Virus record (IMG/VR): IMGVR_UViG_3300033143_001374
Location: 1 to 40,009 of that record
DNA from: a virus
Length of the DNA: 40,009 bases
Reading direction: 5' to 3' (one strand)
In this document: positions 1 to 40,009 of the stretch, piece by piece
Position numbering within the stretch: the stretch's first letter is position 1
Layout of the letters: the number at the start of each line of letters is the position of its first letter
Notes under the pieces: generated by a model
Databases searched by the model: none
What the model was told of the DNA's origin: nothing
What the model saw: only the letters and a program-made list of their open reading frames with translations
Translations under genes and position numbers: made by a program

Positions 1-2272
1 CAGAAACTGTCGATGGAAATAATTTTTCATAGAGGTCTTTACCGGATGTTTTTCCAATTTTATTAGAAAATTGTCTATTTGTATTTTCTGAACCCTCTAC
101 CGCAAAAGTCGCACTTCCATTTAAGCCGTTAATATTATTTGATTTAAACTGTGATAACTGTTTCAATCTTCCAGATTTTGCCTTAGCGGGCTTTACGGAT
201 TTGGCAGTACGATCAGGTCTTTTTCCTCTTGTTGTTCCACCCCTTTGCAACCCCTGTCTTTTAGCATCTTTCTTTGAAACAACAAACTCTCCACCTTCAA
301 GCTCTGCTATAACTCCACCTTGAGCATGAGAAGGGCCGTCAACAAATCCACCCTTAGCAAACTTAGGGATAATGCCACCGTCTGCTCTTCTTCTTCTTCT
401 GATCGGCAATGGTGTTGAACCACCGCCACCACCACGAAGTAAAATAGCAGGAAGTTTATTTAATGCCGCTATAAGTTGTGTGGATTGAGTAGCTAGGGCG
501 TTTGCAGAAGTTACAAGCGTAGACTGAGTTGCGTTTAAGGTTGTTAAGCTCGTACTCATAGCTGTTAATGCCTGAGTGTTTTTGTCTGTAGCTATAGTAT
601 TTTTACCTAAAGCTGCTATAACCTGTTTGTCTGAGGCTTGTTTTGCAGCAGCGTTTTTCTTGCCAGCTTCACCACCCGCTGTCGCTAGATTTCCAACAGC
701 TTGACCTACACCTCCTGCACCTCCACCCTTTTTAAGTCCACCAACAAAACCTTTTGAAAAGTCAAATGCAGCACCAGCCAGTTTGATCCCAGCAAAAGCT
801 GTTAATAAAGGAAGTGCGGGCCTTAATGCGTCAGTAAGCGTTAATATGGCATTGGCAGCAGATATGGCGGTTTTTGCTATAACCTGAAAAGTTTGTGACT
901 GACTAACATCACGAATTAACTTTCCAAACCTTTGCTGCAAGTTCTCGATCTGAACAGCAAGTGTCTTTGTCGCAATAGCAACATCTTTACTGATACTTTC
1001 TGTTCCCGCTAAGGCAACCCCTCTTGCTCTTTCTGCTTTTTCAAATTCTCTCAATGCTGGAAGCAATTTACCAACCTGACGCACACCACCAAGTTCTTCT
1101 ACAACCTTAGCCAACTGTAGCGTGTCTAAGCCGCCAATTTCGCTAGAGATTCTTTTTAACGATTCAAAAATACCAACAAAATCACCTTCTGCTAAACCAA
1201 ACTTCTTAGCGTCAGCAGCAGTAGCACGAAGTTGAACACCAAACTGCTCCAAGAATTTAATCGTTTGAGGTCGCTGAATCCTTGTGAAAATGGTTCTCAA
1301 GCCAGTGGCGATAGTATCAGCAGATTCACGAGTAGTAGATCGAACAGCAGTAAAAATACCAATAAGCTCTCTTAGTCTTTCTTCTGGTGCTCCAAGCTGA
1401 ACGCTGGACGCAGCAAACACACCACCAGCACGACGAATAACAGAAATCAAATCGTCCGCTTCAACAGCAAAGCTTTTGGATACGGCATTAAGCGAACCAA
1501 GAACAGATTCTGCCCTTCCTGCCGAAAGGTTAAACTGAGCTAATGCAGCGATCACACCTTCAGTGGTCTTTTGAATATCGCCAAAGGTGGCAGCAAGAGA
1601 CGCTCTAGAAACAGCCTTGATAGACTTAGCAACCTGATCAATTGACTGACCTGTTTGTGCAAATGTAACAGATACTTCAAGCAACTTATTAGCGTCAATA
1701 CCTAAGCTAGTAGACAATCCATCAATCGTTCTTGTCAAACCTTTTAATTGTTTGTCTGTAGCTCCTGTAACCTGAACAACACGAGCAAGTTCTCTCTCAA
1801 ACTTTACTGCCTCGCTTGTTGCATTAGAAATAGACCTAACCAAACCAAACACAGCACCAGTAGCAATCGTAAACGCAGAAAACCTTCTAACAGCTAAAGC
1901 AGCATCTTTACCGAACTCTTCCAACTGAGAACCAGCCTTAGCAGCAGAGCTACCAACAGAATCTAAACTTTTAGATGCCTTTTGGTTTTGTGAAGATAGA
2001 TTCTTGGAAAAATTACCAAGGTTTTTACCGGCCTTTGATAAGGAATTGAGTGCTGTTGTTGCTGTAGTTGCGTTTTTGTTTAGAGATGTTAAAGTAGCAT
2101 TAAGGGTATTTAGGCTTGAATTTAATTTGCCAAGATCAGCGGCTGCATTTTTAGGAACCTTGAGATTCACATCTACATTTACTCCAGAAAGCTGCTTTGA
2201 TATAGAGCTTCTTACCTTCTGAATATTTTTTGGGCCACTAAGTATTACTTGTGCATTTATATTAAAAGCCAT
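1..2272 (-). CDS. Tail tape-measure protein, 3' end outside window
   Basis: The frame is open from an ATG at 2272 to the window edge, giving 757 codons without a stop. Tape-measure proteins set tail length and help eject DNA. The reading shows a Ser/Thr/Asn/Lys-rich helical N-terminus, a TP901-type core around residues 130-480 with the run LREL-like and QRPQTIKFLEQFGVQL, and hydrophobic stretches near residues 130-150 and 540-560. Near residue 630 is GGIIPKFAKGGFVDGP, a glycine-rich motif common in tape-measure C-terminal halves, followed by a basic segment. The start is preceded by AAGGT. The gene follows the tail-tube and assembly genes, the usual position. The motif and position make the assignment fairly secure; the true length is unknown. 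Confidence 0.88.
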   Translation of the reverse strand, partial: MAFNINAQVILSGPKNIQKVRSSISKQLSGVNVDVNLKVPKNAAADLGKLNSSLNTLNATLTSLNKNATTATTALNSLSKAGKNLGNFSKNLSSQNQKASKSLDSVGSSAAKAGSQLEEFGKDAALAVRRFSAFTIATGAVFGLVRSISNATSEAVKFERELARVVQVTGATDKQLKGLTRTIDGLSTSLGIDANKLLEVSVTFAQTGQSIDQVAKSIKAVSRASLAATFGDIQKTTEGVIAALAQFNLSAGRAESVLGSLNAVSKSFAVEADDLISVIRRAGGVFAASSVQLGAPEERLRELIGIFTAVRSTTRESADTIATGLRTIFTRIQRPQTIKFLEQFGVQLRATAADAKKFGLAEGDFVGIFESLKRISSEIGGLDTLQLAKVVEELGGVRQVGKLLPALREFEKAERARGVALAGTESISKDVAIATKTLAVQIENLQQRFGKLIRDVSQSQTFQVIAKTAISAANAILTLTDALRPALPLLTAFAGIKLAGAAFDFSKGFVGGLKKGGGAGGVGQAVGNLATAGGEAGKKNAAAKQASDKQVIAALGKNTIATDKNTQALTAMSTSLTTLNATQSTLVTSANALATQSTQLIAALNKLPAILLRGGGGGSTPLPIRRRRRADGGIIPKFAKGGFVDGPSHAQGGVIAELEGGEFVVSKKDAKRQGLQRGGTTRGKRPDRTAKSVKPAKAKSGRLKQLSQFKSNNINGLNGSATFAVEGSENTNRQFSNKIGKTSGKDLYEKLFPSTVS

Positions 2273-2290
2273 ATTATCTACCTTATAAAC

Positions 2291-2336
2291 AAAAAGCGAC
2301 CGGATTCTCAAATGTTAATTTAAGAAAGGGTCGCTT
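2291..2336 (-). terminator. Terminator-like hairpin before the tape-measure gene
   Basis: On the minus strand AAGCGACC pairs perfectly with GGTCGCTT (8 bp, plus strand arms 2294-2301 and 2329-2336) and is followed by TTTTTGTTT. The loop is long (27 nt), which would weaken it. It lies between the 306-residue gene and the tape measure and could reduce tape-measure transcription. Confidence 0.5.
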
Positions 2337-2362
2337 ATCCAAGTGTTATGATTTAACTACTT

Positions 2363-3283
2363 CTACTCAGTATCCTTGGCAGCAGCAGTAGCTTTTTTTC
2401 TGGGTTTTCTTTTAGGTTTTGGGGCTTCTTCGGCCACCACCTCTTCTTCTGTCTCTTCATCTTTTTCCTCATAAAAAGATTCGTCAATAGGCTTGCCGTT
2501 TTCGTCTAAAAACGGAGAGTGCTCTACATCGAAGTCTCCTTGATCGGTTAGCTGTCTACCTTCAAAGTCAACATAAATAAACTCTTCTTCGGAAGTCCAC
2601 TGGATGTAGTTTCCGTATTCATCAATATGTCTTCCTTCGGTATCAACCAACCTTTTGTCTTTGTCTACTAACTGACCGTCCTCGTTGGTAAACTTGAATT
2701 TCTTTAAAAACTGGTTTTCTGGAAGTTTTGAGTCAACATCGTCAGAATCAGATATTAAGTAGTAGAACTCTGTAGCACCCATTCCGGCTACGGGGTCTCC
2801 CTGATTCATCAAATAATCAGTTAAACCGTTCTTAAAATACAAGTCTCCACTATCATTATACACCAAGCAGTTAGCAAATAGGAAGTTAAATCTTACCGCA
2901 TCTGCCTTTCCTTCACATGTAATAGAATCTAGGTCAGTTCTAGAAGATAGCATATCTACCATTTCTGCCCTTTTTCTTCTCATATCAACCGCTTTTTCTT
3001 TAGCCTCAAGGAGTGGAATTCCACCCTTAGCCAACTCGTACTCTAAGTTGACAACTTCTTGTCTCAGGGCTTGATATCTTGATTCTCGGTCGTCCGACCA
3101 TAATTTACGCTTTCTTAGCTCCTCGTCAAGCTGATCACGCAAAATAGTACCGGCAGACAACTCTTCGTTGAATGTTTTCCTTCTTACTTCATTGGCTTTA
3201 GTTAGTTGTTGCATACTAGGTCTAATAACCGCGTATTCCTTGCCATCATAATCAAAAACTCTTTTGTCTTTTGAATCTGTCAT
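2363..3283 (-). CDS. Acidic hypothetical protein, candidate tail-assembly factor
   Basis: A 306-residue protein with SD AGGAG upstream of its ATG. Residues 40-120 are charged and helical, probably coiled coil. Residues 195-275 hold a run of short imperfect repeats of the type LVDKDKRLVDTEGRHIDEYG, with a D/N-G turn in each unit. The C-terminus is first strongly acidic (EEKDEETEEE) and then basic (PKPKRKPRKK). It lies just before the tape-measure gene, where tail-assembly chaperones are usually encoded; that position is the only hint of function. No domain is recognised, and there is no obvious frameshift site linking it to the preceding gene. Confidence 0.6.
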   Translation of the reverse strand: MTDSKDKRVFDYDGKEYAVIRPSMQQLTKANEVRRKTFNEELSAGTILRDQLDEELRKRKLWSDDRESRYQALRQEVVNLEYELAKGGIPLLEAKEKAVDMRRKRAEMVDMLSSRTDLDSITCEGKADAVRFNFLFANCLVYNDSGDLYFKNGLTDYLMNQGDPVAGMGATEFYYLISDSDDVDSKLPENQFLKKFKFTNEDGQLVDKDKRLVDTEGRHIDEYGNYIQWTSEEEFIYVDFEGRQLTDQGDFDVEHSPFLDENGKPIDESFYEEKDEETEEEVVAEEAPKPKRKPRKKATAAAKDTE

Positions 3284-3292
3284 TTTAAACTC

Positions 3293-3604
3293 CTACTTTT
3301 CCTTGTTTATATCAAACTTTGTAACATAACGGTTCCAAGAAAATGAATATTGACTAAGTTCACTTTCTGCGGCTCTTAGGTTTGAACCACCATTATCTAA
3401 TATCTTTATTCTAGCTGACTTCCAGCTTTCCCTAAACTTTTTTTGATCTTCAGTTAGATCGTTGTAATCTAACCCATGCCCCCATAGCCACCCAAACTCT
3501 TCTTCAAAAACAGCTAGTGATCCTATGATGGTTGTGTTAAATTTTTTCTTTATATTATTTTGCAATCTTTTTTTAGAAAAATCGCCATAATCTTGTGATT
3601 CCAT
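3293..3604 (-). CDS. Small hypothetical protein of the tail-assembly block
   Basis: A 103-residue, charged and aromatic-rich protein (FEEEFGWLWGHGLDY around residues 33-47). It begins 4 bp after the stop of the 353-residue gene and ends 9 bp before the next start, so all three are probably co-translated. Its place between tail tube and tape measure suggests a role in tail assembly; the sequence itself shows no known motif. Aromatic-rich short proteins here could be the partner of a chaperone. Confidence 0.55.
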   Translation of the reverse strand: MESQDYGDFSKKRLQNNIKKKFNTTIIGSLAVFEEEFGWLWGHGLDYNDLTEDQKKFRESWKSARIKILDNGGSNLRAAESELSQYSFSWNRYVTKFDINKEK

Positions 3605-3608
3605 TTTA

Positions 3609-4670
3609 TTATCCCTTAAAGCGATCAGCCATTTGCTTCATTGCCTCTGATCTAAGTTCTCGTTTTACATCAGGAAGGTCTTGCTCTTCTAGTTTGCCTT
3701 TTTGTTTTACAGCCACGTCTCTTTGACGCATTTTCATTCTTTCATTTATGCCGTTTATATCTCTAATTTTATCTGCTTCTTCTCGACTGCCAGCAACTAC
3801 AAAAGTTTCTCCTTTTCCTCCTTTATTAGCACCCTTTTTGTTGAGTATGCTATCAACTTCTCTTTGTTTTCTTTCTTTTTCTGATTCTCTTCTTAGTTTT
3901 GCAAACCACCCGTCTAGCATGTCGTCATCCTCTATAACTTCTTCAGAAGGTCTTTCAGGATTTTCGTATACATTATCGTACATTCTAGAGTACATTATTA
4001 AGCTTTTTTGGTCAGTCGACAAGTCAGAAGCACAAATCCCAAAGCAAGAACTTTTAGAGACAGACCATATACTTCTGAAGGGTTCTGTTCTGCATATCTC
4101 TCTGTATTCTTCTGCGTTAAGAATATTATTTGCCGCAAAAGTTAAAAATCTCTGGAGTATATAATTATCGCTTTCCCCCCAATTATTATAGCTGTAAACT
4201 TGCTCGTTTGTTTCTGAACGTATACAAATTGCCGCAAGAAAATCAGACCTGCAATTTTCAGCGTGAGCTTCAAGCGTCATGTGGTCAAGTGAGAATTTTT
4301 TTATAATACTTTTATTGATACCGTTTTTAATGGACTTTATTTTTGACCTTAGTTGTCTTTTTTTTCTATCATTATAAAGATTCTCATACAACTCAATTTT
4401 TTGAGTATCAAGATACTCATTAAGCTTTTCAAGCTCTTTGTCGTTGCTGGGACTCCAGATTCCCCGATCAAGCAAATATTTATCAGCTTGTTCTCTTGTT
4501 ATGAGATCGCTAAAACGAGTATCGTTCAACGCTTCTAGATAGACCATTTCAGCCATAGCCTTTTGGTCTTTATTAGGATTAGATATAGAATATATACTAC
4601 CGTCTATTTTTAGATAGACTTTTCCTGAGCATATTCTATTTACAGCAGATGTTTTTTTACCTTGATCCAT
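3609..4670 (-). CDS. Hypothetical protein, candidate tail-assembly chaperone
   Basis: A 353-residue mostly helical protein. Residues 75-125 are a Lys/Glu/Leu-rich probable coiled coil; residues 130-235 contain scattered Cys and Trp (NWGESDNYILQRFLTFAANN); residues 250-353 are highly charged and basic, likely flexible. It is the first gene after the tail-tube gene and its terminator-like hairpin, and precedes two smaller genes and the tape measure. In long-tailed phages this interval normally encodes chaperones that coat the tape measure before tube assembly. That is a positional inference; no family is recognised. Confidence 0.55.
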   Translation of the reverse strand: MDQGKKTSAVNRICSGKVYLKIDGSIYSISNPNKDQKAMAEMVYLEALNDTRFSDLITREQADKYLLDRGIWSPSNDKELEKLNEYLDTQKIELYENLYNDRKKRQLRSKIKSIKNGINKSIIKKFSLDHMTLEAHAENCRSDFLAAICIRSETNEQVYSYNNWGESDNYILQRFLTFAANNILNAEEYREICRTEPFRSIWSVSKSSCFGICASDLSTDQKSLIMYSRMYDNVYENPERPSEEVIEDDDMLDGWFAKLRRESEKERKQREVDSILNKKGANKGGKGETFVVAGSREEADKIRDINGINERMKMRQRDVAVKQKGKLEEQDLPDVKRELRSEAMKQMADRFKG

Positions 4671-4681
4671 ATCCTAAGTCC

Positions 4682-4708
4682 AAAAAACAGGGGAGGGGTC
4701 GCCTCCCC
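4682..4708 (-). terminator. Intrinsic terminator after the tail-tube gene
   Basis: Minus strand GGGGAGG pairs with CCTCCCC (perfect 7 bp, 5-nt loop) followed by TGTTTTTTG. It starts 11 bp past the tail-tube stop. It would give high tail-tube transcript relative to the low-copy assembly and tape-measure genes downstream. Confidence 0.8.
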
Positions 4709-4718
4709 TTGAATATTA

Positions 4719-5855
4719 TTAAATGCCTTTTGTTCCAGCACCTAGATAATTTTCTCTATTGCTCCACCAAGTTTGGCCGTCAGCATTAAAGTTATCACCA
4801 GAGTGAAGAACTGTAAAGTCATTGAATGTCTGGTAAGAATACGTAACAGATACGTTTCCTCCACCAGCGTCACCTCCACCATAAGTAACAGAGGAAAGTT
4901 TATTTTTCTCACCAAGATAGATTCTAGTACCTTCGCAGGTTGCGATTCTAATTCTTTGGTCGGTAAGATTGCTTGCAGTTACACAAGCTGCTGCACTTCC
5001 ACAGTCATCAATAGCGTTAACCTGATCACCAGATACAGAAGTAACTTCAATATCACATGTAACTTCTACAGGGAAGGTAACAGTCTTTGCATAAGGGCTT
5101 CTAGCACCTAGCTCAAACAAGTCTTCACGAGCAAGGTCAGTAGAAACTGTAATAGACGAGATGTGAGCCGTTGCACTTTTTACACTATCATCAACGCCAA
5201 AAATATCATTTGGTAAAATAGTATAGTCTGCATTGCCTGTTTCACTTGCTTGCGAAGCAAAGATCATATTCTCTCTACGGTTTACTCCACCAGAACCGAT
5301 TGGTGCATCGTTGTTTCCAGCAAAGAAGCCTGTTGCTGCACCAGTTGCCCAAGGTGTTGTACAATTCGTGTCGTCGTAGGTATCCCAAACCTTGGTGTTT
5401 CCCGCAAGTGTTATGTCTTCAGAAAAATTATCTTCTAAAGGAAAACTGTAACTTACAGAAGAAACAGTTAGTCCAGACATTTCTACAAAAGTTACTGGGT
5501 CGCCGCTTACCGATTGATCTGTCTCAGGCCAGATACCTAGCTGAACTATAGTCTCAGCAGGTGCTCTTTCAGCAAGAGATGGTCCAGCAAGATTGGCTCC
5601 AGCCGCATCAGATGCAGAAGCAAGACAGAATAGTAGCGGATATCCATCCAAAACTTTTGTCATGGAAATCTCAACGGTTGGAATTCCCTCAATATTCTCA
5701 TATATCGCAAGTTGCCCCAATTCAAAAGCCTGCTCTAAGTTAAACGTAGTTGTTGTACTTACAGACTGTACGCCGTGAGCCTCTCTGAAAGTCGTTGATC
5801 CCGGCTTTCGAAAAGTCATTTGTTGAATTGGATAATAAATTCTATTATTAGCCAT
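4719..5855 (-). CDS. Probable major tail (tube) protein
   Basis: A 378-residue, beta-rich protein with little Lys. The segment SSVSYSFPLEDNFSEDITL and then GNTKVW (about residues 130-157) resembles the tube-protein pattern in which a beta strand is followed by a long hairpin loop; a second strand-rich part includes SPYAKTVTFPVEVTCDIEV around residue 260. A serine/glycine-rich tail (GGGDAGGGN) lies near the end. Four Cys in residues 275-310 could form disulphides. The gene sits between neck genes and the assembly/tape-measure genes and is followed at once by a strong terminator, as expected for a very abundant product. It is an inference from position and fold-like pattern. Confidence 0.68.
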   Translation of the reverse strand: MANNRIYYPIQQMTFRKPGSTTFREAHGVQSVSTTTTFNLEQAFELGQLAIYENIEGIPTVEISMTKVLDGYPLLFCLASASDAAGANLAGPSLAERAPAETIVQLGIWPETDQSVSGDPVTFVEMSGLTVSSVSYSFPLEDNFSEDITLAGNTKVWDTYDDTNCTTPWATGAATGFFAGNNDAPIGSGGVNRRENMIFASQASETGNADYTILPNDIFGVDDSVKSATAHISSITVSTDLAREDLFELGARSPYAKTVTFPVEVTCDIEVTSVSGDQVNAIDDCGSAAACVTASNLTDQRIRIATCEGTRIYLGEKNKLSSVTYGGGDAGGGNVSVTYSYQTFNDFTVLHSGDNFNADGQTWWSNRENYLGAGTKGI

Positions 5856-5882
5856 TTTATACTTCTCCTAAAAAGATTTAAA

Positions 5883-5911
5883 GGTATATTATCTTCTCAG
5901 ATAAATACACC
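5883..5911 (-). other. Conserved-looking hairpin in front of the tail-tube gene
   Basis: On the minus strand GGTGTAT-T-TATCT, a GAGA tetraloop and AGATA-ATATACC form about 12 pairs with one bulge and one G-U pair. No T-run follows, so it is not a usual terminator. It stands 27 bp before the tail-tube ATG and may stabilise the downstream message or mark a processing point. Confidence 0.45.
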
Positions 5912-5922
5912 ATATTTGTTAT

Positions 5923-6876
5923 TTATGCCATTATTACCTCAAAAGTAGCCCTAACAGTGCCTTGGTGCAACCTACTGGTCGAACTCATCTCTGTTACAGC
6001 CATATTGAAATATCTAGCTTTTTTGAAACGATACGAAGAAACCATTTCAGAATACATTGTGGGGTTTGGAACAACCATCCCCCTATAATCTAGCGGATAG
6101 CCTGTAGCGGAAGCTACTTCGTTGTTGTCATACATCCAGATAGTTCTATCTTTCTCTAAAGATATTATATCTAATAGCTGGTTTCTCCACCATCTAGACT
6201 CTGACAAAACATGAAAAAGCACATCCTGATATACATAGTGTCCTACAGTACCCATTTCATACGGCCTAAAAGTTCTTCTAGGAACCGCCTCTATAACTAC
6301 TGCTGGCAACTGAACTCTATGGTTAGATAGTATCTGCCAGTTGCCTGATCCTACATCGTATAAGGTAGGGTCGTCTACCCGAAGAGAACCATATTGTAGT
6401 TCGTCCCACCAAGGGGCTTGATCTGCAATGTAAACCTGAACATTTCTGTAAGCATAGTTCATTTGAACTGAGCTATTTTGGTTTACAGGAGAATCAAAAA
6501 CTACTCTTCCTAGCGGATAATTATAGTGATGCCCATATGTCGCATCACCAGTCCCGTAAAAGGAGTTATCTACATAAACACCAGTGAGTTCTGTCGGTTG
6601 GGTTGAATACTCGACTCCAGTTTCCCATACCCAGTCTTTTCTTGCCCCTTCCCAAACTTGACCTAGAGTGTATGATGGGTCATCGACGAGTCGCAGTCTG
6701 TCGAAAGTGCCACCATAAGCACCAGAAGTTGGAATGGAAACATTACTAAACCCGCCAATCCCTAGAAGCCCCCAATCTAAGTAAGTTTTTAAATTACTCT
6801 CGATTTGAGACATCAATAGGGTTTCCCCTATTTGACTAACAAATTTATTTAACCTAGTATAGTCTTCTTGAGCCAT
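5923..6876 (-). CDS. Virion protein, candidate tail terminator or neck protein
   Basis: A 317-residue protein rich in Tyr, Trp and Arg, with many short beta-type segments. Examples are WEGARKDWVWETGVEY near residue 75 and SESRWWRNQLLDIISLEKDR near 230. It starts with an acidic helical N-terminus. ATG at 6876 overlaps the stop of the preceding gene by 1 bp, so translation is probably coupled. It lies between the gp10-like neck gene and the tail-tube candidate, the place of a tail-completion or tail-terminator gene. No sequence family is recognised, so the role is positional only. Confidence 0.55.
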   Translation of the reverse strand: MAQEDYTRLNKFVSQIGETLLMSQIESNLKTYLDWGLLGIGGFSNVSIPTSGAYGGTFDRLRLVDDPSYTLGQVWEGARKDWVWETGVEYSTQPTELTGVYVDNSFYGTGDATYGHHYNYPLGRVVFDSPVNQNSSVQMNYAYRNVQVYIADQAPWWDELQYGSLRVDDPTLYDVGSGNWQILSNHRVQLPAVVIEAVPRRTFRPYEMGTVGHYVYQDVLFHVLSESRWWRNQLLDIISLEKDRTIWMYDNNEVASATGYPLDYRGMVVPNPTMYSEMVSSYRFKKARYFNMAVTEMSSTSRLHQGTVRATFEVIMA

Positions 6877-7511
6877 TATTTTATTCCCTTTTGAACTTCT
6901 CTTGTAACAACTCTCTCTATCGTATTTTCAATATCCGATAAAGACCTAGTTACAAAGTTATCCACCGCTGTTCCTGCATATTGGGGAGGAACGCTCCATC
7001 CCCCTCCTTGTCTTTTTGCCATTATCCCTAGTCCAGTCCTGCCTTGATTACTCGGCACAAAGTCATATTCAGATACTATTATTGAAGTGCTTTCGAGAAG
7101 CAACCATCTTAGCCATTCAATAACACCACTTCCACGATTTGATGCGTAAGTAAACGAAGATTCGGTCAGTGATAAAACATCACTATAGTCAGATTTTATC
7201 ATACCTATAGAAATTTTACCAAAACCCTTATTCTTTGAATACACTACTTTTATACTTTTCGACCACGTTTCAAGTATAGAGTCCAAATTGCTAATGTTTT
7301 GGATACCTAGCTCGCCCCGTAGGGTTCCACCAATTACCTCTTGCCAAACTATAGAATTTTCTATGGACTGTCGTATTTCCAATCCTAATCTCTGTTCTAT
7401 TCTATTAATAATGCCAGCCATAGACTTTGCTATCTTGGCATTTATTTCTTTGTTTATATTTTTGTTAAATTCTGCATCAAAATTAGGTAACGTTATTCCT
7501 AGTCTGACCAT
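6876..7511 (-). CDS. Neck / tail-completion-like protein
   Basis: A 211-residue protein. The start is taken as ATG at 7511, which has AGGTGA at a good distance; a GTG 9 bp further upstream is part of that same SD and is rejected. The N-terminal 60 residues are amphipathic helix (NINKEINAKIAKSMAGIINR), followed by beta segments and a Gly-rich stretch (AKRQGGGWSVPPQYAGT) and a final helix. Length, the long N-terminal helix and the position between connector and tail-tube genes recall HK97 gp10-like tail-completion proteins. Assignment is tentative. Confidence 0.5.
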   Translation of the reverse strand: MVRLGITLPNFDAEFNKNINKEINAKIAKSMAGIINRIEQRLGLEIRQSIENSIVWQEVIGGTLRGELGIQNISNLDSILETWSKSIKVVYSKNKGFGKISIGMIKSDYSDVLSLTESSFTYASNRGSGVIEWLRWLLLESTSIIVSEYDFVPSNQGRTGLGIMAKRQGGGWSVPPQYAGTAVDNFVTRSLSDIENTIERVVTREVQKGIK

Positions 7512-7545
7512 ATGTATCACCTAATGTAAATTGATTGCAATGCGA

Positions 7546-8064
7546 TTATCCAGATTTTTTCCAAGTGCAGCTTACAAACTCACTACTAAATCCGCATGGG
7601 GTAGGTTCGCCCGCCCTTTCATATCTGTGTCTAGCGTATGACCCAAGCTGAGTAGCAACAATAATTTCTTTTGCTCTTTTTATCTTTGGGGTATTTTCTG
7701 CAAAAGTCATTGTCTGGATCATTCCATCTGGATTCTCTACAGTACCTACATTCATAAACTGTTTATAATCCCATATAACCATGAGGTTCAAGTCTTCAGA
7801 CGACTCCACTCCCCTCTTGCCCTGCCCGTTGCACATGGGGCAAATAGAGCCGAAAGGGAAGGGGACAGAACCACCGTCTTGAAACTTGTTGGAAGATTTT
7901 CTTCCGATTGGGTCATAAACGCAGTTTACGCAATCTTCGTACCTTGTTACTCCATAGTATAAAGTACATGGAACTGTGCAGGCATCATCATATATTAATG
8001 CTGATATTGCATTAGTAAAAATCTGCTTAAAGTCGCTACTGATTATTCCACTAAAAGGATTCAT
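7546..8064 (-). CDS. Cysteine-rich head-tail connector candidate
   Basis: A 172-residue protein with a likely zinc site made of CVNC (residues 45-48) and CPMCNGQG (75-82). The latter is a DnaJ-like CxxCxGxG pair. The rest is a compact alpha/beta protein ending in a helix plus SCTWKKSG. It lies between a helical connector candidate and the gp10-like gene, consistent with a head-tail stopper or adaptor. The zinc pair is seen directly; the connector role is inferred from order. Confidence 0.5.
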   Translation of the reverse strand: MNPFSGIISSDFKQIFTNAISALIYDDACTVPCTLYYGVTRYEDCVNCVYDPIGRKSSNKFQDGGSVPFPFGSICPMCNGQGKRGVESSEDLNLMVIWDYKQFMNVGTVENPDGMIQTMTFAENTPKIKRAKEIIVATQLGSYARHRYERAGEPTPCGFSSEFVSCTWKKSG

Positions 8065-8078
8065 TTGGATACCTTAAA

Positions 8079-8282
8079 TTATTGGCAAGGAGCACAGCCT
8101 GTAAATCTAGAATCATATTTGTCGTTTATAGTACCAGTGGTTGGAAGATTAGAAACATAAGTATCAATAGTATAATTAGCCCCTAAAGTCACACCACTTG
8201 TCGCACCTTTTGGTGCAGCAACAACAATTGTTCCGTTCTTTACTTCTGTTCCAGCACCCTTTGGCTGATATATAATTGTCAT
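8079..8282 (-). CDS. Small hypothetical virion-associated protein
   Basis: A 67-residue, mostly beta-type protein rich in Gly, Thr and Ala (GTIVVAAPKGATSGVTLG) and ending in TGCAPCQ, where two Cys lie three residues apart. It is closely spaced with its neighbours in the connector region. It may be a small decoration or spacer protein. No family is recognised. Confidence 0.5.
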   Translation of the reverse strand: MTIIYQPKGAGTEVKNGTIVVAAPKGATSGVTLGANYTIDTYVSNLPTTGTINDKYDSRFTGCAPCQ

Positions 8283-8313
8283 TTTAAAATCTTTCTTATT
8301 TAGTTTTTAGGTT

Positions 8314-8853
8314 TTACCAGTATACGTTTTGAGGAGCCTGTGCTCCACCCTCTCCATCGTCACCCATAGGAGGGTAAAAATCATTTGAAACAAATGGAGA
8401 CATTACAGCACGAAGAATACGTTTTCCTTCATAGCTAAAGTTATATCCGTCCTTGAGGTCTTCATAACTCTTGCATGGGCCAGCAGTTAAAAGGTCTTTC
8501 AGGTATTGTCCATATGAACTTGTATTTAGGACTGCTGGGCCACATCTAGCCTGTACACCCTGTAGCAACGCAGAATTTCTAAAGTTGCCCTCGTCTGCAA
8601 TGCACGCAGCTTTAAGAACCATGAAGTTAATGAACTCAACTCCATCTGCTTGCCCTATTGGGTCTGGCGTTATAGTATTTTGTTCTACATCAACTATGTA
8701 ATTACTAGCAAAGTTAATGTCAATAGGAAGAAAATAAGCAGACGTTATTAGCAGTTGTTCTAGTCTACTATTACTGTATTTTGCTTCACCGCACCCTGCA
8801 TCATTTAGCATAGTGCGAAGCATTATCAAACTCGTATTTTGCCATGTTGCCAT
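8314..8853 (-). CDS. Head-tail adaptor-like protein
   Basis: A 179-residue protein with an all-helical N-terminal half (TSLIMLRTMLNDAGCGEAKY, then SNSRLEQLLITSAYFL) typical in size and order of head completion adaptors (HK97 gp6 type). A central segment (EFINFMVLKAACIADEGNFR) is another helix and the C-terminus is Pro/Gly-rich. Marking the start of the connector genes after the fibre block, it probably binds the portal ring. Only moderate confidence, since the helical pattern is the main evidence. Confidence 0.55.
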   Translation of the reverse strand: MATWQNTSLIMLRTMLNDAGCGEAKYSNSRLEQLLITSAYFLPIDINFASNYIVDVEQNTITPDPIGQADGVEFINFMVLKAACIADEGNFRNSALLQGVQARCGPAVLNTSSYGQYLKDLLTAGPCKSYEDLKDGYNFSYEGKRILRAVMSPFVSNDFYPPMGDDGEGGAQAPQNVYW

Positions 8854-8859
8854 TATTTA

Positions 8860-9180
8860 TTACCTGTCAGTTACCTTGAGTAGACCGTCCCCCTGAAGAA
8901 TTTGACCTCCAGAAGTGTTAACTAAAATCTCTATTCTATATTTAAGACCTGCGGTTCCACCTTCTATCCAAAGTGTAACTCTACTGTCTGTTGCGTTTCC
9001 GTCTATAATTAATGGTGATGTGATTATTAAGTCAGAAACACCACCATCTATTGTTTCAGAAGTTATTTGATCAATTGTGGTTATTGTTTCTGAGGTAGCC
9101 AATAGGCTCGCGAATTCCATAGAAAATTTTCTTTTTTCTGCTGGTTGCTTGCATAGCTCTTGATTTGCTGTTACACCCAT
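8860..9180 (-). CDS. Small beta-rich structural protein
   Basis: A 106-residue protein with a short charged N-terminus (QPAEKRKFSMEFASLL) followed by repeated beta strands (VTLWIEGGTAGLKYRIEILV). This pattern is common in small virion decoration domains and resembles an Ig-like or phage minor-protein fold. It stands between the fibre block and the connector genes. Function unknown. Confidence 0.5.
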   Translation of the reverse strand: MGVTANQELCKQPAEKRKFSMEFASLLATSETITTIDQITSETIDGGVSDLIITSPLIIDGNATDSRVTLWIEGGTAGLKYRIEILVNTSGGQILQGDGLLKVTDR

Positions 9181-9195
9181 ACCTTACTCCAAAGT

Positions 9196-9594
9196 TTAAT
9201 TTCTTTCTTTAAGTGTCCAAAGGCTACCTAGACCTTCTTCTATCTTCCACAGGTTTCCGCTGTTGTCTCTGATCCACAGTTCTCCACAGTCGTCGATAGT
9301 CCACAAAATTCCACGTCTATCTAGCGTCCAGAACTGAGTTTTTCCAAATATCTCTATAGGTATTTTCTTGTTTACCTTTAGAGTTGTGTCTCCAATTATC
9401 TCTATTGGTATACTGTTGTCTACCAATATTTTTTTAAGTTTTTCTACAGGAAACGAGTATGAAAATGATACTGGAGTAATCGCCGTATCAAAATAATACC
9501 AACCAAAGGTGGAAACCGGAGTCAGATTATCAGATAAAGTTTCTTCAGTAAACCAGCCGTTAGTTGATATTGATGTTAAATCAGTACCAATCAT
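9196..9594 (-). CDS. Tryptophan-repeat hypothetical structural protein
   Basis: A 132-residue protein. The C-terminal 45 residues are a tandem of about 10-residue units with the pattern (L/F)WT(L/I)(D/K)xxGxLW, seen in FWTLDRRGILWTIDDCGELW and continued in NLWKIEEGLGSLWTLKERN. Such units could form a small beta-blade or blade-like stack. The N-terminal half has two shorter strands around FGWYYFD. It overlaps the next gene start by 1 bp. Possibly a carbohydrate- or protein-binding tip piece. Confidence 0.5.
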   Translation of the reverse strand: MIGTDLTSISTNGWFTEETLSDNLTPVSTFGWYYFDTAITPVSFSYSFPVEKLKKILVDNSIPIEIIGDTTLKVNKKIPIEIFGKTQFWTLDRRGILWTIDDCGELWIRDNSGNLWKIEEGLGSLWTLKERN

Positions 9595-10268
9595 CAGCTT
9601 CTATTCCTCTCGTTGCCAGACTTAGTTAACGTATAAAGTACGGTTGAGTTGTCTTGAGCGTAAAACTCAAATACACCCGTGGCCGATTCTACTATTCTCC
9701 CTTGAGCCATTGATAATAATATCCCCATTATATCTTCGTATGGCACTCCATCATATGTTGTGCTGTTTAATTCACTTACAACTCCAGTAGGTATTGTTGT
9801 GTTAAGTGTAGTTGTTTGCTGGTCGATCTTTTCTGTAGTTGCGATACCCGCATTAACTAAATCCTGCGTATTTACAGCTATAGCATCAATTAGGTTCGAT
9901 ACTTCAGCTTGTGCTAAATCTACCCCTTTCTCTGTAGAAAAGGGACTGCTAAAATCGTCAGAGAATATGTTTCCTACAAAAGTTGTACCTTCTGATATTT
10001 GTATTCTCCAGTCGTTAATTGTAAAAAATGTGGAACCAAGAAATTTGCCTTCTACAGTGGGGTCACCACCAACAGACCTACAAGCGGATAGAAATTTTAA
10101 ATAGTCCCTTTCCTTTGTCCACTCTTTCCAAGATGAATAAATATCTTCTTTTATGTTTATGTTTAGCTCGCCATCATTGACTATTATAAGTTTATTAGGA
10201 CCATCAAATGTCACCTTGTGGTAAAGTGTCCATAGGTCTTGATTTTGAGGCCAGCTATGATGAAACAT
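9594..10268 (-). CDS. Conserved-type phage structural protein
   Basis: A 224-residue protein. The ATG at 10268 shares its A with the stop codon of the previous gene (TGATG), so coupling is likely; a TTG one codon upstream is rejected. The N-terminus KLIIVNDGELNINIKEDIYS, the centre ACRSVGGDPTVEGKFLGS and the end ATGVFEFYAQDNSTVLYTLT match the pattern of a minor virion protein that recurs in many marine tailed phages. It probably joins or supports fibre proteins. The exact role is not established. Confidence 0.55.
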   Translation of the reverse strand: MFHHSWPQNQDLWTLYHKVTFDGPNKLIIVNDGELNINIKEDIYSSWKEWTKERDYLKFLSACRSVGGDPTVEGKFLGSTFFTINDWRIQISEGTTFVGNIFSDDFSSPFSTEKGVDLAQAEVSNLIDAIAVNTQDLVNAGIATTEKIDQQTTTLNTTIPTGVVSELNSTTYDGVPYEDIMGILLSMAQGRIVESATGVFEFYAQDNSTVLYTLTKSGNERNRS

Positions 10269-11908
10269 CAATATACCATTTCATTTAAATTTAAAGTCCC
10301 AAAAAAGTCTCCGCTAGTGCCTGCCGTCATTGCTTCGGCAGTTATCGCTATAACAGGCTGAGTTACATTATCCGATAGTACAGTTGTTAATATGCTTTTT
10401 TGAGAATACGGAGTAAAATTTTCAAATTCATGACTACAAACCTCTCCACCTTTGACAATGGTTGCGTATTGTTCAACACCTGATGTCGCTGGTGATAAAA
10501 ATCCAGTTGGCTCATGATTGATCTCAGTAACCGAAGAATCTGAAATACTATTATAGCTTCCACCAGCAGTAAAGCAAAGGTTTCTTAGGCGTATATTGAA
10601 GATACCGCTAGAGGTTAGTGGATTTGAACCTACGGTTAAATCTTCTGGAAAAACTAAGCAGTGATTTACCTGTCCATTAAATGTTGCTTTTGGTCTTATA
10701 GACATAATAATTTTTTCTCCATCACCAAAGGCTACTGGTGTGGCAGATGGACATGTGACAGAAAAGGAACCAAATTGTCTTTTGATAGTACCTGCAAGTT
10801 GAACAACAGCACATGTAGCTTTTAGTTCGCTAGAGGAAGCAGCGGTATCTGTATTTTCACACTCATATCTAATTGGCAACGTTCCTTGACGCATGTAAGG
10901 ATTAACTTCGTTGTTTGGGTTTTCAAAAATATGGCAAATCGTTTTTCTACCATCTTCTTCGTAAATACCGAATCTAGCAACACCTACCCCTAGCCATTGA
11001 AAATCAAGCCAGTAAAGATTTTCTTTTGTTATATCCAAATCAAAGTTTGTTGAACCATCAAGCTCGTCGCGATTCCAATCTGATTGTATTACCCTTGTGT
11101 CTACAACAGAACCAGTAGTATTAGAGCGGATTACAACATATAAATCTGTTCCATCAAGCTCCCAAAAAAGACCATTTTCTGAATCAAAATAACCCCATCT
11201 TCTTCTTACCCCTGCTTTTCCAGTATCCCCAAGAGCTAGAGTCTGCATGACTTTACTCATTGTTCCCGGTTGGTACGGGTGATAAAGATGGCTTTGTCTA
11301 GTTACTAAATCTCCACTTGCAGAACCATTTGTATCGAGAATAATTGATCTTTGATTGGCTGCATAATTTAAAACTCCGCTACCAGCAGTAACATCATAAA
11401 ACTCATTTGGTCTTTCGTCGTATGCGTAAACATACTGTCTAGAACTTTCCGTAGGCTCACTGATTAATCCACCAAAAGTGCTAAGAGCAGGAGAACCCTC
11501 ATCAAACCTTGTAAAAACATCGCCGTTTCTGTCAATTTTTGCAGAATTTGCTGGGTCATCTCTATCAACAATAGTGCTTTTTTGATAGTACAATTCTGGC
11601 AGTTCAGCGTCTGCTTTAACTGAAGCGATAACCGATATACCAACAAGTAGATTTTCCAAAACTCGAAAGTCTGCCGTTACAGTAGATAAATCTAGAAATA
11701 ACTCACCTTCTCCAGCAGCAAATCCAGCACGCTCAATCCCAGTTATTACACCTGTCGCACCAGAGTCAGCACCAATAACAGTCTGTCCTTTTTCAAATTT
11801 TGTAGAGCCTTCGCCCTCAAAAAATATTACCAGTCTACCGGCAGCGGCAGATTTTTTACCTGTGCTGTCTGGAGGTAGTCTGATAAAACCATTTTCATTT
11901 ATAGCCAT
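10268..11908 (-). CDS. Large virion structural protein (beta-rich)
   Basis: A 546-residue, almost entirely beta-type protein. Residues 20-90 include a repeat-friendly domain (GQTVIGADSGATGVITGIER); the centre contains LYWLDFQWLGVGVARFGIY and the following PYMRQGTLPIRYECENT, a signature I have seen in large virion proteins of marine phages and jumbo phages. Its sequence suggests a jelly-roll or lectin-like sandwich. A terminator-like hairpin lies in the 97-bp gap upstream, so it may also have its own expression level. Assigned as a structural or adhesion protein from composition and location. Confidence 0.6.
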   Translation of the reverse strand: MAINENGFIRLPPDSTGKKSAAAGRLVIFFEGEGSTKFEKGQTVIGADSGATGVITGIERAGFAAGEGELFLDLSTVTADFRVLENLLVGISVIASVKADAELPELYYQKSTIVDRDDPANSAKIDRNGDVFTRFDEGSPALSTFGGLISEPTESSRQYVYAYDERPNEFYDVTAGSGVLNYAANQRSIILDTNGSASGDLVTRQSHLYHPYQPGTMSKVMQTLALGDTGKAGVRRRWGYFDSENGLFWELDGTDLYVVIRSNTTGSVVDTRVIQSDWNRDELDGSTNFDLDITKENLYWLDFQWLGVGVARFGIYEEDGRKTICHIFENPNNEVNPYMRQGTLPIRYECENTDTAASSSELKATCAVVQLAGTIKRQFGSFSVTCPSATPVAFGDGEKIIMSIRPKATFNGQVNHCLVFPEDLTVGSNPLTSSGIFNIRLRNLCFTAGGSYNSISDSSVTEINHEPTGFLSPATSGVEQYATIVKGGEVCSHEFENFTPYSQKSILTTVLSDNVTQPVIAITAEAMTAGTSGDFFGTLNLNEMVY

Positions 11909-11945
11909 TGTGATAACCTTTTGTTTGTTCCTATTTATGATTTAT

Positions 11946-11991
11946 AAAAATGCCTGCCCCATATACAATATTATATACAGAGCAAGGCATT
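11946..11991 (-). terminator. Terminator-like hairpin after the 847-residue gene
   Basis: Minus strand AATGCCT-T-GCTC pairs with GGGGC-AGGCATT with one bulged T and one G-U pair, followed by TTTTTATAAA. It lies 14 bp past the stop of the 847-residue structural gene. Bulged but otherwise convincing. Confidence 0.6.
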
Positions 11992-12005
11992 AATATTAGG
12001 TAGAA

Positions 12006-14549
12006 TTACGGATTGCTAAAGTTACGTTCAAGAGCAGATACAAGAGAGAAAACGTTAGTGTTCTGTCTTGTTACAGTACCAGCAGTAGAAACGTACTGGG
12101 CTGTACCTAGCCCGATAGCAACAATAGTTACTGGAGCGTTTTCTCCAGCAGATGCCGAACCTCTTTGAGTGTTGTTGTCAAAATCAAACTCAAAGTCTAC
12201 AGGAGAAACTGTAATGTCTGCATCGACACCAGCTATCATATCAGAGTTGGACGTATCTTTTACGATGATAGCTTCATCAGTTCCGTAGTCACGTCCAGTA
12301 TTATCACCAGCATCATCGTTAGTGAAGAATACAACGATTTTGGTATCGTCATCATCAATAATATTTTGATTAACTGAGATACTGATTGTTGAGATAAACG
12401 CAAAGTTTCTTCCAACACCTAGAACGTCTTCAAAGGTAACATTGTTTTTCTCAGAAGAGTTTAGGTTGTCGATAAACAAGTTCAGAGTAGTACCGTTAGG
12501 AGAAGCAAAGCTCATCAAAAGGTCTGTAATGTCACCACGGAAAGATGTGCTTGCTGTGTCAATATCTGAAACACCACGGAAATCTCCGTCATTTAGACTT
12601 GTTGCAAAACCTCTTCTTAGCTGCTTCTGAAGCCATTGATAACATTCAGCAAGAGTACCGTTGTTTCCGAACAATCTCCAGTTGTAACTGAACAGTTGGT
12701 CTTGAGGAGCACGTAAGAATCCATTCTCTCCACTAAGTGTAGGTGCAGTATCGCCAACGTCATTTGTTAGAACATTGTTCTGGAAAAGGCTGATTGTATC
12801 ATTAGTAAATGTGGAAGTGCTGATTCCAGAGATTACATATGATCCATTGTTTGCTGCGGTGTTAGCACCACCAACTCTAATAATTCCACCAACAACGTAT
12901 CCACTTCCTGAGAAGTCGGCATTGTCTAGGTTTTGAATAGTGTCAGGAGTACCAGCAGTAAACGTGAATCCACCAGCAGATGTTATATTGTCTGCTGTTT
13001 CTTCTTTGTACTGCAAGAACATTCCCGGTCTATAAACTTCGTAGTTAAACGCTGCTGGAGAAGCTACTGTTGGGAAGTTTTGGTCTTTGGTATCAAGAAC
13101 TAGGGTTGTAGCGTTTGTTCTAGCTAGAACTTGGTATGTTCCAACATTAACAACCGAGTCGTCTACACCAGAAGCCAAGATTCCAACTACGTCTCCTGCT
13201 ACTACACCTGAACTAACAAAGTCTGCACCGGCACTGACAAGATTTCCTGAATTTAGATCAGAACCACCAAACGCCTGAAGAGAACCGTCAGAAAGTTCAG
13301 CAGAACGAAGTCTTGATTTTACGCCAAATGTAACACTACCTTCAGTTGGTATGGCAACAGTCGGCTCTTGAAGTAGGGTCAAAGATGTTGCTGAATCTAC
13401 AGAGACAACCTCAAAGAAGTCATTGTCAATTGCTGCGTCAACTCCACTAAGAAGAACAACATCCTTTACCTGAACTCCAGAAGCATTAAAGTCTCCAGCA
13501 GAAATATTAAATGTAAATGTGTTTTCTTGGGCGGTAGCAGCATTTGCTACAGTAGCACCGTCTGTTCCTTCTACTACATCGCTAAGACTTTGGTATACAG
13601 AAGTTCCACCTGCAAGCTCACCGTCTGTGGCAACAATCGCAGGGTCGTCGTTGTGTGTAACAGGGAATCTATTAACGATGGACTCAAGAGAGCTAACACC
13701 GATATCAGCAATCGCTGACTGTGTAAACGACTTTCCTTTTTTACGTGCAAAAATCTTTAGGAATGTTCTAAAATCATCTCCAGCGTCTACATCTCTAACC
13801 AGAATAGCCTGATTAACTGGGCCAGTCAAAACAAAGTTCTTAGGGTCAGTAGCTGTTCCAGATGTAGAGTCTACTTGCTGGTAATAAACCTGAGTGTCTG
13901 TGTCAAGAGCACCGAGAGTAATAACTCCAGCGTATTCTTGTTTGGTTGTACCCGCACTGTCTAGTTTAGCCCATCCACCAGTACGGATAAGCTCTCTAGT
14001 GTCATTGTCTCTCCAGTCAAAATCTCCGTGGGTAGCACCACCAATTTCAAACTGCTCTCTAGTAATAGATTCTAGAGGAAAAATGAACTGAATCAAATCA
14101 ACAAAACCAGAGCCTGCTGTCTTCCACTCTTCTTTCAAGAATGAATAAACGGCCTGAAGTGTAGCACCATCAGTCACGGTTCCACCTGTTTCGGTAAGAA
14201 CAGCGTAGTTGATGTCTGTTTCTCCGGTAGCACCGAAGGGTGAGTTTACTAGAAGTCCAGTCGATCCGACTAGTCCAGTAATAGTCCAGTGATCAATGTT
14301 TTGACCATTAAGGATAGTTAATATATCTCCAGACGCAACGCCAGAGGTTACAAAGTCTTGAGTAGCATCTTTGAACGCATAAGGATACGCTTGGTCACCT
14401 TGCGTTTCTCCAACTCCCGTTTCTGCCAAAAGGTTGTAATCAACCAATGGAGTAGAAGAAAGGACAGGCTTGATGCCTATCTTTTGATTATAATAATCAA
14501 CTAAAACCTGCAATCTGTCTAGATTGTCAGGATCGGTTATAATCGCCAT
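12006..14549 (-). CDS. Large structural protein with repeated beta domain
   Basis: An 847-residue protein with a short helical N-terminus then beta-rich repeats. Four copies of a roughly 50-residue unit recur at about residues 66-117, 353-398, 443-505 and 545-590. Each starts with DFxxSGVxxGD, followed by VV or I, a Gly or Asp turn, and TTLVL-like strands. Residues 130-300 include a helical/aromatic domain (FVDLIQFIFPLESITREQF). Repeats like these are used as building blocks of fibres and baseplates in large marine phages. It could be an adhesin or baseplate wedge-like piece. A sheath was considered because of position but no sheath motif is present. Confidence 0.6.
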   Translation of the reverse strand: MAIITDPDNLDRLQVLVDYYNQKIGIKPVLSSTPLVDYNLLAETGVGETQGDQAYPYAFKDATQDFVTSGVASGDILTILNGQNIDHWTITGLVGSTGLLVNSPFGATGETDINYAVLTETGGTVTDGATLQAVYSFLKEEWKTAGSGFVDLIQFIFPLESITREQFEIGGATHGDFDWRDNDTRELIRTGGWAKLDSAGTTKQEYAGVITLGALDTDTQVYYQQVDSTSGTATDPKNFVLTGPVNQAILVRDVDAGDDFRTFLKIFARKKGKSFTQSAIADIGVSSLESIVNRFPVTHNDDPAIVATDGELAGGTSVYQSLSDVVEGTDGATVANAATAQENTFTFNISAGDFNASGVQVKDVVLLSGVDAAIDNDFFEVVSVDSATSLTLLQEPTVAIPTEGSVTFGVKSRLRSAELSDGSLQAFGGSDLNSGNLVSAGADFVSSGVVAGDVVGILASGVDDSVVNVGTYQVLARTNATTLVLDTKDQNFPTVASPAAFNYEVYRPGMFLQYKEETADNITSAGGFTFTAGTPDTIQNLDNADFSGSGYVVGGIIRVGGANTAANNGSYVISGISTSTFTNDTISLFQNNVLTNDVGDTAPTLSGENGFLRAPQDQLFSYNWRLFGNNGTLAECYQWLQKQLRRGFATSLNDGDFRGVSDIDTASTSFRGDITDLLMSFASPNGTTLNLFIDNLNSSEKNNVTFEDVLGVGRNFAFISTISISVNQNIIDDDDTKIVVFFTNDDAGDNTGRDYGTDEAIIVKDTSNSDMIAGVDADITVSPVDFEFDFDNNTQRGSASAGENAPVTIVAIGLGTAQYVSTAGTVTRQNTNVFSLVSALERNFSNP

Positions 14550-14552
14550 GTT

Positions 14553-14792
14553 TTATTCTCCATTTATCTTTATTTCCGGCATACCTAATGATGCCCTTTG
14601 AGACTGTTTCTTTCGCTCGTAGCGAACCATGATCCCACAATCTTGGCAATAAAGCTCACCAGTTTTGTGATCTATAAAACATTTTTGCATAAATCCTATA
14701 CATCTAGTACATTTTTTGTCTGAACAATCAATGTTTTCTGGATGTGGGCAAAATGTTTGAATTAATCCATACTCTATTTTTTTCTCTGTCAT
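14553..14792 (-). CDS. Small zinc-ribbon-like protein
   Basis: A 79-residue protein with Cys pairs at CPHPENIDCSDKKCTRC (near residues 15-31) and CFIDHKTGELYCQDCG (38-53), which can supply two metal sites. It ends in a basic tail. It sits between two large structural genes, unusual for such a small nucleic-acid-type fold. It could bind RNA or DNA, or simply stabilise itself with zinc. No specific family is recognised. Confidence 0.55.
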   Translation of the reverse strand: MTEKKIEYGLIQTFCPHPENIDCSDKKCTRCIGFMQKCFIDHKTGELYCQDCGIMVRYERKKQSQRASLGMPEIKINGE

Positions 14793-14814
14793 TTAATACA
14801 CCTTAGTCCTGTTT

Positions 14815-16542
14815 TTATGGGTTTTCGTAATTTCTATCAAAAACCTGATTAATCTTGATAGTATTTGGGGTTGATGTTAATGTGTTATTATTGGTTCTAA
14901 AGTAATCGTATTCTACTTTAAATACAACAATATCTACGTCAAAATTCCCCGTAAAATTGTAAGCATACTCAAATGTTCCGTCGTCTTCTGACTCTGTACT
15001 TGCTAAAGTAATAGGGAAGGTTCCTGTTGGGTCTGATTTGAATATTTGAACTTCCGATCCCACTACGATGTCTGTCAGAGTCAAGACTACCGTATTTTCA
15101 ATATCTACTTGACTGTTTGCGTTTGTTGTTTTGAACGTAGCAGGGTTGGCATTATTTGTGGCTTGGATCAAGAGGTCTCCTGAAGTTGCCAAGCTAAAGT
15201 TAATATCAAAGTCATTATCTGAGAATATAAGGTTGTCATATATGAACGTTCCGCTGAACGGATGCTCAATAGCAGCACCACTTCCAACAGAGTTTGTATT
15301 TGATACAAAGCTAGAATTTTTGATATTGAACCCGCTGTTCCAAACAACCGCACCTTCCAGTCCGGTGCTATTTAAGAACGTAGAGTTTCTGATGACAACA
15401 CCGCTAGAAGCATCAAGCTGTGAGCAACTATCAAAAACAGACCCGATAAATTCATGTCCGCTTGCTGGAAGATTCCAACTTAAACCACCTCTAAAGTTTC
15501 TTACTGTTGTACCGTAAATTAATGTCTCATCAGTATTGGCATCAGCAAAATTAAATTGTATATTGTAATCGTTATTGCCAAGAATGGTAAGTCCGTTTCT
15601 ACCTCTGGCCGTATCTCCTGCACCAACCTTTTCGCCAAGCCTAACCGTTGTCCCAGACGTAGAATTACCTACTATAGAAATTTTTTGAAAATCGGTTGGT
15701 ATAGAGTTTGCAAATCTTACAGTTCCGTCTGTAGCTATATATTGTGGGTTGTTAAAATCAACAACCCTGTTGATATCGTCAAATACAGTCTGAGCATTTA
15801 AACCGCTACCGATCTCTAAAACACCTTGATACTGAACAATATCAGAACTTGCGTTCAAAGACTTGATAACGCCGTACTGATTGTTTGCAGTACCCTCGTC
15901 TTCGTCAATTAAATCCTTAAAGCCTGCATTGGGAGTTCCGCTTCCATATATTCTTAACCCAGAACCAACATCAATAGCGTCGATAATCGCGGCATCAGCA
16001 CCACCCTTCGCGTTGTTGTCGGCGACAAAAAAGATACCGATACCACGGATAGAAGATAAACTAGACGCTGCAAAGCTACCTCCAGACTGTGTGGGGCGAG
16101 TTGTTGGGTCGATAACCATCTTCTGGAAACCACCGGGATAATTTTCTCCACCGTAGAATGTCCACGTTGCCCAAGAGTTCGAAATATTAGCATTGTCTGT
16201 AATAACAATACCAAAGCCGCCTCTAGCGGTGCTGGTTATAGTCCCAGTTGAAGTGGGAGCAAGAAGAGCGTTGCCCCAAACCCAGATAAGCTGGCCTTCA
16301 TTCGCACCACCAGAAGTAAAGTCAAAACTTGTAGTACCGCCATCGTCAAAACTTAAAAACTGTAGTTTGCTTGCGGATGGATAATCCATAGCTACCGCAG
16401 CACTACCCTGTTTAAACAAAGAGGCCAAAGCTTCAGATGGGCCAGCACCACCGCCGGTAATTTTAGTGGCTGTATAATCGGTAATGGATTGTGCTGCATC
16501 AGCCCTTGAGCCAATAAATTCAACTGTTAATGGAGTAGGCAT
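14815..16542 (-). CDS. Right-handed beta-helix tail spike/fibre-like protein
   Basis: A 575-residue protein. After about 300 residues of beta and Gly-rich sequence there is a classic parallel beta-helix stack: VIRNSTFLNSTGLEGAVVWN, then NIKNSSFVSNTNSVGSGAAI and YDNLIFSDNDFDINFS (about residues 380-450). Such folds are typical of phage spikes, often enzymes that cut polysaccharide. No catalytic Asp/Glu pair is obvious. The final part is a separate sandwich domain (VLTLTDIVVGSEVQIFKSDP). It shares one nucleotide with the preceding gene stop, so it is probably co-translated. Confidence 0.65.
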   Translation of the reverse strand: MPTPLTVEFIGSRADAAQSITDYTATKITGGGAGPSEALASLFKQGSAAVAMDYPSASKLQFLSFDDGGTTSFDFTSGGANEGQLIWVWGNALLAPTSTGTITSTARGGFGIVITDNANISNSWATWTFYGGENYPGGFQKMVIDPTTRPTQSGGSFAASSLSSIRGIGIFFVADNNAKGGADAAIIDAIDVGSGLRIYGSGTPNAGFKDLIDEDEGTANNQYGVIKSLNASSDIVQYQGVLEIGSGLNAQTVFDDINRVVDFNNPQYIATDGTVRFANSIPTDFQKISIVGNSTSGTTVRLGEKVGAGDTARGRNGLTILGNNDYNIQFNFADANTDETLIYGTTVRNFRGGLSWNLPASGHEFIGSVFDSCSQLDASSGVVIRNSTFLNSTGLEGAVVWNSGFNIKNSSFVSNTNSVGSGAAIEHPFSGTFIYDNLIFSDNDFDINFSLATSGDLLIQATNNANPATFKTTNANSQVDIENTVVLTLTDIVVGSEVQIFKSDPTGTFPITLASTESEDDGTFEYAYNFTGNFDVDIVVFKVEYDYFRTNNNTLTSTPNTIKINQVFDRNYENP

Positions 16543-17288
16543 TAGGTTGTTCCCCCTTGTACTTGAATTTCATAAAAACTATTCGCGGCAGCTTCTCCGG
16601 CAACTAGATTTAGTTTTAACCAAATACCTTGATATGAAGATGGGAGAATGTCGATTCCGGGAACACCGCTTAGTCCAGAGCCGTAAGCAGGAACACCTGT
16701 AGGCAGGGTCAGTCTATTGGCTATTGATTCTGTATATTGCTGAGACCTCTCTAAACCAAAGTCTACTATACTGTATAGGCCAGAGCTAACTTCTACAACT
16801 CCGGCAGAAAGCAATGCGTTTGTGGAGCTATTATTTTTTACAAATACTTTTTCATATAATGTTTTGTCTGCACCGCCAGCTAAGTTTGCAGTAGCATCGT
16901 AAAACGGTCTCCTAAACCCTGTCTCTCCAGAGTATATGCTGGCTATAGCTGAAGAGTCTTGAGTTTGCGATAAAGCAACATCTCCAACGGGTGAGGAGTC
17001 GATTGATGCGATCAGTATTCTTTCAAATACTTCATTTCCAGAAACTGCCGTAGTTCCGCTTATAGAAAAAGACTCAGAAAATATTGAACCGTATCGGTTT
17101 CTTCCGGTTACCGTAAGGGTTCCAGAATCAGCGTTATTATCGCTTTGTGCTGTAATTGTTCCCGTAGAGCCTATGTCTGTAAAGACAACTCTGACATTAG
17201 AATCTATATCTCCACCAGTAAGTGAAGAATCGTCAGTAGGCATATTCTGACTCGCGTATATTACTATGTCTTGTGCTGTTATGCTCAT
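16542..17288 (-). CDS. Structural protein, fibre-associated
   Basis: A 248-residue protein rich in Ser, Gly and Thr, with an N-terminal domain that includes VVFTDIGSTGTITAQSDNN and TLTVTGRNRYGSIFSESFSI. A second domain runs to NSFYEIQVQGGTT. The composition fits a beta-sandwich virion accessory protein. It lies between the fibre and the beta-helix protein. Exact function unknown. Confidence 0.55.
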   Translation of the reverse strand: MSITAQDIVIYASQNMPTDDSSLTGGDIDSNVRVVFTDIGSTGTITAQSDNNADSGTLTVTGRNRYGSIFSESFSISGTTAVSGNEVFERILIASIDSSPVGDVALSQTQDSSAIASIYSGETGFRRPFYDATANLAGGADKTLYEKVFVKNNSSTNALLSAGVVEVSSGLYSIVDFGLERSQQYTESIANRLTLPTGVPAYGSGLSGVPGIDILPSSYQGIWLKLNLVAGEAAANSFYEIQVQGGTT

Positions 17289-17297
17289 GTTATACCC

Positions 17298-17477
17298 TTA
17301 ACACTTAATTTCCCAAATGGTTTCTCTTAACGACATCACCCAATCCAAAGTTTTTACATTCTCATTGTCTGCTACTCTTATCTCCACAGGAAGGCTATAA
17401 TTATATGCTACATTGGTAATTAAAATAAAAGGTATGGTAGCTATTGGTTCGCTTGATATAGGTGAAAATCCCAGCAT
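17298..17477 (-). CDS. Small hypothetical protein between fibre genes
   Basis: A 59-codon frame, starting at ATG 17477 and ending in TAA at 17298. It begins MLGFSPISSEPIATIPFIL and ends in a short helical part (LRETIWEIKC). The start lies 4 bp after the stop of the 720-residue fibre gene, and only a weak SD (ACGGG) precedes it. Small proteins with an N-terminal FSPIS-type motif occur between tail fibre genes of many phages. Without this frame the gap of 193 bp would be empty, so it is very likely real. Confidence 0.65.
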   Translation of the reverse strand: MLGFSPISSEPIATIPFILITNVAYNYSLPVEIRVADNENVKTLDWVMSLRETIWEIKC

Positions 17478-17481
17478 TTTT

Positions 17482-19644
17482 TTACCCGTGTGATATTCTT
17501 AGATATTGTCCACTTTGCCAAATCTGTCCACTGTTCAGAGGATCAGAATATTGAAGTCCTGACAATGTTATTGTGTCTGATTGCAGGTGTCCAAAATAAC
17601 CTTCCCCCCATCTTCTATCCGCACTACCAAAATCAACACCAAGATCAGAATTTGGACGAAAGTATCTATAGACTGTAATATTTGCACTACCAAGAATCAT
17701 GTATGTTGCATTGTTACGAACTAAAGTTATGTTTCCGTCGTTGGTTAAGTCCATTCTTGTTAGGCCAGCATTAACCCTTATGTCTTGACCAACACCAGTT
17801 CCAGCCTCTTGGGTTCCTATAACAAACGTTTCACCATTCCAACCCATATTCACATATTCAACATTTGCGTCACCTTCAGCACCAAGACGATAAAATCTAT
17901 GATTTGCCCCAGTCTCCGAAACTAAGTCGTCTGAGAATGATCCGCTATTGCTCTGCATAAAATCTGTAGTTAGAGTACCGCTAAAGTCGCCATTAATAGC
18001 GTTTACACTCAAAAACTTTCTACTAGAAATTCCCAAGTTTTTTAATCCGTCTGAACTTGGTACAATATCTCCGTACATACGCAGTTGATTGTTTTCGCCA
18101 AGCCACAACAGCGTGTTGGATTCATACATCCGAACTTGAGATGCGTCAAACCACAACTGTCTGGCTAATCCAGTCCCCGTAGGGTCATTAGACGATATAA
18201 GCCAACGTGAGTTAGGTGCATCATAATCTACGCTTAAAGATTCTATATCAGCATCACCGTCAGCACCCAACGAATACATATTGAAAGAGCCACCAACATC
18301 TACAGAAATGCCAGAGGCGTTTAAAAGTCCATTAAAATCGCCGTTATTAAAATATCCATAATTATAACGAAGTCCATTAGAACCAATGACATAAGTATTA
18401 GTGATTTGCGGGACAATACTTCTGCTGCTAGAACCTCCAGTGCCATTGTGTTTCATTGATGCAGCGTTAGTTCTTCCAAGAGCTACCGATTGAGCAGTTC
18501 CAGTTCCAGTAGATAGGCTATTAATAAAAAAATCTGTTCCATCGTGGGAAATCTCAAGATACTCAGTATCAGCATCACCTTCCTGCCCTAAGCTGTATAT
18601 TTTATAACTTCCACCATCTTCAACAACTACGCTATTGGTATTTATATTCTCCGCAACATCTAGATTAGCAACGTTTAATGTGTCTGTCGAAACTGAATAA
18701 TAAAAACCTGTATTGGTAGAAAGAATAGCACCAGACGCTTCAGATATGTCTGACACAAAAGCAATTCCACTCTGCTGAATATCGCCTAAATTTTTAACAT
18801 CAAAGCCTCCCAGCTTTGTCGCTCTAGGCTGAACCAGCACAGTTCCTACCGAGGGGTGCTGTCTAACACAAATGCCTATAGGAGACTGATAAAATGGTGC
18901 AGATGGAGCAACGCCTGTAAGACCGCCGGATACTGTAGGAGACAGGTAAAGCTCAGAACCTTCTGCAAAATCAGATGTAGCAACATCGTTTACTAAACCA
19001 AACGTTGTTACATATCCAAAAGAATTATTTTCTATATCGTGGGTCGCTATACCTATCACGTTAGAAGACTCGAAAGATGTAGCTATACCCAATTTTATTG
19101 TGGGGTTTGTTCCTTGAGACCCTAGCAGTATTACGGCTTGACCGTTGCTGATTGTGCTGCCAGTAGAGTTCCTAACTCTCATGTACTGTTCTTGACCTAC
19201 CTGAAGGGTAATATCTGCCTCATCATTATAAACGGCTAATGCGTGACTTGCACTATCATAGAAAACTCTTCCTTCTTCATATTGAGGGGTTACGCCAAGC
19301 TTAAAATCTAAACTTTCTATTCCAGTCACATTTCCTGACCCATTAAAGTGGACAGATTTTGATGCTGGATAGGTTATAAATACTGTACTGCTGCCAGCAA
19401 GAGAAACAAGAGCGTTTGAATTACTGCTGCTGAAAACCTGATCTCTAGAAAGCGTGTTTCCCGAATAAGTCCCCTGCCCTACCTCGAAATCGGTGGTATT
19501 TTCTATAGTGTAATAAGTAGAATCGCCGTCCGATAAAACATTACCAAAATCTTGAAACGTACTAAAAGATGTAGAAAGAGATATGGTTCCAGTACCTGTT
19601 GAAACTGTTCCTTGTTTTACTCTATCTCTAAGACGAATAGCCAT
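17482..19644 (-). CDS. Tail fibre protein
   Basis: A 720-residue protein. The N-terminus (RDRVKQGTVSTGTGTISLST followed by GTYSGNTLSRDQVF) is the attachment domain shared by fibre proteins of many marine phages. The rest is tandem repeat-like strands, with recurring GDADxEYL-type units and SDGLKNLGISSRKFLSVNAI, typical of intermolecular trimer shafts. The end is GLQYSDPLNSGQIWQSGQYLRI. It probably forms the receptor-binding trimer. It follows the capsid gene directly, separated by a strong terminator-like hairpin. Confidence 0.72.
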   Translation of the reverse strand: MAIRLRDRVKQGTVSTGTGTISLSTSFSTFQDFGNVLSDGDSTYYTIENTTDFEVGQGTYSGNTLSRDQVFSSSNSNALVSLAGSSTVFITYPASKSVHFNGSGNVTGIESLDFKLGVTPQYEEGRVFYDSASHALAVYNDEADITLQVGQEQYMRVRNSTGSTISNGQAVILLGSQGTNPTIKLGIATSFESSNVIGIATHDIENNSFGYVTTFGLVNDVATSDFAEGSELYLSPTVSGGLTGVAPSAPFYQSPIGICVRQHPSVGTVLVQPRATKLGGFDVKNLGDIQQSGIAFVSDISEASGAILSTNTGFYYSVSTDTLNVANLDVAENINTNSVVVEDGGSYKIYSLGQEGDADTEYLEISHDGTDFFINSLSTGTGTAQSVALGRTNAASMKHNGTGGSSSRSIVPQITNTYVIGSNGLRYNYGYFNNGDFNGLLNASGISVDVGGSFNMYSLGADGDADIESLSVDYDAPNSRWLISSNDPTGTGLARQLWFDASQVRMYESNTLLWLGENNQLRMYGDIVPSSDGLKNLGISSRKFLSVNAINGDFSGTLTTDFMQSNSGSFSDDLVSETGANHRFYRLGAEGDANVEYVNMGWNGETFVIGTQEAGTGVGQDIRVNAGLTRMDLTNDGNITLVRNNATYMILGSANITVYRYFRPNSDLGVDFGSADRRWGEGYFGHLQSDTITLSGLQYSDPLNSGQIWQSGQYLRISHG

Positions 19645-19664
19645 ATCTTACCCCATATAGTTAT

Positions 19665-19701
19665 AAAAAAAGCCAGTGGCAGCTAAGTGCCACCACCGGC
19701 T
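19665..19701 (-). terminator. Intrinsic terminator after the major capsid gene
   Basis: Minus strand AGCCGGTGG pairs with CCACTGGCT (9 bp, one G-U pair, 13-nt loop) followed by TTTTTT. It lies 23 bp after the capsid stop, so capsid transcripts would end here partially and the fibre block would be made in lower amount. Confidence 0.75.
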
Positions 19702-19724
19702 ATAATTAATAATTTTGAAACAGA

Positions 19725-20738
19725 TTAGAATGAGCCGATAAGAACTCGTCTGTTATCAAGGACAGCAAAACCTTGCTCTGCCCATCCGTAGAAGCCAGCA
19801 CGTCTTTGACGATGTAGAGATTCATCTTCGTGAATTTCTAAACCAGCACGAACAGGCATTACGAAACTGTCATTGCTTGACATGTCTAGACCGACAACGA
19901 TCTCAGAGTCACCAGCAGGTAGAGTTCCACCCAAATCGTTCTCATAGAACAATTCGTAGTCTTGATCTACACCAAGCTCATCTAGGTCATGTAGATTAAC
20001 TTGGAAGATGCGAGTTAGAAGACCACCTTCTTTAGTGATAAGCTCACGACGAGTTACGTCATCAACTTCATCAACGCCCCAGTTGCGGATATCTTCGATA
20101 CCTTCAGGACTCATGAATAGGTCGGTCAACTGACCGCGATTGATAGAGCTTGAGTTTCCACCACCATTTCTACGCATGGTGATTTTTAGCAAAGAAACCA
20201 ATCTCTTAGAGAATTGAGATGCTGCTGCATCAGGATCATAAACAAGAATGTTACGATCAACACCAGCAGAAATCAATGTGTGGAATCCGTCGTCGTTCAT
20301 TTTCTTTGTGAACTGTGAACGCATAACGTCCATCGCACGACCTACAACATCCCAACGTGCATCACGAGCATACTTTAGAAGCCAGTCGATAGAAGCACCG
20401 ATGTCATAAGTAGGAACCATGACGTAATCGCCTTCTACGTGACGCTCTGGAATGCGTCCATGATTAGGAATTGTATAGGCTACAAAATCCTTCTCTGTTC
20501 CCGGAGCTAGGAAATCCAATGGGAATTCGCTAGTTGCACCCGGCTGAAGGTTAACCACTTCAAAGATACCTTGAAGAATGTCGCCACTCATGATACCTTT
20601 ACGAAGAGGTGTTTCAAGTGCTTTAGCAAGCTCATGAACAGCAGCTAAAGACTCATTTCTATTTTTAGAACCAGATTGCATAAGGATTTCATTACTTGCC
20701 TTTGCTTGCTCTGGTGTTTGATCTTCAAAATAAGACAT
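19725..20738 (-). CDS. Major capsid protein
   Basis: A 337-residue protein with the domain order of an HK97-fold capsid protein: a helical N-terminal arm (residues 1-60), an extended strand region with PNHGRIPERHVEGDYVMVPT near 90-110, a long spine-type helix (RDARWDVVGRAMDVMRSQFT) and peripheral and axial domains in the C-terminal half. It ends EQGFAVLDNRRVLIGSF, a common end pattern. SD AGGAGAAG precedes ATG. It follows protease-scaffold and decoration genes, and a strong terminator follows it. Position and fold-like pattern support it; the sequence family itself is not named. Confidence 0.8.
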   Translation of the reverse strand: MSYFEDQTPEQAKASNEILMQSGSKNRNESLAAVHELAKALETPLRKGIMSGDILQGIFEVVNLQPGATSEFPLDFLAPGTEKDFVAYTIPNHGRIPERHVEGDYVMVPTYDIGASIDWLLKYARDARWDVVGRAMDVMRSQFTKKMNDDGFHTLISAGVDRNILVYDPDAAASQFSKRLVSLLKITMRRNGGGNSSSINRGQLTDLFMSPEGIEDIRNWGVDEVDDVTRRELITKEGGLLTRIFQVNLHDLDELGVDQDYELFYENDLGGTLPAGDSEIVVGLDMSSNDSFVMPVRAGLEIHEDESLHRQRRAGFYGWAEQGFAVLDNRRVLIGSF

Positions 20739-20762
20739 TTTTATCTTCTCCTAATTTTTATA

Positions 20763-21218
20763 TTAAACGATGTTGATTTCACACTTAGCAAAGCCGTCAC
20801 TATCCTTAACAGATAGCCAGCGACCTACTTGGTCACTTGTGCTTTCTTCACTTGCAGTAGTCAGAGTACCGTCAAGAGCGAAGTGAACTTGCTCTCCAAC
20901 AACCGGAGTACCAGAAATTTGATCTGTTACAACTGTACCTCTGCGAAGCAAAGTAACTTTACCACCAAGCTGCATCTCATCTTTATGAGCGTTGTACTGT
21001 TGACGTGTTAGGTCAAGATTAACAACATCATTCAAAAGAAGACCAGCAGGTTCGTCTGTGTAAGCAGCTACGTCTACTACCTGAGCCAAAGAATCATCCA
21101 TAGCAGCACCTGAGCCACCTGTTGAATGAACAACAATAATTCCGCGTTCTGCAACTGTGTCGCTTTTGAAAAAGCTGATATCAGTTAGATGTTCTACGCG
21201 ATCACCTTTTAGAGCCAT
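20763..21218 (-). CDS. Capsid decoration/stabilisation protein candidate
   Basis: A 151-residue, beta-rich protein placed directly before the capsid gene. It has strands such as TVAERGIIVVHSTGG, HKDEMQLGGKVTLLRRGTVV and GTPVVGEQVHFALDG, and a final KCEINIV. Size and position are like decoration proteins of the lambda gpD or DUF2190 type. It would be expected in hundreds of copies per virion. Assignment is by location and composition, not by identified family. Confidence 0.55.
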   Translation of the reverse strand: MALKGDRVEHLTDISFFKSDTVAERGIIVVHSTGGSGAAMDDSLAQVVDVAAYTDEPAGLLLNDVVNLDLTRQQYNAHKDEMQLGGKVTLLRRGTVVTDQISGTPVVGEQVHFALDGTLTTASEESTSDQVGRWLSVKDSDGFAKCEINIV

Positions 21219-21237
21219 TTTATATTCTCCTAATTAT

Positions 21238-21897
21238 TTATTTATTAGATTTGTTAACGATTGTTTGCTCGACAAAACTTCTTAGACTCGCACGAGTCGC
21301 TTCGATTTCGTCTTGCTCATTTTCTGAAGAAGGAGAATGAGTACCTGCCTGAGTTGAATCTTCATCAACGATTTCAGTAGCAGAAGTAGTATCATCTTCC
21401 GATTCGTCTGAAGCATAATTCTTGTTCATAGACTCTGCTTCTTTTTTCTTTTTATCTTTATCTTTTTTGTCTTTGTAGTGCATATCTGCAACAGTTTTAA
21501 CAAAAACATCAAAAGCTTCATCATTCATCTCTGCAAAAACTTCTAGATTAGCTGCGGCATCTTCTTCTTCCATTCCAGCTTCCATCATTTTTGCTTTTCT
21601 CTCTTTTTTCTTGTCTTCTTCTTTCATCTTGTGCATTTCTGCTTCGATTTTTTCAAGAGCTTCAGACTTTTCAGCCAAACTTGTGTTTGCTGAATCTAGA
21701 GATTCTTTAGAAACGGTCAGTTCTGACTCAACACTCTCTTTACTAGCTTGCAACTCTGCGACAGATGCTTCTAGCTCTTTGATAGTTGACTCGTACTTTG
21801 AAACGTTAGCTTTAGCAAGCTGTTCTGCTAATGCTTTGTTTTCTTCTTTTACTTGAGCAAGAGCTTCTTTCAACTCTTGAATTTGATTATCAGACAT
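21238..21897 (-). CDS. Nested scaffold protein, possible internal start
   Basis: An in-frame ATG (residue 298 of the fusion) is preceded by GGAG about 9 nt upstream. It would give a 219-residue product beginning MSDNQIQELKEALAQV and ending at the same stop as the fusion. This mirrors the classic phage design (lambda C/Nu3) where the scaffold is made in excess from an inner start. The SD and the domain boundary agree; expression is not proven. Confidence 0.5.
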   Translation of the reverse strand: MSDNQIQELKEALAQVKEENKALAEQLAKANVSKYESTIKELEASVAELQASKESVESELTVSKESLDSANTSLAEKSEALEKIEAEMHKMKEEDKKKERKAKMMEAGMEEEDAAANLEVFAEMNDEAFDVFVKTVADMHYKDKKDKDKKKKEAESMNKNYASDESEDDTTSATEIVDEDSTQAGTHSPSSENEQDEIEATRASLRSFVEQTIVNKSNK

Positions 21898-22788
21898 ATT
21901 GTTTTTCTCCATATCCGAGATAATATTATTGTTATCGCTTACACAGTCCTCTGTAGAAGAGTTTTCTTGAGCACTGGTAATGTCACTTAAAAGTTGCTTC
22001 TCTTCTATATTAGCTTTTACACCATTATCGTTTAAAAATAGACTTTTACCATCAGAAGCAAAGGAAAATACCTGACCCTTGTCAAATATGATGCTTTCAC
22101 TGTTGGCTGGTCTCGCAACAAACCCCTTACCGCTGAAGGTAATATTCTTAGGTATCCTACCGATTTTATGGTCTTGATACATACCTTCTCCACCGTAAGA
22201 ACGTAAAAATTGGCTCAGAAAAGCTGTCTGTTCTGTTCTGGCTACTACGTGATTATTCCCATCTGGAGATATAACACCGTAGTCAAACCCTTTAAATATA
22301 CACTCCATAGAGACATATTTTTCGTTAGCCTCTATCTCGCTGATTAACTTTTCTGCTCTAGCCTTTAGTTCTGGGTCTTGCCATTGTCTATAGATAACAG
22401 AAGACACCAATAGATGGTATACTTCTGGTAACTCTTCGACTGGAGTATCTGCTGATATCTCATTGTACTCATCATCTACAGCCCAACAATCAACTATACC
22501 ACCGACAAGCTGTTTTTCGTCGTGTTCTATATTTGTTGGTTTGTATTTTGGGGTACTTTTAGCTAACCATACCTGCTCTCTGTCGAATATATCGTCGTTT
22601 TTATTCCAAGACGTAGAAACTAATATAGAATGAACATGATACAAATCGTCATCTTCTATTCCTGCTACGGCTATCTGCCTTTTATCTTGCCATTTGGTTT
22701 TTTCTGTTGGGCAATCGACAATAATAGAAGCATTAGCCCTAATATTATCTTCTAGCCCCAACTTCTTTTCTGCTTCATATATCTTCAT
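21238..22788 (-). CDS. Prohead protease fused to scaffolding domain
   Basis: A 516-residue protein. Residues 1-240 are the maturation protease: catalytic His likely H89 (TNIEHDEKQLVGGIV) and Ser likely S160 (NEKYVSMECIFKGFDYG), with the downstream ITFSGKGFVARPANSES part usual in this family. Residues 297-400 are a long coiled coil (IQELKEALAQVKEENKALAE), followed by a Lys-rich and an acidic tail; this is the scaffold. Protease and scaffold are commonly fused or nested in phages. An internal ATG at 21897 with its own SD could give scaffold alone. It cuts capsid, portal and itself during head maturation. Confidence 0.75.
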   Translation of the reverse strand: MKIYEAEKKLGLEDNIRANASIIVDCPTEKTKWQDKRQIAVAGIEDDDLYHVHSILVSTSWNKNDDIFDREQVWLAKSTPKYKPTNIEHDEKQLVGGIVDCWAVDDEYNEISADTPVEELPEVYHLLVSSVIYRQWQDPELKARAEKLISEIEANEKYVSMECIFKGFDYGVISPDGNNHVVARTEQTAFLSQFLRSYGGEGMYQDHKIGRIPKNITFSGKGFVARPANSESIIFDKGQVFSFASDGKSLFLNDNGVKANIEEKQLLSDITSAQENSSTEDCVSDNNNIISDMEKNNMSDNQIQELKEALAQVKEENKALAEQLAKANVSKYESTIKELEASVAELQASKESVESELTVSKESLDSANTSLAEKSEALEKIEAEMHKMKEEDKKKERKAKMMEAGMEEEDAAANLEVFAEMNDEAFDVFVKTVADMHYKDKKDKDKKKKEAESMNKNYASDESEDDTTSATEIVDEDSTQAGTHSPSSENEQDEIEATRASLRSFVEQTIVNKSNK

Positions 22789-22789
22789 C

Positions 22790-24937
22790 TTATGCCTCGT
22801 ATTTTTTTGTAATATAATAATAAGTTCGCATTTTTCTCATTTCTGAAACAGATAGCGATTCAGAATCAAAATCTTCTCTCGAATTGTCTAGCCAAAGATT
22901 GAACTCTGCGTGTATATTCTCGGCAGGAACCTTAACAACCTCAGAAATGATCTCAGAAGTTATTTCGTCTCCTATATTTAAATTACACAAAATTTCAAAT
23001 TTTACATCTTCTAGACTATCAAATTCTTCTGAAGTCAAGTTTCTTAGAGATTTTTTACCCAAAGAAGCTAACATTAGAGGGTTTACAATATCAGATATCT
23101 TTGCCTGAGCTTCCTCTGCCCAAATCATATCTGAACCAAAACTAGCCTTTATCTTTGGCGTGAATGTTTTTTCTTGTCTCTTTTGCGTATCCTTAACATT
23201 TTTCGGTCTTCCCGGCTCTTGAACTGGAGATTCCTTTTGGCTTGGATTCCCCTTTGGTTCTTTGAGATTCACAAGAGAATCTTCTCCTTCTTTCTTTTCT
23301 TCAAGCTCCAATCCTACCTCGGACGGTGCAGACTGACCTGTTTGAAGTGCAATCTTCTTTAGTCCATAATCTTGATCTACCTGATGATAAGGACTTACCT
23401 TTTCTCGACCCTTGTTGTTTCTATCTTGAGACTCTTTGGTTAATCTAGTTTTTTCCATATCAGGATCAGCCTTCACATGACGCTGGACGAATTCATCGCT
23501 AATAATATTTCTATCAGCCATATTAAGTAGAAGTGTGGTCATTGCTGCTGGGTCTTCTAAGTGCATAATATCAAACTCTACCTGTGCGGGCTTTCTGAAC
23601 CCCATCGCCTTCTGCACGATTTCTATCTGCTCTTCCCAGTGCTTTACTACTATAGCTCTTACATAGTTTAGTCTTTCTACAAGAGTTTTTAATGATATGT
23701 AATTGTTAGTTGTACCACCGGAAGCATTTCCTGTTAGTGAGGACGGAATACCTAGAGTTGAGTATATGTCTGTTAGGGCAGGCTTGTATTTTGCTTCGCC
23801 AAGATACGACTGAATATCGCTGCTTGTTTCCAGAAGCTCAATATCTGGACCCCAGACTATATCTATAGTTCCACCACCTACGTTTGCCCCAAGCATATCA
23901 GATAAAGTAGATGAAGCTATCTCGGTCGGGGCTAATTTGTGTTCTAGACTACCGATCTTCCAAACCCTAATCTTGTTCATAGCTCCATCTAAAGCGGCCT
24001 TATCTGTTAACTGTAGCCTTTGATATAGATTTAAAGCTTCAAACGCAGAGCACGAAATAGGCGTTGCCCAGCAATCCCAGTCGTCCTTTTTGTAATAATA
24101 TATGTTACTTTTTTCTGGAGGCAGAATCACTTCCTTGTTTCTTTTTACTGCTTCTAAAATATCGGGCGACATCTGGTTTAATAGTCTACTTGCAGCGACT
24201 CCTTCAGCATCGTTCTTATTCGACATGTTGATGAGTCTTCTGATCTCGTTTCTTAACTTAGTTGGGATTTTTAATTTAAGTAGAGTTTCATTAGTTAGAG
24301 TCGACATTGAGCCGCCGATTGGCGAAACTAAAAGCGGGTCGATAAAACTATATCTCCAAGGAATTTCTCCCTTTTGGAATGTTTGACTATTCTTGTTTAT
24401 GCTAATGTCAGCCGCAATGCTTTTTTGCATCTCTAAACGTTTAGCTTTATTTATTTTTGCGGTATACCATCTCAGTGGGACATTAGCTTCTCTAAAGAGA
24501 AGATGACCGAGACGCTCTGAGACTCTTTCACCTTCAACTTGCTTAAACCACTCTCTATAAAAACGTTCGATTCTTTTGTTAGGGTGTACGAGTCTTACAC
24601 CTTGAGCACAGAAGTCGCCCATTAAATCCATAGAGTTTCTTATTATACCAACTCTTTTGTAAACGTATCTTCCAAACGCTATAGCTTCTTTGTCTGTTCT
24701 AGGTGCGGCTTGTCCCGGCCTGAACCAGTCAAAATCTCTACTGTTTAATCCCGGCTTACCATCAGCATAGTTGGTTAGACCACTAAAGTCTCTATTTTGT
24801 GCATGTATAATATTATCAGAAGCTTTAATTAAAGCACTTCCATATGCAGCAAGACTTTCTTCTCTGTTTGATTCAGAAGCCCAGCTTACGTATGCCTGTG
24901 TATTTTCTTTTTGGTGAGTTGGTATATTTTTATTCAT
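22790..24937 (-). CDS. Portal protein
   Basis: A 715-residue protein. The start is ATG at 24937. Residues 85-130 (FGRYVYKRVGIIRNSMDLMG) resemble the portal N-terminal helix domain; the long centre includes PVS-type strand regions and a loop with WGPDIELLETSSDIQSYLGE. It is followed by a helix that could form the crown and a 150-residue Lys/Glu-rich C-terminal extension (residues 520-640) before a final helix. As a dodecameric ring it forms the DNA gate. It precedes protease and capsid genes, as usual. A large protein in this place and length is typical of marine phage portals. The final extension is unusual. Confidence 0.72.
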   Translation of the reverse strand: MNKNIPTHQKENTQAYVSWASESNREESLAAYGSALIKASDNIIHAQNRDFSGLTNYADGKPGLNSRDFDWFRPGQAAPRTDKEAIAFGRYVYKRVGIIRNSMDLMGDFCAQGVRLVHPNKRIERFYREWFKQVEGERVSERLGHLLFREANVPLRWYTAKINKAKRLEMQKSIAADISINKNSQTFQKGEIPWRYSFIDPLLVSPIGGSMSTLTNETLLKLKIPTKLRNEIRRLINMSNKNDAEGVAASRLLNQMSPDILEAVKRNKEVILPPEKSNIYYYKKDDWDCWATPISCSAFEALNLYQRLQLTDKAALDGAMNKIRVWKIGSLEHKLAPTEIASSTLSDMLGANVGGGTIDIVWGPDIELLETSSDIQSYLGEAKYKPALTDIYSTLGIPSSLTGNASGGTTNNYISLKTLVERLNYVRAIVVKHWEEQIEIVQKAMGFRKPAQVEFDIMHLEDPAAMTTLLLNMADRNIISDEFVQRHVKADPDMEKTRLTKESQDRNNKGREKVSPYHQVDQDYGLKKIALQTGQSAPSEVGLELEEKKEGEDSLVNLKEPKGNPSQKESPVQEPGRPKNVKDTQKRQEKTFTPKIKASFGSDMIWAEEAQAKISDIVNPLMLASLGKKSLRNLTSEEFDSLEDVKFEILCNLNIGDEITSEIISEVVKVPAENIHAEFNLWLDNSREDFDSESLSVSEMRKMRTYYYITKKYEA

Positions 24938-24939
24938 AT

Positions 24940-25965
24940 TCAGCTTCTAAACCTTTTTACTTGATGTTTTTTTACAGCAGCTTCCCAAGTCATTACTTCT
25001 CCTTCGTACACTACTTTATTCCTAACAAGATCACCAAGATCATCTGGACGCTTGATAGTATAAGTTTCCTCAGCCTCAACAACCTCTGGATAATGTCCAA
25101 GCTCAGTCCTTTTTGGAATATCTTTTTTAAGATTTTTTCTTAATCTAGATTTTCTTTCTATAGACCTTGCTAGACTAGGATTAATGTGTCTTCCATATTC
25201 TGGACTCCACCAAGTTACATTTTCTAACCTTTGGGTTGCATAATAAGACTGCCTGTCTGCCTCTACAGCATCCATTAGTTCGTGATTTAACAAAGCCTCA
25301 TATATGTCTTCTGCGATCATTCCACCTTGCTCGCAAGGCCATTTTGCAAATTCTTTATCAGAACGCTTTAACTTCTTTTTAACAATAGCAGCAGCATCCT
25401 TGACTTTTGATTGATCACCACCCACATGATCACAGATCGCTTGAGCGGTAGCCATCGGATTTTCTATCGTATCGTCGTAATCAATAAACAACCAACGGTC
25501 ATCCATATTGTCTTTTAGATACGCAATCATATCTCCTATTTCACTAATATAGCGATCTGGAGAACCTAAAAGTTTTTGCTCCGTCATAATAGTTTCATTA
25601 AGACGTAACTGACTCATTGCTACCGACTTTGGATTTCTAACACAAAAAATATATTTGTCAACTTTTTCTTGTGGTGTTCGAGGGGGTAAGCTAGACGGTG
25701 CTATAACTTTTACAGCTTTGTTTTCAAACAAGCTAAAGTCATCGTCTAGAAAAAACCCATTCATAACAACACCTTTAATTTCGTAAAACCCTCCCGGATT
25801 TAATATTTTCTGACGCTCCATACGGGTTTTTGTTAACTCGTCTGAAGTTTCTTTTTTAGGTTCAAAAAACTTTTCACCCGTAGCTTCAATTCCCAACATG
25901 TCCAACATCTGCATTGTTAAACTTGTTCCACTTCTAGGATCACCTGTTACTATAATCATTCCCAT
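24940..25965 (-). CDS. PAPS-dependent sulfotransferase family protein
   Basis: A 341-residue protein. VTGDPRSGTSLTMQML (residues 6-21) is the P-loop-like 5'-phosphosulfate-binding motif. KYIFCVRNPKSVAMSQLR (residues 104-121) matches the 3'-phosphate-binding motif of PAPS sulfotransferases, with Arg 110 and Ser 118 in the expected relation. The rest is helical with an Asp/Arg-rich centre (IDYDDTIENPMATAQ). It would transfer sulfate to a glycan or protein. The gene is inserted between a virion gene and the portal, 2 bp from its stop, so it is co-expressed with head genes. The substrate is unknown. Confidence 0.8.
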   Translation of the reverse strand: MGMIIVTGDPRSGTSLTMQMLDMLGIEATGEKFFEPKKETSDELTKTRMERQKILNPGGFYEIKGVVMNGFFLDDDFSLFENKAVKVIAPSSLPPRTPQEKVDKYIFCVRNPKSVAMSQLRLNETIMTEQKLLGSPDRYISEIGDMIAYLKDNMDDRWLFIDYDDTIENPMATAQAICDHVGGDQSKVKDAAAIVKKKLKRSDKEFAKWPCEQGGMIAEDIYEALLNHELMDAVEADRQSYYATQRLENVTWWSPEYGRHINPSLARSIERKSRLRKNLKKDIPKRTELGHYPEVVEAEETYTIKRPDDLGDLVRNKVVYEGEVMTWEAAVKKHQVKRFRS

Positions 25966-25987
25966 ATGCTTTTCCTTTTTATTTATT

Positions 25988-28000
25988 TTACTCGTCTACA
26001 GGGGTCATACTTTTAAAGAATCCAGCACCGCCTACGCCGCCTTGTTTTGACCAACGGACATTGTAATATGGCCCCGTAAAGCCCCAACCACCCCCACCTC
26101 CTTTAGAAACCAAAGCATTTCTATTGGCATAGGTGACATCAACACTAAACAAGTCACGGAAGCTGTATACACCATCTAATATTGGGGTTGGTACGTAGTT
26201 ACGATACGCATATAATCTCTGTCCGAATTTAACATACTTATCAGCACCCAAGGTATCATAAGCATCAATTCTACATCTTACTGCTGGAATGATATTGGTT
26301 GGGTAGGATGGGCCGCCATAAAATTCTTGAATACCAAAAGTTAAAACAAGTCTGTTTGTTGGAGATAGCGTTGTTCCTTCAGCTACATTCTCACACCAAT
26401 AGTTTTTATAATAAGGGTTATCATAATCGTCAGAAACAACCTGATTGAATTGCAACTGAATTACATCGTCTTCGTTTAGTCCTCCAATATTTGGAGTGTC
26501 AAAATAGCTGCCCAAGACAACTTCGATTTTGTTTGGAAAATTTGCAAGACTAGGAATACCTGTAGAGGCAGTGAATTGTGCTCCAGTAGGCTGAGGATCA
26601 AGAAGAACAGGTACTGGGGTTCCTTTTGGAACAAACTGGATTCCTGAATTAATAATAAGGTCTGCATTTCCATCTGAGCTATATGGATTTAAGGTAACCT
26701 TTGTTATATTAGATGCGTCTATTCCGGTATAATTTGAAAAACTATCCAATCTAAAATCTAACTTCTTGATACTTGGAGGGTTATTAACAATAGAGTCAGA
26801 ATTTCCATAGTAGTCTGTATTGAAATCATTAATCTGTGCTTTGTTTCCTAACCCGTCCTCCAAAACAATGTTTATGTTGGTATTTGTAACTCCAGCACCA
26901 TCTATTCCGTCTAGTCTCAAGGTATCAATTCCTGATGGAGAACCAATTGTTAAATCTAATGGGTTTTCTAAGAACTCATATTCAATATATCCGCTTGACA
27001 GAATATCCAAGTCATTTTGAAACGATATTGTACCATTAGAAGAATTGACTCGCAATATAAGTCTATTAAACGTCAAAACTTGACCTGAAGTAATCTCTCC
27101 GCTCAGTGTTCTAACATAGGTTGGGGCATTTGCATACGGGTCTCCATTTCCATCTAAAACTGTTATCCCAACCCCTGTTGACAAAACATTAACTCCGCTT
27201 GTACCCGCACCTTCATCAAGAACTAAAAGTGTTTGGCTTACTGTAGCATCATCCAAGAAAACCAAAGAAACATCACCAAACAGATACCCGTCTTGCATAT
27301 CAAATGCAGAAAGTTTTCCCGGTTGGTCTGGATAGCTCGATTGATTCAAAACTGCTCGCTCGTAAACCACAACTGAGTTTGTATCGGTTGCTCCAGCGGT
27401 TTTAAGAGGTATTACTGTATCTTTAATTCCACTAGAAGAACCTTCTGGCACTTCGTATATAGCTGTCAGCCTTCCATATTTGGAGCAAGGAGGAACTCCT
27501 ACCTGCTTTCCATTTTCTGGATTCCACCAGCTTGGAGTTTCGTGTGAACCAGAACCAGCGTTTAGTTGCCAGTCGATAGCATACGCTTGATTGTGCGGGG
27601 TTGCAGAATCAACTTCTACTCCAGTAAATATATAGCTGATTTGTCTAGAATATCTTGTCTGATCTTGACTACTGTCATTGTTCGCTAGTTCTTCCGACAA
27701 GGCGATTCCCGTTAAAGGAAGAATCGGTGTTGTGGTTTTTGGTTCGGCATTTGGGCCAAGATTAGAGCCACTAAGGTTAACAAAAACGCCGTTATATCCA
27801 CCAGCGTCAAGAGTGGCCTGATTTCCAGTTCCCTCCCAACACTTTTCTACATCGGCACTGATATTGAAAGTGACAACATCGTACACTCCCACATTACCAG
27901 AAGCTCTAAACATCCCCTGATACTGAACTGAGGGATTGCTCACGCAATAATTACCATGCGATTGCTGAACGCACTTGCACTTACATTTATCTTTTGTCAT
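25988..28000 (-). CDS. Large beta-rich virion protein
   Basis: A 670-residue protein. It starts with CKCKCVQQSHGNYCVSNP, a compact Cys-rich cap, and then contains dozens of beta strands of the Ig/jelly-roll type (TPVPVLLDPQPTGAQF, NTNINIVLEDGLGNKAQIND). The end is a Gly-rich loop (VSKGGGGGWGFTG). Located between terL and the sulfotransferase, it may be a head-associated fibre or adhesion protein. No family is recognised. The Gly-rich end could act as a flexible linker or a trimer contact. Confidence 0.5.
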   Translation of the reverse strand: MTKDKCKCKCVQQSHGNYCVSNPSVQYQGMFRASGNVGVYDVVTFNISADVEKCWEGTGNQATLDAGGYNGVFVNLSGSNLGPNAEPKTTTPILPLTGIALSEELANNDSSQDQTRYSRQISYIFTGVEVDSATPHNQAYAIDWQLNAGSGSHETPSWWNPENGKQVGVPPCSKYGRLTAIYEVPEGSSSGIKDTVIPLKTAGATDTNSVVVYERAVLNQSSYPDQPGKLSAFDMQDGYLFGDVSLVFLDDATVSQTLLVLDEGAGTSGVNVLSTGVGITVLDGNGDPYANAPTYVRTLSGEITSGQVLTFNRLILRVNSSNGTISFQNDLDILSSGYIEYEFLENPLDLTIGSPSGIDTLRLDGIDGAGVTNTNINIVLEDGLGNKAQINDFNTDYYGNSDSIVNNPPSIKKLDFRLDSFSNYTGIDASNITKVTLNPYSSDGNADLIINSGIQFVPKGTPVPVLLDPQPTGAQFTASTGIPSLANFPNKIEVVLGSYFDTPNIGGLNEDDVIQLQFNQVVSDDYDNPYYKNYWCENVAEGTTLSPTNRLVLTFGIQEFYGGPSYPTNIIPAVRCRIDAYDTLGADKYVKFGQRLYAYRNYVPTPILDGVYSFRDLFSVDVTYANRNALVSKGGGGGWGFTGPYYNVRWSKQGGVGGAGFFKSMTPVDE

Positions 28001-28064
28001 TTTATTATTTCCCTTGTAAGGATTTTTGTTTGATATTAATACCTATTGGTTATTACACCAATAC

Positions 28065-30152
28065 CTATTGATTTCTGCGAATTATTTTTACGACACTAGG
28101 GGTGTACGAAGAAGCCCAAGATTGCCCTTTGTACATGTCCTCTACCTTCTCTTTTTTCTTGCCACCGATTGCTGTGGCGACCCTTCCAACCACGCTATAT
28201 GCGGGGTTTGGGATTTCCCTGTGCATTGTTCTAGCTATTTGATTTGCTATTATCAAAGCACTATAGCGGTCTTTTCTCATTCTGCCCTTTTTTCCAGTTC
28301 CTAGTTTTATCTCTGGTGTGTCAAATTTTTCACGCCCAGATGCTGTTCGGCTCACCATTATGGTAGAGAGTTCCATTTTCAGTTCTTCAATATCCATCAC
28401 AACATCTTCCATCGTGTCATACAATTTAAGTGCTGCACTATCTCCAATTTGTTCCTTTAACTTTTTAAATTTCATCTCATCTTGTTTTGAAATCATTGCT
28501 AAGGTCAACTGGTCAAATCTAGGAAACAGAATAAATCTATCTTCCATGTCTTTTCTTAGTCCATGATTTGCTTTGGACACCCATTCCGCACTAGCGAACT
28601 GAACCAATTCCAAGATGTGAAGTCCCGGCAACCTATCTGTATCTTTTTCTTTGTCCTCAATGATAGGTAAAATAGCCACCTCATTCAAACTTGCATCCAT
28701 TTTATCAGGGTCTCTCAAACCTTCTGCAATTTGATATCCACCACCTTGAGCATCAATTCCAATCTTAACACACGGAAATACCTGCATCAAGTCTCGTATC
28801 TTTCTTACCACAAAACTATAATAATCATGTACTTCTGTTAAGCCAAGCTTTTTTCTTGTTTGAAAGTCTTTTTTGTTGGTTGTCCAAGAATAAACAACTC
28901 TTTGGTGGTTTGGATGAAGTTCCATTACAATCAGAGCTAGATTATCAACCTCACTAGCGGGGTCAATTCCAAAAACATATTGCTTGTTTTGGTTTCCTCT
29001 TGTTACCGCATCAAATGGCTGACTGCATATATTTGCAGGCCAATGGTCTTTTGATATATTTTTTTCGCTTGCTACGCAAGCCTCGATCATAGTTCTTCTA
29101 AAGAAACCTTGCGAATCTTTCGCAAAGCAAGCACCGTATTCCATTAAATAAATACCATTGTGCATCGTTGCACGAGATCGACTAACCTGCTGATCGTCCA
29201 TAAAGCCTTCTGGTATTAGCTCGTAAGGCATCCTAATAATACTAAACTCGTTATGGTTTAGTCTTCTCATGTAATCTGGTATCTCTGTAGCGGTATCGGA
29301 ATCATCTTTGTCGCCAGTAATCTTTGACATGTCACCACCGCTTTTGATGGTAGCTTTGTATTTTCTATGATAATCTGCGTAAGGCTCAAAGTCATAACCA
29401 GCGGTTCCAGAAAGAATAGATTGGTTTTTGTGACGCTCTTGATATGTTTCTTCTTTTTGTTCGCTCCATTCACCAGCAGCTTTCATAGCCTTTCTTTTAG
29501 CAGCATCCTTTACGTTTCCAACAGGGTCTTTAGAAACAGCAGCAAAACCAGCAACAACCGTTTCGTAAATCTCTACAGGAATAGAGTTGAATTCGTCTGC
29601 AATAATAGTGTGAGCACGAAGACCACGAATCTTGCTTCCATCACCCAAAGGAACAGCTATAGTCCAGCTATCATTAACCTTTAGAGTACATCTGTCAACA
29701 TCTCTTCTTGGACCACTTGCGTCACTACAAAGACTTCTGAATATAGGTGCGTTTTTCCATATTACATCCATGTACTCAAAGATAACCTTGGACTGTCTAA
29801 AAGCAGCACCAACAATAACAATCTTAGAGCCCGGAACCAACAAGCATCGCAAACTAGCGTATACGGCAAGCAAAAATGATTTACCAAAACCACGACTAGC
29901 TATGTACATAGGAAAAGACTTGCTCCAAAGCTCCTGTAGAATAACTACTTGCTCTGGCAGCAAATCTATATTTAAAAGATGCTTGACAGTCCAGTTAAGA
30001 TAGCGTGGATCACGCATCTTTTTTAGAACATGTAAGTGAAAATTGTTTTGAGACCACTCGTCATTTGTAAGCAATGGGTTTTCCATTCCTTTGATATCAG
30101 ATTCTTTAAGCCTCAGCCAGCTATAATCATAGTCCTCAACGTTGTATTTCAT
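28065..30152 (-). CDS. terL: Terminase large subunit
   Basis: A 695-residue packaging ATPase-nuclease. SRGFGKS (residues 86-92) is a terminase-type Walker A and TIIADEFN (183-189) holds Walker B with catalytic Glu 187. The C-terminal RNase H-like nuclease is shown by VFGIDPAS (D397) and KIGIDAQGGG (D467). It is longer than average because of an insertion between ATPase and nuclease around 220-330. The start at 30152 overlaps the ERCC4-type gene by 17 bp. It binds portal and the small subunit during packaging. The motif pattern makes this one of the surest calls. Confidence 0.93.
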   Translation of the reverse strand: MKYNVEDYDYSWLRLKESDIKGMENPLLTNDEWSQNNFHLHVLKKMRDPRYLNWTVKHLLNIDLLPEQVVILQELWSKSFPMYIASRGFGKSFLLAVYASLRCLLVPGSKIVIVGAAFRQSKVIFEYMDVIWKNAPIFRSLCSDASGPRRDVDRCTLKVNDSWTIAVPLGDGSKIRGLRAHTIIADEFNSIPVEIYETVVAGFAAVSKDPVGNVKDAAKRKAMKAAGEWSEQKEETYQERHKNQSILSGTAGYDFEPYADYHRKYKATIKSGGDMSKITGDKDDSDTATEIPDYMRRLNHNEFSIIRMPYELIPEGFMDDQQVSRSRATMHNGIYLMEYGACFAKDSQGFFRRTMIEACVASEKNISKDHWPANICSQPFDAVTRGNQNKQYVFGIDPASEVDNLALIVMELHPNHQRVVYSWTTNKKDFQTRKKLGLTEVHDYYSFVVRKIRDLMQVFPCVKIGIDAQGGGYQIAEGLRDPDKMDASLNEVAILPIIEDKEKDTDRLPGLHILELVQFASAEWVSKANHGLRKDMEDRFILFPRFDQLTLAMISKQDEMKFKKLKEQIGDSAALKLYDTMEDVVMDIEELKMELSTIMVSRTASGREKFDTPEIKLGTGKKGRMRKDRYSALIIANQIARTMHREIPNPAYSVVGRVATAIGGKKKEKVEDMYKGQSWASSYTPSVVKIIRRNQ

Positions 30153-30609
30153 ATGCTTTCTTCATTATTCTGTAGGCGACCTGTTCTGCTTTCATGGCGT
30201 TATCACAAGCTATAACATGAATGTTGTAATCGTTTCTTGCTGTGTTGATAACCTTTCTAATATACTTAGCAGGTATTCTTAACTTGTTGCGAACGTGTTT
30301 TGGCACTTTGGCAGACTTAGGATATGTGTTTACATCGTTCCAAGAAAATTCAAAAAGAATAAAGGCGTGCTTGACTTTCGACATTCTTTCCATGCACTTC
30401 TGCCATCTCTTTTCGATGCAGTTGTGTGCAAACTCGTCAATAGAAGCCTTTCGCTCTATACATACATAATCTTCTAGTCCCTCGACTGTATAATCACCTA
30501 TGTTTACTTTTGATATGATTGTTCCGTTGCAATATGCGTCTTCGGCATAAGACCAACCCCAATCTGTTTTTTCTCTTGTATCTCTGATTACTGTAAATTT
30601 ATCATCCAT
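30136..30609 (-). CDS. ERCC4/XPF-type nuclease
   Basis: A 157-residue protein that is essentially one ERCC4 nuclease domain. DTRE (residues 10-13), GDY (38-40) and IERKASID (51-58) match the metal-binding GDXnERKX3D signature of XPF/MUS81-type structure-specific nucleases. There is no HhH domain, so it acts alone or in dimer. It overlaps the HNH gene by 8 bp and terL by 17 bp, so it is translated together with packaging proteins. It likely cuts branched or flap DNA, resolving structures before packaging. The active site is directly visible. Confidence 0.85.
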   Translation of the reverse strand: MDDKFTVIRDTREKTDWGWSYAEDAYCNGTIISKVNIGDYTVEGLEDYVCIERKASIDEFAHNCIEKRWQKCMERMSKVKHAFILFEFSWNDVNTYPKSAKVPKHVRNKLRIPAKYIRKVINTARNDYNIHVIACDNAMKAEQVAYRIMKKAYEIQR

Positions 30610-31000
30610 TGGGTCGTTTCCCTTTGTTGTACTTTTTAATTTTCTCGATCATCTGCCACTCTAACAACTTATAGAAAAACGCTTCGTAATCATGCTCTTT
30701 TCCTTTTATTGAATCGTGGCATTTTCTACATAAAGTAATTCCATTCGCTTGAACAAATCTTAATGCGGGATACTTTGCCCATGTCTTTATGTGGTGAACT
30801 TGGATTTGCTTGTTTGACAAACATCCCGGCCACTGACATCTATACGAATCACGCTTCTTTATGTCTTCTCGCCATTTCCTGTACTGGGGATTATTAAAAT
30901 CTCTAGAACTTCTGATCCTGTTTATTTTTTTCTTATATTTAAAGTAATCTCTTTTGCTATAAGGTTTTTTCTTTGCCCGTCTCTTTCTTCTCTTTGCCAT
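30602..31000 (-). CDS. HNH endonuclease
   Basis: A 132-residue basic protein. CQWPGC (residues 55-60), VHH (68-70) and LCRKCH (90-95) make a typical HNH nuclease with zinc pair. The N-terminal 50 residues are very basic (AKRRKRRAKKKPYSKRDYFK). HNH proteins next to terminases often help cut at cos sites (as HK97 gp74 with its terminase). It overlaps the GMD gene by 44 bp and ERCC4 by 8 bp. A homing role is less likely as it is embedded in overlapping genes. Confidence 0.85.
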   Translation of the reverse strand: MAKRRKRRAKKKPYSKRDYFKYKKKINRIRSSRDFNNPQYRKWREDIKKRDSYRCQWPGCLSNKQIQVHHIKTWAKYPALRFVQANGITLCRKCHDSIKGKEHDYEAFFYKLLEWQMIEKIKKYNKGKRPNG

Positions 31001-32138
31001 TTAAATCGCTCCGAACCATTCTTTTAACAAGTTGTTTAAAGTCTATCTTAGGATACCAGTTTAGCTTGGTATTAGCCTTAGATGGGTCTCCGCATAAAAA
31101 TTCAACTTCTGCGGGGCGATAAAATTTTGGGTCGATAACGATAAAGTCTTTATAATTGGTAATACCGATTTCATGGAAAGCCTCTTTTAAAAAGTCTCGA
31201 ACTGAATTAGTTTCTCCTGTGGCTATCACATAATCGTCTGGAACATCTTGTTGAAGCATTTTGTGCATAGCTTCTACATAGTCTTGTGCATGACCCCAAT
31301 CGCGATAAGCGTCTAGGTTGCCTAGTCGAAGTTTGGGAAAACCCTCTTTGTCCATAAGGGAGTTATAAAGCATGTTTTCATCGTCAATATCATCAATATC
31401 GTCGTAAATTTGCATCCGAGCATCGCTAAGTTCCTCTTGTAGAATTTGTCCCAATTCGTTTGTTGGATTCCTCCATTTCACAAACTCCCCAATCCACTTG
31501 GTAATCTTGCGAGTAACAAAGTTCTCACCTCGTCGCTCAGATTCGTGATTAAAGAGAATACCGCAGCTTGCGTGAATACCATAAGCCTCTCGGTATATTC
31601 TAACCTGATGATGTGCTGCGAGCTTTGCTACGCCGTATGGAGACTGAGGCATAAATGCGGTATTGTCTCCTTGCATACGAAGATCAATAAAAGCATCGTT
31701 TTTAAGACAAGTTACTTTGTCGCTGTTTTTGCCAAACATTTCGCTGGTGGAAGCCTGATAGAATCTAGTTTCTGGACTATATCTTCTGATAGCCTCCAGA
31801 AAATAAGTCGGCCCAAGTGCGTTGACTTGGAAGGTATAGTCTGGTTGCTCAAAAGAAGTTCCGACATGTGACTGTGCCGCCAGATTGTATATTTCATCTG
31901 GTCGCCACGTTTCTACTAAAGAATACACCGAATTTGCATCAGAAACTTCTCCTTCGACAAATTTAAAGTTTTCGTGTCCTAATACATTAACCAGTCGAGA
32001 ATTAGACTCTTTTGAAACGCTACTTCTTCTGGCAACTCCTATTACTAAATAATTCTTGCTCAAAAGCAACTCTGCCAAATAAGAACCGTCTTGACCAGTA
32101 ACTCCAGTAATAAGTGCGGTTTTTTTGATATTAGTCAT
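30957..32138 (-). CDS. gmd: GDP-mannose 4,6-dehydratase
   Basis: A 393-residue SDR enzyme that makes GDP-4-keto-6-deoxymannose, precursor of fucose, rhamnose or perosamine sugars. GVTGQDG (residues 12-18) binds NADP; STSEMFG with T131/E133 and Y168xxxK172 form the active site; HESERRGENFVTRKI and YRDWGHAQDYVEAM are family signatures. The start is ATG 32138 (AGGAT upstream; the stop of the previous gene overlaps by 8 bp). A 45-residue insertion (about 222-267, acidic YDDIDDIDDEN) and a small one at 140-160 separate it from typical 345-370-residue enzymes. It is between the glycosyltransferase and HNH genes. Confidence 0.9.
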   Translation of the reverse strand: MTNIKKTALITGVTGQDGSYLAELLLSKNYLVIGVARRSSVSKESNSRLVNVLGHENFKFVEGEVSDANSVYSLVETWRPDEIYNLAAQSHVGTSFEQPDYTFQVNALGPTYFLEAIRRYSPETRFYQASTSEMFGKNSDKVTCLKNDAFIDLRMQGDNTAFMPQSPYGVAKLAAHHQVRIYREAYGIHASCGILFNHESERRGENFVTRKITKWIGEFVKWRNPTNELGQILQEELSDARMQIYDDIDDIDDENMLYNSLMDKEGFPKLRLGNLDAYRDWGHAQDYVEAMHKMLQQDVPDDYVIATGETNSVRDFLKEAFHEIGITNYKDFIVIDPKFYRPAEVEFLCGDPSKANTKLNWYPKIDFKQLVKRMVRSDLNGKEKKETGKEKTL

Positions 32139-33201
32139 TTTCTGCCATCCTATCATAGTATGTATTATCTTGTTTTTTATTAAGTAGAATAAGGGTTTCC
32201 ATCAAGACTTCTTTAGCAAAATCTGAAGAGTAATATTTGGAAACGAAGTCTTTTCCGGCCTGCACAATGTCATTTTCAGCTTGTGGGTTGTTCTTTAGGT
32301 ATTCATATGCTATACTTAGGTCTTCTATATCTACTTCTAGGAAGTGTTTACAGGGATTTAAGAGATAGTAAAACCATTCCTTCCAGTCGTGCCTTTTGTT
32401 GCGTATTTTGATTGGAACACAGTTCGACTGCATCTGCCAAGGCAATCTAGCCCAAGCACACGTATGTCCGTCGACGCATAGTTGATACCTGAATTTTAGC
32501 TGTTCTTGGATCGAGAGCTTTTGCTCTGAATTGACAACATACTTTTTAATGTTCTCTATTCCTTGGTTCGGCATCATTTTTGCTATTTCTAAAATAGTGT
32601 TTTCAAATCTCTCTTCTCCGTTCTCCATTTTTGGCGGTCTAACAAGCCTTAGACACATTGAATTTTCGTCCCATTCAATCAGTTCTTTTAAAAGTTGAAT
32701 TCTAACATTGTTGCCTATATCATTTGATGTGTTTCCAGTAAGAGAACCCGCAAAGCAAACAGAAGGACTCTTTTTGTGGGTTGGCGAATCAATAGCATTG
32801 ACCACATGAATTTCTGGAGAATCTAACATATTGTTTAGACTAGGCATTAAAATATTGTTAGAAAAAGATGTTTTGCTAAAAACAAGACATGGTATTTCTT
32901 GAAGTGGGGTGTTGGACGTATCTGAAAAACAAACAGGAATCGTAAGGTCTAGGTCTTTTAATTTTCCCGGATATAATTTATTTATTTCATACATCCACGC
33001 TGCCAAGCTAGAGCTTCTAGCCTCGACTAGAAATCGTTCGTTCTCTGGTTTTTTTAAAACTAGAACTTCATCTCTTTTGAATCTGAGAATCATGTCACTA
33101 TCGCCAAGCTGATAGTTCTTTACTATATAGTCGGTTGAGTAGTTTTTAAATGTAGATGTTTCGCTTTCGATTATTTGGCGAACTTCTGTTGGTAAACTCA
33201 T
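32131..33201 (-). CDS. GT90/CAP10-like glycosyltransferase candidate
   Basis: A 356-residue protein. ATG at 33201 shares its A with the stop of the preceding gene (TAATG) and has GAGGAA just upstream; a longer frame upstream only overlaps the other gene and is rejected. FAGSLTG (about 150-155), YQLCVDGHTCAWARLPWQM (239-257) and WFYYLLNPCKHFLEVDIEDL (276-295) match the CAP10/GT90 pattern of glycosyltransferases, e.g. LPS-modifying enzymes. It is directly followed by gmd, so the two may build and attach a deoxysugar. Family is by motif, not alignment. Confidence 0.65.
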   Translation of the reverse strand: MSLPTEVRQIIESETSTFKNYSTDYIVKNYQLGDSDMILRFKRDEVLVLKKPENERFLVEARSSSLAAWMYEINKLYPGKLKDLDLTIPVCFSDTSNTPLQEIPCLVFSKTSFSNNILMPSLNNMLDSPEIHVVNAIDSPTHKKSPSVCFAGSLTGNTSNDIGNNVRIQLLKELIEWDENSMCLRLVRPPKMENGEERFENTILEIAKMMPNQGIENIKKYVVNSEQKLSIQEQLKFRYQLCVDGHTCAWARLPWQMQSNCVPIKIRNKRHDWKEWFYYLLNPCKHFLEVDIEDLSIAYEYLKNNPQAENDIVQAGKDFVSKYYSSDFAKEVLMETLILLNKKQDNTYYDRMAEND

Positions 33202-34004
33202 TAATTTTCCTCGTCCATTACTGTGTCTGTGTTTAAAAGAGGCTGGTCTACCTCTCCATCCTCGTATTCGTGGAAGTCTGCCAATCTTTCGCGTGCTTTG
33301 TCGGCGGCGATAGCTTGAACCTCCATATCGTATCCTTCTCGTTCCTTTGCTTCTAGCGTATCTAGTTGTCGCATCCAAAGGCTAAAGTTTGTTTTGGCAT
33401 CGTCGGCAACACGCTTTCTTTGTTCACGAGTACCTTTTAGGTCTTTTAGATAGCGTTCTTTTTTTGTTAGAAGTTTTTCGTGCTCGTTGATATAGCTAGA
33501 TTTGCTGCCGATCAAAGCTCCAAGTTGAGTTTGAAACATAGCGATTGCACCAACATCTTGAAGTTCTTCAGGTTTATCCATTTCGACATCTATAAGGTTT
33601 GTCATGACATCTATTTGCTCCATGATCTGTTGGCGATCTTCCATAGAGCGATTGATAAGAATCTCAGTTCTGATTACTTCAAGAATCTGCATTTCTTCGG
33701 TGTGAGTTACATCTTCGTTGAACTGCTTGTAAAAGTCAATCCAGTTGTGTTCAAAGAATATAATCTCGGCATCGGAGAATTGACGTTTGAGTTCATGAAA
33801 ATAGTATTTCGTTCGTAAAGTAGATAGAAGGTGTTCGTCATCGGTTAGATCGCGAGCCTTTAGGTTTTCTTTGTCTATGAACTTTTTGACCGGGGAAACG
33901 GTTCTGTTTAGATTGTTGGCGATTTCTTCCAACGGCAGGTCAAAACAGTTTTGGCGTATGTAGTTCATTTCTTCGTTTGATAGCTTACCACGTTTTCTCG
34001 TCAA
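33201..34004 (-). CDS. Terminase small subunit candidate
   Basis: A 267-residue protein. It starts with TTG at 34004, supported by a strong SD (AAAGGAG) 8 nt upstream; no ATG fits better. Residues 5-50 are a helix-turn-helix (NEEMNYIRQNCFDLPLEEIA, then NNLNRTVSPVKKFID) as in small terminases. Residues 100-230 are mostly helical coiled coil (EQIDVMTNLIDVEMDKPEEL and KERYLKDLKGTREQRKRVAD), used for oligomerisation. It precedes gene set including terL but is separated by two glycan genes. Role by position and architecture. Confidence 0.6.
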   Translation of the reverse strand: MTRKRGKLSNEEMNYIRQNCFDLPLEEIANNLNRTVSPVKKFIDKENLKARDLTDDEHLLSTLRTKYYFHELKRQFSDAEIIFFEHNWIDFYKQFNEDVTHTEEMQILEVIRTEILINRSMEDRQQIMEQIDVMTNLIDVEMDKPEELQDVGAIAMFQTQLGALIGSKSSYINEHEKLLTKKERYLKDLKGTREQRKRVADDAKTNFSLWMRQLDTLEAKEREGYDMEVQAIAADKARERLADFHEYEDGEVDQPLLNTDTVMDEEN

Positions 34005-34620
34005 TGCCGTTCTCCTTTAGTATTTGTAATATGGATTCCATTAGCTTTTCTCGTTTGACTTTTGGAATCTTTATTTTGTTTGCGAACTTGATCCATTCGG
34101 GACGTTGAGATATAGGAATGTTTTTGTCTATGAGTTTATAAATTTCGCTGGCAAACAAACCTTCTTCTTGGGAAAATTTTTGCTCTTGCTGAACATCTGC
34201 ATTGCTAACTGTGTTGCTTGCTACAAGAGTTTTCTTTTTTTCGTTTCTTCTGTGCCATCTGTAAAAGTATTCGCAGTCTGTTTTCTTGGAATACTTTACA
34301 CATTCGTTTTTCTTGTATGCGTCGAGCGGACAATTAAAACATGGTTTGTCTGGGCGAGCATAGTTGTCGCGTTTAAAATTATGAAGGCGGTTTCTAGCAT
34401 GTATCCATAAAAAACTATCTAGTGTATTTCCTTTTTCGGGATCAAACTTTTCGAGAATTGTAACGCCGTTTTTGTCGGGCTTTAAAATTTCTAGGAAAAT
34501 TTGCTGCTTCATATCTTCGACTTCGTGATAGCCGAATCTAAACTTCTTAGCTATTCGGGTCGCTATTCTCTCGAAGACTTCTAGAACTTCCGTCTCCGTG
34601 TACCCCTTGGGTAGTTTCAT
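33985..34620 (-). CDS. Sigma-70-family-like transcription factor
   Basis: A 211-residue protein. The start ATG 34620 has GAGG 7 nt upstream; the GTG four codons earlier is rejected. Residues 15-88 match sigma region 2: KKFRFGYHEVEDMKQQIFLE (core-binding) and KFDPEKGNTLDSFLWIHARN then RLHNFKRDNYAR (the -10 recognition helix area). A Cys cluster C94, C97, C107, C116 (PCFNCPLDAYKKNEC) follows. Residues 150-211 are helical but no clear region 4 HTH. At the head of the minus-strand operon, it may drive late transcription or pair with the second promoter class of the right arm. Only region 2 is clear. Confidence 0.62.
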   Translation of the reverse strand: MKLPKGYTETEVLEVFERIATRIAKKFRFGYHEVEDMKQQIFLEILKPDKNGVTILEKFDPEKGNTLDSFLWIHARNRLHNFKRDNYARPDKPCFNCPLDAYKKNECVKYSKKTDCEYFYRWHRRNEKKKTLVASNTVSNADVQQEQKFSQEEGLFASEIYKLIDKNIPISQRPEWIKFANKIKIPKVKREKLMESILQILKENGIDEKTW

Positions 34621-34795
34621 GGGTTGCCTCACATGTTATTTCGGCTTCAAAATCGTGCATTATTAGTGTTGCTACTGCTCCTTCGACATCTACATCAACA
34701 TGAGCAGATATTACACCCTCTACAAGCTCGCCAGTTTCTGCGTTGATAACTTTTGAGTCTACAGGGTTTCCGTTGGCGAATATCTTAACCTTCAT
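34547..34795 (-). CDS. Small hypothetical protein, first operon genes
   Basis: An 82-residue protein starting at ATG 34795 (GAGGAA 7 nt upstream); a longer reading 14 codons upstream is rejected. Beta-type sequence (MKVKIFANGNPVDSKVINAE and DVEGAVATLIMHDFEAEIT) suggests a small sandwich. Its last 74 bp overlap the sigma-like gene, and its first 11 bp overlap the gene upstream. Function unknown. Confidence 0.55.
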   Translation of the reverse strand: MKVKIFANGNPVDSKVINAETGELVEGVISAHVDVDVEGAVATLIMHDFEAEITCEATHETTQGVHGDGSSRSLRENSDPNS

Positions 34796-34961
34796 CTTGA
34801 GTTTCCTCTTCGGTTGATGAAGTAGATAGAAGTTCATTCATTGAAGGCTTGGGTTCGTTGCTGGCTTTTGCGGATTCAATTTGGGCTTCTATTTCTTCTT
34901 TTAGTTCGGGACTTTCTTTGGCTACAAGCACAGATTTTTTAATTTCGTGATGGTGTCTCAT
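34785..34961 (-). CDS. Small acidic hypothetical protein, first gene of minus operon
   Basis: A 58-residue protein (MRHHHEIKKSVLVAKESPEL at the start, ending STEEETQDEG). ATG 34961 has GGAG 7 nt upstream. It is the first gene after the divergent promoter region and overlaps the next gene by 11 bp, so it is very likely translated. Helical and acidic; no known domain. Too short for standard ORF cut-offs. Confidence 0.6.
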   Translation of the reverse strand: MRHHHEIKKSVLVAKESPELKEEIEAQIESAKASNEPKPSMNELLSTSSTEEETQDEG

Positions 34962-34976
34962 TTTTTCTCCATTTTG

Positions 34977-35040
34977 TTTACAAAAGTTGTCGTTTCAGAC
35001 TATATAATATTATATGCGTAACAGGCTACTTTTTTTGCAG
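34977..35040. promoter_or_regulatory. Divergent promoter region
   Basis: This AT-rich 90-bp gap separates minus- and plus-strand genes. On plus, TTTACA (34977-34982) lies 18 bp before TATATA (35001-35006). The segment ATATAATATTATAT (35002-35015) is a near-perfect inverted repeat that supplies TATAAT on both strands. A minus-strand -35 is not clear. It is the only place where both gene sets could start. Confidence 0.5.
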
Positions 35041-35052
35041 AGGTTTTGAAAA

Positions 35053-35208
35053 ATGAATATAAAATGGACAGATGCCGAGAAGAAATACATTCGCGATAAT
35101 GCACATCGTTTGAAAATGCGGCAAAAGCTAGGTGTCAAAAAGCAGAGTGGTCGTGGAATATGCAAGATTGAACCCAAAAAAGATGATACTCAACATTTTA
35201 TTAAATGA
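35053..35208 (+). CDS. Small DNA-binding-like protein, possibly deleted
   Basis: A 51-residue basic protein (MNIKWTDAEKKYIRDNAHRL and then KMRQKLGVKKQSGRGICKIE). WTDAEKKYIRDNAHRLK looks like the first helix of a SANT/HTH protein, and MRQKLGVKKQ looks like its last helix. The middle recognition part is missing, compared with the HTH seen at the start of the small terminase gene. AGAGG lies 13 nt upstream. A terminator-like hairpin follows, so it is probably a one-gene unit. Could be a regulator remnant. Confidence 0.5.
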   Translation: MNIKWTDAEKKYIRDNAHRLKMRQKLGVKKQSGRGICKIEPKKDDTQHFIK

Positions 35209-35212
35209 TGGG

Positions 35213-35272
35213 AAAAGTGGTCATTTGAAAATATAGATGGCCGTTTTTTTTGAAATAAAAGTGGTCATTTGA
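35213..35272 (+). repeat. Direct repeat of 16 bp after the first plus-strand gene
   Basis: AAAAGTGGTCATTTGA occurs at 35213-35228 and again at 35257-35272. The first copy contributes the left arm of the terminator-like hairpin; the second copy has lost its pairing partner. Probably a small local duplication. Confidence 0.7.
35217..35251 (+). terminator. Terminator after the 51-residue gene
   Basis: GTGGTCAT (35217-35224) pairs with ATGGCCGT (35237-35244), with three G-U pairs, and is followed by a run of eight T. It starts 9 bp past the stop codon. The gap 35273-35395 beyond it shows no gene; then the first cassette begins. Confidence 0.65.
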
Positions 35273-35493
35273 TTTTTGATTGGTGAGTTGTGTGAAGACC
35301 ACCTTCGGATTTACGGTACGCCATACAAAAATCCAAAAATATTGAAAAAACCCCACCCTCTAACCTAATATATGCTGATCCCGGCCCAGATTTTACGTAA
35401 ACCCTTGATATATAAGGACTTACGACGAAAAAAAGTGCAAAAAAAGTTTTTTAATTATTTCGGGAAAAATCGGCTGATTTTACTGGATTAGGC

Positions 35494-35521
35494 TTGAACT
35501 GTTTGCCGATATCTGTATAAT
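35494..35521 (+). promoter_or_regulatory. Sigma70-like promoter, class A
   Basis: TTGAAC (35494-35499), 16-bp spacer, TATAAT (35516-35521), then the shared leader box AGAAGTTAAG. The same arrangement recurs at 36370-36397 with a nearly identical spacer. Confidence 0.75.
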
Positions 35522-35561
35522 AGAAGCATAAGAAGTTAAGAGACTTCAAAACATTTTCCCC

Positions 35562-35576
35562 GATCTTGAAAGGATC
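35562..35576 (+). promoter_or_regulatory. SD element within GATC-N7-GATC
   Basis: GATCTTGAAAGGATC holds the SD GAAAGGA between two GATC. Equivalent elements are at 35887-35901, 36428-36442, 37605-37620 (N8) and 38051-38065; at 37820-37835 the second GATC is lost. The GATC pair can form a short stem around the SD, though it may also be an extended match to the 16S tail. Confidence 0.6.
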
Positions 35577-35582
35577 ACAATC

Positions 35583-35819
35583 ATGAGCAAGTTCATCACC
35601 CTTACCAAACCTGTTACCGTTCCTGCCGCTGACCTATTCAGCAAGCCGGTTGTTCTGCCTGCTGGAAAGCGGTTCAAGATTACTGACCGCGATGGGATTG
35701 CCATTGATGGTAAAACCATCTTCAAGCGGATGGCTATCGTCGATGGCCGGTTTGTCGATCTGGAAATTCCAGTCGATGGAGTTACCAAGAAAAGTTTGGA
35801 AAACTTTGAAATTAACTAG
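35583..35819 (+). CDS. Small hypothetical early protein
   Basis: A 78-residue protein (MSKFITLTKPVTVPAADLFS ... GAGKRF-like strand, FEIN end). It reads as a small beta-type protein with DRDGIAIDGKTIFKRMAI in the middle and a basic tendency. ATG follows GAAAGGATCA. It has a class A promoter about 60 bp upstream. No family recognised. Its plus-strand frame is chosen over opposite-strand frames because of promoter and SD. Confidence 0.7.
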   Translation: MSKFITLTKPVTVPAADLFSKPVVLPAGKRFKITDRDGIAIDGKTIFKRMAIVDGRFVDLEIPVDGVTKKSLENFEIN

Positions 35820-35825
35820 GGAAAG

Positions 35826-35857
35826 TGACCTAACGTGTCCCACTAGTATGCGATAAT
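35826..35857 (+). promoter_or_regulatory. Class B promoter-like element, copy B1
   Basis: TGACCTAACGTGTC at 35826-35839 and GATAAT at 35852-35857, 32 bp overall. TG-C precedes GATAAT as an extended -10. The -10 lies in an inverted repeat (see separate entry). It is followed by the AGAAGTTAAC leader box and the 94-residue gene. Confidence 0.6.
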
Positions 35858-35863
35858 ACTAGT
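35842..35863 (+). promoter_or_regulatory. Palindrome overlapping the -10 of B1
   Basis: ACTAGTAT and ATACTAGT are perfect 8-bp arms separated by GCGATA, so the -10 hexamer is inside the palindrome. A similar but weaker symmetry (CTATA...TATAG) lies at B3. An operator for a repressor is the simple reading. Confidence 0.55.
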
Positions 35864-35907
35864 ATAAGAAGTTAACAACAACACCCGATCTTGAAAGGAT
35901 CAACATT

Positions 35908-36192
35908 ATGAAAACTCAAACCAAATACTTAGAGATGTTCGAAATCTTCGATTGTGACTCACACGATCACAGACCATTGGCACAGTTGCCGAATATGCGT
36001 GACGCTATGAACTTCGTTCGTGGTACTAGCATGGATTTACAAATCGAATCACGCTTCGTTGATGTAGATACTTTCTACCGATGCGTACACGCCGATTTGG
36101 TTAAGGATGGCGAAACCAAGGTTTCGATGCAGTACCTTGAAGCAGTTCGCAAACTAGCGGTTGCGTTGTCCGATGTTATGAAATACAACTAA
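35908..36192 (+). CDS. Small hypothetical early protein
   Basis: A 94-residue acidic protein: MKTQTKYLEMFEIFDCDSHD, a helical centre (NMRDAMNFVRGTSMDLQIES) and a C-terminal helix (YLEAVRKLAVALSDVMKYN). ATG follows the GATC-SD element by 6 nt. It is driven by the B1 promoter and ends just before the first TGCAA hairpin. No domain is recognised. Early phage proteins of this size often bind host enzymes, but that is only context. Confidence 0.7.
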   Translation: MKTQTKYLEMFEIFDCDSHDHRPLAQLPNMRDAMNFVRGTSMDLQIESRFVDVDTFYRCVHADLVKDGETKVSMQYLEAVRKLAVALSDVMKYN

Positions 36193-36200
36193 ACGGCAAG

Positions 36201-36300
36201 TGCAATCGGATTGCATATGGGAAATCTCATATATGGGAATAATCCGATATGAGAGCCCGGCCCCGATTTGTCGTAACTCCTTATACAGCAACGACTTACG
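36201..36300 (+). repeat. Intergenic cassette 2, complete
   Basis: Hairpin TGCAATCGGATTGCA (36201-36215) right after a stop codon; a degenerate inverted repeat at 36214-36232; ATATGGGA...TCCGATAT (36231-36250); GC-box AGCCCGGCCCC (36254-36264); and the 29-bp inverted repeat at 36272-36300 (CGTAACTCCTT/AACGACTTACG). Then A-tract 36303-36316. It fills the 254-bp gap with promoter 36370-36397. Confidence 0.8.
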
Positions 36301-36369
36301 GCAAAAAAAAGTACAAAATAATTATTTTATTTATTTCTGGAAAAATCACCAAAATAGACTGGATTAGAC

Positions 36370-36397
36370 TTGAACCATCTGCCGATAACTGTATAAT
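36370..36397 (+). promoter_or_regulatory. Sigma70-like promoter, class A
   Basis: TTGAAC (36370-36375), 16-bp spacer, TATAAT (36392-36397), then AGAAGTTAAG. Close copy of the promoter at 35494-35521. Confidence 0.75.
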
Positions 36398-36446
36398 AAG
36401 GACATAAGAAGTTAAGACAGTTTTCTTGATCTTGAAAGGATCGGCC

Positions 36447-36641
36447 ATGTTTTCTAAATTCGACGTTTCCGTTTCTGTTTGTGAAACTCCTGCCCATCAG
36501 CCCACTGCGGCTGATCTTGCCGAATATCAAGAATGGCAGGAGCAGCAGGAGCGTGACGCTGCCGCTCGTCGTCTTATGGATATGATGGACGGTTTGCAGC
36601 AGGACGAAGGCCACTCCCTTGATTTTGGATTGCATCGGTAG
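36447..36641 (+). CDS. Small acidic helical protein
   Basis: A 64-residue protein from ATG 36447, placed 5 nt after GAAAGGATC; a TTG frame upstream is rejected because it would include the SD. After 20 residues (MFSKFDVSVSVCETPAHQPT) comes one long Glu/Gln/Ala-rich helix (AEYQEWQEQQERDAAARRLM). It may be a coiled-coil adaptor or inhibitor. No family recognised. Confidence 0.65.
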   Translation: MFSKFDVSVSVCETPAHQPTAADLAEYQEWQEQQERDAAARRLMDMMDGLQQDEGHSLDFGLHR

Positions 36642-36642
36642 T

Positions 36643-36675
36643 TGCAATCGGTTTGCGTTTATTTTTTTTCTCTGT
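36643..36675 (+). terminator. TGCAA hairpin with T-run, possible terminator
   Basis: TGCAATCGGTTTGCG (36643-36657) follows the stop codon by one base and is followed by TTTATTTTTTTTC. It is the only copy with a T-run. The stem is short (GCAA/TTGC), so efficiency is uncertain. Confidence 0.5.
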
Positions 36676-36688
36676 TTAGGATTTTATT

Positions 36689-36859
36689 ATGTTTCACTGT
36701 GATTATTGCGACGATTCTGTTTCTCTCTCATCTCAGGTTTGCACCGATTGCGGTGAACCTCTCGTCGACAATCCGTGTATTGTCGAATACGACTACGACG
36801 ACCATGATGGTCAACCCGATGAACTCCAAGAGTGGAGTGATTTCGACCCTGATTGCTAG
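36689..36859 (+). CDS. Small zinc-ribbon protein
   Basis: A 56-residue protein (MFHCDYCDDSVSLSSQVCTD). CDYC at residues 4-7 and CTDCG at 18-22 form a classic four-Cys zinc ribbon. The second half is very acidic with aromatic residues (DDHDGQPDELQEWSDFDPDC). AGGA precedes ATG by about 10 nt. Zinc ribbons of this size are often used by phages to bind host transcription or replication proteins. The metal site is seen directly; the partner is not. Confidence 0.75.
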   Translation: MFHCDYCDDSVSLSSQVCTDCGEPLVDNPCIVEYDYDDHDGQPDELQEWSDFDPDC

Positions 36860-36860
36860 A

Positions 36861-36990
36861 TGCAATCGGTTTGCGTTTACATGTACTACCTGATCTATGT
36901 TGTTGTGCGTGTACATTGATATATGGGAATAATCCGATATGAGGGCCCGGCCCAGAATTTTCGTAAGTCCTTGATACATAAGGAGTTACG
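36861..36990 (+). repeat. Intergenic cassette 3
   Basis: TGCAATCGGTTTGCG (36861-36875) two bases after a stop; a 12-codon frame (36881-36919) that is probably meaningless; ATATGGGA...TCCGATAT (36921-36940); GGGCCCGGCCC (36943-36953); and 29-bp inverted repeat 36962-36990 (CGTAAGTCCTT/AAGGAGTTACG, one mismatch). A-tract 36993-37000. The gap 36860-37228 otherwise holds a GGTTTTT/AAAAACC hairpin (37093-37116) and a sixth inverted repeat. Confidence 0.8.
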
Positions 36991-37139
36991 TCAAAAAAAA
37001 GTGCAAAATAAATTCTTCGAAAAAACCCAGATTTTGATTTTAGGTGGACACATGGTAAATGTGAATTGTCTTCCCCATCGGCATTTTACCTCGGTTTTTA
37101 CCGTGTGAAAAAAACCTTTCCCCAGTCGGCCATTTTCGA

Positions 37140-37195
37140 CGTAAGTACCTGTGATATATAGACTTACGGCGACGATTTGACTCTCTCGGTATAAT
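37140..37195 (+). repeat. Inverted repeat copy 6 with promoter-like TATAAT
   Basis: CGTAAGT (37140-37146) pairs with ACTTACG (37162-37168) within a 29-bp unit of the same span as the others. TATAAT at 37190-37195 follows 22 bp later, without a good -35 at normal distance. The GC-box and ATAT repeat are absent. Confidence 0.6.
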
Positions 37196-37228
37196 TAAGT
37201 GAAAGAAAGAAAAAAGGAAATTAAAACT

Positions 37229-37318
37229 ATGAAAACAATCTTCAACCTAATCATCGAACTGACTAAAGCATTTTGTGAGGATATTAACAAAGTCCGAAAA
37301 GATAGAATTAATTTCTAA
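37229..37318 (+). CDS. Microprotein of 29 residues
   Basis: MKTIFNLIIELTKAFCEDIN is followed by KVRKDRINF. ATG has AAGGAAA 8 nt upstream. One amphipathic helix with a basic end. It ends inside the next promoter area. No domain. Confidence 0.5.
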   Translation: MKTIFNLIIELTKAFCEDINKVRKDRINF

Positions 37319-37332
37319 AAAGATCGGCAAAT

Positions 37333-37364
37333 TGACCAAAGGTGTCACTACGATAGACGATAAT
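37333..37364 (+). promoter_or_regulatory. Class B promoter-like element, copy B4
   Basis: TGACCAAAGGTGTC at 37333-37346 and GATAAT at 37359-37364. Same 32-bp frame as the others but with AAAGG instead of TAACG. It is upstream of the 45-residue gene. Confidence 0.55.
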
Positions 37365-37403
37365 ATATATATGAGAAAGATTCAGCAAGCAGAAAGAAAG
37401 ATT

Positions 37404-37541
37404 ATGAAAAACACAACAAGAAAAATTGGCGATGAGGTTTTGGTAAACGGGTTTTGGGTAGTGATCGTCGAGCTATTCGATGACGGATACGCCTTTGTGA
37501 TGGATCAAGACGGAGAAGAATTCGAAGTTTTTTTGAATTAA
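37404..37541 (+). CDS. Small hypothetical protein, SH3-like candidate
   Basis: A 45-residue product starting MKNTTRKIGDEVLVNGFWVV and ending GEEFEVFLN. It has the strand order of a small beta barrel (GDEVLVNGFWVVIVELFDDG). ATG 37404 is chosen because it lies about 40 bp after the B4 -10, as in other genes; ATG 37371 (56 residues) sits at the likely RNA start with no SD. GAAAG stands before the selected start. Confidence 0.55.
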   Translation: MKNTTRKIGDEVLVNGFWVVIVELFDDGYAFVMDQDGEEFEVFLN

Positions 37542-37552
37542 ACTTGAGAAAG

Positions 37553-37584
37553 TGACCTAACGTGTCACACCAATAGACGATAAT
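37553..37584 (+). promoter_or_regulatory. Class B promoter-like element, copy B2
   Basis: TGACCTAACGTGTC (37553-37566) and GATAAT (37579-37584). Followed by ACAAGTTAAC and an SD element at 37605-37620. Confidence 0.6.
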
Positions 37585-37624
37585 AATAATATAACAAGTT
37601 AACCGATCACTGAAAGGATCAAAC

Positions 37625-37663
37625 ATGAATATCAAACTTGCAGGACATGGTTCGCTCTGCTAA
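37625..37663 (+). CDS. Twelve-residue leader peptide, possible
   Basis: ATG 37625 follows the SD element GAAAGGATCAAAC and gives MNIKLAGHGSLC then a stop. It overlaps the next start by 17 bp in another frame. Either a leader peptide that couples translation, or a gene broken by a frameshift. Confidence 0.4.
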   Translation: MNIKLAGHGSLC

Positions 37664-37742
37664 AATCTTAAACAAGCCAAGAAAGGTTAGTGAGATTGAC
37701 GCAAGCAACTATATTGCGAACTACGGTTCTGCTGCCGAATAG
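37647..37742 (+). CDS. Microprotein of 31 residues
   Basis: MVRSAKILNKPRKVSEIDAS then NYIANYGSAAE. AGGA lies 4-5 nt before ATG, inside the leader frame. Basic first half. It ends in a TAG that is part of the following palindrome GGGTTTAACCC. No domain is recognised. Confidence 0.45.
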   Translation: MVRSAKILNKPRKVSEIDASNYIANYGSAAE

Positions 37743-37815
37743 GGTTTAACCCGCAAGCGTAGCCTAGTCGCTACCATAGCTGGCGAGCTATTCCAAGATA
37801 CGCATTTTTATTTTT
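37742..37815 (+). ncRNA. Structured intergenic element, possible terminator or RNA
   Basis: GGGTTTAACCC (37742-37752), GTAGC/GCTAC (37759-37763, 37770-37774), and TAGCT-GGCG-AGCTA (37777-37790) lie in tandem. GCGT (37757-37760) can alternatively pair with ACGC (37800-37803), just before ATTTTTATTTTT. A branched terminator or a regulatory RNA are both possible. Confidence 0.45.
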
Positions 37816-37839
37816 ACTCGATCTTGAAAGGAAAGTAAT

Positions 37840-38034
37840 TTGATTGCAACGCGAATAAGTTTATCCAACGGTCTCACACTTGAGATCAATCAGTTTTCGA
37901 CTCACGGCTCAATGCGTGTGATCAACTTTGAAGGCGTAATTATCGCTTCTCATAGTTGGCAAAACTCAAACAAGTCGTACAAGCGACAACTAGTGAAACG
38001 ATACGAATCGTTGACCATCGTTTCAAAACGATAA
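37840..38034 (+). CDS. Small hypothetical protein with TTG start
   Basis: A 64-residue basic beta-type protein, (M)IATRISLSNGLTLEINQFST then HGSMRVINFEGVIIASHSWQ. TTG at 37840 lies right after GAAAGGAAAG; no ATG near the SD is in frame. The C-terminal 20 residues are basic (KSYKRQLVKRYESLTIVSKR). A TTG start is unusual among the neighbours, but the small terminase gene uses one too. No domain recognised. Confidence 0.6.
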   Translation: MIATRISLSNGLTLEINQFSTHGSMRVINFEGVIIASHSWQNSNKSYKRQLVKRYESLTIVSKR

Positions 38035-38072
38035 CTACATTTTTTTACTCGATCTCGAAAGGATCAAACATT

Positions 38073-38291
38073 ATGGATGAAATCATCCAAGAAATTCTAG
38101 CAGAAATCGACGAACAGGGGTTCGAAGATTTCGAAGATTGGTTCGGCCAATCTGAATTCAAAACGAGTAGCATGGTGCTACTGGTTGTGGCTACTCATTT
38201 TTGGGAAGCTAATTCATGGGCGTTTGCCGACATGTTCAAATTTGAAGATGTGGTTTCGGCGGTCGATCACCTACTTAGCTCTAACGTGTAA
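38073..38291 (+). CDS. Small acidic hypothetical protein
   Basis: A 72-residue protein: MDEIIQEILAEIDEQGFEDF and then EDWFGQSEFKTSS, followed by a helical part (MVLLVVATHFWEANSWAFAD) and DVVSAVDHLLSSNV. ATG comes 7 nt after GATCTCGAAAGGATC. Strongly acidic N-terminus, like DNA-mimic or partner-binding proteins, but unproven. No family recognised. Confidence 0.65.
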   Translation: MDEIIQEILAEIDEQGFEDFEDWFGQSEFKTSSMVLLVVATHFWEANSWAFADMFKFEDVVSAVDHLLSSNV

Positions 38292-38297
38292 TCCATG

Positions 38298-38352
38298 CCG
38301 ATGGGTGAGGGTAATCCCAAGGGAAAAGCCGCGAGCGGCTCTCGCCCATCGG
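38298..38352 (+). ncRNA. Candidate structured RNA, three-way junction
   Basis: CCGATGGGTGAGGG (38298-38311) pairs with CTCTCGCCCATCGG (38339-38352) over 14 bp, with two G-U pairs. Within it, TCC-CAAG-GGA and GCCG-CGAG-CGGC form two further hairpins. There is no T-run, so it is not a normal terminator. It starts 7 bp after a stop codon and ends 33 bp before the 24-residue gene. I do not match it to a ribozyme or riboswitch class. Confidence 0.6.
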
Positions 38353-38384
38353 TTGACCACCTACTATGTTCGAAAGGATATTAG

Positions 38385-38459
38385 ATGATTTTAGTTTATT
38401 GCATAATGTATGCAAGTGCGTGCCTTATACTTGTAGACATGTGGCGATGCGTGCGTTAA
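38385..38459 (+). CDS. Membrane microprotein of 24 residues
   Basis: MILVYCIMYASACLILVDMW and then RCVR. Almost wholly hydrophobic, one possible membrane helix with a basic end. GAAAGGA stands 8 nt upstream. Short but well placed between an RNA-like element and cassette 4. Confidence 0.5.
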   Translation: MILVYCIMYASACLILVDMWRCVR

Positions 38460-38464
38460 TCACT

Positions 38465-38563
38465 TGCAATTGAATTGCATATAGGAAATTTCATATATGG
38501 GAATTTTCCGATATGGGGCCCGGCCCAGATTTTCCGTAAACCCTTGACACTAAAGAACTTACG
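38465..38563 (+). repeat. Intergenic cassette 4
   Basis: TGCAATTGAATTGCA (38465-38479) five bases after a stop; ATATGGGA...CCGATAT (38495-38514); GGGCCCGGCCC (38516-38526); 29-bp inverted repeat 38535-38563 (CGTAAACCCTT/AAGAACTTACG). The A-tract is short here (CAAAATAAAG). Promoter B3 follows. Confidence 0.8.
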
Positions 38564-38618
38564 GCAAAATAAAGTAGGAAATAAATATCCGTCTTTTTTG
38601 GAAAATAAGTCGGCCAAT

Positions 38619-38650
38619 TGACCTAACGTGTCCCTATACTATGCGATAAT
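38619..38650 (+). promoter_or_regulatory. Class B promoter-like element, copy B3
   Basis: TGACCTAACGTGTC (38619-38632) and GATAAT (38645-38650), with TG-C before the -10 and partial symmetry CTATA/TATAG across it. The AGAAGTTAAG leader and an AAAGG SD follow. Confidence 0.6.
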
Positions 38651-38683
38651 ATAGATATAAGAAGTTAAGAAAGAAAGGTAACT

Positions 38684-38767
38684 ATGACTGATTTAAATGT
38701 TTACATCTCACTCGGCATTGTGCTATCTGTGATAGCTGGAATTATTTCCCACTATTTTTCAGAATAG
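38684..38767 (+). CDS. Membrane microprotein of 27 residues
   Basis: MTDLNVYISLGIVLSVIAGI then ISHYFSE. One clear transmembrane helix with polar ends. AAAGG precedes ATG by 6-7 nt, and a class B promoter lies about 35 bp upstream. Similar in size to the microproteins at 38385 and 39819. Confidence 0.6.
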   Translation: MTDLNVYISLGIVLSVIAGIISHYFSE

Positions 38768-38769
38768 GC

Positions 38770-38798
38770 TTGACAAACATCTTAACGTGTGGTACAAT
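38770..38798 (+). promoter_or_regulatory. Consensus sigma70 promoter of the HAD gene
   Basis: TTGACA (38770-38775), 17-bp spacer, TACAAT (38793-38798). The spacer carries TTAACGTGTGG, close to the TAACGTGTC part of the class B elements. Confidence 0.75.
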
Positions 38799-38826
38799 TA
38801 CATATATGAAAAAGAAAGATAACAAC

Positions 38827-39321
38827 ATGAAAAAAGCATTCGTATTCGATTTTGATGACACCCTTGCAACAACTGATTGCAAAGTTTTGGTTCGCAGTAC
38901 CATTAACAAAATGGTGGGCAGACGACTCACACCGGCAGAGTTTAACACTTACGAGCCGACCAAGTTCGTCTACTTTGATTTTTCAGAGTTCGCATCTGCT
39001 GAATTTATTCACAATGCAAACCCAACCAAGTTGATCGACTTCGCTAAAGAGGTTCACGACGAAGGGCATAGCGTTTACGTTCTTACTGCAAGAGCAGACA
39101 ACGTAGCCGATGCGATTACTGATTGGCTTTGTGGTTTTGATGTTCAGCCTGTTAAGGTTTTCGGTGTTGGTCGCGATGATAAGAAATGCGACATTGCAGC
39201 AGAAAAGAAAAAGGTTTTGGCTACCTTAAATCAAGTGTTCGACGTGGTTTACTTCTACGACGATGACCAACACAATATTGATCTTGCCAACCAAATCGGT
39301 ATCAAGACATACTTAGTTTAG
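38827..39321 (+). CDS. HAD-superfamily phosphatase
   Basis: A 164-residue protein starting at ATG 38827 (GAAAG upstream), about 22 nt after the predicted RNA start; ATG 38806 is at the RNA start and is not favoured. FDFDDTL (D8, D10, T12) is HAD motif I, VLTARAD (T87) motif II, and VVYFYDDDQHN (D145-D147) motif IV. The cap is small. Phage HAD proteins act on nucleotides or on polynucleotide 3'-phosphate, as in T4 PseT; the substrate here is unknown. It is the only enzyme in the right arm. Confidence 0.85.
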   Translation: MKKAFVFDFDDTLATTDCKVLVRSTINKMVGRRLTPAEFNTYEPTKFVYFDFSEFASAEFIHNANPTKLIDFAKEVHDEGHSVYVLTARADNVADAITDWLCGFDVQPVKVFGVGRDDKKCDIAAEKKKVLATLNQVFDVVYFYDDDQHNIDLANQIGIKTYLV

Positions 39322-39337
39322 AAAGAGGGTTGAAATT

Positions 39338-39502
39338 ATGGAAGACTGGACAGACTTGCTTGCGTCACTTATGGGTGGTATGACACAAGAAGATATGAAA
39401 AAGATTTCGCGGGAAGACGTAGAAGCGATTGGCTTGATTATTGAAATGGCTGAAAGAGATTACGAGAATCACCAAAAGAAAGAAAAGAAAAATGAAAGTT
39501 GA
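39338..39502 (+). CDS. Small acidic helical protein
   Basis: A 54-residue protein (MEDWTDLLASLMGGMTQEDM, then KKISREDVEAIGLIIEMAER, ending KKEKKNES). GAGGG lies 10 nt upstream. It overlaps the next frame by 11 bp, so they are coupled. Function unknown. Confidence 0.6.
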   Translation: MEDWTDLLASLMGGMTQEDMKKISREDVEAIGLIIEMAERDYENHQKKEKKNES

Positions 39503-39668
39503 AATTACTGCTGAAGTTGACGTTGAAGAAATGATAAAGACTACAAACCAAGCTTTGCAAAAGATGCTAGACAACCAACTGAAAGACTGTTTCATGAAAT
39601 CTGTTATAATAGCGACATTAGCTCAAAACGAACATCTCCTTAAAACGATGAAAACGGAACCTTATTAA
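39492..39668 (+). CDS. Small helical protein
   Basis: A 58-residue protein from ATG 39492: MKVEITAEVDVEEMIKTTNQ and then helix ALQKMLDNQLKDCFMKSVII. The longer frame starting further upstream is rejected because it overlaps the previous gene fully. It ends KTMKTEPY in copy one of the 27-bp repeat. Function unknown. Confidence 0.6.
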   Translation: MKVEITAEVDVEEMIKTTNQALQKMLDNQLKDCFMKSVIIATLAQNEHLLKTMKTEPY

Positions 39669-39822
39669 AATGACTCAAATCAACCTACACGCCTACCGTA
39701 TTGAATACGCCGAGGAATACGCCAAATTCAAGAATGGCGAAATCACCCTAGAGCAATGGCATGAGTATTGTTCGAATTGCCTCTCCGAAATCTTGGATGA
39801 AAACGGAACCTTATTAAAATGA
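39647..39822 (+). repeat. 27-bp direct repeat at two gene junctions
   Basis: Exact 27-bp copies at 39647-39673 and 39796-39822, each containing ACGGAACCTTATTAAAATGA. Each ends one gene and gives the ATG of the next, but the first copy reads in a different frame from the second. It acts as a portable stop/start junction. Confidence 0.85.
39670..39822 (+). CDS. Small hypothetical protein of 50 residues
   Basis: MTQINLHAYRIEYAEEYAKF, then KNGEITLEQWHEYCSNCLSE, ending ILDENGTLLK. Acidic, mostly helical. The start is provided by the 27-bp repeat, with no strong SD apart from ACGGAA, so coupling with the upstream gene (2 bp apart) is likely. The stop overlaps the next ATG (ATGA). Confidence 0.6.
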   Translation: MTQINLHAYRIEYAEEYAKFKNGEITLEQWHEYCSNCLSEILDENGTLLK

Positions 39823-39902
39823 TTACAGTACCAACAGTTATATCTTTATTTTTATTGGCGGGTTTGATATTCTTTGCGTTCGTTACGTTGTTTGAATGTT
39901 AA
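39819..39902 (+). CDS. Membrane microprotein of 27 residues
   Basis: MITVPTVISLFLLAGLIFFA then FVTLFEC. One transmembrane helix. ATG overlaps the previous stop by 4 bp. Same class as the microproteins at 38385 and 38684. Confidence 0.6.
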   Translation: MITVPTVISLFLLAGLIFFAFVTLFEC

Positions 39903-39935
39903 AGGTGTACAAGCTAAATTAGACTGGTGAGCACC

Positions 39936-40009
39936 TGCAATTGATTTGCATATAGATATATCGGCAAAATCCGATATGAGGGCCGGGCCCCGATTTGTCG
40001 TAAGTCCTT
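39936..40009 (+). repeat. Intergenic cassette 5, cut by window end
   Basis: TGCAATTGATTTGCA (39936-39950); ATATCGG...CCGATAT (39958-39977), a perfect 7-bp pair; GGGCCGGGCCC (39980-39990); and the left arm CGTAAGTCCTT (39999-40009) of the 29-bp repeat. Another gene unit should follow. Confidence 0.8.

Follow-up and report, generated by a model that had tools for sequence, protein, structure and literature searches.

Helically phased palindromes in the small-gene block of an uncultured phage family as probable operators of sigma70-like promoters

Repeated intergenic cassettes in the right arm of an uncultured phage are probably phased DNA operators, most likely for an activator, placed on host-type sigma70-like early promoters. 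The window analysed here, the whole 40,009-nt stretch, comprises bases 1-40009 of the 42,791-bp IMG/VR virus record IMGVR_UViG_3300033143_001374, and a preliminary description had proposed that its cassettes serve gene exchange or, alternatively, act as operators or origin sites. Among these proposals, the operator reading is supported by the helical phasing of the palindromes to promoters. Computation on the window and its relatives shows the sites, their restriction to one block and one family, their geometry and phasing, the non-covariation of the arms as RNA and the turnover of the neighbouring genes. In this widespread group of large aquatic phages the palindromes precede many of the small, rapidly changing genes, and their phasing to promoters points to protein-binding control sites, not recombination sites or RNA hairpins.

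The preliminary description had reported a TGCAA hairpin, an ATAT repeat, a GC palindrome and a 29-bp repeat recurring in that order at 36201, 36861, 38465 and 39936, and this order was found at all four positions. All four full copies are present, the one at 39936 being cut by the window end and the TGCAA hairpin of the 36861 copy being imperfect and lying ~45 bp from the ATAT repeat, farther than in the other copies. Both partial copies, at 35380 and 37140, were likewise recovered, the latter with two mismatches. A fifth full copy lies just outside the window in the same record (29-bp element at record position 41730), beyond a 15-N scaffold gap that follows the 39936 copy, and kin of the 37140-type site occur at record positions about 40160 and 42006. 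The 29-bp core is a pseudo-palindrome, CGTAA[GAC][TC]C[CG]TT-N7-inverted, with inverted 11-bp arms around an unconserved 7-bp centre; it begins at 35396, 36272, 36962 and 38535, with the two-mismatch copy at 37140. Shuffled windows contained 0.39 ± 0.71 such 29-bp matches and never reached five. The features are listed below, promoters here and throughout being consensus matches to the sigma70 type, that is, predicted starts.

33985-34632, minus strand: sigma-factor-like gene (region 2) that heads the structural operon and, in relatives, adjoins the cassette block
35053-35208, plus strand: first gene on the early side, encoding a small putative DNA-binding protein of three helices, present in one clade
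35380-35424, plus strand: partial cassette, GC dyad CCCGGCCC and 29-bp palindrome 35396-35424; the -10 box starts 91 bp past the palindrome
35494-35521, plus strand: predicted sigma70-type promoter TTGAAC-N16-TATAAT with TGCCGATA in the spacer (consensus match)
36201-36300, plus strand: full cassette, TGCAA hairpin 36201-36215, ATAT palindrome 36231-36250, GC dyad 36255-36264, 29-bp palindrome 36272-36300
36370-36397, plus strand: predicted sigma70-type promoter TTGAAC-N16-TATAAT, its -10 box starting 91 bp past the palindrome
36861-36990, plus strand: full cassette, imperfect TGCAA hairpin 36861-36875, ATAT palindrome 36921-36940, GC dyad 36943-36953, 29-bp palindrome 36962-36990
37140-37195, plus strand: site of the second type, in which the 29-bp palindrome (37140-37168) overlaps the -35 region and TATAAT follows at 37190
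38465-38563, plus strand: full cassette, TGCAA hairpin 38465-38479, ATAT palindrome 38495-38514, GC dyad 38516-38526, 29-bp palindrome 38535-38563
39936-40009, plus strand: full cassette truncated by the window end, 29-bp palindrome starting at 39999

In relatives, the usual cassette consists of a palindrome, a GC-rich linker, a second palindrome 50-53 bp on and then a TTGAC-N16/17-TATAAT promoter. Start-to-start spacing of the palindromes has modes of 53, 52 and 50 bp, with a minority at 42 bp. Most genomes keep their linkers at one length or close to it (24 in nine of nine, 23 in ten of ten); the linker sequence varies, its mean GC is 0.77 vs 0.41 for the contigs, and its GC palindrome is most often centred on the linker midpoint. 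Conserved among relatives are the 29-bp palindrome, usually paired, and the GC-rich dyad between the copies; the palindromes of the TGCAA and ATAT types seem restricted to the lineage of the window phage. In that lineage ATATSGGA-N4-TCCGATAT stands in place of the upstream palindrome and, as the preliminary description had claimed, the start of ATATSGGA precedes that of the 29-bp element by 40-41 bp, both points being read from the sequence.

Several further repeats were seen in and around these cassettes. A second promoter-like repeat, TTGACCTAACGTGTC...GATAAT, occurs at 35810-35870, 37317-37377, 37537-37597 and 38603-38663, mostly without a palindrome; GATAAT stands at 38645, downstream of the 38465 cassette, and the same motif occupies the place of the upstream palindrome in some cassettes of the relative G011. 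By eye, a module AGGTGGACACATGGTAAATGTG...TTTCCCC...AAACCTTTCCCCAG is repeated between two palindromes, at ~37030-37129 in the window and at ~5260-5360 and 6990-7200 in L090, where the 6990-7200 copy has an internal tandem duplication. A AGTCTATAGCACGCGAG-like sequence recurs at the right-arm block ends of G031, G021 and G033.

The capsid gene of the window has at least 598 relatives among candidate IMG/VR stretches, and GenBank phages gave no match for the capsid gene, the 715-aa protein or the nucleotide sequence, with only distant terminase matches. A loose form of the element was found in 8 of 31 family contigs, with no matches in the reversed control, and a tolerant scan added G021. Scanning of DNA alone recovered the element in at least 118 uncultured phage stretches; two or more elements are present in 106 of the 122 loci examined. 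The capsid family of the window is carried by 29 of the 32 contigs picked by the DNA motif alone (motif set plus extension). In G011, G039 and G044 the elements are confined to one block, the small-gene block adjoining the sigma-like gene (116.7-123.3 kb in G011, 107.4-130.2 kb in G044 and, in G039, from 157.8 kb past the contig ends as far as 8 kb). Up to about 21 copies are spread over 13-23 kb. Elements are present in nine of the ten capsid-reached contigs that extend at least 2.4 kb past the sigma gene, one of the nine (G004) having first been found through the motif. The tenth, G025, is a relative with the same gene order and no cassettes, the kind of case that the preliminary description had named as counting against its proposal: it has family promoters (TTGAC...TGCCGAT...TATAAT) and no palindrome in 4 kb. 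Since G025 has promoters without palindromes, the operator is not indispensable.

Perfect 29-bp palindromes in eight bacterial stretches, from Treponema (some beside tRNA genes), Planctomycetota and Verrucomicrobiales, were set aside as probable chance hairpins, as were three of the first four viral matches (L086, L087 and L089). Planctomycetota were rejected as host or source of the site, the element being found in none of 294 genomes. A guessed host-like protein used as query gave no match in a search that had no positive control.

Distances from the palindrome to the -10 box are 91, 91, 81, 21 and 21 bp in the five cases of the window, three cassettes lying 81-91 bp upstream of the box and the 37140 type 21 bp upstream. 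Across the family, the distance from palindrome end to -10 box peaks at 51, 61-63, 71-73 and 81-82 bp, with a best period of ~10.5-10.6 bp (scan of 5-20), a phasing strength R of 0.48-0.51 and a Rayleigh p of about 1e-14 (n=124). Stricter deduplication gave an nR2 of 26.5 (n=116), and with one element per contig the phasing was weaker (nR2 about 10). Several phased distances occur inside one genome (51, 51, 61, 61, 61, 62 and 72 bp in L210), so shared ancestry of a single interval does not explain them all. The values of the window fit this phasing. Promoter-like sites farther off (110-250 bp) showed no periodicity, and the element-to-ATG distance, used as a control, showed little at 10.5; the -10-to-ATG control is not clean because that distribution is narrow. 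A TTGAC-N16/17-TATAAT promoter lies within range downstream of 125 of the 251 single or promoter-proximal palindromes, the palindrome being mostly 29-60 bp from the -35 box. Sites upstream of the -35 box and in helical phase with the promoter have the arrangement of Class I activator promoters, and we take the phasing as the main evidence for a protein that would act on the promoter while always bound to one side of the helix. The sequence TGCCGATA is common in -35/-10 spacers across the family, including those of G025, which has no palindromes.

The sigma-like gene, which is present in 55 contigs, matches Pfam Sigma70_r2 at E 3.8e-5, just below the curated cut-off, and its family profile matches the ECF sigma factor CnrH (E 9e-6). 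The small helical protein (A2) was considered as the putative binder and rejected, since fewer than half of the sigma-bearing contigs have it and other cassette-bearing clades lack it; it matches no known family at a convincing E-value, and its structural matches are weak only. In the window, the gene at 35053-35208 carries a ~70-bp in-frame internal deletion relative to G011, with the middle of the predicted helices gone, which may be either natural or an assembly artefact. A regulator common to all cassette-bearing clades was not found. Larger ORFs matching the helical-protein profile occur in L153 (5297-6514) and L224 (3470-4687) and look GIY-YIG nuclease-like by eye.

Several other functions were weighed against these data. 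A role at the RNA level, as terminators or as hairpins that process or stabilise the transcript from upstream, is very improbable. Terminator-like hairpins are predicted, weakly, near the TGCAA repeats of the window (36849, 36628) and would fit such a role, but the arms of the 29-bp element do not covary. To avoid selection bias, the arm-pairing test was rerun on the 293 elements that do not match the seed pattern. Pairing at arm positions 6 and 7 was then below that of shuffled arms (z -4.0 and -4.6) and was not in excess at the remaining variable arm positions; position 13/17, inside the 7-bp centre, is an exception. Such a deficit of pairing is expected of half-sites that are read as DNA and argues against a conserved stem in RNA. 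In addition, no T-run follows the palindrome on the coding strand and an RNA family search of Rfam gave no match; with neither arm covariation nor a T-run, the elements lack the terminator stem-loop of the T4-type promoter-early stem-loops (PeSLs). Replication origins, partition sites or packaging sites are equally improbable: multiple palindromes clustered in one block would suit them, but up to about 21 copies dispersed before promoters, and in phase with these, would not, and a distribution of one copy to each promoter does not resemble the origin that the preliminary description had entertained.

Gene turnover in the block is real, 26 of 33 left-arm genes being shared with G011 vs 2 of 26 right-arm ORFs, a set that includes some that are possibly not genes. 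The gene-exchange proposal has indirect support in that block content turns over and that one near-clean swap was seen, between G031 10831-11682 and G024 3024-5334, where three of the four ends lie 9-14 bp from an element. Of the breakpoints between relatives, however, 22.7% lie within 100 bp of an element against 19.1 ± 2.8% expected, an enrichment that is not significant, and no tyrosine or serine recombinase was found in 17 large contigs. PeSL-like cassettes, in which promoter-associated repeats provide homology for small-gene swaps between phages, would accommodate the turnover, the near-clean replacement and the greater likeness of linkers within a genome (0.625) than between genomes (0.497), which suggests duplication or conversion; given the breakpoint figures and the failure to detect recombinases, we regard them as unlikely, and such swapping is in any case compatible with operators, not exclusive of them. 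Far less probable still are site-specific recombinase sites forming an integron-like gene-capture array. Their 11-7-11 geometry does resemble tyrosine recombinase core sites, and variable small genes do lie between copies, but neither Phage_integrase nor Resolvase (tyrosine and serine recombinases) was matched in 17 large, possibly incomplete contigs, with control searches positive in 14 and 10 of 14 genomes; moreover, the 7-bp centre differs between copies in one genome, and the promoter phasing would be left unexplained.

For the preferred operator reading, we propose that a sequence-specific regulator would bind each cassette upstream of a sigma70-like promoter and, most likely as an activator, would contact RNA polymerase from a constant side of the helix. 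Dimers of this regulator would occupy the 29-bp pseudo-palindrome. Because most relatives have two such sites, at an almost constant spacing on either side of the GC-rich dyad, joint binding by two dimers, or by a higher oligomer, is probable. The same sites might instead bind a repressor or silencer that shuts the promoters off, by upstream contact or by looping between paired sites, which we consider unlikely. The -35 box is mostly preceded by the site at 29-60 bp or more, and activators commonly act from such positions. The pairing, phasing and fixed spacing of the sites would nevertheless suit a repressor, repression would give the same phasing, and a regulator encoded by the phage could come into play only once the first genes have been expressed. 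Many scattered sites are also used by the immunity repressors of mycobacteriophages (PMC6550527, PMC9283540), but those sites are asymmetric (PMC9283540), unlike the present ones.

Under the activator-operator reading, the presence of the same operator before many small operons of one block suggests that the variable small genes would form one coordinately controlled regulon, open to gene exchange. Tentatively, the tripartite operator may bind an undescribed regulator and offer a shared plug-in point, at which any small anti-host gene behind a cassette would join the early regulon of this abundant uncultured phage family. Such an organization suggests a way for a fast-changing gene block to keep common control during turnover, and the cassette would serve as a marker for probable early host-takeover genes and, eventually, for the regulator. 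It also provides a helical-phase signature of regulated transcription obtained from sequence alone, in an uncultured phage family of hundreds of contigs.

Among known systems, T4-type phages reportedly carry PeSLs, or mobile regulatory cassettes (attributed to Arbiol et al. 2010 and Comeau et al. 2014), said in a title to be promoter-terminator motifs. The apparent likeness is that a large phage carries, between the small genes of a variable region, a recurring cassette with a promoter; here, however, the conserved part is a DNA pseudo-palindrome and theirs a terminator stem-loop, the arms do not maintain RNA pairing, enrichment of breakpoints is not significant and the phage lineage is another. 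The SAS/ESAS of cluster K mycobacteriophages (PMC3203893) likewise recur as imperfect inverted repeats before numerous genes of different families, mostly in one orientation. ESAS have 17-bp arms and stand immediately upstream of the start-associated sequence (PMC3203893), whereas the present elements have 11-bp arms, lie upstream of promoters in phase with them and are often paired around a GC dyad. Cluster A mycobacteriophage stoperators also are binding sites for one protein that recur many times within the genome of a phage; they are asymmetric, distributed over the genome and bound by the immunity repressor (PMC9283540, PMC6550527), in contrast to the sites found here, which are pseudo-palindromic, occupy one block only and do not form a stoperator array, and no integrase was found in 17 large contigs. 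Class I promoters, such as the NarL-dependent ones (PMC7419079), respond to host regulators, whereas the present system has a 29-bp site, often doubled with a fixed linker, and a binder that is putative only. Class I activators can occupy a range of upstream positions along a single face of the DNA (PMC7419079), and in both systems the distances between the sites and the sigma70-type promoter that they precede differ by whole helical turns.
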